From Peribolospora baueri (taxonomy: Eukaryota > Basidiomycota > Peribolosporomycetes > Peribolosporales > Peribolosporaceae): DNA of 64,000 nucleotides. The DNA lies in contig JAMDHS010000006.1 of assembly GCA_029717555.1 (NCBI GenBank), positions 124,001-188,000 of the forward strand, written 5' to 3'. The notes beneath the pieces were generated by a model. The model was not told the origin of the DNA. It was given only the letters and a program-made list of their open reading frames with translations, and made no database searches. Shown piece after piece: positions 1 through 64,000 of the stretch. The first letter of the stretch is position 1; each line of letters begins with the position of its first letter. The position numbers were made by a program, and so were the translations under genes.

Positions 1-599
1 CCCACCCCAGCCCCTTGTTCCTGCCCCAAACCCTGGCCTTGGGCAGCCTCGGCTCCCGCAGGCTCCCTATGCCTAGGCGGCGGATGAGGAGTGACATAGA
101 GGATGCAATCGGAGAACATGGCGCGAATGAAACCGTTCTCGTATAGATGTGCGGACAGAGCCTCGGCCTGCCTTTGATGAACCTGGGCGGGCGTCGTGCC
201 GAGCAGATTAGCTACTGCCGTCGCCCCCGGCGAAGGGGCAGAGACCGAGGCCGAAGCCGTGAACAGAGGCAGCCTGGCGGGCAAAGGAGCTGATATGGGC
301 GCCATTGGGACGGGGACGGGGACGGGCGCGACGACCGCTGGCGTACTCGGGGTTCCTGGTCCGTGAGATGATGCAAAGGGAAAGGGAGGTCCGGGCAGAG
401 GGGGTGTGGGAGAAGAGGTGGAAGGGAGGTACGGAGGGGCCGCTGGTCCCGCCACGAGGCCAGGAGCTGGACCAGGTGGAGGTGGCGGCGTGGAATGTTG
501 CGGCTGGGGTTGCTGTTGCTGTTGCTGCTGATGCTGATGCTGATGTTGTTGGGTATGAAGAGATATGAAGGGCGGCGGTTGAGCAGGATAAGGCGACAT
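1..599 (-). CDS. Partial Gln/Pro-rich protein, possible BTB/POZ start
   Basis: The minus-strand frame from an ATG at 599 is open to the window edge, so the gene is cut off on the left. The visible part begins MSPYPAQPPPF. It continues with a His/Gln tract (positions about 500-560), a long Pro/Ser/Ala-rich linker and then a more ordered stretch, LYENGFIRAMFSDCILYV. That stretch resembles the opening helix and strand of fungal BTB/POZ domains; this is inference from a short match. The frame stays open upstream of 599 to about 845 without another ATG, and an AG acceptor-like site near 690 suggests a 5' exon could be spliced on. No function is assigned beyond a possible protein-interaction role. 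Confidence 0.45.
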   Translation of the reverse strand, partial: MSPYPAQPPPFISLHTQQHQHQHQQQQQQQPQPQHSTPPPPPGPAPGLVAGPAAPPYLPSTSSPTPPLPGPPFPFASSHGPGTPSTPAVVAPVPVPVPMAPISAPLPARLPLFTASASVSAPSPGATAVANLLGTTPAQVHQRQAEALSAHLYENGFIRAMFSDCILYVTPHPPPRHREPAGAEAAQGQGLGQEQGAGV

Positions 600-1722
600 G
601 GCGATTGGACGATGGTAGGGGGAAGGGGACAAGAGAGAGGAGGAAGACGTGGAAGGCCCGGCAGAGGTAGTGTCGGACCCTGGTCCAGATTGAAAGCTGA
701 GAATATGGTGCAATGAGATGAAAGGAATATGAGAGGAAAGAGAAAGGTGGGAGCAAGACACTTGAGCGATGGTGAGCAAGACACGCGAGCTGGGCAATCG
801 GGCGTGCGTCCAGTCCCTGTTCGCCGCTTTGCACCTCGCCTACTGAGGGTGGCGGCATGAGCGCGCGCGTTCGACCTTCCTTCAGCTCACCCTTGGAAAT
901 GATAATGCATGTCGTTCATGACGTTCCAACAAGATGCGATGGTGAAAGGTGCGGAAGAGAGAAGAGAGAAGTCCTACAGCAGGAAGAAGCCAAAGAGGCG
1001 AGAAGGGGAGGAACAGAGACGTGCGAGCGAGAGGGGCACGTGACCAACAAAGTGGACGCCGATCGCCTCTCCTTTTAGTATCGTCTCTTCTCCTGTAAAC
1101 CGTGTAAAAAAATCAAGATTCCTTCCCTATCCCTTGTGAGCTTGAGATATGTGCAATGAGACGTGAAGGGCTCGATGACATGAGGGGAGCGACGAAATAC
1201 ATGTGACGGTGACGAGGGAGATATTGCGCGAATGGAAGGGGGGTGGACGTCGAAGAAAACGGTGGGGGGAGGGGTGGGAGGTAGGGGAGAATCCTGGCCA
1301 CCTCGACATGCTAATGTGAGGTATGTCACAGATCCCGAGCTGAAGATGGAAAGGGATAGGCTTGCGGATGGTCCGTGTCGTGACGTGACAGCGGCGGAGA
1401 GGAAGTAAGTCCGTAGAGTCCGTAATGAAAGCCTCTCCGAAAGAAAAGTGAGGAAACGCAAAAGGAAAACCAAAACACAGCTACCGTCTATGCAAACAAT
1501 CGACCGAATCGAAGATCAAAATAGCGCGCGTGATGAGTCGAAAAATAAAAGACATAGAGTGAACCAGGAGAGGTTGAAAAGAAAGAGTAAACTTGCATGC
1601 CTGCCGGTTGGTCCTAACCGTGCGAGGGCAGAGCGATCTGCGGCTCGAAGGAGGTCTAGGTGAAGCGCGATCAGAACGATCCGAAGACGCATCAGCGAAA
1701 GTCTGCCTGCCCAGGACAGCCC
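600..1722. other. Intergenic / upstream region
   Basis: About 1.1 kb between the partial left-edge gene and the 3' end of the DUF7137 gene, both on the minus strand.
 The ORFs here are short, rich in Arg/Ser/Pro and show no family features, so I treat them as chance. Any 5' exon of the left-edge gene would lie between 600 and about 860. The rest is presumed promoter and 3' flank. Confidence 0.4.
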
Positions 1723-2629
1723 TCACTGCGCGGCGTCCAAGACGGCTGTCCTCCTCTCCTGCGCGGTCGCGTCGTCGAGGGCAAGAGCAGGCACGACCCT
1801 GGCGAGGACGGACCAGCCGCTGACGAGCATGACCACCGCAGTCGCTATGAGAGCGATGAGAGCTGGGTGCATAGCTCGGAGGGCCGCGCCGGCGTTGCAA
1901 GCGCCGCAGGTCCAACCGCCTGCCAGGTGAGGAGAGAGACGGGTGGGATAAGCGAAAGAGAGCGTTGATGGTTAGCACTCATCTTCTTCTCGGATGACGG
2001 GTAAAGACAGTCGCAATGGATGTGCTGCCAGGAAGGATGGGGAACGGACACTCACCGCCGAGTGGGGTGTAAGGGGCAGGGATATAGAGAGCAAAGTTGA
2101 GACCGGTGTTTGGATGGAAGAGGCCGGGACTGGCGCCAACGCCTAGACCGCGCTCGTCAAAGATCTGGAGCCTGTAGGAGGCCTGAACGAGCGGAGTGAC
2201 TCCGGGACTCTGGTTGTAGTCCCAAGGGCTCCACTCGACGCTGGTAGCGTCTCCCGGGATGCCGTTGGTGGGGCCGACAGGGTAGGTGACCGAATTGGAG
2301 GTGCAGACGGCTTGCACGGTGAGCGAGGTCGGGGAGGAGACGATGGAGGTGAAGTTCCAGCCAAAGGTGATCGTGACGCCCTGAAGGATCTTGTAGTACG
2401 AAGCGGCAGCGGTCTGAGCGGGCTGGGTGAAGGTGAGCCCTCCTGTGGGAACGGACCATGGGATGGAAGAGCTGGAGGAGCCACTAGTTGAGGACGCCGG
2501 GGCATTTGTGGGCGCGGGCGCGGGCGTGGGCACGACGACGGGGTTAGGCGCGACGACAGGGCATGGGGAGAAGACGGAGAGGATGAGAACAAGGAGGGAG
2601 AAGAGGGAGAAGGAGCTCGCTGGGGCCAT
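1723..2629 (-). CDS. DUF7137 secreted/membrane protein
   Basis: Two exons, 2056-2629 and 1723-1919, joined in phase. The intron starts GTGAGTGT and ends CTGGCAG, with CTAAC branch-like sequence inside. The protein starts with a signal peptide (SLFSLLVLILSVFSPCPVV), followed by a Pro/Ser/Thr linker. A beta-rich domain follows, with the recognisable pattern TITFGWNFTS, then SPGLFHPNTGLNFALY, then YTPL. After the splice comes GWTCGACNAG and a hydrophobic segment, HPALIALIATAVVMLVSGW. Fungal DUF7137 proteins have the same order: beta domain, PYTPL, W-x-C-x-x-C and a C-terminal membrane helix. This supports an extracellular domain anchored at the surface or in the secretory pathway. Function is unknown. 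It is divergent from CBR1, sharing about 0.5 kb of promoter. Confidence 0.85.
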
Positions 2630-3127
2630 GGCGATGAACTTTGAAAGCTCTCGCTCGCGTCGCCGTCGCCGTCGCCGTCGTCGTTGTCGTCGTCGTCGCG
2701 TACGACTCGCAGGTCAAGATGGCCGTTTGGGGTCAAGGACAGACGCGAACAAGGCGGAGGGGAGTGTCGAAGATGGTGGGAGCGAAGAAGGAGGTGAAAG
2801 AAGGAGTCGAAGGAGGTGAAGAAGGGGTCAAAGGAGGCGAAGAAGGGGTCAACCGACTTCTCGCGTGGGCTTGCTTAGATTGAATGGCTGGCAAAATCAA
2901 TCCAGCTGACCTTCGCAAGTCTTCATTCATTAGGGCTGCGCGGAAATCGGCCGGCTGTCCGAGAGGACAAGGGTGTTAGGGTTATGTCTCACGTGACGTA
3001 CTGCGGCAAATGCGCTACTGCGGCGGTTTCCTTCCCCAGGTTTGAGGATGGGAAGCGATGTCCGGCCGCCGCCGCAGGCACTCACATGGAAGGGAGGATG
3101 AGCTGTGGAGCCGAGTCGATCCTTCTT
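2630..3127. promoter_or_regulatory. Divergent promoter DUF7137/CBR1 with short repeats
   Basis: About 500 bp between two divergent starts. It holds a GTCGCC/GTCGTC triplet tract (2645-2700) and imperfect GAAGAAGGGGTCAAAGGAGG-type repeats (about 2790-2850) just upstream of the DUF7137 start. No TATA box is obvious. The arrangement implies a shared promoter; this is inference. Confidence 0.45.
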
Positions 3128-4638
<1,511 letters not shown>

Positions 4639-5105
4639 ATGGGTCGGCTCGGATTAGCGGTCAGACGGATCGCTCGTTCAGTATGGAAGCGTCAATGTCG
4701 GCACTCGTATTTTTTTTAAGGTGCGAGGAGACGATCCCACCCTAAATCGGGCCTGTGACCACTCATCACGCCAACGATCTCGCGGACATGTCTTTTCGGC
4801 GGACGGTCTTTGCACGGGCGGCGAAACGAATAGAGAAGAAGAGGGACGGGTACGGTAGCTAGACGACTCGTAGATACTACAAGACGAATAAACGAGCCAT
4901 CTTGGAAACTTGGAAACCACGACGATCTACCTCCTCGATAGGTAGCTTACACGTCTCACCGTGTCGCAACGTTATCTCGCCATTCGCACTATACTGCCAT
5001 TCACACGCCGGGAACTTGCGTCGAAAGGGTCGGCGTGCCGGGAGCGGGAGGGCCCGAGTGCCTCGTCTTTCCGAAAGGACGCGGAGGAGAATTGAGGCCA
5101 ATCAA
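4639..5105. other. Convergent 3' intergenic region
   Basis: About 470 bp between the ends of CBR1 (plus) and the alcohol dehydrogenase (minus). No gene, structured RNA or clear terminator was seen. A T-run lies near 4710-4717. Confidence 0.4.
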
Positions 5106-7547
5106 TCAGTCCGTCCGGCGTGGTGATGAGGAGAAGAAGCGAGCGCGCAGGGCAGGGCACGCATGGGCAGTTGCGCTGGCGGGCGCCGTGTGGCTCACCT
5201 CGATGTACGTCTTGAGGAGAGGCTTGCCCTTGGCATCGTCAAACACCTATTCCCGAGGGAGAGTAAGAACAGTATCGATGAGATCACGAGCGGAATCCAA
5301 GAAAGACGTCCACTCGATCCTTTCCACACACACACACACACACGCACCTTCTTGTCAAAAGCCTGATCGCATGGGATGGACACGTTCGTTCGGGCAAACC
5401 GACCAACCGATCAGTCAATGTACGATACTGACCACGCAACCAAGTGACAGCATCTCCTATCACGGTGCACTGGACTGGTTGGTGGAGGCACCACTTCTCC
5501 CACTTGATACAACGTACCTTGTACACTTTCGGAATCTGGTCGATCTCAAAGCTATGTGGGGGACCAGGGTCAAGAACCAACAGGCCCGATGCGAGGTGAG
5601 CGCATTGCCACGAGTCTTGATAAACGCCACTTGAGCTTCTCTACCCACCGATGTGACAAGATAGGCAAGACGGAGAACTTCTTGGGGATCATGTACTTCT
5701 CCAAGATCTCCGACCAGTACTTCTGGATGGGCGCTTGTCCACAACCGATAAGGTGGATCGCCTTCTCCATGACTGCGCCAATGTTGAGGTTGTTGCACGT
5801 GCCAACGTCTTTGTTAAAAAAATGCAGAGAGGTGGTGTGTAAGTTGTTTGTTTCGCCTAGCTCATTCATTTGTTCGAGGAAGCCACGACTGAGGGGAAGA
5901 AGACCTACAGTCAGCGATTACACTGATCCGTCCAAATTTGCGGGTTGCTAGCGTGTTAACGAGAAGGGCAATGAACATGCGTCCCCATCCGCTGCGGCGT
6001 CCTGTCAGGAGACTCACAAAGGATCATCTCATTAAGATTGTCACTCGTATCCGTCTCTGCACCTATACTACGCTGGACCTTTTGCGTGGCGGATTTCGCG
6101 TAGCGAAAGCCGGCACAGTCGATGGCCATGTCAAGGCCCTTAGGATGAAGTTCAAACTGACGGGATAGAGAGCATACGGGAGAGTTTTAAGGTGAGTGGA
6201 CAAGCGGCTCACAACAGGACGATCTGAAACACACCGCCCTGACAGCGAAGATTATGATGGCTACTCACGATCTTGTCGACGACATTCTTATCCACCTCAA
6301 AGTTGATCGGCTCGACTCCGAACTGTTTGGCAAGCTCAAGCCTCTCCGGCACACAGTCGACAGCAAAAATCCTCCTGGCCCCAAGCACTCTGAGCCACTG
6401 TGCGACGAGCTGGCCAACAGGGCCCAATCCCCACACACCGACCACATCGCCCTCTTGGAATTGCCCCTCACGCACAGCGTGGTAAGAGGTTCCGATAATG
6501 TCGCTAAGATAGAGCGCCTCCTCATCCGGAATGCCGTCAGGAATTTTGATGGTGTTGAAGTCTGCGAAAGGCATCCGAAGCCATTCGGCTTGGGCACCAG
6601 GGTAGCCACCGAGGAAGTGGGAGTAGCCTAAGGGAAGACGACAGAGGAAGCGGTTTAGACTCGACCAAACTATGGAGACTTTTGAAAGTCCGTCGACGCT
6701 CCACATGCTCACCTAGAACGCCGGCAATCCTGTGTCCGTACATCTTCTCCATTAGAGCTGAGCTGTTGGTCCGGTCACACGCGCTCATGAGGCCCTGCTT
6801 GCAGTAATCACAAGACCCACAGCCAATGTTGAAGGAGCAGACCACACGCTGTGGACAAGACACAAGAGGATGAGCCAAAAATGGAATATGTTGGACGCTC
6901 AGCTCTAATCGGAATGCCGCACAAGCCAGCATACGGCGTAGCAGCCAAGCTCACGTCTCCGGGCTTGATATTGGCAACGGCCGAACCGACTTTCTCCACC
7001 TTTCCCATACACTCGTGTCCAAGGATATCCCCTTTCTGCAGTTCAAGGATCTCTCCATGGCTGGGACGAGTTACAGACAGAGCATGTCGGCATCATCCCT
7101 ACATTTTTTCTCCTCGCCAATACGGAGCTGCTCACTAGAGGTGAAGGTCGGAGCCGCATACGGTTGTACCCGTGATCTGGATCACAGCATCCTCAGGGTC
7201 CGTCACGTCGGGCACATTGCGTTCCTCGATCTGCAGTTGTGGATACGAAGCAATTGCCGTCGTCAGACTGAAACACGGTATGACTTTGAGACAGCAATTG
7301 AAAGCGCCCTGCTGACCCTGACGTCCTCTTTCCCATACCTACACCGCAGTGTGATGAAAGGAGAGCATGGATCAGTTAAATGCCTTCTCGTCCTCTCGCC
7401 GACCCATGACCGGGACGGCTTGCCGCGCCCGGCTCACCAAACATTCGCCTTCATCTTCTCGTCCCTGTACTTGGGCTGGATATGGGTAGCCGTCGGCACT
7501 GGCCCAAGCTGCTCCTCGGCCTTCGACGCTAGGAAAGAGGTGGCCAT
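5106..7547 (-). CDS. Zinc-dependent alcohol dehydrogenase (MDR family)
   Basis: Twelve exons were joined by hand: 7438-7547, 7317-7338, 7136-7230, 6955-7060, 6713-6848, 6269-6627, 6018-6156, 5909-5947, 5649-5808, 5518-5551, 5348-5362, 5106-5246. They total 1356 nt with all phases closing, giving about 451 residues. Catalytic zinc-site elements are TTVCGSDLH and LGHECMG. The structural zinc cluster is CGSCDYCKQGLMSAC. The dinucleotide fold is VWGLGPVGQ. The order and the C-terminal LIGCGQAPIQKYW match the formaldehyde-dehydrogenase-like branch of medium-chain dehydrogenases. Substrate is not determinable. One exon is only 15 nt (AFDKK) and exon 2 is 22 nt. The C-terminus is least certain: I read through a possible last donor (GTGAGC) after KTYIE to a stop at 5106. 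A TATA box lies about 95 bp upstream of the chosen ATG. Confidence 0.85.
5325..5342. repeat. (CA)n microsatellite inside an intron
   Basis: About nine CA units in the last intron of the alcohol dehydrogenase. On the coding strand it reads GTGCGTGTGTGTG, so the repeat begins at the 5' splice donor itself. Length changes here could create or shift donor sites. Confidence 0.8.
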
Positions 7548-7639
7548 CTTCAAGTCGTGATCTTTTACAACTGCTTCCTCTAGAGCTAAGGGGGTGGTGA
7601 TTTCGGCCAATAAATAAGAGTCGCAAACCACCGGTCCGT

Positions 7640-7649
7640 TTTATAAACA
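7640..7649 (-). promoter_or_regulatory. TATA box of the alcohol dehydrogenase
   Basis: Minus-strand GTTTATAAAA, about 95 bp upstream of the chosen ATG at 7547. It supports that start and implies a short leader. An alternative start upstream in the same frame would be GTG, which is unlikely. Confidence 0.55.
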
Positions 7650-7659
7650 GTTCCCAACC

Positions 7660-7983
7660 CCCGCAGCTGATGACCGATCGCGGAGGACATGGCGCCAGGT
7701 AGAAAGCGTGATAACCATACGATCGCTGAGTGAGCGTTACCAGCGCTGACTGAGCAACTCATGGCAAGACAGTCAGTCAATCGTCGACGTCGACGATCGT
7801 GGTCGGTTGATCGACGTCCGATCGTGCCCGCCAACCTCGTACGCGACTGCCGCAGTACGCGGGGCAAGGCGGAGCCGAGCGAGGTCAGCGTCAGGCGCGA
7901 GTCGTCATGTCACGGTTTCTTCCTTTCCAGTCCATTCACTTGCTTGTCGTCCCCTTTCCCGCGGGAGCAGTGCACCAGCGGCC
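7660..7983. promoter_or_regulatory. Divergent promoter with clustered CGATCG motifs
   Basis: The region separates the divergent dehydrogenase and HEM13. Four CGATCG hexamers occur between about 7668 and 7830. A perfect 18-bp palindrome, ATCGTCGACGTCGACGAT, lies at 7780-7797. Such clustering is compatible with a dimeric regulator binding site; no factor is known to me for it. Confidence 0.4.
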
Positions 7984-9554
7984 ATGATGCGAGTACGGCC
8001 CCGGACCGTCCCCGGCTTGCGGCTCGTCGAGCCGAGGACGACGGCGCCATTTCGGAGCAGGGACCAAGGCGAGTCGAGTTTGTCTTTGTCACGCGTTGAC
8101 GCTTCGAGAAGGCTGACCTTCTCGTCTGTTTCATGGCGGCGGTGATATTGTTTCCTGTTGACAGCTCGCACGTTTTCGTCCTCACCCGAGTTTGTACGAC
8201 AGCGTTTCTCGACTAAGAAAATCTTGACAATGACGGCCCTTGGGGGTGCGCTTGCAGGAGGTGTGTACCTGTTGAATGGAACGGACCCGGTGCAGTGCGA
8301 TGCTTCCACGAAGGTGGTGAGTGTAGTGGTCGTTTGAAGCGTTCCATTCATGTGCTCGTTTGTTACGTCAGGTGCGATCTGGATTCTGATCCCTTCCATC
8401 GTAAGCGTCAGTCCGACCGCACACCCTCGCCATCAGCCAAGGCCGCCATCCCTTCGATACCGGACACTAGCAAGCTTGACGCAGCCTTGGTAGCCGACAC
8501 GTCGGCGCCGATGCGCCGGCGCATGGAGACATACGTCAAGTTGCTCCAGTCCGACATTGTGACAGCGCTGTCGGCGCTCGAGCCATCCAAGTCGTTCGTC
8601 GTCGATTCCTGGAAGCGCAAGGAAGGCGGCGAAGGCATATCCTGCGTCCTTCAAGACGGTCAGACATTCGACAAAGCCGGCGTCAACATTTCCATTGTCC
8701 ACGGAATGCTCCCGCCTGCGGCGATCAAGCAGATGAAGGCTGACCACTCCACGCTAGAGTACGACCCTGACGCTCCCGGTGCCAAACCTCTGCCATTTTT
8801 CGCTTCGGGATTGAGCGTGGTGATCCACCCGAACAACCCGCACGCTCCGACCGTGCACTTCAATTACAGATATTTTGAGGTCTCGCATCCCCACAAGGCG
8901 GACGGCTCGCCTTCGGATGAGAAGGAGCCGATGGCGTGGTGGTTCGGCGGCGGGACAGACCTGACGCCGAGCTATCTGTACGAGGACGACGTGAAGCACT
9001 TCCACGGCACGATTCGAGCGGCGTGCGACGCGCACGACCCGGCCTTCTACCCTGCGTTCAAGCGATGGTGCGACAAGTACTTCTTCCTCAAGCACCGCAA
9101 CGAGAGCCGTGGCGTGGGCGGCATCTTCTTCGACGATCTCACTGTCCCGCCGAACGGGTCTGAGCGGACGCTCATCGGCGATGGCACGCCGGGCGCACCC
9201 AAGGTGACGGCGGGCCGGAAGACGAAAGAGGAGCTCTTCTCGTTCGTCCGCGCCTGCGGAGACGCTTTCCTGCCGTCGTACCTGCCCATCCTCACTCGAC
9301 GGATCTTGCAGCCGTACGACGAGACGCAGAAGCGATGGCAGCAGCTGCGGCGCGGTCGATACGTCGAATTCAACCTCGTCTATGACCGCGGCACCAAGTT
9401 TGGCTTGCAGACGCCCGGGGCAAGGATCGAGAGCATCCTCATGAGCTTGCCCACGACGGCGAGGTGGGAGTACATGTCGCCCCTCGCGGCCGTCGAGGCG
9501 AGCGACGAGGCCAAGATGACGGACGTCTTGATGAACCCGCGCGATTGGGCATGA
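7984..9554 (+). CDS. HEM13: Coproporphyrinogen III oxidase (aerobic), heme synthesis
   Basis: The body is certain. It shows the aerobic CPO signatures HFNYRYFEV, WWFGGGTDLTPSYLYEDD and RGVGGIFFDDL, and a C-terminus with QTPGARIESILMSLP. The enzyme oxidatively decarboxylates coproporphyrinogen III to protoporphyrinogen IX using oxygen. The main exon is 8412-9554. It is preceded by 8165-8316, which ends CDASTKV and contains the hydrophobic MTALGGALAGGVYLL. I join a first exon, 7984-8068, through a GC-AG intron (AAG|GCGAGT) because phase closes (459 residues in all). The product then begins with an Arg/Ser-rich leader (MMRVRPRTVPGL, then RTFSSSPEFVRQRFSTKK) that looks like a mitochondrial presequence. 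If that exon is wrong, the start would be the ATG at 8230. Confidence 0.9.
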
Positions 9555-10620
9555 CGCACGCGGGGACGGACACGGCCACGGAACCGGAACCGTGTAGAGT
9601 AGTAGGTTTACGATACATACGAACAGAAGGCCCCATCATCCATCTCTCGCGTCGCGTCCCGCTCAGCTCGAGATGACTCGTCGATCCTCCCCCGGCGGTC
9701 TCCGTGTCCGTCCGCGTGTCTTCGTCCTGGAATCTTGACCTTCCTTACTCTCTCCTTCCTCCTCGTCCTCGTCCTCGTCCTGGCTCTTTTTTCCCCTGCC
9801 CTGCGATAACGGTGTTCGCTCCGTCTTATCCGTTCACTCTTTTCCCACACTCGCCTTGCACCTTGGTCGCCTGCTTGACTTCTTCCCCTTCCCTTCCCGC
9901 CCCTCCTCGCCTCCACCCGTCCATCCATCCATCGGCCCGCCCGGCCGAGGCCGTCCCCTCTGATTCGTCCACCTCTACCCCTCCCATACGCAGCCACCAC
10001 CCGCCACCGCCGCCGCCGCCGCCGCCGCGCTGCTCCCGCGTCGATGCCGATGCCAATGTCTGAACACATTTTTCTGTCCTCCCCTCGTCCTCGTCCTCGT
10101 GACGGTCTCGTCATCGATCGTAGGAAAGTAGCCACGTTCGAACGCGGCGTCCCTGCGTCTGTCTGTGCGTCTGTCTGTGCGTCTGTCTGTCCGTGACGCA
10201 GCGGAAGAAGGTGTCCTCGTCCATTGTCGAATTAACTGGATATGGCGAGGACATTGACATTGGCTGCCCTTTTTTGGGGGGGCCCGTGTCATACAAACCT
10301 ACCTCCGCCCGATGAGAGCGATGTTAAGGCTTCCTTTCTTCGTTCCGACCGACTGAGGTCACGCGCACCTTTCATTCGTCAGCTCAAACCACCACCACCA
10401 GGATCCTCTCATTCTATGTTCAAGTGATGATGCGATCGATGGATGGTCGTGGAAGATCGTATTGGTGACAGGAGAAAGAAGAGGAACGTAAAAGGGTGCA
10501 GGAGGTGGGGAAAAAAAAAAGGAGAAACTGGGACAAAACGCGAGGGGGCCCGAGGACGGACCGAAGGATCTACGTAGAGAAACATCATCGGCGCGCTGGG
10601 CTGGGCTGCAGCAGCCGCGC
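9555..10620. other. Convergent intergenic region with simple repeats
   Basis: About 1.1 kb between the ends of HEM13 (plus) and the F-box gene (minus). Low-complexity tracts only: TCGTCC runs near 9765-9780, CCG repeats at about 10005-10028, GTCTGTCTGTGC repeats at about 10156-10192, and an A-run at 10510-10520. The ORFs here are Pro/Ser/Arg-rich and judged spurious. Confidence 0.45.
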
Positions 10621-13141
10621 TCAGCGGGAATCCCGTCTTGACATAAGGAAGCACCTGTGTAGCCCATGGCGGCGTGATGAGCGAGCGGTTCCCCTACAAC
10701 AGGGAAAGAAAAAGAAGGAAAAAAAAAAGACACAACGCGGGCCCACCGGCACTCACCCTTCGTAGCCGCTCATATTGTCCGGTGTGAACGTATCCCTCCA
10801 TCTTCCGACGACCATGCCACCAGCAACCGCATATCCCCTGTAAAGCCACCGGCCCCTGCCATCCGGTCGGTACTCTTTAGTGACGGTCATCAAGCCGTCC
10901 CACGAGCGCACGCGGCCGCGGAGGACGAATTGGCCCCAGGCAGAGTGGCCCGTACCGGAAAGAAGGATTTCCATCCTGTCCCCGCCGCCCGCGCCTTCCT
11001 CCTCCTCCTCCCCGCCCTCTCCATCCCGTTCGTCCGCCTCGTCAAAGCCAGGCCACCCCTCGAACCCGGGCGGAGCACCTCCTGCCGTGGTCGCCCCAGC
11101 CCGTCGGTTGGGCGAAGAAGGACCGGGCAGGGCGTGGCGGTCGCTCGAGTGCGCTCCGCCGGAGCCGAGTGGGGCGAAGAGCCTGTCGGTGCCGGTCAAG
11201 CTGGCCGTCGGGTCGTCGAGCGTTTCGCTGGTCTCGTTCTTCACGAAATAGCCCGCGGCAAGGATGCTTCCTCGTCCTCCCTCGCGACCGCCCCGCGGGA
11301 TGCGCACGAGGTGCTCCTTCATCTTCCACACCTGCGGCTGCTCGCCAAACGGTCCCTCGTAGAGGCTGCGCATCCTTCCGGCGAGCATGTCGCGATACGA
11401 GTCAAAGTCGAAGAAGGAGAACCGGCCCTCCCAGGCGCCCTTAAAGGCGCCGGCGAAGAAAAGCGGCTTGAGGCCCGGCGAGGAGCGCGGATCCAGGCAG
11501 GCGAGCAGCCGGGCTACGTCCCTGTCGTGGTCCGTCGAACGGAGCACGGCGAGGGGCGTGCGGTGAGGGCCGCGGCCACCGGGGACGCGGTTGCTGCCGT
11601 CGTCGGCCGGCTGGCCGCCGGTCTGGTCGCGGTCAATGATGGCCGTCAGACCGATGACCGCGGGGTCGCGTTCAACCTTTAGGAAGAAGGAGAAGCAGGC
11701 GGCGTGGGAGAGCACGGGGGACGCGATGGCAATCTGCATGCCGCAGTGCTGGATGATGCACTTGCGAGACCGAGGCGTCAAATCAGCGAGGAACGGGTTG
11801 GACTGGTGCGCGGTCCGACTCGGTTGCTGGTCCTGCGTATCCTTGGAATCGGCCGCGGCATCGGCGGAGTAGGGATGAAGGGGAAGGTCGCGCAACGTCC
11901 AAGGGGCCATGTAGGCATCGAACTGGAGGACGCGAGCGCGCGTGCGTACGTTGATCAGCACGGAGGCAACGGGCCACGACAGGCGAATGCGAAGCCTTAC
12001 GACGAGCGAGCGGTCCTTGCACCCACCTTGTGCGCGGCAAAGACGAAGGGACGGAGGACGAAAAGCTTTTCGTCGCTCTCTTCCCGAGTCTCCTTGGCGA
12101 GCAGTTCGGGATCTGTAAGGAGGTAGATGAGGTGGAGGGCCAAGGCTCGGTCGGTGGTGTCTGGGGGGTAACCAGGCTGGATAGCCGAGGCGAGGAGTTC
12201 CTGGGAGTGGTAGATGGAGAGAAAGACGTCGATGGAGAAGAATTTGAGCTGGGGGAGGTTGAGGCCATCTGCGGGATAAGATGGGTCGAAGAGCAAGACA
12301 CAGGTCAGAAGTGCGAGTTAGGAATCGAGATCTTCTGGTCCGCGGTGGCCGGCCGTCCATCACGACACTCACCGTTTTCCATGAGCATCATGAATGCGAG
12401 CCAGAGGTCCTCCAACAGGTCCTTGCATCCCTGGTCGCCCCTCTCGTACCCCTCTTCGGAAATCGTCCCATCTGCTTTGATCACCTTCCTCAGCTGCCCG
12501 CCGGCGGCGATGCGGCGAATCCGCTTGAGGCACCTGAACCGCCTGGCGAGCTCATCGGCGAGGTTGCGCGTGCTGACAGCGCGCGCGCCAAAGCGGCGGC
12601 GGATGGCAGCGATGTCGAACTTGGAACGGAAGATGCGGGCGTAGAGGCGTGGGTTGTTCTTGTGAGAGAGGGAGGCGTAGATGGATCGGCAGGTGAGGAG
12701 GAGGGGGATGAGGGTGTGAGGAGGGCCGAGGTTCCGAGACGAGGAGGCGTCCGTATAGGAGACGGGTTCCTCGCCGGCCTCGCCAGCTGAGGAGGGAGCG
12801 TCGAGGGACGACGGCTGTGCTGCGCCAGCGCCCGCTCCGGCTCCCGGGTTTGTCAGCTGGAGTGAGCCGACGGCGGTGAAGAAGGCGATCGAGTCGAGGA
12901 TTTCGGGAGGCAGCTGGAGAAGGCCGGTCGACGGTTGCGGGGTGATCGTCGACTTCGAGAAGGGAATGGAGGAGGCCAAGGTTGAGGTGGACGCAGCGGC
13001 GTTGGCGGGGGCGGAGGTGGAGGCGGAGGTGGAGGACGAAGTGTACGATTCGACGGCGGCTGGAGATAAAGAGGTCTGCTTCGAGGCCGAGATTTGCTTT
13101 TGCCCGGTTGCGTTGGTCTTTTCAGACATTTGGTCGTCCAT
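10621..13141 (-). CDS. F-box protein
   Basis: Four exons (12373-13141, 12027-12268, 10757-11922, 10621-10654) join in phase to about 736 residues. After a Ser/Thr-rich N-terminus, residues around 70-90 read GLLQLPPEILDSIAFFTA, the core of an F-box. This predicts docking to Skp1 in an SCF ubiquitin ligase. The C-terminal third has a conserved-looking beta-rich module (GTGHSAWGQFVLRGRVRSWD, then GRWLYRGY and DNMSGYEGCF) seen in basidiomycete F-box proteins of unknown target. An acidic Glu run interrupts it near 11000. The last exon is just 34 nt and supplies the ending CFLMSRRDSR. The substrate is not known. Confidence 0.75.
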
Positions 13142-16100
13142 GTCGGACAGAGGGCGCGAAAGAGGTGGGCGCGGCGTGCGGGGTTTTGGCTACGGGAAGG
13201 GAGCGGGTGGCGGCGAGCGCGGTGAGTCCGGTGAGTCTGGGACGAGAAGGAGAGGTTGTAGATGGAGAGATGGGAAGAGAATCGGGAAGGATGCTCGAAT
13301 GGAGCGTGGGGGAGGTCGGAGGGAGGTGAGGAGCGATGGAAGTGATGACGGGATGGGCGATGAGACGCAAGCAAAAGACGAGATCGGCCGACCCCGCTGC
13401 GACGGATGCAGTCGGACGAGGACCAGCTGATGGTAACCGACGACGACGACGACGACGGCGACGCGAAGCGAAGCGACGAGGAGAGGCCGTACTCACAGAA
13501 GCATCAAGGGGCGAGACGAAGGAGGTGGAGAGGGAGATTGTGGCGATACGAGGACGAGAAGGAGGAAGGAGACGACCAAAGACCGACGAAAGGCGGCGCC
13601 GGCTTATGCTGAGCTGACCATGACCTTACCACGACCACGACCCGACCGTGTATATGACCAAGACTGTAACCACCACCACCGGCCCCAGCCTCCATTGCAT
13701 CCCACCTCTTGTGTAGACGCTCCCCGCCCGCTCAGCTCGCCTCGCTACCATCGCCAGCTTCCTTCACCTCGCCCACCTCCACTCCAGCGCGCTGGAGACG
13801 GCCCACGATGCCTCGACGTCTTCCTGCATACATGCAACACGCCCTCTTGCCCTTGTCTGAACCAGACGACGTCCATGCTCCCTGCTAATGGAAAGAAAGC
13901 ACGGAAGAAAGAATGAAAGAGAGACCCACATACGAGCGAGCCCTTGTCGTCGAGTGCACGTCTTCCTCGTCCCCGTCACCGCTTCCCGCCTTCCACGAGA
14001 CAGCTCCGCAGACCGACAAAGAGTCAGGCCCAGTTGCGTCCCAATCAAGCGAGTCAGTGTACGTACGCACCCGCCTCGATGTCCCCGACCGAGGCGGACG
14101 AGAGGAGGATGGGAAGCGAGTGACGCTATTGTACAGAACTGAACTGGCCTTTGAAAGTCGTCTGTCTTTACGAGCAACACCCTCCGCTGTCTCCCGACGA
14201 CGATATGGACGGACGGGACGCCATCGTCTGTTATGCCTTTCTGTGCAGCAGCAGTCCGCTTTTATTTTCTCGTCGTCCCAGCAGAGAGGGTGGGAGGATG
14301 TGGAGTCCCGTCGAATCTCTTTTTTACCGTCATCTAGGCCGTATACAGACAGAACGCTTGCCCTCTGCGCGACGCCACCCAACGTCCACCACCGACGTGA
14401 CGTCACTGCCCGCGCGGCGACGGCAGGATGGGCGGGCCGGACGGACGGCCTGCCTGGCTTGTGACCCAATTGCCGTCTCCAAAAGTCCAATCGCCGCCTC
14501 TGACCTTTGGAGACGGCGGCATGGGTCATGGATGGACGCGTGCATGTACTTCTGTACATCCACAACTCCACCCAGCGCCTCGCGATGTGTGACCGGAGCC
14601 AAACGCCGACCGCCGACGGCCGACCTCGGACTAAAGAGTGAGTCCTGCTGATCCGGTACTGTATGTGCATGCAGTACGTGGCGTGAGGCAGCCAAGCCAG
14701 TCCGGACGAGTGCGACACCGGAGTAAAGTCGAGTCGAGTCGAGTCGAGTCGAGTCGAGTCGGGAGGCTGAATCCACGACCTTTATGAGCGCAGTAGACCG
14801 ACAGACACGACGAAGGATAACGGAGGAATAAGCTCCAGTGTGGAGAATTTGCAATCTCCCCCCGGTGGTTCGTCGGGAGCGGGCACACAACCAGCGCTCG
14901 CCTCACGTCGCGCAAGCCGTCTCCGACCAGTCAGTCAGTCAGTCAGTCGTACCTACGCGACAGCTGTCACAGCGAGCGTCCGCACATCTCCTCTGGGAGC
15001 GCCACCACCAGCACCGGTGTCCCAGCGACGACCACCTCTCCCCAGCCCAGCCATCCTATCCATCCTCAGCTGCCAAGCACACATGGCAGGACATATATGG
15101 TAGCGAGAAAGGGGGAGGAAACCACCCTCGACTGCGAATCGCGTTTAGTCTGGCCGCAGCGACAGTTCGCCCTCGATTATGTAAACTTGGCGAGCAACGG
15201 CGGCGGCGAGGTCCGCGACTCCACGGCCACCATCACCATCTGGACTCCACGTCTCGTACTAGCTTGCTAGACGAATTCGGCACTTCCATCTTACTTACCC
15301 CCGCTTGCTCGTATTCACAGCGAGCGACGTCTGCTTTGTTTTGACTTTGGCATGTCGATAGGGCCTTTCGTCAAAGTCGTTGCTCGCGGCGATCTGCCTC
15401 CGGTCTTTGACACACTTCTTGCAGCCTGTCTCTGGTCACGCTACGCTACCACCACCGGGATACTGGAAAGGGACCCCGCTTTTCTCACTCCCTGGTGGTT
15501 TGGCTGGGGGGGCCGGGACATGAATGCAAACATCCGAGCGACCAAACCTGACCTTTTTTTTTTTTTATCCTGGGGCGGTTGGAGGCCGTAGACAAGGGGT
15601 GACCGCGCAATCCAGATAGACAACTCAGCTCTCTTTCTACTTCCGCCCTTTATGTTATGTCCCTCTCAACAGAGGCATGTCACCCCCCAGCATACCGCTT
15701 TGCTCTGCTCTGCTCTGCTTTGCTTCTGCTTGAGCGATCTTAATAAGGACGGGAACGGCCGAGTGACCCGTGGGCTTGGATGGCGTACAGACAGATGCAG
15801 TGGACGGTGATGCGACGAGAGAAGTCGAACAGGTGCCGTACCGTACATGGCCGCCTTGTCTTTCGAAGGAGAGCAATGAGAAAATCCAGAAAGCGAGAAA
15901 TGACAGGGTGACGATCTAAACGCCGTCCAACTTTCTGTCACTGATGTCAATTCGCCGGACAATGGAGAAACAATACCGTGCTATGGAGTCACCTCTCTTT
16001 TTCAACGGGCAACGCTACGCAGACGGCATGCGACCTACGGATACCCGTTCTCAAATTCTCGGAGAGCGTCGTCAAAGCGACGCGGAATGAAATGTCCGTG

Positions 16101-16885
16101 GTGTGTACGTTCTCGTTTTCTTCCTGGCCCAAAGCATGGCAGCTACATACAAAATAAAAGGGAAAAGGCGAAGTGACGATATACTGAGTCAGGCACAGCA
16201 GCGTTCGACGGGACCGTTGGAGGTGCGCCGGAAGGATAGAAAGCAAGACGTCAAGGTCAGCGACCAGGGCTCATGATGACCCCATCAGAAGCAAAAGGAA
16301 GAGAACAAGAACAGAACGATGCAAAAAGCACGAAAGAAGGGCTCAGAGTAGATAAGGCAATACGAAGTTGTCCTCGCTCCCCATCCCGAAGGAAGAGGTC
16401 GGATCAGGTCTGTGTATGTTTCTCATCTTTGCCGTGACAAGTGCAAAGTAGAAGAGAAGGGATGCGTTGAAGATACCGTTCGCTTACTCACCAGTATGCC
16501 AGGCCTGTCGACATCTTTGTGTGCAAGATGGAGGGAGAAAGGCGAGAAGAAGGGACGAAGGGAGGTGAGAAGAAAAAAAGTCGTCGCCGAATCGGTCCGC
16601 TTGTGCCCGCTTCCGGCCGTGATCGGGCTGCGGCGACCGTCCGGAGTAACCACTAGCCTGGTTTCCGTACCAGTGACCCGAGCCGCACTGACTTGCGGGG
16701 AGACGATATTGGAGTTGTTCTGAACTGCCCATCGCTACTCGAAAAGGACCCAACGCTTTCCTCGCCGCTCCTCGGACAACTCTCTCTGCGCGTGCTTCTA
16801 CTCGTTTCTCGATCCACTCACGTTTTCCTCTTCTGAGGCGGGTACACGCGCCTCGACGACGCGCCAGCAACCGCAAACACCCACA
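13142..16885. other. 3.7 kb gene-free gap between divergent genes
   Basis: No convincing coding region was found on either strand. Long ORFs here (for example minus 13885-14718) have skewed Arg/Ser composition, no domain and no sensible exon partners. The gap holds simple repeats: a (GTCGA)n tract near 14726-14762, a (GTCA)n run at about 14930-14949, a TCTGC-type run near 15700-15730, and a T-run at 15556-15567. It separates the divergent F-box and methyltransferase genes. It could hold long upstream regulatory DNA or a noncoding RNA; I see no direct evidence for either. Confidence 0.4.
14726..14762. repeat. (GTCGA)n pentanucleotide repeat
   Basis: Seven or so tandem copies of GTCGA. Five-base periodicity means it would not be tolerated in a coding frame, in keeping with the noncoding reading of this gap. 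Confidence 0.8.
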
Positions 16886-18038
16886 ATGCACTCTCACCAC
16901 CACCACCACCGCCCCCCTCCCTCTCCTCCCAGCTCGTCCACCGCTTCCCGCCCAGACTACACAGCGGCGAATATAGCACATTTTGCCAGTTTGGCAGCCA
17001 CGTATGACTCGCATCCGCTGAAGGTGGAGCTCGCGCGGAAGAGTGCCAAGGCTATGAGGAGGATGAGACCGTTCTTTGCCGGCCCAGAGGCGGACGGAGC
17101 GGAGGAGGAGGAGGAAAACAGTGAGCACGAAGAGAGAGCGGAAGGGGGGGAGGGGCTAGTGGTGGAGGGGGAGCAAGAGAGGGGGACTGCCGTGCTAGAT
17201 TTTGCCTGCGGGTGAGTGAGGCGCGCTCTCCCTGGCTGAACGTGCTCGTTCTTTCAGCGCCAGCATGTCTCCCAACTCTGCCTTTCTATCCGCTCTATCC
17301 CTGTAACCGCCGTACATGCTCACTGACGGATGGATTCGCACGACGTTGTCCGATCGTCATCCGTTCTGCACAGAACCGGCCTCCTTTCCCAGCACCTCGC
17401 GCCCCACGTCCGCTCTATCGTCGGCGTCGACACCTCTGCAGAAATGGTGGAAGTGTACAACGCAAAGGTGTCCAACCAGGGCATCGACCCATCGGAGATG
17501 AAGGCGGTGTGTCTCGATATCGAAAAGGAAGATCGGGACGGAAGATGGGGCTCGATTTTGGACGGCCGCAAGTTCGATGTCGTAGTGGTGAGCCTCCGCG
17601 TCCTCTCCTCAACATCGGCTTTCAAGGATGCAAACATGGCCCTTGCGACGAACATGACACTGATAATACAGTAACGCCACCCAGTGCGCCCAATCCTTTC
17701 ATCATCTCCCCTCCCCTCATGTCACAGTCCGCCTGCTTGCCCGCCTCCTCCGCCCGGGCGGCTCCATCCTGATCGTCGACATCTTCCGCGGTCCTGACGC
17801 TCATCTCTTCCATAATCACGCCGGGAAGCACGTCATATCGTACCCTGGTGGGTTCATTGAAGAGGAAATGCGCGAGATCATGCTCGGCGGGGTCAGTGGG
17901 GGCGGGGAGGAAGACGGCGTGGAGAGCCCTTCGACTGGGTTGACGAACTTCGAGTTCGACCCAAGGGCCGTCGACGTGCCCAAGGGCGATCGGACCTTCT
18001 TTCTCTTCTGCGCCAAGGCCGTCCTACCACGTACTTGA
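16886..18038 (+). CDS. Class I SAM-dependent methyltransferase
   Basis: Three exons (16886-17210, 17374-17587, 17685-18038) splice in phase. Motif I is split by the first intron and reads VLDFACGTGLLS, the SAM-binding loop. Motif II region is VRSIVGVDTSAEMVEVYN. KFDVVV is followed across intron 2 by CAQSFHHLP, matching the post-II motif of UbiE/Methyltransf_11 enzymes. LLRPGGSILIVDI is motif III. The N-terminus begins MHSHHHHHRPPP, a natural His run, then a Pro/Ser segment. An acidic insert (Glu-rich, around residues 72-100) precedes motif I. The substrate cannot be read from sequence. The small-molecule (not protein or RNA) type is favoured by motif layout. Confidence 0.85.
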
Positions 18039-18404
18039 ATGCTCATCCGCTCGATCCGACACACATTAAGTCTCGTTCTGCCCGAACGCGCTCGATGCGC
18101 ACGGACCACCGCGTGTCGCAGATCAGACTGAGATCGCCGCGCGATCTGCGACGTTGGTGACAAAGCCGCCCGATATGGAAGCTTTCAAGTCGGTCGACTC
18201 CTCTTGTTTGCTCCAATGAGCTCTCGGCCATCTGATTGTTCCTACATCTCGAGAGCTGGGATGAAAAATCAAGGCTTTGATTCAGGATGAGCAAGCGCGA
18301 GACAGTTCGCCCGTGAAACGAATGGCTGGCAGCGTTTCGTTTCGTCTGGCATCCTCTCCCTTCCGGTCTCGCGCACCGACGGGGGCGGTAAGGGCTGAGG
18401 CCGA

Positions 18405-18425
18405 GGTTGAAGCATATAAGGACGT
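18405..18425 (+). promoter_or_regulatory. TATA-like element upstream of the GDSL gene
   Basis: CATATAAGG about 80 bp before the ATG at 18499, within the 460 bp that separates the methyltransferase stop from the esterase start. Position and orientation suit a core promoter. Confidence 0.4.
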
Positions 18426-18498
18426 ATCCCACCCATCGCTTCTGATACCCCCAGCTGAGCTCAGGACGCCGCATTGCAGCCGAAAGCAAAACGCAAAG

Positions 18499-20721
18499 AT
18501 GACTCGTCTCTCTTTGCTCCTGCTCACCTCGCTTTTGAGCACCTCGCTCGCCGCCCCCCCTCATCTTGGCGTCCGTCAGAGTCCCCCTGCTCCTCCTCCC
18601 TCCGGCTCGTCATCGCCTTCGTCTGCTAGCAGCAGCGCCTCTGGCCCTCCGCCGCCGTCGCCTACCGGTGGCGCCGGCCCGGGGAACTTGACAAGCCAAT
18701 TTAAGACTGTAGTAGTCTTTGGCAGCGATTATGAGGACAATGTGAGTTTCGGTTATCATCTCAAGCTGATTGCCTCTAGTCGATTGCAGTAGAAGACGAG
18801 ACGAGCTCATTTTGTGTCTTCTCACAGGGAAATGGCACATTCCGCATCACCAACGGCTCATTCCCCACGGAACCGTACTATGATGGCCGCTTTACTAACG
18901 GACTCGTATGGGTGGAGGACCTGGCGAACCGCATGAGCGCTAGAGTCCTCGACTTTGCCATTGCCGGATGTGAGCTTTGGCTTTTTTGTTGTGGCACTTT
19001 CCGTCATTCTGAGGTTCTGGTACAGAGCCGCTCACCGAAACATCTCACCCCTCTTCAAATCGAAACGCTCGACAGCGACGACGAACAACTCGCTTGTCCA
19101 AGGTTTTACCGGCCCGAACTACACCATTCCTGCACCCTCGCTCCTCGACCAAGTAGCGGCCTTTATCAACCTGGTGGAGGCGGCTGCTCGTCTCTCCACG
19201 CCAGGCCCGGAGATCCCGCCGGACGGCGGTGCACCTAACGGCACTCCGCCAGAAGGTTCGCCCGACCCGTCTATGGGCGGCGACCCGTCCATGGGCAATG
19301 GCCCCATGCCGGCCTATCGCCCTCATTTCAAGTATTACAAGCGCCAGGTGGATCACTTTGCCCGCTTCAACCCGAACTTGCCTCCTGGCTATGCCAGTCG
19401 TCCCTACCTGTTCCGCCCGATCAGTTACTCTCTGCCCTTCTGGTACGGCCATGACCTCCATGGTGGCGGAAGTGGTGGTGGTGGCGGCTCGGGCCATCAT
19501 AACGGTAGCGACACCAACTCAGGCTCAGGCGGAGGAAATGGCTCCAACAATTCCGGTCCAGGTGGCGGGGGAGATGAATCCTCGTCATCTGAGCCCGCAA
19601 CGAGGGACAACACGCTCTTTGTGATCGGCGGCGTCGGCGCTACGGACGTGTTCTTCAACCAGACCGTGGACCCACGCCAGAGCGTCGACAGCGTCATCAA
19701 TGCAGCCATCGCCCTCTCACTCGTTGGAGCCAAGCACTTCCTCATTATGTCCGCGCCGGCTCTTGAGCGCGCGCCGTATGTGCTACGCAACAGCAGCATC
19801 CAGGGCCCAGTCACCGATTTCACCAAGAAGTACCAGGGGCTCCTTCAGTCTGCTCTTCAGTCCGCTGCTGCCACCGGTGGAGGTGCTACTACGCCTATGC
19901 CTCCCGGCCCTTCCAGTGGACCAGCTCCCGGCGCCGGTGGACCGCCGTCATCCGCGGCCAGCAGTCCCTTCGCTGCACGTCAGGCTCCCTCCTCTTCTGG
20001 CCCTCCGCCTCCGCCACCGAGTTCGAGCGGACCTCCTCCTCCGCCGCCGCCTTCCCCGAGCTCTTCCAGCATGGGCCATCCTAGTAGTCATTCCAGCTCC
20101 TCGTCTCACGCACCCCCTTCTGCGTCCAGCCCTGCCCCGGGTCCTGCTCCGACTGGTGGCCCTCCTCCCGCCAATGTTACTGTCCCGCTTCCTGGAGGCG
20201 CCAGTGTGACGCTCTTCGACGAGTATGGTTTCTTCCTCAACACGATCGACCACGCCCCTCAGCTCGGCTTCAACAATAGCGATGCTCCGTGCCTTGCGGG
20301 CGCGCCCGGATCAAACACCTCGGCTGCTCAGCTGTGCCCGAACCCAGACGCGTACTTCTGGTTCGATGATGTCCACCCGTCCGCGCACGTTCATCGCCTC
20401 CTAGCCGATGCTGTGTTCGACGCCCTAGGCATGTCCAACAACACCAAGAGTGTACCTCCGGGCGCGGGACCCGGCGGACTTCCTCCTGCCAACGCCACGA
20501 TGGTGACCATCGCCGTTCCCAGCAGCACATCCATCCCCACCGTCCCTCTCTCCGGGAGCCTTCCCAACGTCAGCCAGACTAATACTCCTGCGGCGGGTCC
20601 CCCTCCTAATGGCCCCTCCTCCGCTCCACCGGCCCCTTCTGGCAGCGCTCCTCCCCCTTCCCCTCCCTCACCTTCATCTGGTGGTCCCGGGAGGCCCGCT
20701 TCTAGGCGCTACTTCATTTGA
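18499..20721 (+). CDS. Secreted SGNH/GDSL (CE16-like) esterase homologue, atypical active site
   Basis: Three exons (18499-18741, 18828-18969, 19076-20721) join in phase. A signal peptide (LLLLTSLLSTSLAA) is followed by a Pro/Ser stretch and VVVFGSDYEDNGNGTF. It then reads YYDGRFTNGLVWVEDLA, IGGVGATDVFFN and, near the C-terminus, FWFDDVHPSAHVHRLLADAV. This is the CE16/GDSL esterase order, including the catalytic Asp-x-x-His block. Two things are odd. The family FGDSYSDNG block reads FGSDYEDNG, so the nucleophile Ser and its Asp neighbour are swapped. The block III Gly-x-Asn-Asp reads G-A-T-D. Gly/Ser/Asn and Pro/Ser mucin-like inserts break the domain (about residues 250-300 and 390-470). The C-terminus is also Pro/Ser-rich, possibly O-glycosylated. 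Its function may be non-enzymatic. Confidence 0.85.
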
Positions 20722-21134
20722 AAACCGAAAGAACGGGGCCGACCTTGCTGCCGCAAAAAAGATAGACATTGCTCTCCTCGGAGATCGACTATGCTCCCCG
20801 AGCAAGTTCGGTTGTGCATGATGACCATGCCACCGGTTTCTCTTTTTGTTGTCAAGCGAAACGCCGTTCCCAATCTCGAGTCCGACCTTCCACTTCGGTG
20901 ATATTCGATCTGTATGAACTTAATCTTTGTGTGTGTCTTTGTCTCTCGTCTTGTCTCATGTCTTCTTGTTAGTGTCGAATTCAGAGGTAGTTTGTGAGTG
21001 AATACGAAACATACACGCCACTGTCACTTCTTCAGGTCCGTGTCCGTCCTCATCGGACGAAAGCGCCGACTAAAAATACATAACAGGAAAAGCGATTGGG
21101 CGGACGGGAGATAAACAAGCGAGCATGATGGCGA
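20722..21134. other. Convergent 3' intergenic region
   Basis: About 410 bp between the stops of the GDSL gene (plus) and SPC24 (minus). T/TG-rich on the plus strand around 20830-20970. No gene seen. Confidence 0.4.
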
Positions 21135-22143
21135 TCAAGAAGCAAGATCCCAGAGCTGGTTGGCGGTAAAGAAAGCCGACTCTTTCTTCGTCACATCCAC
21201 GTCCATCGAGACTTCGCGCCTGTCTGAGCCTGTGACATTGGTGAGGTTGGGGAATGCGAGAATGCAGCATGTTTGCGTCAGCAAAAGATGACGGAGGGAG
21301 AGGAGAGGACGGGACTACCCCCGTACTCACGGACAAGTATTGAATCGATAAGGGAAGAGTTCTCGTTGTACGTTGGATGGAAGCCGAGCTCACGGATGAC
21401 CTTTAGGCTCAGCCTTCGGTTAGTCGGGAAAAAAAAATAGTGGGAGAAGAGAACGAATGAAATCATGAGATAGGCTTAGAGCGCGGGAGGGAGGTGTCTG
21501 TCTGGCTCCCAATGCCCACTCACGCAACGCTATCCAAATCCACGCTCTCGTCCACTTCCTCCCTCTCCACAGTTTCGAAATCTTGCCTCGCCTTCGCTAA
21601 TGCGGCCTCGGCGGAGGCGAGACGCTGCTCAAGCTCGTTGATATTCTTTGCGAGAGAGAACTTGGTGCTGTCGAGGTTCATCATGCTCGCTTGGTGCTCT
21701 TCTGCCGACATGATGTCAGAAGGTCGGACTGCCGCTAGTTTTGCTGCCGCAAGTTGACGGGACAGGGCTGTGTGCACGAAAGAGAGAGTGATTGCGGTTA
21801 CGCGTGCGACCGACAAGGACGAGCTCTCTAGTTGGTAAGGAATTCTGGCAACCCTGGCAGACGTCCGCAGCCCGCGCTCTCCAGGGAAAACGACTCACCC
21901 TGCAGAGTCGCACGAGCGTCTTCCCGATCCCTTGCCCTCTTGTCCTCTGTCTTCTGCACAGCTTCTTGCACCTTGTACACCGTGTCCAGGTCGGCGGAGG
22001 CGTTAAGCGACGCGCTCACCTCCTTCATCATCGTTCTGGACGAGGATGGGTTCGACGCGAAGGACGGGTGGAGAGTCCGTCAAAGGACCACCTCTGGGTA
22101 AAGCAAAAAGAAAGGCGGCTCACCGCAAGTCATCGTCGCCCAT
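21135..22143 (-). CDS. SPC24: Kinetochore protein Spc24 (Ndc80 complex)
   Basis: Five exons (22124-22143, 21899-22035, 21524-21767, 21331-21413, 21135-21229) give 192 residues with all phases closing, the usual size. The first exon is only 20 nt (MGDDDL). The middle is a long coiled coil (MMKEVSASLNASADLDTVY through LEQRLASAEAALAKARQDF). The C-terminus is a small globular domain with LKVIRELGFHP and the typical ending FFTANQLWDLAS. Spc24 pairs with Spc25 and anchors the Ndc80 complex to the inner kinetochore. Exon 4 could start six bases downstream in the same frame. Confidence 0.88.
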
Positions 22144-22349
22144 CTTGTCCCGGAACTGATGTATCGCTGCTCTTCAGCTTTAGGTATGACGTCCAGACGT
22201 TCGTGGGCATGAAGATGCGAATGGACTGCCCACAATCCGACGCGGGCCCACGCGCTTGCCGCCTTAGCACGTGACACACGACGGCGTCCGCAGTTGCGGA
22301 GCACGGCACGTTTGTCAAAAGCCTCCGAAGAATTCTTGGACCCGTTAAC

Positions 22350-22412
22350 GTAGAATATAGACATGTTATTGTAGAATTTGGACACGTTACTGTAGAATAT
22401 AGATACGTTTCT
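22350..22412. repeat. 21-bp tandem repeats, array A (3 units)
   Basis: Three units of the type GTAGAATATAGACATGTTATT at 22350-22370, 22371-22391 and 22392-22412. The same unit recurs in reverse complement at 23211-23274. Confidence 0.85.
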
Positions 22413-22465
22413 GAGAGAGGGTAGTCGTCGGAGTTAGGCGGGGATTGGTACACAAACCCACACAA

Positions 22466-22487
22466 CGCGAGTCACAGGACCGAGAAG
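22466..22487. repeat. 22-bp perfect inverted repeat, left copy
   Basis: This 22-mer, containing GCGAGTCACAGGACCGAG, is exactly reverse-complemented at 23426-23447 in the LYS1 upstream region. Both copies are preceded at a short distance by the direct 11-mer TACACAAACCC. The 22-mer therefore appears flipped in place relative to its flank. Confidence 0.8.
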
Positions 22488-22533
22488 ACCAGCAACTGCG
22501 GCGTATTGAAATAACGAATCTGTAAATCATACT

Positions 22534-22680
22534 TACCCAAACATAAACCTTATTTAGCCAGACATACATCTCGTTTAACCAAACATTAATCTTGTTTAGC
22601 CAAACATACATCTTGTTTAACCAAACATAAATCCTCTTTAACTAAACATTAAACTTGTTTACCCAAACATGAACCTTGAG
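22534..22680. repeat. 21-bp tandem repeats, array C (7 units)
   Basis: Seven consecutive 21-bp units of the type TAGCCAAACATACATCTTGTT. They alternate loosely between TAGCC, TAACC and TACCC starts. The sequence differs from array A but the period is identical. Confidence 0.85.
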
Positions 22681-23036
22681 TTGCCGGATGTTCATCTTGC
22701 CTGTCCGAATGGTTTTCCTGCAACGCCTTCTGATTCATCTCGGACCAACAAACACACGGCCGATCTTCAGAGCCAAGCACAGCGCAGCACGATGGATATA
22801 CCGCAGAACGCAAGCGTCTTCCACATGCGGCGCACGGACGACTGGTAGTCTACATGTAGAGCAGTCGGCGTAAAACAAACAGGGTGCCACTAATCGCCTA
22901 TCGTACCATGTCGTCCTTCGAAGCGACGGTTACACCGTGTCGGATCGAAAACGTGCTTCGAGTCAGAAAAGATTGAATACGTATGGACAGCTAAAACAAA
23001 GTGGACCAGACAAAGAAACGAACAGAGAAGATAAGG

Positions 23037-23091
23037 GTAAGGATGGATGGAGGGATGGAGGGATGGGTGGATGGATGGATGAAGCAGACAA
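23037..23091. repeat. (GGAT)n microsatellite
   Basis: Imperfect GGATGGAGGGATGGATGG tract in the AT-richer region between SPC24 and the LYS1 copy. Confidence 0.7.
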
Positions 23092-23210
23092 AAGCAAGAT
23101 GGACTATTGCGCTGTTTGACTTCTATTCTTTGCCATCAAGAATGACATTAAGGTGATATACATTTGCGCATCCTTAATTAACATTCAGGCCGTCAAAGAC
23201 TGTAGAGAGG

Positions 23211-23274
23211 TATCCAATATTCTATAATAAGGTGTCCATATTCTACAGTAACGTGTCTATATTCTACAACGTAT
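23211..23274. repeat. 21-bp tandem repeats, array B (3 units, inverted relative to A)
   Basis: Units such as TGTCCATATTCTACAGTAACG at 23233-23253 and 23254-23274, plus one at about 23212-23232. They are the reverse complement of the array A unit. Confidence 0.85.
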
Positions 23275-23309
23275 TCGCTGTGGTTGTCTCTCGTTGAACC
23301 CCATTGGTT

Positions 23310-23412
23310 TACTCTACGTTTCGTGTATATATACGGGCCTCTTTCGTCCTGCTCCGAACATGGAAACCAGAGATCTCCCTCGCGTTAACACCGAGCACGT
23401 GTTGTGACCTAC
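23310..23412 (+). mobile_element. LTR remnant (Ty3/gypsy-type fossil)
   Basis: A short stretch running from a TATATATA box through an AGATCTCCCTCGCG-like segment to a CACGTG-containing end. It matches, in the same order, the 3' half of the LTR at about 30668-30925. It is a broken, solitary fragment, apparently older than the nest at 26.8-30.9 kb. It now forms part of the sequence just upstream of the LYS1 copy. Confidence 0.5.
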
Positions 23413-23496
23413 ACAAACCCCACCTCTTCTCGGTCCTGTGACTCGCGCTGCTGAAGTCCTGCGTGGATACGATACCTTCAACCTCCATCTGCCACC

Positions 23497-24896
<1,400 letters not shown>

Positions 24897-25404
24897 GATG
24901 AAGGCCGAAGGAGGGTGGGCTGGGCCTGTGGAGCCTTCAACGCGTCTGCTTATCGGAAGACTATCGACTGGAACTAGAGGGCGCCTTCTTTTAGCTTGGA
25001 CGGATTTCTAGTGAAGGACACTTGCACATGACGGATACGTACGTAACGGAGCCGAATGTGGTAGATAGTACTTCGGCAGTAGTCGGTAAAATATCTAATA
25101 ATGTCTTCAGAGGCACCGATTTTCTATCTTATTTAATTCTATTAAAGAATTAATCCTAGGTCAAAATCCTAGGTACCCCGGCAGCGTAGCGTCCTATGGC
25201 GCAATAAAATTCTTTCACTGACTACTTGCTATGCCAACACGTTCTGGTATATCAACAAATACACCCGCTTGCCTGCTGCTTGCCTGCTTGTCCACCTAAC
25301 CGACTGAGTACGAAAGAACGCTAAGAAACGGAGGGACGGAGGGACGGAGGGATGGAAGGGAAGAATGGAGTCCGCTCACTCGGGAGAGTCCGTCTCTCCC
25401 TTTA
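24897..25404. other. Convergent intergenic region
   Basis: About 510 bp between the LYS1 copy and the carbonic anhydrase, both ending here. It is AT-rich around 25085-25170, with a short direct repeat AATCCTAGG (about 25151-25171), and has GGAGGGAC repeats at about 25327-25353. Confidence 0.4.
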
Positions 25405-26443
25405 TCAGACGGTCTGCCGAATCTTGCCGGTCTCCACCTCGTACACCCAGCCGGTGATGGCCTGCTTGCTGTCCTGGTGGACGAGCGCATGGGAGCGGAG
25501 ATACTCCACGTCATCGCGCACGGACTGGTCCAGGTCGGAGAAGGGCAGGAATCTGCATTGGGGGTGTGAGGTCGGATTCAATACAGAGGAGGGCGGTCGG
25601 TACGGGACGGAAGGGTAGGGACGGGTGGAGAGAAGTTGGGGTCAGAAGGGACTAGACATTGGACGTTCGTCGCACGCCGTCAGACGCGCTTCGGTCGGTT
25701 TGGCGAACTCACGCAATCTGATCGACCAGAGCTGCCGTCTCTTGGTGGCATGCGGAGCCGATTTGACCGCCTTGCGGGCGTCGTCGTCTTTAAAGGTCAG
25801 CATGCCACAATCTGGTTGGTTAGAGTGGTTGTTGCCGGATGAGCAGCGTGGTCGAGGGAGTCATATCAGGTCAGACGGGCAATGAGGCGAGAAGTAACGG
25901 GAAAGGGAAGAAGACTCGGTTAAATCTGCGATCTCGTTTCGTCTTTCACTCAACATCCCGTCGCGCTTAGAAGAATGGCATGGAAAAGCTCACCGGTGTG
26001 ATGAATCACGACGACCTCGCGCGTACCAAGGAGCGTCTGGGAGATGACGATCGAGCGGAGGGCGTCCGAGGCACGACCGCCGGCATTCCTTGGAAAAGAG
26101 ATGATCGAGGACGACCCGTCAGCGCACTTGTCCATCGCGCGAGCATGCTCGGTTTGACCCTCGCTCACCTGATGACATGGGCATCGCCCTCCAAGATTCC
26201 GAGCGCCTTCTCCGGATGGAGCCTTGCATCCATGCAAGTCTAGGGCCCGAGCGCAGAAATCGCCATACTCTTGAGCCAGATGCCTTGAATGGCAAGGCGA
26301 TAAATTGGGTAACAGGTCAGACTCTCTCTCGCACTCACCACCACAGCCACCTTTTTGCTAGGCGGAAGAGCGAGGCCGCCCTTGTCGCCGAAGGACGCAG
26401 CGTAAGCTTGATTGGCTTTGGCGAATGACTGGGCAACGGACAT
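25405..26443 (-). CDS. Beta-carbonic anhydrase, apparent frameshift in exon 4
   Basis: Exons 26339-26443, 26169-26239, 25994-26088, 25713-25811 and 25405-25552. The product converts CO2 and water to bicarbonate. Zinc ligands are visible as [12 protein letters not shown] (Cys and Asp-Arg dyad) and [14 protein letters not shown] (His and Cys). The C-terminus is [15 protein letters not shown] and [15 protein letters not shown]. Exons 1-3 and 4 join in phase, but exon 4 leaves the wrong phase for exon 5. The downstream frame would read [11 protein letters not shown]-like sequence if one extra G stood in the AAGAGACGG stretch near 25740. This is a one-base loss, or a sequencing error. The small size and HHTGCGM motif suit the short plant-type/Rv1284-like class. 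Confidence 0.75.
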
Positions 26444-26824
26444 GATCGTGGCTAGCAGGGAGCAAGAAAGAGCTTAGATGTGGGAAGATTAAGAAAAGAG
26501 GGTGAGTTGTGGCCGAGGGAGACGCCAATTTATACAGCTTTCCTTCCCCACCTCATCTTCCCTGGCCGAGGGAGCTCGCCATCGCATAGAATCATGAGCG
26601 TCTCGGCTTAACGTCGCCTTTTGCACGCCATCGCGAGACATCGGACGTGACGCTCGTGCCAGGAGAGAGGTTTGAGCTTGGATTTGTACAGAGTCGCAGT
26701 TCGTTAAGTATGGGAAACGCTGGTTTGCCCACGAGTGTGACCGAGCACGACATTCCACATCCCGATGGCGACCGACAGAATCGGCAGTGATAGCACGACG
26801 TGGTGTTGCACATGACCACTACCA

Positions 26825-27062
26825 TGTGGGATTCCATTCCACTGGTCCGGTCATCTCCGCTTGTGTCCGCCCCCGTCCCTAGAATGACGCTAGAGCATTC
26901 ATCACTCCGTTAGCTCCCGACCCCTTGCGCGCATTCGAGGGCTGAGCCCCTCACGAGTATATAAGTAACGCTCCGCGAGCGCCCCCTATGTAGCAACCTA
27001 AGTGATCTTCCTCACGTAAGCGTCCGGGACATACGTGAGCTCTCATCTTTCGAAAGACGAGT
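26825..27062 (+). mobile_element. LTR of a Ty3/gypsy element (fossil), forward
   Basis: It begins TGTGGGATTC with ACTGGTCCGGTCAT soon after, and has a TATATAAG box near 26958. It ends in a TTCCTCACGTAAGCGTC and CTTTCGAAAG-containing stretch. The same ordered blocks occur inverted at about 28737-29011 and forward at about 30668-30925. It sits directly upstream of the forward gag-like region. Boundaries are approximate. Confidence 0.6.
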
Positions 27063-27153
27063 TTTTTTTTATTTAGCAGACATCAAGATCGGCCGATAGC
27101 CGACAGTACAGCACGCCTCCGACCGGGTCGAGCAGGCGTACGACAACCACGAA

Positions 27154-27735
27154 ATGAACCACAGCAACAACGAGACTGACTCGATGGAGGGTCAGAGCCC
27201 GCGGCTTGCGAACACGATGGAGGGTCAGATCCCTCAGGCAGCAACGGCTCCCGTTCCGGAGCAAGCCGCGTCTCCGGAGACCACCGACGATCGTTGGGAG
27301 CTGGCCCAGATGAACGCTTTTATGTCGACGATAACGCAACAACAGCAACAGGCGCAACAGGAGCAGCGGCAGTTTCTGTTGATCAGCCAGGCCACGATCG
27401 CCTCGCTCACCACGGCTGTGGGCAACAGGGGGCAGGAGCGCGAGAAGCCTCCCCTACGACGCTCATTCGGCCACATCCAGATCGAGCCCTTCGGTGGCTC
27501 GAAGAAGGAGGACGTGAACAGCTGGCTCGAATGTCTCGAGGACGCCCTTGCCGCCTCTGGCCTGTACAAATCGGCCTGGGTCCTGACGGCTATGGAGCGC
27601 CTCACAGGGGAGGCCCGTCAGGGGTACCTGACGATAAAGAGGGAGCTGGGGAGGGCGCTGGACTGGACGGAGTTCAAGTCCAAGATGGTGGCTAGGTTTA
27701 ACACGCCGTTCCGCCAGAATCAGATTCAGGCTTGA
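27154..27735 (+). mobile_element. Gag-like fragment, forward (Ty3/gypsy fossil)
   Basis: A capsid-like reading region with a Gln-rich coiled stretch, then the retrotransposon-gag core pattern (GGSKKEDVNSWLECLEDAL; FKSKMVARFNTPFRQNQ). It is the 5' part of an element only and is broken off. A second, inverted copy abuts it tail to tail. Confidence 0.7.
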
Positions 27736-28590
27736 AGGGAACGTCTAGGACGTCCCGCTGGATCTGATTTTGGCGGAAGGGCGTATTGAACCTTGCCACC
27801 ATCTTGGACGTGAACTCCGTCCAGTCCGGCGCCCTCTTCAGCTCCCTCTTTATCGTCAGGTACCCCGGGCGGGCCTCTAGACGACGGGAACAGAACAACA
27901 TGACGGCATGGCACGGTTGACCGCACGTACCATGTGATCTCCTATCTGAAACGAGGTTGAAAATGATGTTGGCCTTGTCGTCTTCCGACTTGAGCACGAA
28001 TTCGCTGCAGGCCTCCAGCATGGCGTCCCGAGACGATTCGGGGAACTGGTAAAACAGGCCGGTTTTAATAAAAAAAGAGCGGGGAGTCGGAAAGCACGCG
28101 AGGAAGGGCGGGTGAGGTAAAGAAGGAAAAGTGCAAGCAGGCAGGAGCTGGCTCGTTCTACACCATGAGAGCGCCGCACCAAATGGGCCCTATCGGATGC
28201 ACTCTGACCTCAAACTCGGTCACGATTGCGAGGGGCAAGCCTCCGCGTGAGGCGCTCCATCGCCGTCAGGACCCAGGCCGATTTGTAACCATCCTGTCCT
28301 TTCCCACTCAACGCCGTCACTGCGGAGGCGAATGAGGCCTGAGTGTCCCGCAGGAACTGTCGCTGTTCTTGGAGAACCTGCTGCTGTTGCAGTATGACGG
28401 TCTCCATGAGGGCGGTCATCTGGGCCATCATCGTGCCCATACGCGCCTCCCAACGTTGGTCGGCCAGTTGGTAGAACGCTCATGGCAGCTTGTCCCGGTG
28501 CGTGAGCGGAGCCGTCCGGGTCGTGCGCGCGGCCCGCTCCTCTCCGGGGCGCCGAGGGGTCTGACCCTCCATCGGGTCGGTCTCGTTGTT
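27725..28590 (-). mobile_element. Gag-like fragment, inverted (Ty3/gypsy fossil)
   Basis: The minus strand repeats the gag-core pattern of the forward copy and a similar Gln-rich N-terminal part. The two copies form a palindrome centred near 27735-27745. This copy is broken in several places and interrupted by unrelated-looking sequence. The two cores are close in sequence, so the duplication looks fairly recent relative to the LTRs. Confidence 0.6.
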
Positions 28591-28736
28591 TCGTAGCCTC
28601 CTCGATCGGGTCGGAGGTGTGTCGTTTCGTTGCGCCAAGACGCGTCAGGTGCGTCTGAGTCGGCCGGTCTTGTCGTCTGTTGACAGGAGGGCGTCCCCTT
28701 CTACCTTTCTTTGTCGCTGCTGAGGCTGATACTGAA

Positions 28737-29011
28737 TATGGACCTCAACTTTCGAAAGTTGAGCGCTCACGTGCCGTCCCAGACGCTTACGTGAGGAAGA
28801 TCTTAGATTCGCAACACAGAATACGCCAGAGCGCTGGCTCCAGCCCCCGAATGTGGAAGAGACAGGAAAAGGGGAGAGAAGAGAGGGCGCAAGGATCCGA
28901 GAGATAACGGAGTAGGGGATGAGGCGTATCTGAGACGGGTGTCTCCAGAAAGTGGAGCGAGCCTCTAGAGACCGGGTATGACTGGACCAGTAGACTCGAT
29001 CCCAGAACCAC
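28737..29011 (-). mobile_element. LTR of a Ty3/gypsy element (fossil), inverted
   Basis: Reverse complement of the LTR pattern: ACTGGTCCAGTCAT start block, and a TTCCTCACGTAAGCGTC block near the end. It brackets the inverted gag fragment, mirroring the forward LTR at 26825. Boundaries are approximate. Confidence 0.6.
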
Positions 29012-29223
29012 CACGCAAGAACTACGTGTAAGTCGCGTCCGATGCGATGCGATGGCAACTCCTTGCAAGTGCACCGAGGCCCCTCTGAACTGCCTTCTTT
29101 GTCCTCTCTTCCCCATATCGCCGATAGATTACGCCCTAAACTTATTGCCACCCTCCCTTTCTTAGTGAATGGACGATGTAGTTATCATCGTCGGCACCCG
29201 GCCTCGACACCGCGTAAAGAATA

Positions 29224-29350
29224 GCGTGTGATTTCACATACAAACCTCGTCATAGACGGTGGCCATACCGTGGAAATTTGGCCCGACTGCGCCCCAGACC
29301 CCTGTGTACTACCATTGCGCCCACGCTCCCTCTTGATGAATACACCACGT
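29224..29350. repeat. Dispersed repeat, copy 1 (inverted partner at 32839-32963)
   Basis: About 120 bp containing CTCGTCATAGACGGTGGCCA and GCGCCCCAGACCCCTGTGT, ending near CTTGATGAATACACCACGT. Copy 2, 3.6 kb away in opposite orientation, matches closely apart from a few substitutions and small gaps. The family was not identified. Confidence 0.75.
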
Positions 29351-29360
29351 CTCAGCCATA

Positions 29361-30121
29361 GTCAAGATCACATCTGGTAGCAGGGCTCACCTTTACCTGA
29401 TCCAACTGCTCCCTGCAACTTGAACGTCAGCCTCGCAACAACGCCAGCCCCGACCTTTCAACTTACAATGAGCGCACGATACCCATTGCGTAATCTTTAC
29501 GCATTAATAGACGCACAAGTCTACCATGTCGCCCACGACGATACCGGTCGGCCCCCGAGGCAGTCGTTCGCGTCCTTCTGTCGGAGGGCTCGATGACATC
29601 CCATTCCGACAGCTGTCGTACTGTCTCCTCGACCACCGCCCGCTTCTTCGGCCCGTTGAGAAGATGGTCTTGCCGCCGAGAGCGTCGAAGATCGAGTCGA
29701 TCCTCGGCATGGGTATCGATCACCAACAGTCTCCTTGTTGAGACTGCGAAAGTCGACGCAGAACCGGTACTTTCCCTTCTGCCAGGCCAACACCACAGGG
29801 TACGACAGGCGGCCGCCATCAGGCCGCCTTCTCTCTCGACGGGCGGCCCGGTCGCGTCACCGACGGCACGGAAATCCGGATGCGGTCCGACGACTCCAGA
29901 CTGCACCCCGAGCCTCCTCGACACTGGACGCCGCCCGGGGGTACCACCAGATCCCCGTCCACCCCGACGTCCGCTGGAAAGTCGCGTCAGGAAGCAATGG
30001 GTATCGTGCACTCATTGTAAGTTGAAAGGTCGGGGCTGGCGTTGTTGCGAGGCTGACGTTCAAGTTGCGGTGAGCAGTTGGATCAGGGAAGGGTGAGCCC
30101 TGCTACCAGATGTGATCAGAT
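29361..30121. repeat. Inverted repeat, ~128-bp arms around a 0.5 kb spacer
   Basis: The left arm (29361-29488) and right arm (29993-30121) are near-exact reverse complements, including CGCAACAACGCCAGCCCCG. The spacer holds polymerase-region pieces of a Ty3/gypsy fossil. Confidence 0.75.
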
Positions 30122-30580
30122 TCAGATCAGGTTCGACGACTCCAGACTGCACCCCGAGCCTCCTCGATACATCGGGCCAAAGAAGCGGGAGGTTGTCGAG
30201 GAGACTGTACGACAGCTGTTGGAATGGGATGTCATCGAGCCCTCCGACAGCCGCCTGTCTTACCCGGTGGTGCTGGCCTGGCAGAAGGGGAAGTACCGGT
30301 TCTGCGTCGACTTTCGAAATCTCAACAACGAAACGGTGGGCGATCGCTACCCCATGCCGAGGATCGACTCCATCTTCGACGCTCTCGGCGGCAAGACGAT
30401 CTTCTCGTCCTTGGACGCTGCCAGAGGGTACCGCCAGATTCCCGTCCACCCCGACGATCGCTGGAAGGTTGCGTTTCTGACGCACATGGGCCTGTACCAA
30501 TACAAGACGATGGCCCCGGCCATTTTCCAGCGCTTCATGGACAAAGTCTTGGGCTTCCTTCGGTGGACGCAGCCGTGCGG
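29500..30580. mobile_element. Reverse-transcriptase fragments in both orientations (Ty3/gypsy fossil)
   Basis: Pieces of the pol RT region are recognisable on both strands. One is on the minus strand inside the inverted-repeat spacer. A longer one is on the plus strand after the right arm, with the Ty3/gypsy patterns WDVIEPSDS, YRFCVDFRNLN and DAARGYRQIPVH. The pieces are partial, rearranged and broken many times over. No integrase or RNase H region is seen. Confidence 0.7.
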
Positions 30581-30667
30581 AGTTGTATTGGTACAGGCCC
30601 GTGCTTTCACAGCTCGTCGTAGACTCTGGCCCCGGCTTGACCTCGGGGGAAGAAGAACAGCTGGGCT

Positions 30668-30925
30668 TGTGGGATCTGGTCTACTGGTCCGGTCATTCCC
30701 GCGCATGTCCGGTTTCTATCTACCCTATTGCTCACCATCCCACGTCCCTTCTTAAAGGAAGACACGGCCTGATGGGTGATACACAGCCCTTCTCTACTTC
30801 TCCGCATGTGGGAGCATTCTGTAATGTCCGATACTATATAAGAGGAGTCGCTGGCCGAGCTCCGATGATGGAAATCCCAAGATCTTCCTCGCGTACGCGT
30901 CTGGGACGGCACGTGACTAGATCAC
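30668..30925 (+). mobile_element. LTR of a Ty3/gypsy element (fossil), forward
   Basis: It starts TGTGGGATCT with CTACTGGTCCGGTCAT and has TATATAAG near 30835. It ends with an AAGATCTTCCTCGCG and GGACGGCACGTGA block. It lies 3' of the plus-strand RT fragment, as a 3' LTR would. Boundaries are approximate. Confidence 0.6.
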
Positions 30926-31346
30926 GTGACGCATGTCCGGTGTGAGAAATCGCAGGGGGTGCCAGGGCTGCGGCAAATGCGATGGACCAGGGCCGACTAG
31001 GCTTCAGGTGGACAAGGTGGTAACCGAGCATATTGGCCGACTGTGAGCTGGTAGATGGTGGTGTCTACATGGTGTTCCTCCTCACAGGGAGTACAGACAG
31101 TGGGGTTCCCATCCTCTATATATACGTTTCTCGAGAGGAATAGGCGCTCGGAGCGTATAAAAAGGGGTACACGAGAACAATAGAAGTGATCTACCGCCTA
31201 GGAAATAGACGGTCGTAAACGGGGTCGCGACACGGTGATCACACCCCCTTACCCTGACGACAACATCGTTATGCCAGATGGGCCCGCGAGAGAGTGAAGA
31301 CGCAGCAGAGCCAGGTCAGGTCGTTCGAGTTGGGCACGCGGCCGTT
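30926..31346. other. Intergenic sequence with TATA elements
   Basis: About 420 bp between the last LTR fossil and the hypothetical minus-strand gene. TATATATACG (near 31119) and GTATAAAAAGG (near 31158) are core-promoter-like on the plus strand. No plus-strand gene starts nearby, so they could belong to another LTR-type remnant. That is not proven. Confidence 0.35.
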
Positions 31347-31949
31347 TCAAGCTTGGCCCTCCTTGACGACCTTGAACAGATCCCCTCGCTTGCCCTTCCA
31401 CTTTGGCTGTGCGAGAAACTCGAAAAAGTCCAGAAGGGTGTCCTCACGAAGGACGGCTTGGTCACCCATGGCCTTTTCGTCCCTGTTCTTGCGATGGTGC
31501 GCTATGGCCTGTGGGACGATGTAGCAGGCCTTGCCGCCGGCGATGCGGGGCAGCTGAAAGAGGTTCTCCTCCGGCGTCGATGTGTCGTGACCGTTGTTGT
31601 TGTTCTTCTTCTTCTCCTTGTCGAGGCGCTCTTGGACAAGACTGTCACACAGCGTGCGGGTGATGGGCAAGTTCTCGCTCGCGTCCGCCGCCTCGTCTTC
31701 GTCCCCTCGGGCGTCGGCGTCGTCAAAACGCTTCTCGTCGTGCGCTTCATAGGCGAGCAGGACGCGGGCGGCGAGATCGAGCAACTCTTTGGATGGGTAC
31801 TGCAAGGTGCCCGTGAAAGAGAAGGTCTCCTTTGTGGCTCTCATGTTGTGCCGGGTCTGCGCTGAGGGACGAAAGACGGCAGGTGGACGACAGGTGCGTA
31901 GAGGCGCGGAGAGGAAGGACTGACGGATGACCAGACCCACGGAAGGCAT
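31347..31949 (-). CDS. Hypothetical protein, possible mitochondrial leader
   Basis: A single-exon ORF of 200 residues from the ATG at 31949. An in-frame extension to 32057 is possible. The N-terminus (MPSVGLVIRQSFLSAPLRTC, then more Arg/Ser/Pro) resembles a mitochondrial presequence. The remainder has an amphipathic part (LQYPSKELLDLAARVLLAYE), an acidic stretch, an Asn run (KKKNNNNGHD) and a basic C-terminus. No family is recognised. It is divergent from the ORF at 32063 with only about 113 bp between starts. Confidence 0.45.
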   Translation of the reverse strand: MPSVGLVIRQSFLSAPLRTCRPPAVFRPSAQTRHNMRATKETFSFTGTLQYPSKELLDLAARVLLAYEAHDEKRFDDADARGDEDEAADASENLPITRTLCDSLVQERLDKEKKKNNNNGHDTSTPEENLFQLPRIAGGKACYIVPQAIAHHRKNRDEKAMGDQAVLREDTLLDFFEFLAQPKWKGKRGDLFKVVKEGQA

Positions 31950-32062
31950 CTTAGCGTCGCAGCCGACGATTTGATAAGACCGGGAGGGCAACGCTGACCT
32001 GACCGCACCGTGGCTCGATCCGTCCGTCGCTTTTCTTTGACCGCAACAGCCGCCCACAAGAC

Positions 32063-32395
32063 ATGATTCCGGGGGGGGAAGAGGGCGATCCGGTACCGAA
32101 CCCGATTCCGAACCAGCAAGGCACGGAGGCGTGCGTGTCGTGCTGGACGGACCCTAGCAAGATCAATGGCCAAAAGTGGCAGATCGACTCGAACAAAGTG
32201 AACGAGAGCCAGGACTTTAAGGCCACCAATAACCATGGGAATCACTATGCGATTCAGTCCAACAAGGATATGTCGCCGACTGACTACCTTAACAAGGTCA
32301 ACGATCTGCCGTGGGACAAGGTAAAGGCGCCTAAGGCGTCTAAGGCGCCTAAGGCGTCGCGGAGGGAGTACGAGTACGAGCCGGCGATGTATTAG
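32063..32395 (+). CDS. Hypothetical small protein with KAPKAS repeats
   Basis: A 110-residue ORF with a Pro/Asn-rich start, then ACVSCWTDPSKINGQKWQI and DYLNKVNDLPWDKV. It ends with a tandem KAPKASKAPKAS repeat and an acidic/Tyr-rich tail (REYEYEPAMY). The central part has normal amino-acid balance and looks coding, but no family is recognised. It shares a short divergent promoter with the minus-strand ORF ending its start at 31949. Confidence 0.45.
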   Translation: MIPGGEEGDPVPNPIPNQQGTEACVSCWTDPSKINGQKWQIDSNKVNESQDFKATNNHGNHYAIQSNKDMSPTDYLNKVNDLPWDKVKAPKASKAPKASRREYEYEPAMY

Positions 32396-33543
32396 ACGCG
32401 TGGCGTGGCATGTCGGGGAGGAAGGAAGGAAGGAAGGAAGGAAGCCGTCGTCCTTTTCTTCTTCCTGCTTCACCGTAATCGCATCGTGTACTATTACTAC
32501 CCCGTCCTCTCGTCTCATCTCGTCGTTCATTGGCTTGAGCAATAGATTAACGGACCGATAATCGATCGAAGCGCCGCTGCACTGCACTGCGGATGGATGG
32601 GATGGTGATGGTGATGGACGGCAACTTTGGGACGTTCGTTGGGCCCGCACGCTGTCCCTATCCAATCTGATCCGATCTGATTCGATGCGATGCGAATCGA
32701 CGGACGACGGACTGGTATAGATCACCGTCGGTTTTCTCAGCAGCGCCGTCAGTCCGCCTGTCCGTCAAGTCAGAGTCGTGTGTGTCTGCCTGTGATCATG
32801 TCAAGCGGCGTTTGGTCCCCGGTCGGCCGAGAGTATATAACGTGGTGTATTCATCAAGAGTGAGCGTGGGCGCGATGGTAGTACTGCACACAGGGGTCTG
32901 GGGCGCAGCCGGGCCAAATTCCCACGGTATGGCCACCGTCTATGACGAGGTTAAAATCACAAGCGCGCCGCAGCAGGAGATCATCTCCTGGGGTGTCGCG
33001 TCGGTTAATTAAAAGCACAAGGACCACTCAGGTCAGACCCATGGTGACAAGCTGGGAGGGACCTGATGAATAGTATAGCCGCGCCCTATCGACGTCTACG
33101 GGGCGACCAACGAGTAGCATGCATGGACGCACAAGTTGTAGGCGCGCGCGAGGACATCGCAATGAGCGCGAAGATATGCAGCCAACTTCCTCTTCTTCCT
33201 ACCACACCGCTCGCGAGAGCGGCGGCGAAAACACTCGCCGCTGGCTGTGCGGTCGTCGACTCGACTTTTGCTTGCAACGGCTTCCATCTTAGGTTTGATC
33301 CAGATTCGTCTCCCAGTGCGTTCAACTACTGCGTGGGAAGCTACGTGAGACATTCGCTCGATGTCGCTCGCTGACGAATGAATCACCCCGTCTCAAACGC
33401 CTTGGTCATCCACTAGCGGTGGTGTGTCTTCCAAGGAAGAAATCTGAAATTGAGGATGTTATGCTGAGTTGCTGTTAAATACGGCATAGGTGGAAAGCTG
33501 ATGCCCGGAAAGCGATCGCTCACCCCTCCACAGCACCCTTCGC
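32396..33543. other. Intergenic region with microsatellite and dispersed repeat
   Basis: About 1.1 kb without a supported gene. It contains a (GGAA)n tract at about 32419-32444 and the inverted partner of the 29224-29350 repeat. The latter carries GAGTATATAACG near 32831, a TATA-like site. ORFs at 33066-33374 and 33086-33386 look like chance. Confidence 0.4.
32839..32963. repeat. Dispersed repeat, copy 2 (inverted relative to 29224-29350)
   Basis: Reverse-complement match of about 120 bp to copy 1. The two inverted copies bracket the region holding the RT fossils, one LTR and the two hypothetical genes. Confidence 0.75.
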
Positions 33544-35456
33544 ATGCCTAGCATCACAATTATTTTCCGTCCGCTTACCTTGCTCCAGAGGTGGTTCATT
33601 CGCAGGACAGCATCTGGGGAAAGTCGGCAAGAGGACCGTTTCGTCAAGCCGACGATGGAGCCGAATGCGCGTCCTGCGTCTGGAACGCCAGCTACTGGTG
33701 CTCTTCGCTCTGAAGCGCGAGGCAAGACAGAGCCGAAGGAGAGCGACGCATCGGACGAAGAAGAACAGGGACCACTAGGTAAGGAAGGTAGTGGTGAGGC
33801 ATGGCACCGAACTCGAGGCCTCACACGGCTAGCCGCGCCAGTGAGAGCAGCGCTCGGTTTCTCAGCTTCCAAACCTCACAGACGGCCGACTTGGACTGAT
33901 ATTGACGCGACGACCAATGAACGACTGCGTCCAGATGCTGCAGAGCTTCGCCTACACCCATTTTCTCGTCTAGCGGCAAGATTCGGCGCTCATCTCAACA
34001 AACTAGCTTCGCTTCTGGCCAAGATGCACGCCGCCGAGCCCACAGAATGTCAGATTTGCTTTAACGAAGTGAACTTTGAGGCTGTCACCGAGAGAGACGG
34101 ACCATCTTCTTCTCCAGTCAACCCAAGTGGCGTGCATCTGCAATATTGCCGGCATGTTTTCTGCTGTGACTGTCTCAAAACATGGATCAAGGTGTGTGCC
34201 AAATTCCGTGCATGCCAGCCCAACCGGCCCGCAAGATTCCGTCGAACGAGGCGTCGTCGAGACACATGGCCTCGTCAACTTTTTTCATCATCTTCTATAC
34301 CACGCTCTTCTATACCACGCAGAACAAGCTCGATGAGGTGACGGACGCGGTTATGGAGAAGCGGTTCCCAATTCCATGTCCAGCATGCATGGCAAAAAAG
34401 GACAAGGGTTCGTCGCAAAAAAGGAAAGCGCAAGGGTTGACGATCGGTGATGTAAAGACGGTGTTAAATGATGGAGAGCTGGCATTGTATGAGGAGAAGC
34501 AGAGGTTGAACGGCATGAACAAGGTGAGAGTCAACTTGTGTGCACTGATAATTGGGTGGCTATCTGATCCCCAAACGTGCCATTTGACCTGCTCGTCAGA
34601 TGTATTGCCCCGAGCGGACTTGCTCAGCACCCATCTTTTATCATTCTAGTGATGCCAAAGTCCAATACTGTGGCGCATGTGGATGTAAGGTGTGCATCCA
34701 TTGTCGCACCCGGTGGCATACAGGTGGGAGCCATTTTCCATCCTTGCTTGGTTAGTAATGCATAAAAAGGGGTGAACGGTTGGTGCTCATCTGCAATGAG
34801 CATCTCTCTTCCATATCGCATTTCGTCTCAGAATTGACCTGTGAAGACATTGATGTGAGGCCAGGCAGCCCTATATCATGTTGCCATGGCATACACTGCT
34901 AACGAGATTCCTCCGGAATTCCCTCGACACTGCACTCAATCATACCAGTCTTTGCCTCTAGAAGATCGCTTCCCAGAGGATATCCAGGCACTTTCCCTTG
35001 CCCGTACAATGGGCTGGAAGCGCTGTCCAAGGTGTCGGGTTCGTATTGCATACTCTGTGACAAGTGCTAATTAACCCTCCGAGACGCTTCCCCCTGATGA
35101 AACCCTTGTTGTTTTGACATGGTGTGTCAGGCTATTGTGGAGAAGAGTCTCTACCAAGACTGCAACAACATGATATGCAGGGTATGAGCCAGTGTTTGTG
35201 ACCTGTGTTCTGGCGTTTATTCTTCGGTTGATTTCACATGCTGTCCACATCTCCCCTTTGGCGACCCATCAAGTGTGGCGCATATTTCTGCTATCGGTGA
35301 GCGAGAAGATGACCTGCTGCTTCTTTATCGTCCCCAACCTAGCACAGCACCCAGGATGAGCGCTAATACCCTTTTCGTGCGATGTCACATTTGGCCTCTG
35401 ACAGTTGCGGTCAGTTTATCGACCCATATTTCCACCACCCTCGCCATTATTACTAG
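33544..35456 (+). CDS. RBR-type (RING-IBR-RING) E3 ubiquitin ligase
   Basis: The first exons 33544-34191, 34323-34523 and 34600-34723 join in phase. RING1 is CQICFNEVNFEAV ... YCRHVFCCDCLKTWI ... IPCPACM. The IBR begins MYCPERTCSAPIF with YCGACGCKVCIHCRTRWH. Further exons supply YQSLPLEDRFPEDIQ and the second RING: WKRCPRCR, AIVEKSLYQDCNNMICR, CGAYFCYR and CGQFIDPYFHHPRHYY with the stop at 35454-35456. The Cys in NNMIC matches the thioester-forming Cys of RBR ligases. These enzymes take ubiquitin from E2 onto their own Cys before transfer. The join between 34723 and about 34930 is unresolved. The start may be the internal ATG at 33655 (MEPNARP). The gene appears less GC-rich than its right-hand neighbours. 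Confidence 0.82.
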
Positions 35457-35765
35457 TGCCAACTTCACTTGAACAGACTCTGCAGTGTCAGTCTCGAAAG
35501 CTCAATGTTTGTCTGGAGTCGAGGCGAAGTAGTGGTCAAGAGAGAATGTCGACAGAATGTCACTCCGAAAGCTCGCATAGAAAGGGAGAGCCAACTCTTC
35601 TGCTTGCGTGAAACGTCTCGCGATCGAATCAGTTTGGTTCGAGGCCGCAGAGGGCGAGTTGACATGGCGCCGACTATAAAGACATGACACGGCATACATG
35701 GATATCTTCCAAGCACTACCTAACGCAAACGTCTTCGAGAACATGGCATCGCTCCCGATAGGAGC
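35457..35765. other. Convergent 3' intergenic region
   Basis: About 310 bp between the RBR ligase and TSR1 stops. No gene seen. A GGTTCGAGGCC stretch near 35636 superficially resembles a tRNA B box but has no A box or cloverleaf. Confidence 0.4.
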
Positions 35766-38700
35766 CTAGATCTCCGCCGAAAGCTCCATACGATCTCCAT
35801 TGACGAGCTTGCCCTCCTCCTGGAGCCATCGGGCCTGATGCCTCGTGCCGGCCCACGTCTCGCTCCACTTGGGGTATACGCGCTTGTACAGGTTGAGGAG
35901 GATCGTGTCCATTTGTGTAATGCGACCATCCTGTACGTGTTAGGAATGAAAGCCGCCCGTTCAGCATTGGATACGACTACATTGGAGACTGATGATCTGA
36001 GAGGGACGACACTTGGTACTCACGAAGTGGGCTTTGAAGTACCCGTGCGTGCCCAGCGACTCCCGGATATGGCCCGTGCGACCGTACTTCGTGTACAGCT
36101 GAATGGGCTTGAAGTAGTTGACGTCCTCTGCAGAAAAGGCAAACGACAAATTAATAGGGACCATGCATGAACACGGAGGGAGACGGAGTAGTAAGAGTAA
36201 TTCACCGGGATTGAAGAACATGTATCGGATTGTGGCCACCTTTTTGTGAACCTTGAAGGGATGCCCGGTGAGAATGATCCTCTTCGCGTTAATCCTCGTC
36301 GGGTCCGCATCCATGAAGCTGCCCATAGCAACCAAATTTGGCGCTTGCGCGTCCTCTGTCTCGCGAAGAAGCAAGCAAGGCGCCTTCCCGAATGTGATGG
36401 GCCCAAAGATGGTCGCCACGGAAGTCGTTCCATGTCGGAGGAAACGCTCGAATTTGTGCACGTTGTTGACCCCTTTTGCGCCACCACGGTCGTGTTGCGA
36501 GAAGATGGGGTTCACTCGCAACCGGCGCGGGCCGAGACAGAGTACCAAGTCATCCTGTGAAAGACAGAAGGTGTGAGATGGGACCGCGTTGAGGGCACGA
36601 AACGCATATCAACTTGGTCGCGCTTGCCAAGGGCTCACCTTAGACTTCACCGTTCCGTCGTACTCAGTGTTCCTCCCGACCGTAAAGTTGAGCACGGACT
36701 TCTTGTGTTCATGTTGCAGTAGGCCGAACACGACGAAAGGAAGATCCGGACTGTATTCCTCAGCTGCCTCCCTCGGCACGTCCCTGATATAGAGAACGAC
36801 CTTGGTTCCAGGTTGGATACCAACGGTGAGCGCATGTCCCTCGACGCGGCGGCGGGCGCGACTGTAGTCCTCGAACTGGAAGATACGGGAGTAGTCGATG
36901 GGCAAGTCCTCGTACGGGTCCCAGGGAGAGGTTCGGAAAGATTTAAGGCCACGGTACCGCTGGAAACGCGTGAGGGCGGGGATTTCCATCGGCGTGGTGA
37001 CCTCGTCGGGGAACTCGGCGTCTTCGGCGTCCTCTTTTCGTCGTTTTTCGAGGTAGGCTTTGTACCTGATATCCGTTCGACGACGTGCAGTAAGGATAAG
37101 GAAATCCAGTCGTTTCCCCCAAAAAAGGAAGAAAGTGGACGCCAGACTTACTGTTGCTCCTCCTCTTCAGGATCCAGATCCATAAACTCCTCCGTCTTCC
37201 GTCCACTTATCTCAATCTCCTCCATCTCCTCCTCTTCTTCCCCATCCTCGGCAGACAAGCCTGCATCGCTCTGCTGGTCCGCGGCCCCATCGTCTTGCAT
37301 CTCGCCCTCATCACTTTCGCTCTCGTCCTCGCTACCTTCGTCCTCGTTGTCTGACTCGTCCAAAATCCATCTTGCCTGGTACGCGCTCGTACCCTTGGGT
37401 ACGCGTTTGACAATCCGTGGGGTGGTTCCAAACTTGGCATCGGGTAAAGCGGCCGACTGGTCCATCGCACCGCCTGTGCCAGCCATCTCTTCCTCGGTTG
37501 GCCATGTCTGCTCGTTTGCGAGCGGGTCCGGGTCGTTCTGTGAAACGAGATCGTCCGCTTCCTCTTCGTTACGGTCTTCCAAGACGACCACTTCAGGCTC
37601 CACCTCCATGCCGGTGTCTCCTGCTGCCTTGAGTTTTCGCCTATCCATCGTTGGGTAGGACGTGACCTGCGCCGTAATAACAACGTCGATCAGTATTCAT
37701 CCAGAACTCCGCCCGCCGGATGTGAGTAAGACAAAGTAAGGGAGCGTACCTTCTCCAAAGCGAAGTCGCCAAAGTTCTGGAGGTGTACTAGCCGACTCGC
37801 CGACATCGGAGCTCCCCTAACTGTTCCCATCACCTTGAGCACTCCTTTGTCTTGGGTGCCCTCGCTCTCCTGCCAATCCACTTCCTCCGCGAGTACCCAA
37901 GAGCGAGTAGCGCGCCAAGCGAGATGTCGTGGCACGCTCGTACATAGCGACCGCAAGACGTTGGATGCCTCGGCTGACTGGTCCATGGAATGCACCTTTT
38001 CTTGGTCGGGGAGGAAGTAACGGATGAAAGAAAGCAAAGACTTCTTTACGTCTGGTCTTCGCTTGGCTTCTGTTGAGACCAAGGTCTATGAAGCAGTAGG
38101 ATGTAGAAACGGCATCAGCACACAAATGGTGTTAGCATGAGGTATGGAAGCAGAAATCTTTCTCACCTGCACAACCGTCACAGCGCTAGGAACGCCTTGA
38201 GCCTGCAAGCACCGGAGTGCGGTATCACCCCATTCATCCACTTCTTTGTCATCTGAGAGGACAAATATCACATAGTCGGCAACCTTACAGGCATCGAGGG
38301 CGGCATACAGCTGGCGGTAGGGGAGCATGATGAATTGTAGACGTTGCTTGAAACGCTCGGCGCTGGAGAGCACGGGGAACGGAGGAGGTCAAGTAGATAT
38401 GCCATGCTTTAGGATGGAGAACAGAAAAGAAGTTTGAAAGCCCATTCCTGACATTTCAGAACGGGAACTCACTCAAGCGTGAACAGCCCATAATCCGCCC
38501 GCGGTCCTTCCGCGTCGATAGATTCCGCGAGCGCCCGCACCGTCTCCCTCGCGCTCACGTCCGGACAAAGGGGAACAACAGCGACGATACGCGGTGCACC
38601 GGACTTTCCGCCAAAGACGCGCGTCGTCTGCAGGAGCTCTTCCCTCTTCTTCTTCTGAGCCAACTTGGCCGCATTTCGTCTGTCCGTGCGGGTGGAGGTG

Positions 38701-39004
38701 GAGCTGGGCTTCGTGGAGACTTTGACGGATTGTATGCGACCTTGAAGCATTTGATGATAATCAAGCAGCAAAAGTTAGCGCAAGAGACCATCTCCGAGAG
38801 GGCCAACGCTCCGAATCATCTGACTTGGACGAACCTTTGGCGGCATCCTTGAGAGAACCCTTGGACGAGTGCTTGGACTTGAAGGGCTTGTTTTGCTGGA
38901 GATGGAAGCAAGACGTGAGCTACTAGCTCAGAAGGAGCTGGCGACGAAGCACTCCCTTCGCCTCTCACCTGTTTCAGCGTCGACCGGTGATGATGACCGA
39001 CCAT
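35766..39004 (-). CDS. TSR1: 40S ribosome-assembly factor Tsr1
   Basis: Ten exons (38969-39004, 38835-38895, 38473-38740, 38167-38362, 37750-38085, 37152-37666, 36639-37065, 36206-36554, 36024-36127, 35766-35930) give 818 residues with every phase closing. The start MVGHHHRSTLKQ and NKPFKSKHSSKG are the conserved Tsr1 N-terminus. A GTPase-like but degenerate domain follows (ADYVIFVLSDDKEVDEWGD), then the AARP2CN region and a long acidic stretch. The C-terminal domain carries LPIDYSRIFQFEDY, FGPITFGKAPCLL, YMFFNPEDVNYFKP and GRTGHIRESLGTHG. Tsr1 binds pre-40S particles and blocks premature initiation-factor binding. It is divergent from RPF2 with only 197 bp between starts. Confidence 0.95.
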
Positions 39005-39201
39005 CTTGTGGTCCGTCTGCGCACTTGTCTCGTCTGGCCGTTCGCTGCAGGAAAGGTGCTCGCTTTCAAACGTCTTCCCAAAGTACTGCGGCTCAAACAT
39101 GCTGCGGCAGCCGCTTGGCCTCTAAAAATTTGGACTTCGCTCGTCGATCAGTAAAAGAAAAGAGGTCGCTAGACATCATCGACGTCCATCTTCATCCCAA
39201 A
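39005..39201. promoter_or_regulatory. Bidirectional promoter TSR1/RPF2
   Basis: 197 bp between the two ATGs must serve both ribosome-biogenesis genes. It contains a short A-rich stretch near 39153-39165. No TATA box is evident. Co-regulation is inferred from the geometry and shared pathway. Confidence 0.55.
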
Positions 39202-40615
39202 ATGCTCGTCAGCGCAATGTGAGTAGAGTGGAAACGGGTGGGTTTGCTGCGTTGGTCCTGCTTATATTCCGGCGTTCTTTGTCTTTTCACAGCCGCAAAC
39301 CAAGGGACGCACGGTCAAAACGGGCCTTGCAGGAGCGCGAGTCCAAGGTCGTCGAGAATGCGAAGACGGCCATCTTCGTGCGAGGCAACCAGACCAGCCA
39401 AAAAGTCAACGTGGCTCTCCATGAATTGGTGTGTAGAATGGTTTCCGTGGCGTTGTCCAGACTGAAGAGGCAGCAGACAAGGCTGAACCGGTCTGGCCTC
39501 TCCATCACAGCTCAGCTTGAAGAAACCCGATGCCGTGTCGTTCTCGAAGAAGAACGAGGTGTACCCTTTCGAAGACATCTCCTCTCTTGAGTTCTGGTCT
39601 AGGAAGAACGATGCTTCGCTTTTCCTCATTGGACATCACCAGAAGAAGAGGCCAGATAACCTCGTGTTCGTGCGAATGTTCAATTATGAGGTGCTCGATA
39701 TGATTGAGGTGGGCATAGAGGAAGCGGTCAGCATGGCAGATCTGAAGGTGCGTCATGGTTCGCTCCAACATATAGTCGATATGTGGCTGAGGTGCTCTTT
39801 CTGACATTGCGGTCGTCTCCTTGTAATCTGCACAGACGCCCAAAGCGGCAGCGGGCATGCGACCGGCCTTCTACTTCTCAGGCGACCTCTTCGAGACGCA
39901 CCCCGTCTACTCCCAGTTCAAGTCGACCCTGCTCGACTTCTACCGAGGCGAGGAGATCTCTTCCCTCTCTCTATCCGGACTCGAACACGTCATCTCTGTC
40001 TCCCACTCTCTGCCCCCCTCCACATCCCCCTCCGACCCAACGGCCTCACAGCCTCTCGGCTCGCTCGCGAACCCCACCTCTTCCATCGCCGCCGCTTCCG
40101 ACCCGACGCTAGCAGCGACGATCCACTTCCGTGTCTACACCGTCCAGCTGCGCCCTTCGGGCCAACGCAATCCGCGCGTGGAGCTCACGCTCATGGGCCC
40201 GAGCTTCGACTTCCGACTCCGCCGCCACCGCGCCGCTGCGCCGGAGATGCTCAAGTCGGCGATGAAGAGGCCGAAGGAGCTACAGAGCGGGCAGGGCAAG
40301 GGGAAGAAGAAGAACATCGACACGAACGAGATGGGCGATCAGGTCGGACAGGTCCACTTGGGCAGGCAAGACTTGAGCCAGTTACAGACGAGGAAGATGA
40401 AGGGGTTGAAGAGGGGCGCTGGGCTCGATGATGATGATGAGGAGGAGGAGGAGGATGCAGGGGAGGAGGAGATGGGGAGTGGGGAAGAGGATGAGGAGGA
40501 GTTTGCAGAGACGGCGGGGGAGGATTTCTCAGATGAAGAGGCTGAAGCAGAGGAAGAGGAGGAGGAAGAGCAGACAAGACCGTCGTCCAAGCCGAACAAG
40601 CGACGCAAAAAGTAA
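39202..40615 (+). CDS. RPF2: Ribosome production factor 2 (Brix domain)
   Basis: Four exons (39202-39218, 39293-39428, 39511-39747, 39836-40615), 389 residues. The first exon is 17 nt and encodes only MLVSA plus two bases. The Brix domain shows IRKPRDARSKRALQERE, VENAKTAIFVRGNQTSQ, SKKNEVYPFED, SLFLIGHHQKKRP and NLVFVRMFNYEVLDMIE, all typical of Rpf2. The C-terminus adds a Lys-rich segment and then a Glu/Asp-rich tail (about residues 325-380) ending KPNKRRKK. This makes it somewhat longer than the yeast protein. With Rrs1 it loads 5S rRNA, Rpl5 and Rpl11 into the pre-60S particle. Confidence 0.95.
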
Positions 40616-40973
40616 ATATCGTCCTGTCTTCCCCTCCCTTTGGACTGTCTGCTCTATACGATTGGGCAGCACCGCCATCTGGCGCGTCTTTTATGTCGCC
40701 GTGGACATGATTCCAGTAGGCGTACATCGGAGAATAACACTTTGTTTGTCGTCTGGGCACGAGTCTAACCGTACAAAACGACACGACGATCGGCCAGCCG
40801 CTTCCATAACGCGACAACGAGAGAGAGACGAGACACGGTTCCGAGAGAGCGAGAAAGCCAGTAGGCGAGCGACAGGCTCACTCTTGCCGAGTTTTATGCT
40901 CAGCCGCAGCCGCATGGAGATGACGTTGGGCCTGACTGAGTGGGACTGGACCCCAGCCCTCCACGGCGGGCCT
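40616..40973. other. Convergent 3' intergenic region
   Basis: About 360 bp between RPF2 and glutathione reductase stops. No feature seen. Confidence 0.35.
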
Positions 40974-42800
<1,827 letters not shown>

Positions 42801-42965
42801 CTATCCACACATTGCGCTGTGTCCGCCATTTAGCGTTGGGAGACGTGGACGCCGAGCGATTCGGAGCGTTCGGAGCGTCGATCGCCCATCAGCGTTTTTA
42901 ACGAGAGTAGCCACAATCCTCACGTTTTGCAAACGATTGGAAGCAGAGGCGACGGAGGTCAATAC

Positions 42966-43178
42966 TTTGTCGCTGTTAGCCAACTTCGAATTGAAAGTTG
43001 ACGGAGAAGCGGAAGGGCGTAGAGTGGAGATGTTGGCAGCGACGAAAGCAGCTGGGCGGCGAGGCAGAGAGGTGGACGCGGAGCTGGGCGTGTACCTCGA
43101 GAGCGAGGAAGGCCTGGTAGCGAGCGAGGCCGCGGTTCGGAGCGCCAGGATCGCGGGAATGGTGGCGGAGAGAGGCAA
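42966..43178 (-). CDS. Candidate mitochondrial leader exon of glutathione reductase
   Basis: An open frame starting ATG at 43178 (MPLSATIPAILALRTAASLA, then Ser/Arg-rich with no acidic residues for about 65 codons). It has mitochondrial-targeting composition. A donor at 42965 (AAA|GTATTG, phase 0) and an acceptor at 42750 (CTCCAG|CTCACTCG) would fuse it in frame to [12 protein letters not shown], the segment before the cytosolic ATG. Alternative starts giving cytosolic and mitochondrial glutathione reductase are known in yeast. Here it is inference from frame and composition. Confidence 0.4.
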
Positions 43179-43688
43179 ATGTGAAGAAGGGTGGTGAAGA
43201 TGAAGGAGCTATAAGGGTGCGGCCGGAAGTTGGTCCGGCCGACGCTCGTCGTCTTCGCGCCATGTTCTCGATCACGACGTATGTCCGAGATGCCCGAGAC
43301 GGACTGCCGCAGCCGATCGCCTTCGCTTACCGCCGGCCTGCACCAGACTCGGCAAGAAATAGACGACGTCGACGATTGCCAGACATGGGCATGCTCTACA
43401 TACTTATATGCACACCACATACATACATGCACATTTCTTCCGACAATCAACTTGCGCCCATCAGAGCCTCTCTGTCTCAGAAATGCCCCACAAATTTGGC
43501 AACGAGCCGAGCCGAGACGAGATGAGGAGAGCAAAGGCGATCTCGCACGTGACGACCGGTGAGCGAGACGAGATGGGACTCTCTGATCAAAAAAGATCAA
43601 GGAGCCATTCAACGAGCGAAGCGCACGCATAGACGGCCAAGGTCCAGCTAGTCCGATAACGGGTCAACGCAACAGCCTAGCTGGGGCC
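43179..43688. promoter_or_regulatory. Divergent upstream region GLR1/ferroportin
   Basis: About 510 bp upstream of the ferroportin ATG and of the possible GLR1 leader. TACATACTTATATGCACACC near 43400 is weakly TATA-like. No other element is claimed. Confidence 0.35.
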
Positions 43689-46323
43689 ATGTCGGACTCG
43701 GAGCACGATGTGGAGCTCGAGCTGCGCGTCTTGCCACGCACCGACGCCAGCGCCGCACCAGAAGGAGAGGCCCCCGCTCCGCCCACCGAGCTGTCCGCCA
43801 CAAGTCGCGCCTCGACGCTGGCGACGGAGAAGGCGGACGGCCGAGGCGAGGGGCGGATATCGTTCTCTGCTTCCATCGGACAAAGTGCGCAGGCCGGTGA
43901 CAGGGCAGGGGAGGGCGGATTGGGAGGGGCGGAGAGAGGCGGCGAGGACGCCGGTGCAGAGGAACGGCAAGCGTCGGGAAAGGACGACGACGACGACCTG
44001 GACTGGCGAGGCGTCGTCTTGCTCGCCGCTCAGCATTGCTCAAGGTGAGCGAGGGAAGTGGTCCAAAACTGGTTTTACCCAACGGGAATCACCGCATTGC
44101 TCACCTCGGCGTCGCACTGCCTCCTTGCTTTTCGCCGGCCCTTCAGTGCTTTTGGCGACCGTCTGGCAGAGTTTGCCTTCCCTCTCTACCTGTGAACCTC
44201 TATTCCGCTTCTCCTCGGCTTCACATATCTCCACGCTCTTGCTCCAGTTCCGGACTCACGTTGGCCATCTCCCTTCTTTTGAAACTCTTGTCATGTCTCT
44301 TCTTCCCTTCTCGACCACCCATAGCATCGAACTATTCACCGACACCCTCCTCCCGGCTTCCATATACGGCTTTGTCACTACTGCCTTTGGCATCCTTTTC
44401 TCCGGCGCCGTCGGCTCTGTCATCGACCGCCACAGCCGTCTGCGGGCCGTGAGGACTTTCATTGTCCTGCAAAAGCTCTCCGCCTCTATCGTCTACGCCC
44501 TCTTCTTGGTCCTTTTCTTGAGATTCCGAGAACCGGCTGGTCACTCAAACGGGCGCACAGAGGTTTGGCTTCTGTTTGCCGCCGTTACCGCAGGGGGAAG
44601 TGCGCTCAAGTTGGCGACGGTGGGGATGAACGTGTGCATCGAGAGGGACTGGGTCACTTGCATCGCCGGGGTGCAGGGTCGGCGGCTCACCAAGCTCAAT
44701 GCGATCATGTGGGCAGCCTTTTTTTATCCCGTCTCTTCACATATTCTGTATCGAGCTGAAACTCTTTAATACCTTTTCTCATTCTTCTCCGCATCCAAAG
44801 GCGCCGCGTAGACCTCCTGTGCAAGCTCCTCTCCCCGCTCTTCGTCTCTCTCCTCACCACGGCCGCCTCCTACCCCTTCTCGGTTGTCTTCCTACTTTGC
44901 CTTGGCGCCGGCACTGCCGCTTTCGAGTTTCTCTTTATACAGATCGTCTATCAACGCTTCCCCGCTCTAGCGTTGCCAAGGTCGACGGAGCAAGACGAAG
45001 CAAGCGAATCTGTCGATGGTGTGGAGGGAGAGATAGTCTCCCAGGCGGTCAGGACAGACGAGGTAGTAAATGGTCGCCAAAACGGTCTCCACGTGAAACC
45101 CTTTGTGAAGGCAGTAAAACGGTCGCTCCTCCAACAGGCCAAAGACTGGTACAACTTCTCTCTCTACCCCGTCTTCTGGAGTGAGTCAGCCTCTTGTCCA
45201 CCGGCCATCTTAGACCTTTCCTCTTGCAGCTCTCTCTGATCGCTCTTGCTGTCCTATTCATCTTGCTTAAATGCCTCTTGCCCTTCCAACCAGGCTCCAT
45301 TTCCATTTCTCTTCTCTACCTCTCTGTCCTCTCCTTCGATACCACCTTCCTTAGCTACCTCAAGAGCTCGACGGACTACAGCGACCCGTTCATCGCGGGC
45401 ATGAGAGGTATCTGCGTCGTTACTGGACTTCTGGGAACGTTCTTGATGCCCTTGTTGGAAAGGCAGATTGGGTGAGGAGACGCCCTTTCTGGCGTCGTAG
45501 ATCCAAGTCGGAGTAGTCTTTGGCTGACGTGGCGCATCTCTTTCTCCGACGTTGCAAAGCCTGGTTCGCGCAGGTACATGGAGCATTTCGTGAGTGCTTC
45601 CACGGGTCGCCCGTGCTCTACCCTCGTCTTTCCTGCACGATGTTTACCCGACGCGCTCGTCACATCGCTCCCACAGGTCAGAGCTCCTCTCCCTCGTCCC
45701 CGTCCTGTCGAGCTTCTATATAGGCGCCAACACCCGGCATCGGGCCCCTTGGAATTCCGCCTTGCTTTTCTCCGGTGAGTCGGTTGGTCGTACCAGCGGG
45801 AGATGCACCGAAGCGGTCTTTTTTCTTCTCAGGGCCCAAACCTCTTCTCACCTTCTTCTTTTCACGACGGCATCCTTCGGATCACCCTCTCGAACAGGTC
45901 TCGCAGCCTCCCGCATAGGCCTGTGGTCATTCGACCTCGTTCAACTCACCGAGCTTCAAACCGCCCTCGCCGCCCACCCGCGCAGGAACGCCTTGACAGG
46001 CCTTCAGTTCAGCCTTCAGAATGTTTTCGACCTCGCGCATTATGCTCTGACTATGGGATGGAACAAGCCGGACGAGTTCCGCTATGCCGCTGCGGTGCGT
46101 AAGGCTGGGCTGATCAGAGTCGTGCAAACACAGAACGAGCGTCCGCGGAGTACGAAGCGAGCGATTCGGTCTCGTCCTGACGCTCCGTTTTTTTTTTGAT
46201 GCCTTCTTCCAGGTCTCTTTCGCCTCTGTCTTCCTCGCCACTCTCGTCTACGTCTTCGGCTACGCCCGCCGTCTGCGTGGGCACGTCTTTCACGTACCTC
46301 TGCTGTCCAAGAAGGCTGATTAA
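43689..46323 (+). CDS. Ferroportin-type iron exporter (SLC40)
   Basis: Nine exons (43689-44044, 44147-44191, 44325-44708, 44801-45180, 45294-45471, 45560-45589, 45677-45774, 45898-46094, 46213-46323) total 592 residues with all phases closing. A long hydrophilic N-terminus ends in an Asp run (KDDDDDLDW) and leads into AFGDRLAEFAFPLYL. Family blocks follow: TAFGILFSGAVGSVIDR, MRRVDLLCKLLSP, YPVFWSSISISLLYLSVLSFD, LVRAGTWSI and IGLWSFDLVQLTELQ. These match ferroportin across roughly 10-12 membrane helices. It would move Fe2+ out of the cytosol, across either the plasma or vacuolar membrane. Exon 6 is 30 nt. The acceptor at 45293 was chosen over one at 45230 because only it keeps frame and matches the family. 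Confidence 0.88.
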
Positions 46324-46772
46324 CGAGCCCGGCCTTGACTTTCTTCTGGAGCCGTTCGTCTCTTCGCCGCTTCGTTCCTCGGTCCAGGTCCGATTTGATG
46401 TACGCGTCTCTCGGTGGAATCGCAACTCGCAACTTGCTTTCGACGACTCGCTTTAGCGTGAATGATGTCCGGCTGTCTAGAAATCGAGCATGGCTTCCCG
46501 CAGTCGAGGTGCAAGAGGAGTTTCCAGAAGAAACGACGGACGAGTGACTGATTGTAAGGCAGGTCGAGAAAATGTCGACGTTGGTGGCGCTGGCGGGCAA
46601 GAAATTAGGCACAGGGGAGCGATTTATGGGTTGTCTTGGTACAATGGGTGTGAGTAAGGTACAGTACCAATGAATCGAGAGACGAGGCAAGCTAGGGCGT
46701 ACAACGAGAACAGTGAATAAGAGAAGGAAGACCACGTCACAATCACGCATCCGCCGTCCGTCATCGAAAGCG
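46324..46772. other. Convergent 3' intergenic region
   Basis: About 450 bp between the ferroportin and ATG15 stops. ORFs on both strands are judged spurious. Confidence 0.35.
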
Positions 46773-48584
46773 TCACAGGTACGTCCAATCGACGCAGTCG
46801 ACACAGTCGTCCTCTGCCTCCGGATCAGGTACATCCCTGCCCTCATTCTCGCCGTCATCCCCATCCCCGTCCTGACCATTGCGTCCCCATCCCCACCACG
46901 TCGAAGTAGAAACGCTTCCCTTCATCGTCCCATTGCCCTTCTCCTTCCGGCCACCCCACTTTCTATCAAGTGTGAGCACCGAGTCGATGACGGTGTGGAT
47001 CGAGTGCGTGCGTATCGAAACACCCCAGCGAAGCTCGCGCACGGTGTCGTACACGATACTTTGTCCAAGGTGGCACTTTGAGTCCATCGCGTAGCCCGCT
47101 TCGAAACAGACGCTGCCAAAGCCGTTGCACGTACCCTGGCGAGAGGCGCGAGGAGAGTGGCGGCAACGGCCTCAGCCTGGCTTTTCTGGAGAAACGTTGC
47201 GGGATCGTCTCAAGGCTCACCATGACTATGGGATCGGCGGTGTGATACACATGCGTAATGGGCACCATTTTCCAATCGACTTCCTCCTTGCCGTCCTCCC
47301 GTACACCTGTCCTCATCGCAGGTGGCATGGGTAAGTGCAGCCTTTTGGCTGCCATCCTCTCTCCGGGTGCCTCGAACGCTACCGTAGGAGCGCCGAAAGT
47401 GGTCCCCAACAGGCTCGCTATAGAACCACCGAGAGAGTGTCCAGCGAGCCATATGCGTGCGTTGGGGAACATATAGCTCACGTTGTTGTACAGGTTCGTT
47501 GCGATGGGGTAGTAGACGCTGTCCTTGACCAGAGCGCGCGTTACGCAGGTAGATGAGCAAGATTTCGCGGTGGGACTAGAGCGGTAGCAGTCACAGACCG
47601 GCTTCCAGGTCCAGGATTCTCGGGCACAGCAGCAAGAGAAGAGGAGGTTGTCCTATGCATCGGACGGCGAAATTATCGGTCAGCAAACGAACGCGGTGCG
47701 TCAGAAGCAATACGGTTCAAGGAGACGTCTTCGACGCAACAATGACCACCACATCGCTCACATTGATACGATCATTGTTCATCGTGTCCCCCCCTCCGCC
47801 GAACAGACCAGCCGTGGTACCCTTGATGGCGATCACCACCGTCTTATTGTCAGCCGTAGAGAAGACGTGCCCACGAATACCGTCCTCTTCCCAGCCGAAC
47901 GAGTTCGTCTGATCGTGGAGAAAGCCAAGTCGAACGGGGATCAATCCTTCCGTTGGCAAAACCATGCCATCACATTGTCATACTGTGCAAACGCCAGGAG
48001 TGCCGCCGCGAAGCCCTCACCAAATTGTATTTCCCGTCCAGCTCGTACCATCCGCTCGAATTCTTTCCCCCATCCTCGTACGCGTTGCTCGCCATCTTAG
48101 CCATGCTCACTACCGTCTCCCGATCGCTAACGTCGGGTACCTCCACCTCCACCTCCTCCCACTCGAATTCGCCGGCGTCGGGCAGAGTCGCCTGCTGCGC
48201 TGTAAATGCTGCCCTTCGGGCGGAGAGGTATTCTGCGGGAGAGCGGAGACGTTGGATCGTCTGCCGTTTGGAGCGGAGAACCAGAGGAGAGGTGGTGATA
48301 TCGGAGGTGCGGAGCAGAGCAGAAACGTCATAGTCCTTGCGCGCGTCCAGGCCGGGATGAAGAGAGGCGCCCTTGTGTAGACCGTGACGAAGAGTAAATG
48401 CCTTGGTGTCGGGCGACGTGCTCCAAGGAGTTGTAATACTCTTGAGCCGAAACGAGAGGAGGGGGAGTGACCAAGGATAAGGGAGCAGTCGCGCCGGGTT
48501 GAAGAGCGAGGCGGTCCATGGCAATGCGGCGGCTTCGGTGGCGAGTAGCCATATCGCCGGGAGAAGCCAAAGAGGCCAGCGCAT
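46773..48584 (-). CDS. ATG15: Autophagic-body lipase Atg15
   Basis: Four exons (48021-48584, 47762-47908, 47221-47652, 46773-47135) in phase, 501 residues. The N-terminal hydrophobic segment ([20 protein letters not shown]) is the signal anchor expected for this type II vacuolar protein. Then come [49 protein letters not shown] and VCDCY. The nucleophile motif is [17 protein letters not shown]. Downstream are [25 protein letters not shown] (Asp) and [13 protein letters not shown] (His), completing the Ser-Asp-His triad. It breaks down autophagic body membranes in the vacuole. The C-terminal tail is Gly/Asp-rich. The ATG at 48584 is preferred over an upstream in-frame start because it opens directly on the anchor. 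Confidence 0.93.
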
Positions 48585-48872
48585 GACGAGCGAACAACCA
48601 GATTGGAGAATGTGAGAGTCGGTGCAGATGGGAACAGCATCGAGTACGAGACAGCGTCGCCCGTCGTCGTCGTTATCGTTGCTGCCGTTATCGTCACGCC
48701 GGCTGATTAGGAGCAGCGGGGATTGCCGCAGCACGACTTGGCGCACTCGGCCTTGCAATCAACCGGGATCCGATCAGGTGCAAGTTGGCCCGCGAATTTC
48801 TCTCACTCGACGACGTCGTCTCATCCACCCCTTCATTTTCGCGTTCCTTACGAGCCAGTTTGAACATCGAGC
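48585..48872. promoter_or_regulatory. Divergent promoter ATG15/PEX12
   Basis: 288 bp between the starts of an autophagy lipase and a peroxisome-biogenesis gene. A CGTCGTCGTCGTTATCG tract lies near 48664-48680. Shared control is possible; there is no motif evidence. Confidence 0.4.
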
Positions 48873-50595
48873 ATGGACGCCATTGCAAGTGCAGGCTCCG
48901 GCAGCGATGACATCTACCGTCCCTCGTTCTTCCAGCTCGCAGCGCAGGACCAGCTGTCCGCCCTCCTCCAGCCGGCGCTCAAATATGTTCTTTCGGTGAG
49001 TCTGAGCGAAGCGGTTGCGGTCCACTTGTCGCCTGCCTATGTTGATCCGTTCACTTGACGGAGCGCTCTGTATATCTGACCTGGGACTTGCCTTTGCTCT
49101 CCTTTATGTAGGTCTTCGCTCAACGACATCCGCGATACCTCCTCCGGATTGTCAACCGGTATGAGGAATTTTACGCTGTCTTGATGTTCTTCATCGAGCG
49201 GCATTATCTTAAAGAATGGGGTGAGCATACGTTTAATGTATTGCAGATTTATGGTTGTCGCATAGACACGACTCTAACAGCATTTGACCGTACGGATCTC
49301 TTCCAGGCTCTTCCTTCGCCGAAAACTTCTACTCGCTTAAGCGCCGCCGACGACCCGGCATCTCCACGGACCGCGCCCGTGCGGCGATGATGGCGTCGTC
49401 TTCCTCGCCCGCGATGGCGAGCAAGTATGAGAAACTCCGTCCTCGGGAGATCTACGCGAGCTTGGTGGCGCTCGTGGGCTTGCCGTACGTGCAGGCCAAG
49501 GCACAGGACTATTACGAGAGCATCGGCGGAGGGGTGGACGAGACGGAGCTCTTTGGGGATGAGCATGAGGAGGAGAGCGCGTCGTTGGGAGAAGGCGGGT
49601 CGAGGCGGACGAGGAGATGGAGTGCAGAGCAGGTGAGTTTGGTCGACCCCGGTGGGCCCAATAAATTGCCGCCTGCACGTCGTGTGCTCTATGTCGACTG
49701 GTACACTTCCCTCCCCTCCCCTCCCCACAGGAGAGCCTTCGCGAGCTTGTGAAGCGCCGCTTTGATTCCATTTTTCGTCGGCTCTATCCTTACGTATGCG
49801 CAGCATGGCAGGCATGGCTTCTGAGCTACAACCTCCGCTATCTCTTCAATCGGACGCCGTATTGGCGTCCGTGGCTGGAGTGGATGCGGGTAGACGTGAG
49901 GATGATGGGCGAGGAAGACTTCGTGAGTTTATTGGCTGGGCATGCTGTGTCCTTTGCCACACGGGCTCGTGTCTGACGAACAGACTTGTGTTTTCCATAT
50001 GCAGCATAAACATCACCCTATGATTCCACCACACTACCTTCCCTCCCTCCTCAAGCATCCCGGCCTTTTCGTCCTCCGCCTCCTGCGCCTGAGCCCCCGT
50101 ATCGTCTTTGAGACACTTAAGCACGTCCTTCCGCTATCCATTTTCTTCTTCAAGTTCCTCGAATGGTGGTATTCCGCCGAGTCACCAAGGCGTGCATCAG
50201 GGCGAGGCGGGGGGGGAGCAGGAGAGGGGCCGGTGACGGGAGAGGAAGAGGGTGTGCCGATGTTTGGACCGCCCAAGCCCTTGCTGCCGTCCAAGCGAGG
50301 CATCCTCTACCGACCGCTACGTCCCCCTCCCGCGTCTTTGCTCCCCAACGCCGACCCCACGCTCCCGCCGGGAACTTCCCTTCCGCTTCCCCTCCCTCCG
50401 TCCCACACGCCACTGCCGCTCCTCCACAACACTTGCCCGCTCTGCTTCACAAGTCCGATCGCTAACCCCACCGTGCTGGGCACGGGTTACGCGTTCTGCT
50501 ACACTTGCGCGCACGAGTTTGTAGGACGGGAAGGAAGGTGTCCTGTCACCAGGCAGAGGGTGAGCCTGGGCGAGCTGAGGAAGGTGCTCGGATAG
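48873..50595 (+). CDS. PEX12: Peroxin-12, RING-type peroxisomal import ligase
   Basis: Five exons (48873-48995, 49112-49220, 49307-49632, 49731-49922, 50005-50595), 446 residues. The N-terminus RPSFFQLAAQDQLSALLQPA, then RYEEFYAVLMFFIERHYLKE and SFAENFYSLKRR, is typical Pex12. Membrane segments include VLPLSIFFFKFLEWWYSAE, which is followed by a Gly-rich linker. The C-terminal RING-like domain is NTCPLCFTSPIANPTV ... FCYTCAHEFV ... GRCPVT, a C-x2-C, C-x2-C, C pattern with fewer ligands than a classic RING, as in Pex12 homologues. With Pex2 and Pex10 it forms the peroxisomal channel that ubiquitinates and exports Pex5. Confidence 0.93.
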
Positions 50596-51057
50596 TATGG
50601 GTCCGCTTTCTTTCCGCTCTGTGAGCTAGACGGGCGAAAGCGATGGGTGCGAGCAGTGCTGCATTAGAATGAACGGGCAGCTGGTCCTAGTGAATCTAAA
50701 CGAGCGTCCAGCAGTCGATTATTTCTTTATTCAATGCCTGATACCTATTCTGCTGAGGATGAGGTGGAGAGCAGTGCGTGCATCTCCAAGGCGACCCGGA
50801 CAGGTGGAACGGTCACCCTCGACCGAGTCCGGCAGTCGGCCGATCAGAGTCGGCTCGATCGGCAGGCCCGAGCAACTTGATCTCGTCATAAACCACCTAT
50901 GCCGCCGCTTCCACGTCTCCGCAACCACGACCCGAGCCAGCAAAGATACTTTGGACTGGTTGACCAAGGTCGGGCAGGCGTCGAGCCATTCAGAGCAGGT
51001 TTTCATAGCTGATCGGACACGCACCCCCACACGCACCCCGCGACCGCGGAATCAAGC
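50596..51057. other. Intergenic region between tandem genes
   Basis: About 460 bp between the PEX12 stop and the LACTB2-like start, both plus strand. No distinct promoter motif recognised. CACACGCACCCC-type repeats lie near 51028-51045. Confidence 0.35.
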
Positions 51058-52777
51058 ATGGAGAAGCTCGAGCCGCTGTCCGACCTCTGTCGGCTGTCGG
51101 ATAGGATCGTTCGCATCTTGGCGCAGGTGAGTCGCAGCGAGATCCTACGGAATTCGGTCGTATGTTGGCTTTGTTGGTTGGGTATCCGGCAGGGCGAAAG
51201 GTTTACGCAGCTCTTTCTTGGTCAATGCCTGCAAGAGAGGACGCCTGCGTGGAGCAAGCTGGAGTGACAAGGATATTCACAGAATGTGCATGCTCTTTTC
51301 TCCCGCTTCTACTTTGGCCTCCTCTTGCATAGAACCCCGGCAAGTTCACCCTCCAGGGCACGAACACCTACCTTGTCGGCACGGGGCGTCGGCGCATTCT
51401 CATCGACACGGGTGAGGGAAAGCCGGAGTACATCCCCCTGCTGGAGCGCGCTCTCACAAGGCCTCCCAAGGCGGTCGTGAACGGCATTCAGAGCCAGGAG
51501 AAACCAGCGGGAGGGGGGGAGACAGAGACCTGCGCGAACATTGAGGTTTCGGACATGTGAGCACATTTTTTGTCCGTTCCTCCCCCGTGGCGATTTGGCA
51601 AGGAATGGCTGACAGGCGCTCGTCCCTTTCGAAAAGCATCTTGACCCACCGACACCACGATCACACCAGAGGCATTTTCTCCGTCCTTTCCCTCCTCTCC
51701 TCGTTGCGATCCCAGCGAGCGAACGCGACGTCCTCTTCGGTCAACCCAACCACACCTTCCCTCCCTCCTCGAATCCACAAATTTTCCGACCGATCTTCCA
51801 GTTCCATCGACTCCTCCTTCATCGAAGAACTTCGGGCCTTGCCGGCGGGCAGTTTCACTCCTGCCGCCGAGGGTAGCAGTCCCATAGCCCCACTTTTTGC
51901 TTTGGAAGATGGGCAGACGTTGATCGCTGAAGGTGGACATGGTGATTTGGAGGGAGCCGAGAACGAGAAGGGGACGAAACTCAAGGTGTTGCACACGCCT
52001 GGACACACTGAAGATCACGTCTGTTTGCTCCTCGAGGAGGAACGCCGGCCCGTGAGCGGTAACGACGACTTCACTACCAACCGGAGCATCGAGGGGTCGG
52101 CGCTCTTCACGGGCGACTCTGTCCTCGGCCAGGGGACATCTGTCTTCCAAGACCTGGGGGCATATATTTCCTCCCTTCGACGATGCCTAGAGGAACTTGG
52201 TTCTGCGAGCGCTGTCGGCGGCGACGGCGGGGAGGCAGAGGCCCAGCAGAGAGCGAAAAAGGCTCGCCTCTACCCGTCGCACGGACCATTGCTCGACGAC
52301 GGCCGGACGACAATCGAGCAGTATATCGCACACCGCCTCGAGAGGGAGGAGCAAGTCATCAAATTGCTCTCATCCTCTCCCCCCGCTACCGCTTCCGACG
52401 CCGACCCTTCGGCCGCCTCTTCGGGTACGCCCATATGGTCCATCGCAGACCTCACCACCACCCTCTACGCCTCCTACCCCCCGTCGCTCTACCCTCCTGC
52501 GGCCGGTGGCCTAGCTCTGCACCTTGAGAAGCTCCGAGCAGAATCGAGAGCAGAGCAAGTGGGGGGTACGACGTGGGAGGAATTCATCAAGACGAACGAT
52601 GGCGTCGCGAACAAGGTGGATCCACTACGGAGTTGGGAGATGTTACAGGATATGAGATGGAGGTTGACGTCGTCGACCTCGGCCCAGGTCCCCGAGCGTG
52701 CGGACGATGGGGCCGGGGAGACCGACGGCAGCAGTGGAGAAAGCAGGACGACGACGCCAGGCCCAGGCAAGCTATGA
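51058..52777 (+). CDS. LACTB2-like metallo-beta-lactamase-fold protein
   Basis: Three exons (51058-51126, 51333-51556, 51637-52777), 477 residues, in phase. [18 protein letters not shown] is the family opening, followed by ILIDTGEG. The metal motif is [12 protein letters not shown] (HxHxDH). [19 protein letters not shown] supplies the next His. [16 protein letters not shown] supplies the bridging Asp, and LYPSHGPLL the last His. Human LACTB2 is a mitochondrial single-strand endoribonuclease; the same role here is inference. The fungal protein is longer, with a Ser-rich insert after the metal motif (about residues 115-150) and an extended C-terminus ([20 protein letters not shown], then a Ser/Gly tail). 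Confidence 0.88.
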
Positions 52778-52967
52778 TGGTCCACGTCGAGTCCCTTCGC
52801 CAGTCCCTTCTAGCTCATCCATCTCTGTCGGCGTTTTCTGGCCGCTCTAAGTGGTCAAGTCTGTGAGGAAATACCAACACCTTGGATAGTAGACTGTTCC
52901 CAAATGGGTGTACGCGATCAGTCGGATGGCCAAGCAGCGATGCAGGGCAGTCGCCAGTCATGATGAC

Positions 52968-53395
52968 GTGATGTTTACATTGCGCCCTCTGCTCTACGCG
53001 CGTCGTCTCCACTCCCTCCTCCTCCTCCTCCTTCTTCCTCTCCTCCATCTATGTCCCGCCTGAAGGGCTACCTACGAGCGAAAAGGAAACTACCTAGGAT
53101 CTATGTTTTCGCCCTTCAGGCCTCCCCTCTTGAGTACTGCCTCGCTTTTTCCTAGGTAGTTTCCTTACTTTACCTTACCTTACCTTACCTTACCTTACCT
53201 TACCTTACCTAGGAAAAAGCGAGGAAGTACTTAAGGGGGAGGCCTGAAGGGCGAAAACATAGATCCTAGGTAGTTTCCTTTTCGCTCGTAGGTAGCCCTT
53301 CAGGCGGGACATAGATGGAGGAGAGGAAGAAGGAGGAGGAGGAGGAGGGAGTGGAGACGACGCGCGTAGAGCAGAGGGCGCAATGTAAACATCAC
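52968..53395. repeat. Long palindrome, ~189-bp arms with TTACC-repeat loop
   Basis: The left arm (52968-53156) and right arm (53208-53395) are reverse complements, nearly exact except for a few differences next to the loop. The 51-bp loop (53157-53207) is mostly TTACC pentamers (about eight). The arms hold nested shorter palindromes: GGAAACTACCTAGG near 53085 and its reverse complement at about 53151-53164, and GCGAAAA/TTTTCGC pairs. A (CTC)n tract lies in the left arm at about 53013-53040 and GGAGGA in the right arm. It lies between two convergent genes. It looks like a foldback/MITE-like element or a hairpin RNA source. No transposase or clear target duplication is seen. Confidence 0.85.
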
Positions 53396-53746
53396 GTGAT
53401 GACCCCCGGGCTAGTTTGACTGCCTTGCTAGTTGGCCCTTTTTTTTTTTGCCGGGGGCGAGCTGTTTAGCTTGATCATGATGGGCCGCTCAGAGGACCTT
53501 GGGCAGAAGGGCCCGTTAAAGCCCAATGTGGAGTTCACCTTCGACCGACCCAAGCTAATCTCAGGGTGGATCTTAAAGGAAACTAGTATCGACTTTGATT
53601 CCGGTAATGAGATTCAAACTCTCTCTCCCGATGCTCAAGACAAGGAAGAAAGGCATGCGACAAATAGAACCAGGAAGAAGGGTAAATAAATTGCGATAGA
53701 AAAACGACGTTCGAATAGAAATACGGCGCCGACGCAAGACAAGGTG
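53396..53746. other. 3' intergenic region after the palindrome
   Basis: About 350 bp up to the stop of the FG-GAP gene. It includes a T-run (53439-53449). No gene or RNA was supported. Confidence 0.35.
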
Positions 53747-56700
53747 TCACAGCGCGTCAAAGTTGATCGCATGGACGGCCCGCTTGCGTTCCCGCTCGTC
53801 TTCTCTCTGCGTTGAGCGAAGGCGAGGAGAGGGAGGGAAGGGGTAGGACGACAGGAGCGGTAAGGAAATCTCAGTTTCTGCCCCAGGCAAAAAAAGGTAC
53901 GATGCCGCGAAACAAAGCCGAAAAGGCACACGGGAGAACCCACCTTTTCGTTCAAGTGCAACAAGAACGTCACTCCGGCGAGCATCACGATGGCGGTGAC
54001 GAGGGTGACCGTAACCCATGGGATCCACTCTCCAGGCTGCAAGTAAAGCTCCTTGTGCCAGCCAGAAGGGTCGTCGACCTCCTTGCCGGGCTCTCCTTGC
54101 CAGGGCACGATGACGACTTGACTGTTGGGAATGACACCTTCCATGTTGACATAGTGCTTCGATTGTCTCCGCCGAGTCGTGCCCACAAAAAGGTTCTCAA
54201 CGTAGTTGTTCGTTCGCCCCAGACCGAAGTAGGAGTACGGCGTGCCGAGAGTCAAGTAGGATAGTTGCGGAAGTTGGCCGACTGGGAACATAATGTTTCG
54301 AGTGAAATGAGTGAGACGCGCTGCATGTGACTGCTTGTAAGAGTAAGTCCACTCACCTTGTGTTGCTCTCCTCTTTCCGACCGTATCAAGGATGGTGAAC
54401 TTGTAGGAAGCACCAGCGTAGTTGACGCCGAGAGGCTGGACGGCAGGAGAATCGTACGACAACGCGTGAGCCAGTTTTTTTGTTGTCCTGGCAGCAAGAC
54501 GAAGAGGTGACGCCTACCTTGTACTTCGGCTTGTCCTTTGGCTCACACTTTCCGAGACAGGCACCATTGAGAACTGAGGAGAAAATGAAAGTGCATGTCA
54601 GACCGCGAAAAGCACGCCACGTCCGCAATCGACTGCTTCGCTGCTCCATTGGCCGTGACCTCGGAGACCTGAGCCTCACCCATGGCTTTGAGGAAGAATG
54701 CATCGTGGAAGAAATTGTTCTTTATGAATGTCACCTGCCGAGTGCGGGCTCGATCGTCCCAGTCCGAGGACGGCAAGCGCTGTAAGACGATGTCGAGGGT
54801 GCCCTGAGGAGCAAGATAGAGCGTACGAGATCGTAAAAACAGGAAGGAGTTAGCGTGCGCGTCGCAAGGGAGCCCATCATAGCTGCCCCAGGGACGAACG
54901 CCACTTCGAAAAACGTCGGCGGCACCAAGATTGACTCACATCCTCGTCGACATCGAACCAGCTAGCGCTTCTCACGTCCTTAAATTTGCCCAACGCATCT
55001 ACTTGAGGACCCGTGACGACCTCAAAGGTGCCCCTCCTTTCCCATACCTTCGGATCGTCGCCGCATGCCGCGCCCTTGCCATCACAGGCCACGCTTCGGA
55101 GGAGATAAACGCGCGTTTCATCTATCTGGGCGTGGGGTGGTACGGTGAGGACGAGCAGGTCTGGGTAACCGTCCAAGTTGAAGTCGCCCGGCCGGAGAGG
55201 GACGGGTGCATTTGGTGAGGAGACGGTGTCACTGAGTACAAGTGAGTGACCTGGAAGGATAGAAGAAATGGGGATGCGGACGAGGTCCTGGATAGGTGGA
55301 ACGAGAGCAAGAGAGACGGGGTAACGGATGGAGCAAAGAGGTGAGCAAAATGGGACACTAACAACGTTCGACTGCGTGGGCATAGCACACTCACCGGGTT
55401 GCTCGGATCCACACTCATATTGAACTTGAACCCATCGTCCGCCTGACACATGTTCTCCGGATCCCTGCATGTCAACCTGCCCTGTTCATCCCTCCCTTCT
55501 CCGCCTCCTGCGGCATCAGTCCCGCCGAAAGGTTGCCCGGCGCGCTGGTTGCACAAAGGCGCCTGGCGGTTGTAAGCAATGTTGATGTAGCATTCGCCCT
55601 TGCTTCCACCGCCAAAAATGCCTCCATTTTTGTCAGGGTCGCACGATGGGAAGACTAAGTCGACCGTGCCATCCCGGTTCATATCCGCGAAGGTCACCGC
55701 ACCCGATCCAGGTGGAAAAGTGCCGGTGCGAGAGAGGGTGAAGCCACCACTTGAAGAAGCTGAGTCACCCGCGGGCTGTGAAGGTTTCGTGTTTGTGTAG
55801 ATACGGTAAGAGAGGGATTTATGGTCGGAAGGATCAGCGCAGACTAGGAAGAGGTCTGCGAGACAGTCGCCGTTGAGGTCCACGAAGCCGCTCATGTGTG
55901 GAGTTGCGAGTTGGCAGCCAGAGTCGTCCGGAGAGTTAGAATCGGTCAAAAAAGGAGCGCTAACGCTGATGTCGCAAGGGAAACATGTGATTAGCAGGGT
56001 CCCAACAGGTCCAGGCCAGACGGTCAACACTTACACGTCAAACGCAGTCTCTTGTTCCCCTCGCCCGATGGCGTTCCTCCACATTTTCAAAGTTCGCGGA
56101 ACGGAAGCAGCAATGTCGAACGGGTGGGCGAGAAGGTCCATTCGCATATCTCCCTGGCCGTCGAAGACGAGAGGGTGTGCGAAGGTGGATGACGGAATGG
56201 GCGCGGATGACTGAACTGAAAAAAAAATATCAAAGCAAAAATAGTCAGATCATGAGCATCTAGTCTATTGGACCGGTAGAGGTTTGCCTGACAACTGACA
56301 GAATCCTCCCTCCGGCTGGCCCAACCAAAGTTGCATTTTGACTTCTTCGGTGTTCCTCTCTTTGTCGCTTGGTGGCTGGCTTTGACCCATTAGGAGCGCG
56401 TCTAACCGGCCATCGTAGTTGAAGTCCGAAAGGACAACGTCCGTGACGTGGAAAGTCGACGGCATGCTCAAAGTTGCAACAGGCTCGGTGAAGGTGAAGG
56501 CAGCTGGATGAAATATACGGAACAAGTCAGTCCGTAGGTCTAACACGCAGGGCAGAGCACTAGCTTGTCAATCTCACAATGATCCCACTTGTGCACGGTA
56601 ACAGTGTGCAGGTCGGAGCCGAGCACAAAGACGTCGGTGCTGGTCGAGAGAGTGCACGGGCATTCGGGAACGGGGGTGAAATAGGTGAGCAGACCAGACG

Positions 56701-56982
56701 TGAGAGATTGGAATAAAGACGACGAAGACATTGGCCCAATGCCAATACTCACAACTGATCCCCGTCATAGTCACCAAACGCCGCTATTCGCCCACCCATC
56801 TTCTCCAAGCCGAGCTGACCGGCATCGATAAGGCCCTCGTACTTGAACCGCTTCTCCCCCCAGAGGGCGCTGGCCGGTTCCACACCGAACAGAAGTGCAG
56901 CGGACGCGAGAATGGAAATCGACGCCACACGCTGAATATAATAGTCTCGCCGTCTTCGGCGCCATGTTGAGGTCCAGACCAT
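53747..56982 (-). CDS. FG-GAP repeat membrane protein (TIP/ITFG1/LINKIN-like)
   Basis: Eleven exons (56753-56982, 56578-56639, 56300-56503, 56035-56215, 55395-55965, 54940-55287, 54680-54803, 54518-54573, 54357-54435, 53944-54281, 53747-53806), about 750 residues. The N-terminus has basic residues then a hydrophobic signal (ISILASAALLFGV). FG-GAP-type calcium loops appear as AAFGDYDGDQ, LSDFNYDGRLDALL, GFVDLNGDCLADLFL, TFADMNRDGTVDLVF, GDFNLDGYPDLLVL and SWFDVDED. The C-terminal part has FIKNNFFHDAFFLKA, YAGASYKFTILD, YSYFGLGRTNNYVENLFVG and one membrane helix (VTLVTAIVMLAGVTFLLHL). The short tail is basic. This is the layout of T-cell immunomodulatory protein/LINKIN, a beta-propeller type I membrane protein; the fungal role is unknown. 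Some exon edges are by phase only. Confidence 0.85.
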
Positions 56983-57246
56983 GTTGCGACGGGAGAGTGG
57001 TTGTCGTCCAGGCCGAGTTCTAGTGGTAGCTGGGACACAACATCGAAGCTGGATCTCAGCGGACGGAGCCACGTGCTGCGGCAAGGAGGCGACGCCAGCC
57101 CAGCCCGACCGCATCGCCTGATCATCAACCACAACCAACAACCTCTCCGACTCTTCCATCACATCCCTTTCACACTTTCCTTTGTCTTTTCTTCAATATT
57201 GCCTCTGGAGGCCGAGGAAGAATTATCTTCAAGAGAACCGCCCGAC
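56983..57246. promoter_or_regulatory. Divergent promoter FG-GAP gene/VPH1
   Basis: 264 bp between the two starts. No TATA box seen. Confidence 0.4.
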
Positions 57247-60200
57247 ATGGGTGAAGAAAGCCTTCTCCGTGAGTGACAGAGAGAGTCTTTTCCTTCTGCT
57301 CGCAACGGACACCATAGCCTGCTGCCGGTTGTTGCTCGGCTATTCCGGCGATCACTGAATGACTCGAGGTCACATTTTGTTTGTCTTGCTATACAGGCTC
57401 CGCGGAGATGTCGCTCATCCAGCTGTATATTCCTTCCGAGGTCGCACATGACACGGTGAATGAGCTGGGCGAGCTGGGGAAGGTCCAGTTCAGGGACGTG
57501 AGTGTCGCACGGTTTCTCTTTCGATGCTCCTGCAATCTGTGAATTGTTCTATACGATCTGATATTTATTCACGGCGTCAATGTTTTTCTCACTTCAGCTC
57601 AACCCTGACGTCAACCCTTTCCAAAGATCCTTTGTCTCCGACATCCGCCGCCTTGACGAGATGGATCGTCGGGTGCGTTTCCTATATGCCCAGATGGAGA
57701 AGGAGCACATCCCTGTCAGGCCCTTGTCGGACACCGCCCCTCCCTTCTTCGACGGCCGTCGTGGTCCGGCCGTGGTGGATGAACTGGACGTTAAGCTCAA
57801 GGAGCACGAAGAGCGCATTGGCCAGATGAACGCCAGCTACGAGACGCTGCAGAAGAGGCTCGTCGAGCTCGAGGAGGCTAGGCATGTGCTGCGTGAGACG
57901 GCTGTCTTTTTCCAGCAGGTGAGTGGCAGGTGCACTGCGTTGTTAGTCATGAGAGAATATCTTTCGTTTTCTCGTTGACCCTTTGGACTGTACTTTGCGT
58001 CGGTAGGCTCAAGGGCATCACGAACATATCCGCACGTCCTTCGACGACCACGCCCCTCTTCTGGAGAGTGATGTTGAGCGCGCGGCGTTTGCCGATCGTA
58101 CCCAGGGTGAAGGAGGCTATGGAACGTTCGATCTTGAGTAAGTTCTAAATGCTTGAACTCGCACTGTGTATATGAGGCAACTTAGTCTTACCTTCCTATA
58201 CGACTACAGGTTCGTCGCCGGCACCATCGATCGCGTACGCATGCCCACGTTCGAGCGCATCCTGTGGCGTGTTCTGCGCGGCAACTTGTACATGAACTAC
58301 GCAGAGCTCGACACGCCCTTCAACGATCCCTCTTCCGACGAGCCGGTATACAAGAACGTGTTTATCATCTTCGCTCACGGAGCCGAGTTGCTTGCTAAGA
58401 TCCGCAAGATTTCCGAGAGCATGGGCGGCACGCTCTACCCTATCGACGCGAACGAAGACAAGCGCCAGGACGCATTGCGCGAGGTGACCAACCGCATTGA
58501 GGACCTAAACTCTGTGCTCTATTCCACCAGCACCACCAGGAAGACGGAGCTGGTCAAAGTCGCTGAGAGTCTGAGCGCTTGGGCCACCCTCGTGAGGAAG
58601 GAGAAACTCATTTACCACACCCTCAACCTCTTCAATTATGACGCACGGAGGAAGACCCTCATTGCCGAAGGCTGGACGCCCACGGGTGACATCGGCAAGG
58701 TCCAGGCGGCTCTGCGTAAGGCGACGGTAAGTCGCGTAAAGTTGGCGCCCTTGTCTCGATGACAACCAGCTGACTTCTCTCGTCATTGCGCTCTCTAGTA
58801 CTCTGCTGGGATCTCAGTGCCGACAGTCCTTCAAGAGCTGCATACGAACAAGCAGCCGCCGACGTATCAACGCACCAACAAGTTCACCGAGGGATTCCAG
58901 GCGATCATCGACGCCTATGGAATTGCCACGTACCAGGAGATCAATCCTGGTTTGTTCACCGTCATCACATTCCCCTTCCTTTTCGCCGTCATGTTTGGCG
59001 ATATCGGCCACGGCTTCCTCATGTTCATGACGGCGGCTGCAATGGTCCTCTGGGAGAAGAAGCTCGCCAAGGCGGGGCTGGGCGAGATCTTCGATATGTT
59101 TTTCTACGGCCGATATATCATCCTGCTCATGGGCGCCTTCTCCATCTTCACTGGCTTCATGTACAACGACATTTTCTCCAAGTCGATGCATATCTGGCAT
59201 TCCGGCTGGACTTGGCCTCAGCACAACGGCACCGTCGACGCGATCCCCAACGGTCACATTTACCCGTTCGGTCTCGATCCAGCTTGGCACGGCGCGAGCA
59301 ACGCGCTCGTGTTCACGAACTCGTTGAAGATGAAGATGTCCATCATCCTCGGCGTCCTTCATGTGGGTTTACATAAATTCTAGTATGTTGCGACTTTCAG
59401 CTGACCGCCCTTTCTGACGTCGAACCATATCGGTCCCCTTTGGCAGATGTCCTTCGCCATTTTCCTTCAAGTGCCTAACTTCGTCCACTTCAAGAAGACC
59501 GTCTCCATCTACGCCGAGTTTCTTCCGCAGATCCTGTTCATGGAGAGCATCTTCGGCTACCTGGTTGTAACGATCATCTACAAATGGTCTGTCGACTGGT
59601 GGGCCGTCGACAAGGAGGGCAACCACATCCACAACTCGCCACCTGGACTGCTCAACATGCTCATCTACATGTTCCTGAGTCCCGGCACCGTGGAGGAGAA
59701 GGACCAGCTATATCCCGGTCAAGGCTTCGTGCAATCGGCGCTCCTCTTCCTGGCGCTTGTGTGCGTGCCTTGGATGCTCTTCCTCAAGCCGTACAAGATG
59801 TGGAAGGAGCACCAGAAGATTAAGGGGCAGGGGTACCAGTCCATTGCTGCTGTCGATCACTCGGGGGACCACGCCGATCGGCGCGAAGACGCTCTGTTCG
59901 AAACGGAGGACCCTGAGAACGGCACTGCCATGAGGGAGATGGACGAGGAACAGGAGCATGTGAGTGGGAGTACGGGCGCCTGGCGGTTTGCTTGTTTTCA
60001 AGGTCCGCCTTCTGCTCACCGGCATATCACGTCTTGTTTTCTTTTCTGGCTCGGTAACTAACTCTTAAAGGAATTCGAGCTGGGCGAAGTCTTGATTCAC
60101 CAAATCATCCACACTATTGAATTCTGCCTGGGCTGCATCTCCAACACGGCCTCCTACCTTCGTCTCTGGGCTCTCTCCCTTGCCCACGCCCAGCTCTCCG

Positions 60201-60677
60201 AGGTTCTCTGGGATATGACGCTGGCGGGCGCGTTTGGTACGACTGGTATCGTGGGAGTCATCTTCACCGTCATCATGTTTGCCATGTGGTTCACTTTGAC
60301 GATCTGTGTGCTTTGTCTAATGGAGGTGAGTATACACCCGCAGTGTGACGCCAGGCGCGATCGTTGACACGAAAGACTCACCTCTTGACTCGACTCTTCC
60401 CCGGTCTGTCAGGGTCTCTCCGCCTTCTTGCACGCCCTTCGACTACACTGGGTTGAGGCAAATGGCAAGCACTATATGGCGGGTGGCTACGTGAGTGGAC
60501 ATTCCATCCTGTCTCTCTTACCTGTGTTAGACTCGCGTCATTAGCCCGCCTACCCTTCCGTCCTTGTTATGCGACCACGGCATGGCCACTAACCTAGCCT
60601 ACTTCGTTCGTGACTCCTCTTTTTTTCTACAGGCCTTCCAACCACTCACATTCAAAGAAGAGAGCGCGGTTGAGTAG
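57247..60677 (+). CDS. VPH1: V-type ATPase subunit a
   Basis: Ten exons (57247-57268, 57397-57497, 57598-57918, 58007-58137, 58210-58726, 58799-59362, 59447-59959, 60071-60325, 60413-60490, 60633-60677), 848 residues, all phases closing. The 22-nt first exon encodes MGEESLL. The N-terminal cytosolic domain has [37 protein letters not shown] and a coiled coil. The membrane domain has [17 protein letters not shown] and [17 protein letters not shown]. The proton-path helix is [20 protein letters not shown], with the essential Arg (Arg735 in yeast Vph1). The ending [16 protein letters not shown] and FQPLTFKEE is typical. It acidifies vacuole or Golgi. Only one isoform gene is seen here, so Vph1 versus Stv1 is not decided. 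Confidence 0.95.
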
Positions 60678-61375
60678 GTTTCGCATCACCGACTGGCCTC
60701 TGCTTTCATACGTTCGTTCTTTCCCCTCGTTTCTATATCTATATCATCGTTGTCCTCGCTCGAATAAATCTGTGCTCGGAATGTAAAAGAAGAGTTCCGT
60801 TCGCGGTGGTAAAAGTCGGTGCAAAAGTGAATTGCAAGGCTGGTCCCTCGTCGAGCGTCTTGGGAGGGCTGCTCAAAGCCTGTGTGGCCCATGCTGTGCT
60901 TGTTCATCAGCGGTATGGGGTTTGCGATCCCGGAAGAACACAAAGGGCATGCAAGCGCGAGGCAACAACGGCGAGACAAACGTTTTGTATGACAGTGCAT
61001 GGCACACGATGGCTCAAGCCCGCAGCCTGGCTTCATGTCTGATCGTACCGCCGTTTGTGGCAGCGGGAGTTGGTACGAGCAAGTGCACGTGGTCGATAGG
61101 TGCGTCGTCGGAACATGAAGGAACGCCGTGCTCTCCCGATGCCTTCCCATCTTTTCCCTCGCAGGATGGCAAAGGCTGCACAAGATGAACTGAGACGGAC
61201 TGGTGCTATAGTTGCCCCTTTCACCCCATCCTGTCCCTCTATCCATACAACCGCCACTCCCCTTTCCTCCACAGCTCCATTGCGCACCCCTTGTCCCCCC
61301 TTCAACTCACTCCAAACCCGATGGTCCAGCCAGCCCCACAAACGCGAGACCAAGGCTATCCAACTCGTGCCATTC
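60678..61375. other. Convergent 3' intergenic region
   Basis: About 700 bp between VPH1 and the small mitochondrial gene. Several short ORFs on both strands lack any family features. No RNA gene recognised. Confidence 0.4.
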
Positions 61376-61724
61376 TCATTCCCTAGCCGCATCAAGCCTC
61401 TCCCTGTTGCGCAAGATCTGCTCCTTCTTCTGTTGGATCAGCTCGTTCTGCCGGTCCTCGAGACCGTGGACGTAGTAGCCAATGGCACCAAAGGCAGTCA
61501 TCGCCAATGCGTGGCCACCGAGGTCTGACGACAACGAGAGGGAGCATAGACAATTGTAACAAAGACAAAAGTACCTGTTGAGGGGCGAGCAAAGAAAAAA
61601 GGAATGCAAGGCGAAGAGCGGCGGACTCACTGTCAAATATGTTCCTCTTTTGAAGACCGAGAGCGTAGCATCGGGTGAGGAAGCCGAGGCCGGCCCAGCC
61701 GAGGACGGAGGCGGCGAGGGCCAT
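61376..61724 (-). CDS. Small mitochondrial inner-membrane protein, complex I NUXM-like
   Basis: Two exons (61631-61724, 61376-61524) give 80 residues in phase. Two hydrophobic segments (VLGWAGLGFLTRCYALGL and LAMTAFGAIGYYVHGLE) are separated by a short polar loop. A charged, Gln/Arg-rich C-terminal helix follows (RQNELIQQKKEQILRNRERL). Size and layout resemble the fungal 14-kDa complex I accessory subunit NUXM. The match is by pattern and is moderate only; another small mitochondrial membrane protein is possible. Confidence 0.6.
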
Positions 61725-62134
61725 GTTGACGGCAAGAGTCGATGACGAGAAGCAAGACTAAGGGCCTCGGTTGTGTACGAGGGGAGGTTTAGGCAGCAGA
61801 GAGCAGTGAATGGTGCCCGAGTCGAGCGAATAAGGCGGATCGGTCTCCAGAAGCTCCGACGATCCGAGTCCGGCGTTGCGTGCGCGAGGCTTGCGTGCCG
61901 AAGCCGGAACGAACTGCGGCACATTACCGCACGTGCCGATTGCTTCCCCATGCCTTGTAACAAGGATTATAGGGCCGATAAGAAAGCGGATGATTGTCAC
62001 GTGCCTCCGAGACTATGACGATGGGGCGCCCAACTCCTCGACCCAAGCAACCCACACGACCGCCAACCTCATCCGCCCCCTCCATCAGCCTTCGTCCCTT
62101 ATCTCCTCTTCTTCACGACACCCAGCACCCAACG
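61725..62134. promoter_or_regulatory. Divergent promoter region
   Basis: 410 bp between the starts of the NUXM-like gene and the NPC2-like gene. No specific element recognised. Confidence 0.35.
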
Positions 62135-63169
62135 ATGGTCCGCGTCACCGTCAAGAGCCTCCTACTGCTCTCCCTTATTTCCGCCGCCTCTGCCGCCTCT
62201 CTTCCCAGCGATGACGTTCCGTCCCAGTCCCTGCCTCAATTCGTAAACCAAGCCGGAGGCGCTGCCCTTCAGCACGGCGTTGTCGTCGTCCACGAGGACG
62301 AGCAGGCCGTGGCTGATAATGTAAACCTTCCACCGCCGAGGGGAGGTTGGAGCTTTACCGATTGTGGTGAGTTGTCGTTGTAAACGTCGCAGAGAAGGGG
62401 CAAGGAGGGACGGACGGGTGAGCGGGATAAGAGCTTGGGTCATTGTAGGAGTATCAGATTGTACTGGAACGAGTTGGAATGCGGTCAGCCTCTAAGCCCA
62501 TATCCGTCATCTCACTGAACACCGTCTTTGCCCTCGCGTTCCTCTTTCTTTATCCCCCCCCATCACAACAGGCGTGCCAACAGACGCAGTAACTGTCGAC
62601 TCCATCTCTGTCTCCCCAGACCCTCCGCAGCCAGGACAGAAACTGACCGTCACCGCCAAAGGCACCGTGCACGATCGTGTCTCTGAAGGCTCTTACGCCG
62701 ATGTCGTTGTCAAGCTCGGTCTGATCAAGTTGCTGCAGAAGAGGTTCGACGTCTGCGAGGAGGCGTGAGTGTCCGTTTTTGGACGGGGCGGTCTTTCCTC
62801 TTGAGGCAAGGCCGATCCAGCCATGCACAGTGGGTGGACGAGTGAGGCTGATGACTTTCTTACCTTCCTGTTTGTTCACACTGTTATAACACAGCGAAAA
62901 GGCCAACGCGACGATCCAGTGCCCCGTCGAGAAGGGCGATTACAAAGTGGTGCAAACCGTAGACTTGCCCAAGGAGATCCCGCGGGGTGGGTATCACGTC
63001 TTCTGATCACCTGGCATTGGTTTTGGCTGACGTGCTGCTTCCACGTTCCTGTTCCTGACGCCCCATTCTAGCCAAGTTCAATGTTCATGTCACGGGCAAG
63101 ACGCAGGACGACCAGGACCTGCTCTGCGCTGATATCTCCATCACCTTCCCCATGCATAACTTCTTCTGA
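62135..63169 (+). CDS. NPC2: NPC2-like lipid-transfer protein (ML domain)
   Basis: Four exons (62135-62366, 62572-62764, 62895-62986, 63072-63169), 204 residues in phase. A signal peptide (LLLLSLISAASAA) precedes a short propeptide-like stretch. The ML domain runs from GWSFTDCG through VTVDSISVSPDPPQPGQKL, FDVCEEA, NATIQCPVEKGDY and LLCADISITF to the end MHNFF. The four visible conserved Cys can pair as in NPC2/PITP-type ML proteins. It probably binds sterol or phospholipid in the vacuole lumen. The ATG at 62135 is chosen because it opens the signal peptide; an upstream in-frame ATG at 61994 exists. Confidence 0.9.
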
Positions 63170-63448
63170 TCTGCGCCTTTCTCAGACCTGATCCGCTGTG
63201 AGTAGAACATCCCCCGTCGTATTAGCAAGGGCTCCGACGACATGCGGAATAGCATGCATTCCGACGCGTGCGGCTGCCGTCTCTTCTGTCACCATGTCTT
63301 CCCTTGCCACTCGTCCGTCATTCCGTGTCGGATATCTCGACGCTCTCCCCACCGACCTCTCATATAGTGTACATCCTTTGTCCACCTGTAAGCTATACCT
63401 TTATTTTCCCTTCTTCACGAATCTAACGAGCACAGATCGCATAGAGGT
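63170..63448. other. Convergent 3' intergenic region
   Basis: About 280 bp between the NPC2-like and LRR gene stops. No gene seen. Confidence 0.35.
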
Positions 63449-64000
63449 TTAGGCAACGGCGGCGATAGCAGGGGTGCGAAGCGTGACGGCTGCCGAGAAG
63501 AAATTGGGCATTGTAGGATCGTCACCGAGGGCCCAGTCTCGGGACGAAATACGAGCGAGACTCCAAGAAAGAAACGAGGCAAAGGCAAAGGGCGTGATGA
63601 GATGCTCAAGTGCGGGGATTCTCCCGGCCGAAGATTTTGACGCCAGGCTGGATGCGAAAGGAGAAAGTGAATCGGTCAGCCTATCATTTCGTTTGAGAAG
63701 TCTCTGAAAGTATACCCCACCCCCCGCACCAAACCGTGGTGCGCTCACCTTGGTTGGGCAATAATCAGACACGCGGTTACAACCAGCGAGCCTAAGCACT
63801 TTTAGCCCATCGAGATTATCGAGGAGCTCACGGACGACGAAGTCATCTACCGCGCGACAGAAGCTTACGTCGAGCTCGCGGAGGCGCTTGCAGCTGGTCG
63901 CCAAGGACTTAATCGCCTCGTCGGTAAGATTGTCCACGCTGTGCAGGTTAAGCACCTCCAAGGTGCTCCCAGAGTGACCAACGAGAGCGCCCAGCGCCTC
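63449..64000 (-). CDS. Leucine-rich-repeat protein, RAD7-like C-terminus (partial)
   Basis: Two exons are visible (63749-64000 and beyond, 63449-63703), joined in phase. The gene runs off the right edge, so only the C-terminus is seen. Cysteine-containing LRRs read LEVLNLHSVDNLTDEAIKSL, CKRLRELDVSFCRAVDDFVV and LDGLKVLRLAGCNRVSDYCP. The pattern and the closing GCN-x-VSD segment resemble Rad7, the LRR subunit of the nucleotide-excision-repair ubiquitin ligase. Amn1 or F-box/LRR proteins share this repeat type and cannot be ruled out from this end alone. The last exon (TKRLLKRNDRL to AIAAVA) is unlike Rad7 and unrecognised. Confidence 0.6.
   Translation of the reverse strand, partial: EALGALVGHSGSTLEVLNLHSVDNLTDEAIKSLATSCKRLRELDVSFCRAVDDFVVRELLDNLDGLKVLRLAGCNRVSDYCPTKVSAPRFGAGGGVYFQRLLKRNDRLTDSLSPFASSLASKSSAGRIPALEHLITPFAFASFLSWSLARISSRDWALGDDPTMPNFFSAAVTLRTPAIAAVA

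Follow-up and report, generated by a model that had tools for sequence, protein, structure and literature searches.

An apparently familyless palindrome probably consists of two inverted left ends of a degenerate retrotransposon of the recombinase type

Foldback transposons and MITEs are characterized by a small loop between inverted repeats that are long and nearly perfect. Among retrotransposons that carry a tyrosine recombinase, Ngaro elements have ends arranged as A-pol-B-A-B, and two of them are described from the compact Pucciniomycotina genome of Sporobolomyces roseus (extract of PMC3783388). Both terminal repeats of DIRS-1 in Dictyostelium, which are inverted, are described as having promoter activity and apparently give a Dicer substrate (extract of PMC4482531). 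Many of the prolific siRNA loci of Naumovozyma castellii are palindromic (extract of PMC7528652), and in Microbotryum lychnidis-dioicae Argonaute, Dicer and RdRP are reported to be all present (extract of PMC4469406). Judging by titles and abstract openings, no case like the one described below is apparent among the papers listed by searches on foldback or palindromic retroelements and small-RNA loci. The locus reported here is a palindrome which, with a probability of about 0.6, is a short, non-coding foldback element, non-autonomous and derived from a retrotransposon family of the tyrosine-recombinase (Ngaro/DIRS-like) kind. It would consist of the left terminus and 5′ leader of the family, placed tail to tail with its inverted self and with a TTACC loop between the two.

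An inverted-repeat search of the 64-kb window, i.e. the whole stretch of DNA analyzed, shows a near-perfect palindrome of ~436 bases at positions 52963–53400. It is detected as an inverted pair of 165 nt with 99% identity (52963–53127/53236–53400) and a second pair of 34 nt with 91% identity (53125–53158/53206–53239). When combined, the two pairs form a single palindrome with arms of 196 nt (52963–53158) and 195 nt (53206–53400), separated by an asymmetric loop of 47 nt (53159–53205). A TTACC array of 9.6 copies (53163–53210) forms most of the loop. The alignment of the palindrome with itself by self-BLAST gives an E-value = 1.9e-174 over 440 columns. The original prediction of a near-perfect palindrome with a TTACC-rich loop is thus borne out by the two pairs and the array, and the shorter palindromes said to be nested in the arms are represented by the inverted pair 53083–53099/53150–53166; the sizes first given, 189 nt for the arms and 51 nt for the loop, are replaced by those measured here. 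Palindromes of such length are usually unstable.

The outer arms mirror each other without any difference over 162 nt (52966–53127). This identity fits a recent origin or ongoing homogenization of the arms, as had been proposed, the two alternatives being indistinguishable here. There are six arm differences (positions 52965, 53128, 53132, 53139, 53158 and 53160) when the count is carried to 53161, which runs a few bases past the arm into the loop, and five in the arms proper. Five of the six lie within the inner 35 nt (P = 0.0009, with the cut-point picked post hoc); for the arms proper four of the five lie within the inner 33 nt (P = 0.003, cut-point likewise post hoc).

No open reading frame of 100 aa or more (ATG, GTG or TTG start) overlaps the palindrome, in keeping with the lack of coding capacity originally noted. 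Open reading frames are found on either side, at 51557–52777 (+) and at 53635–54462, 54877–55470 and 55122–56030 (−), and their orientation suggests that these are convergent genes; the names first proposed for the two putative genes are LACTB2 and FG-GAP. Rfam at gathering thresholds shows no match anywhere in the 64-kb window, and ARAGORN calls no tRNA either there or in 14 loci fetched from the genome. As RNA, the palindrome has a predicted fold of −414 kcal/mol compared to a shuffle mean of −144 kcal/mol (sd 6), and none of 100 shuffled sequences is as stable.

A search of the genome (22.1 Mb, 178 contigs) with one arm, a check suggested at the outset, shows that the arm recurs. The outer ~90 nt of each arm (TCACGTGATGTTTACATTGCGCCCTCTGCTC...) represents the left terminus of a dispersed family. 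The palindrome, first described as matching no recognized family, is not a one-off sequence. Single arms are found at contigs C156, C134, C165 and C43, and a pattern search together with BLAST among the fetched loci adds two more, at C125:9188 and C155:49910. The terminus is present once at each of these six places. The nearest single copy found, that of C156, shows 96% identity over 94–95 nt, as compared with the 162 nt that are identical between the palindrome arms. Ends of the family start with TCACGTG; the left end in the window starts instead with TGACGTG. After the start, the aligned copies have a common GCG[C/T]CCTCT[G/A]CTC block, and nothing is conserved outside of the terminus.

A profile of the terminus (~90 nt) yields eight ends with an E-value = 3.2e-11 or better in the window and the 14 loci and nothing else below E = 0.1, the profile having been built from those same eight ends. 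A looser scan of the same sequences with TCACGTGATGTT, allowing two mismatches or fewer, gives 25 rows. Nine of these are the eight ends, one of which is counted on both strands, and 13 are chance-like; the other three, L040:4455, L038:2043 and L059:5079, all on the minus strand, are by their context possible further ends. A 40-nt arm match at C108 is a low-complexity pyrimidine tract and was removed from the family. Two other sequences were observed next to termini. A 47-nt flank at L033 4872–4918, ~60–110 nt outside the L033 terminus, is 94% like L037:9410–9456 on the other strand, and from the sequence it appears to be a different repeat that adjoins the L033 copy. At L052 a 26-nt inverted pair with 96% identity (4138–4163/4711–4736) surrounds the terminus at 4189 and is perhaps a different small transposon.

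The alignment of the copies divides the palindrome into several parts. The left copy, in which terminus and leader extend from T[G/C]ACGTGATGTTTACATTGCGCCC... to CATCTATGTCCCG, is found at 52964–53058 (+), with the profile match extending over 52963–53051 (+). It is followed by a 52-nt insert at 53059–53110 (+), which appears as a gap block in the copy alignment, contains the first member of the nested inverted pair and is mirrored exactly at 53253–53304 in the right arm. The corresponding place in L033, L034 and L035 has no such insert. Judged by eye, a large part of the insert corresponds, in inverted form, to leader sequence that is located further in at L033. The inner left arm at 53111–53158 (+) consists of further leader sequence (GCCCTTCAGGCCTCCCC...CGCTTTTTCCTAGGTA), the first part of which is collinear with L033–L035 in the alignment, and it includes the 34-nt arm of the second inverted pair. 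Beyond the loop, which consists chiefly of TTACC pentamers, the inner right arm (53206–53304, −) mirrors 53059–53158. The right copy, i.e. the terminus and leader inverted, is at 53305–53399 (−) and ends with TCACGTGA; it is defined by the profile match 53400–53312 (−) and by pattern matches. The presence of the same 52-nt insert in both arms points to one rearranged precursor or to later homogenization.

The locus on C165 (L035) gives an indication of the parent element. On its minus strand, broken coding sequence comes after the terminus at 5290. The frame 3494–4657 closes with a stop, and a piece from that frame shows no Pfam match. The stretch past the stop matches Pfam RVT_1 with an E-value = 2.3e-9 (37.7 bits, cut-off 29.6), and thus the reverse transcriptase expected of a tyrosine-recombinase retrotransposon is present at this locus. 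A recombinase-like piece gives a weak profile match to the phrog_1 integrase (E-value = 0.0029) and a match to Pfam Phage_integrase that is below the cut-off (E-value = 0.21). The longer frames scanned, which include four frames of L035 and L051, show no Pfam match. The assignment as a recombinase relies on the weak phrog_1 match together with motifs in this stretch that appear to correspond to the tyrosine recombinase signature. The piece has 65% identity over 37 aa at C66; its single-sequence fold gives an unusable model (pLDDT 44). Comparison with solved structures yields no sensible match. The reverse transcriptase and recombinase-like pieces are on the same strand as the terminus and at most 3.9 kb away from it. 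On C134 (L034), the terminus is accompanied, in the same orientation, by DNA that aligns with the recombinase region of C165 over 613 columns at 88% identity. On C43 (L036), ~110 nt past the terminus, 119 nt are 89% like the right end of the C165 element. The terminus is therefore bound to one element, since the copies at C165, C134 and C43 each join it to parts of that element.

The right end common to L035 and L036 (GCGCGGGAGCAGTGCG) differs from the inverted left end, and neither of the 10-kb loci, C165 and C43, shows a second terminus. An internal repeat of the left end, which would correspond to the Ngaro A repeat, was not found in 10 kb around the C165 copy, which is degenerate and has one A only; the split direct repeats A-pol-B-A-B are not present in it. 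Inverted terminal repeats of the DIRS type are not seen on the coding element either, the right side of L035 having no inverted left terminus. The L035 pieces scanned, which are some of the broken frames, show no Pfam match to an N6-adenine methyltransferase domain. Matches to the reverse transcriptase piece occur in at least one place in the genome and matches to the recombinase piece in at least two, and no intact element that could copy the palindrome was found. In the C165 copy a stop lies between two reverse transcriptase stretches and the recombinase is split over frames. The family looks degenerate in this genome because the reverse transcriptase and recombinase places are few. Taken at the level of sequence, it is most likely a degenerate tyrosine-recombinase (Ngaro/DIRS-like) retrotransposon, and as neither the DIRS nor the Ngaro end pattern is seen in the C165 copy it is named Ngaro/DIRS-like and assigned to neither.

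The resemblance to known systems is partial. As in Ngaro (extract of PMC3783388), reverse transcriptase and recombinase-like coding occur in one element with non-matching left and right ends, but the C165 copy has no internal A repeat and the palindrome is non-coding with two inverted left ends. As in DIRS-1 (extract of PMC4482531), the palindrome unit is flanked by inverted terminal sequences, whereas the coding copy lacks an inverted right end and no methyltransferase domain is found in the pieces scanned. The long near-perfect inverted repeats and small loop are those of foldback transposons and MITEs, but the other family members are one-ended in the loci examined and the family is retrotransposon-derived. 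Thus of the two classes originally suggested, foldback holds in form, and MITE does not, the recurring unit being a single left terminus of an element with reverse transcriptase and recombinase-like coding.

On either side, the palindrome has its outer boundary at the element terminus, and for this reason a foldback molecule with two left ends, inserted as a unit, is the preferred origin. A foldback copied to its own end would stop at the terminus, whereas a duplication made in place would not be expected to do so. The following sequence of events may be proposed. The left end would have been rearranged first, and the mirror copy then made from it, or the arms homogenized later. An incomplete DNA strand of the element could have folded back near its inner end and, through template switching or self-priming, been copied as far as its own left end. 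The product, with a left end on each side, would then have inserted as a unit between two genes. The TTACC center would prevent a perfect palindrome. In its present position the palindrome would be passive in intergenic space. Read-through RNA from either gene, or the activity of the duplicated leaders if they have retained a promoter, could produce a hairpin of almost 200 base pairs, and such RNA could be cut by any RNA-silencing machinery. With respect to a target-site duplication, which had been suggested as a check, the flanks have only TGA (3 nt) in common; moving the terminus inward by four bases gives agreement at 7 of 8 bases. No clear target-site duplication is seen, and a repeat of 3 nt or 7/8 nt is no proof of insertion as a unit.

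The terminus is shown at both ends in one of the seven places that bear it, namely in the palindrome. In L042 the right side compared with its own mirrored leader scores 65, the highest of 100 shuffles being 63; with a tighter region the score of 65 falls below the maximum of 82 in 200 shuffles. The mirrored end is below the shuffle maximum in L034 (49 versus 51), L033 (32 versus 39), L040 (28 versus 47), L035 (27 versus 35) and L059 (25 versus 34). A further two-ended copy is thus not established in any of these six loci.

That single left ends are the rule elsewhere also accords with a duplication in place, in which one truncated left end was inserted and a later replication template switch produced the inverted duplication on site. 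Inverted duplications recur in element remnants, including an unrelated Ty3/gypsy-like remnant described below, and recurrence in unrelated element classes suggests a general chromosomal or cDNA process. However, the block on the far side would need to stop at the terminus, where both ends of the palindrome do lie, and the outer flanks beyond the terminus are not mirrored. A duplication in place is accordingly considered unlikely, though it deserves consideration. Quite improbable is an internal-deletion derivative of a DIRS-type element that had this sequence as inverted terminal repeats at both of its ends. The inverted left terminus at both ends of the palindrome agrees with DIRS-type inverted terminal repeats (extract of PMC3783388), but C165 and C43 share a different right end, neither of these 10-kb loci has a second terminus, and both arms of the palindrome carry the insert that is missing from three single copies.

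A further question is whether selection maintains the locus to supply hairpin RNA for silencing of the retrotransposon family, which appears doubtful on the evidence as a whole. The earlier suggestion of a hairpin-RNA locus is structurally sound, since a transcript running end to end is predicted to be almost fully paired. The genome also contains an Argonaute-like domain, detected as a Pfam Piwi (PF02171) match at C96:15457–15651 (E-value = 2e-12, 50.1 bits, cut-off 28.9), with a second Piwi stretch at C96:14805–14903 that is below the cut-off. The frame of the first fragment contains a stop (TGA), which counts against the proposal, although the TGA is possibly part of an intron. No genome match was found for RdRP (PF05183), but the control set was equally silent, so that nothing follows from this. 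Positions that start a 22-mer identical to the palindrome number 41 in L033, 10 in L035 and 8 in L036; however, those of L035 and L036 are confined to one tract of ~30 nt, and in a pyrimidine tract of L037 this way of counting yields 4 matches that look like chance. The palindromic siRNA loci of N. castellii (extract of PMC7528652) and the promoter-active repeats of DIRS-1 (extract of PMC4482531) provide precedents. Like those of N. castellii, the present locus is an inverted repeat with a predicted hairpin transcript, here in a different, fungus-like genome. Against selection, inverted duplications may also originate and be retained by neutral processes.

The two weakest explanations, both very improbable, are a DNA transposon with very long terminal inverted repeats, such as a MITE, which the short, palindromic, non-coding and intergenic character of the feature would suit but which does not agree with the six one-ended places within the loci examined, the terminus running into reverse transcriptase/recombinase-like DNA or the lack of a clear target duplication, and an assembly or library foldback artefact, against which stand the several arm differences, the mutually unrelated outer flanks and the single arms of the same family elsewhere.

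The doubled left end, as the palindrome is here preferably read, is accompanied by other inverted duplications. Self-BLAST of the window and the 14 loci gives internal repeats of at least 35 nt, of which 26 are inverted and 14 are direct. Some of the rows overlap, and 9 of the 14 direct repeats are tandem or nearly so (gap <100). Inverted rows occur in eight of the 14 loci (L033, L034, L039, L040, L041, L042, L051 and L059) and in none of the other six (L035–L038, L052 and L058). The sample is biased because the loci were selected for their resemblance to the arm, the L033 element, two protein pieces and the C165 right end. The region 27.0–30.9 kb of the window is less biased, as it was already part of the window. 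It holds a Ty3/gypsy-like remnant (26986–30916) with an RVT_1 match in one of five frames (E-value = 8.5e-9) and a gag-like sequence by eye. This remnant carries many inverted duplications of 38–157 nt, a 268-nt palindrome at 27610–27877 and TCACGTGCCGTCCCAGACGC arms at 28767 and 30916. The loops of eleven single-center palindromes are ~14–78 nt in length, with 10 of the 11 at 44 nt or less; by the same measure the loop of the window palindrome is 38 nt. An identity gradient from outer end to center was considered for 11 palindromes and rejected, as identity follows no consistent trend once the quarter with the loop is set aside.

Several other inverted structures were observed. In the window, an inverted pair of 113 columns with 92% identity (29243–29350/32840–32952), its members ~3.5 kb apart, extends beyond the main remnant. 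Two tandem arrays with a 21-bp period are inverted ~0.8 kb apart at 22339–23269, with a third 21-bp-period array between them. L042 contains a hairpin at 5348–5504 with 58-nt arms (97%) and a loop region that is tRNA-like by eye, for which ARAGORN makes no tRNA call. A stretch of the L042 element is 97% like C77:103730–103796 on the other strand. Short stretches at C90:410530–410604 and C22:102737–102808 match the arms of the L042 hairpin on both strands and for this reason are probably small palindromes themselves.

A wider proposal is that long inverted duplications with short asymmetric loops have formed from remnants of two unrelated classes of retroelement, tyrosine-recombinase and Ty3/gypsy-like, and that these palindromes jointly act as built-in sources of hairpin RNA for Argonaute-based silencing. 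The palindrome at 53 kb would then target the 5′ leader of the recombinase family and would be the most perfect one seen. As a whole this proposal is speculative and improbable. The main interest of the findings is the recurrence of inverted duplications in the retroelement remnants of this genome, where remnants of two classes carry long palindromes. If this were to hold genome-wide, the duplications may represent either a mutational signature of retroelement copying by self-primed foldback, or natural hairpin loci for silencing.
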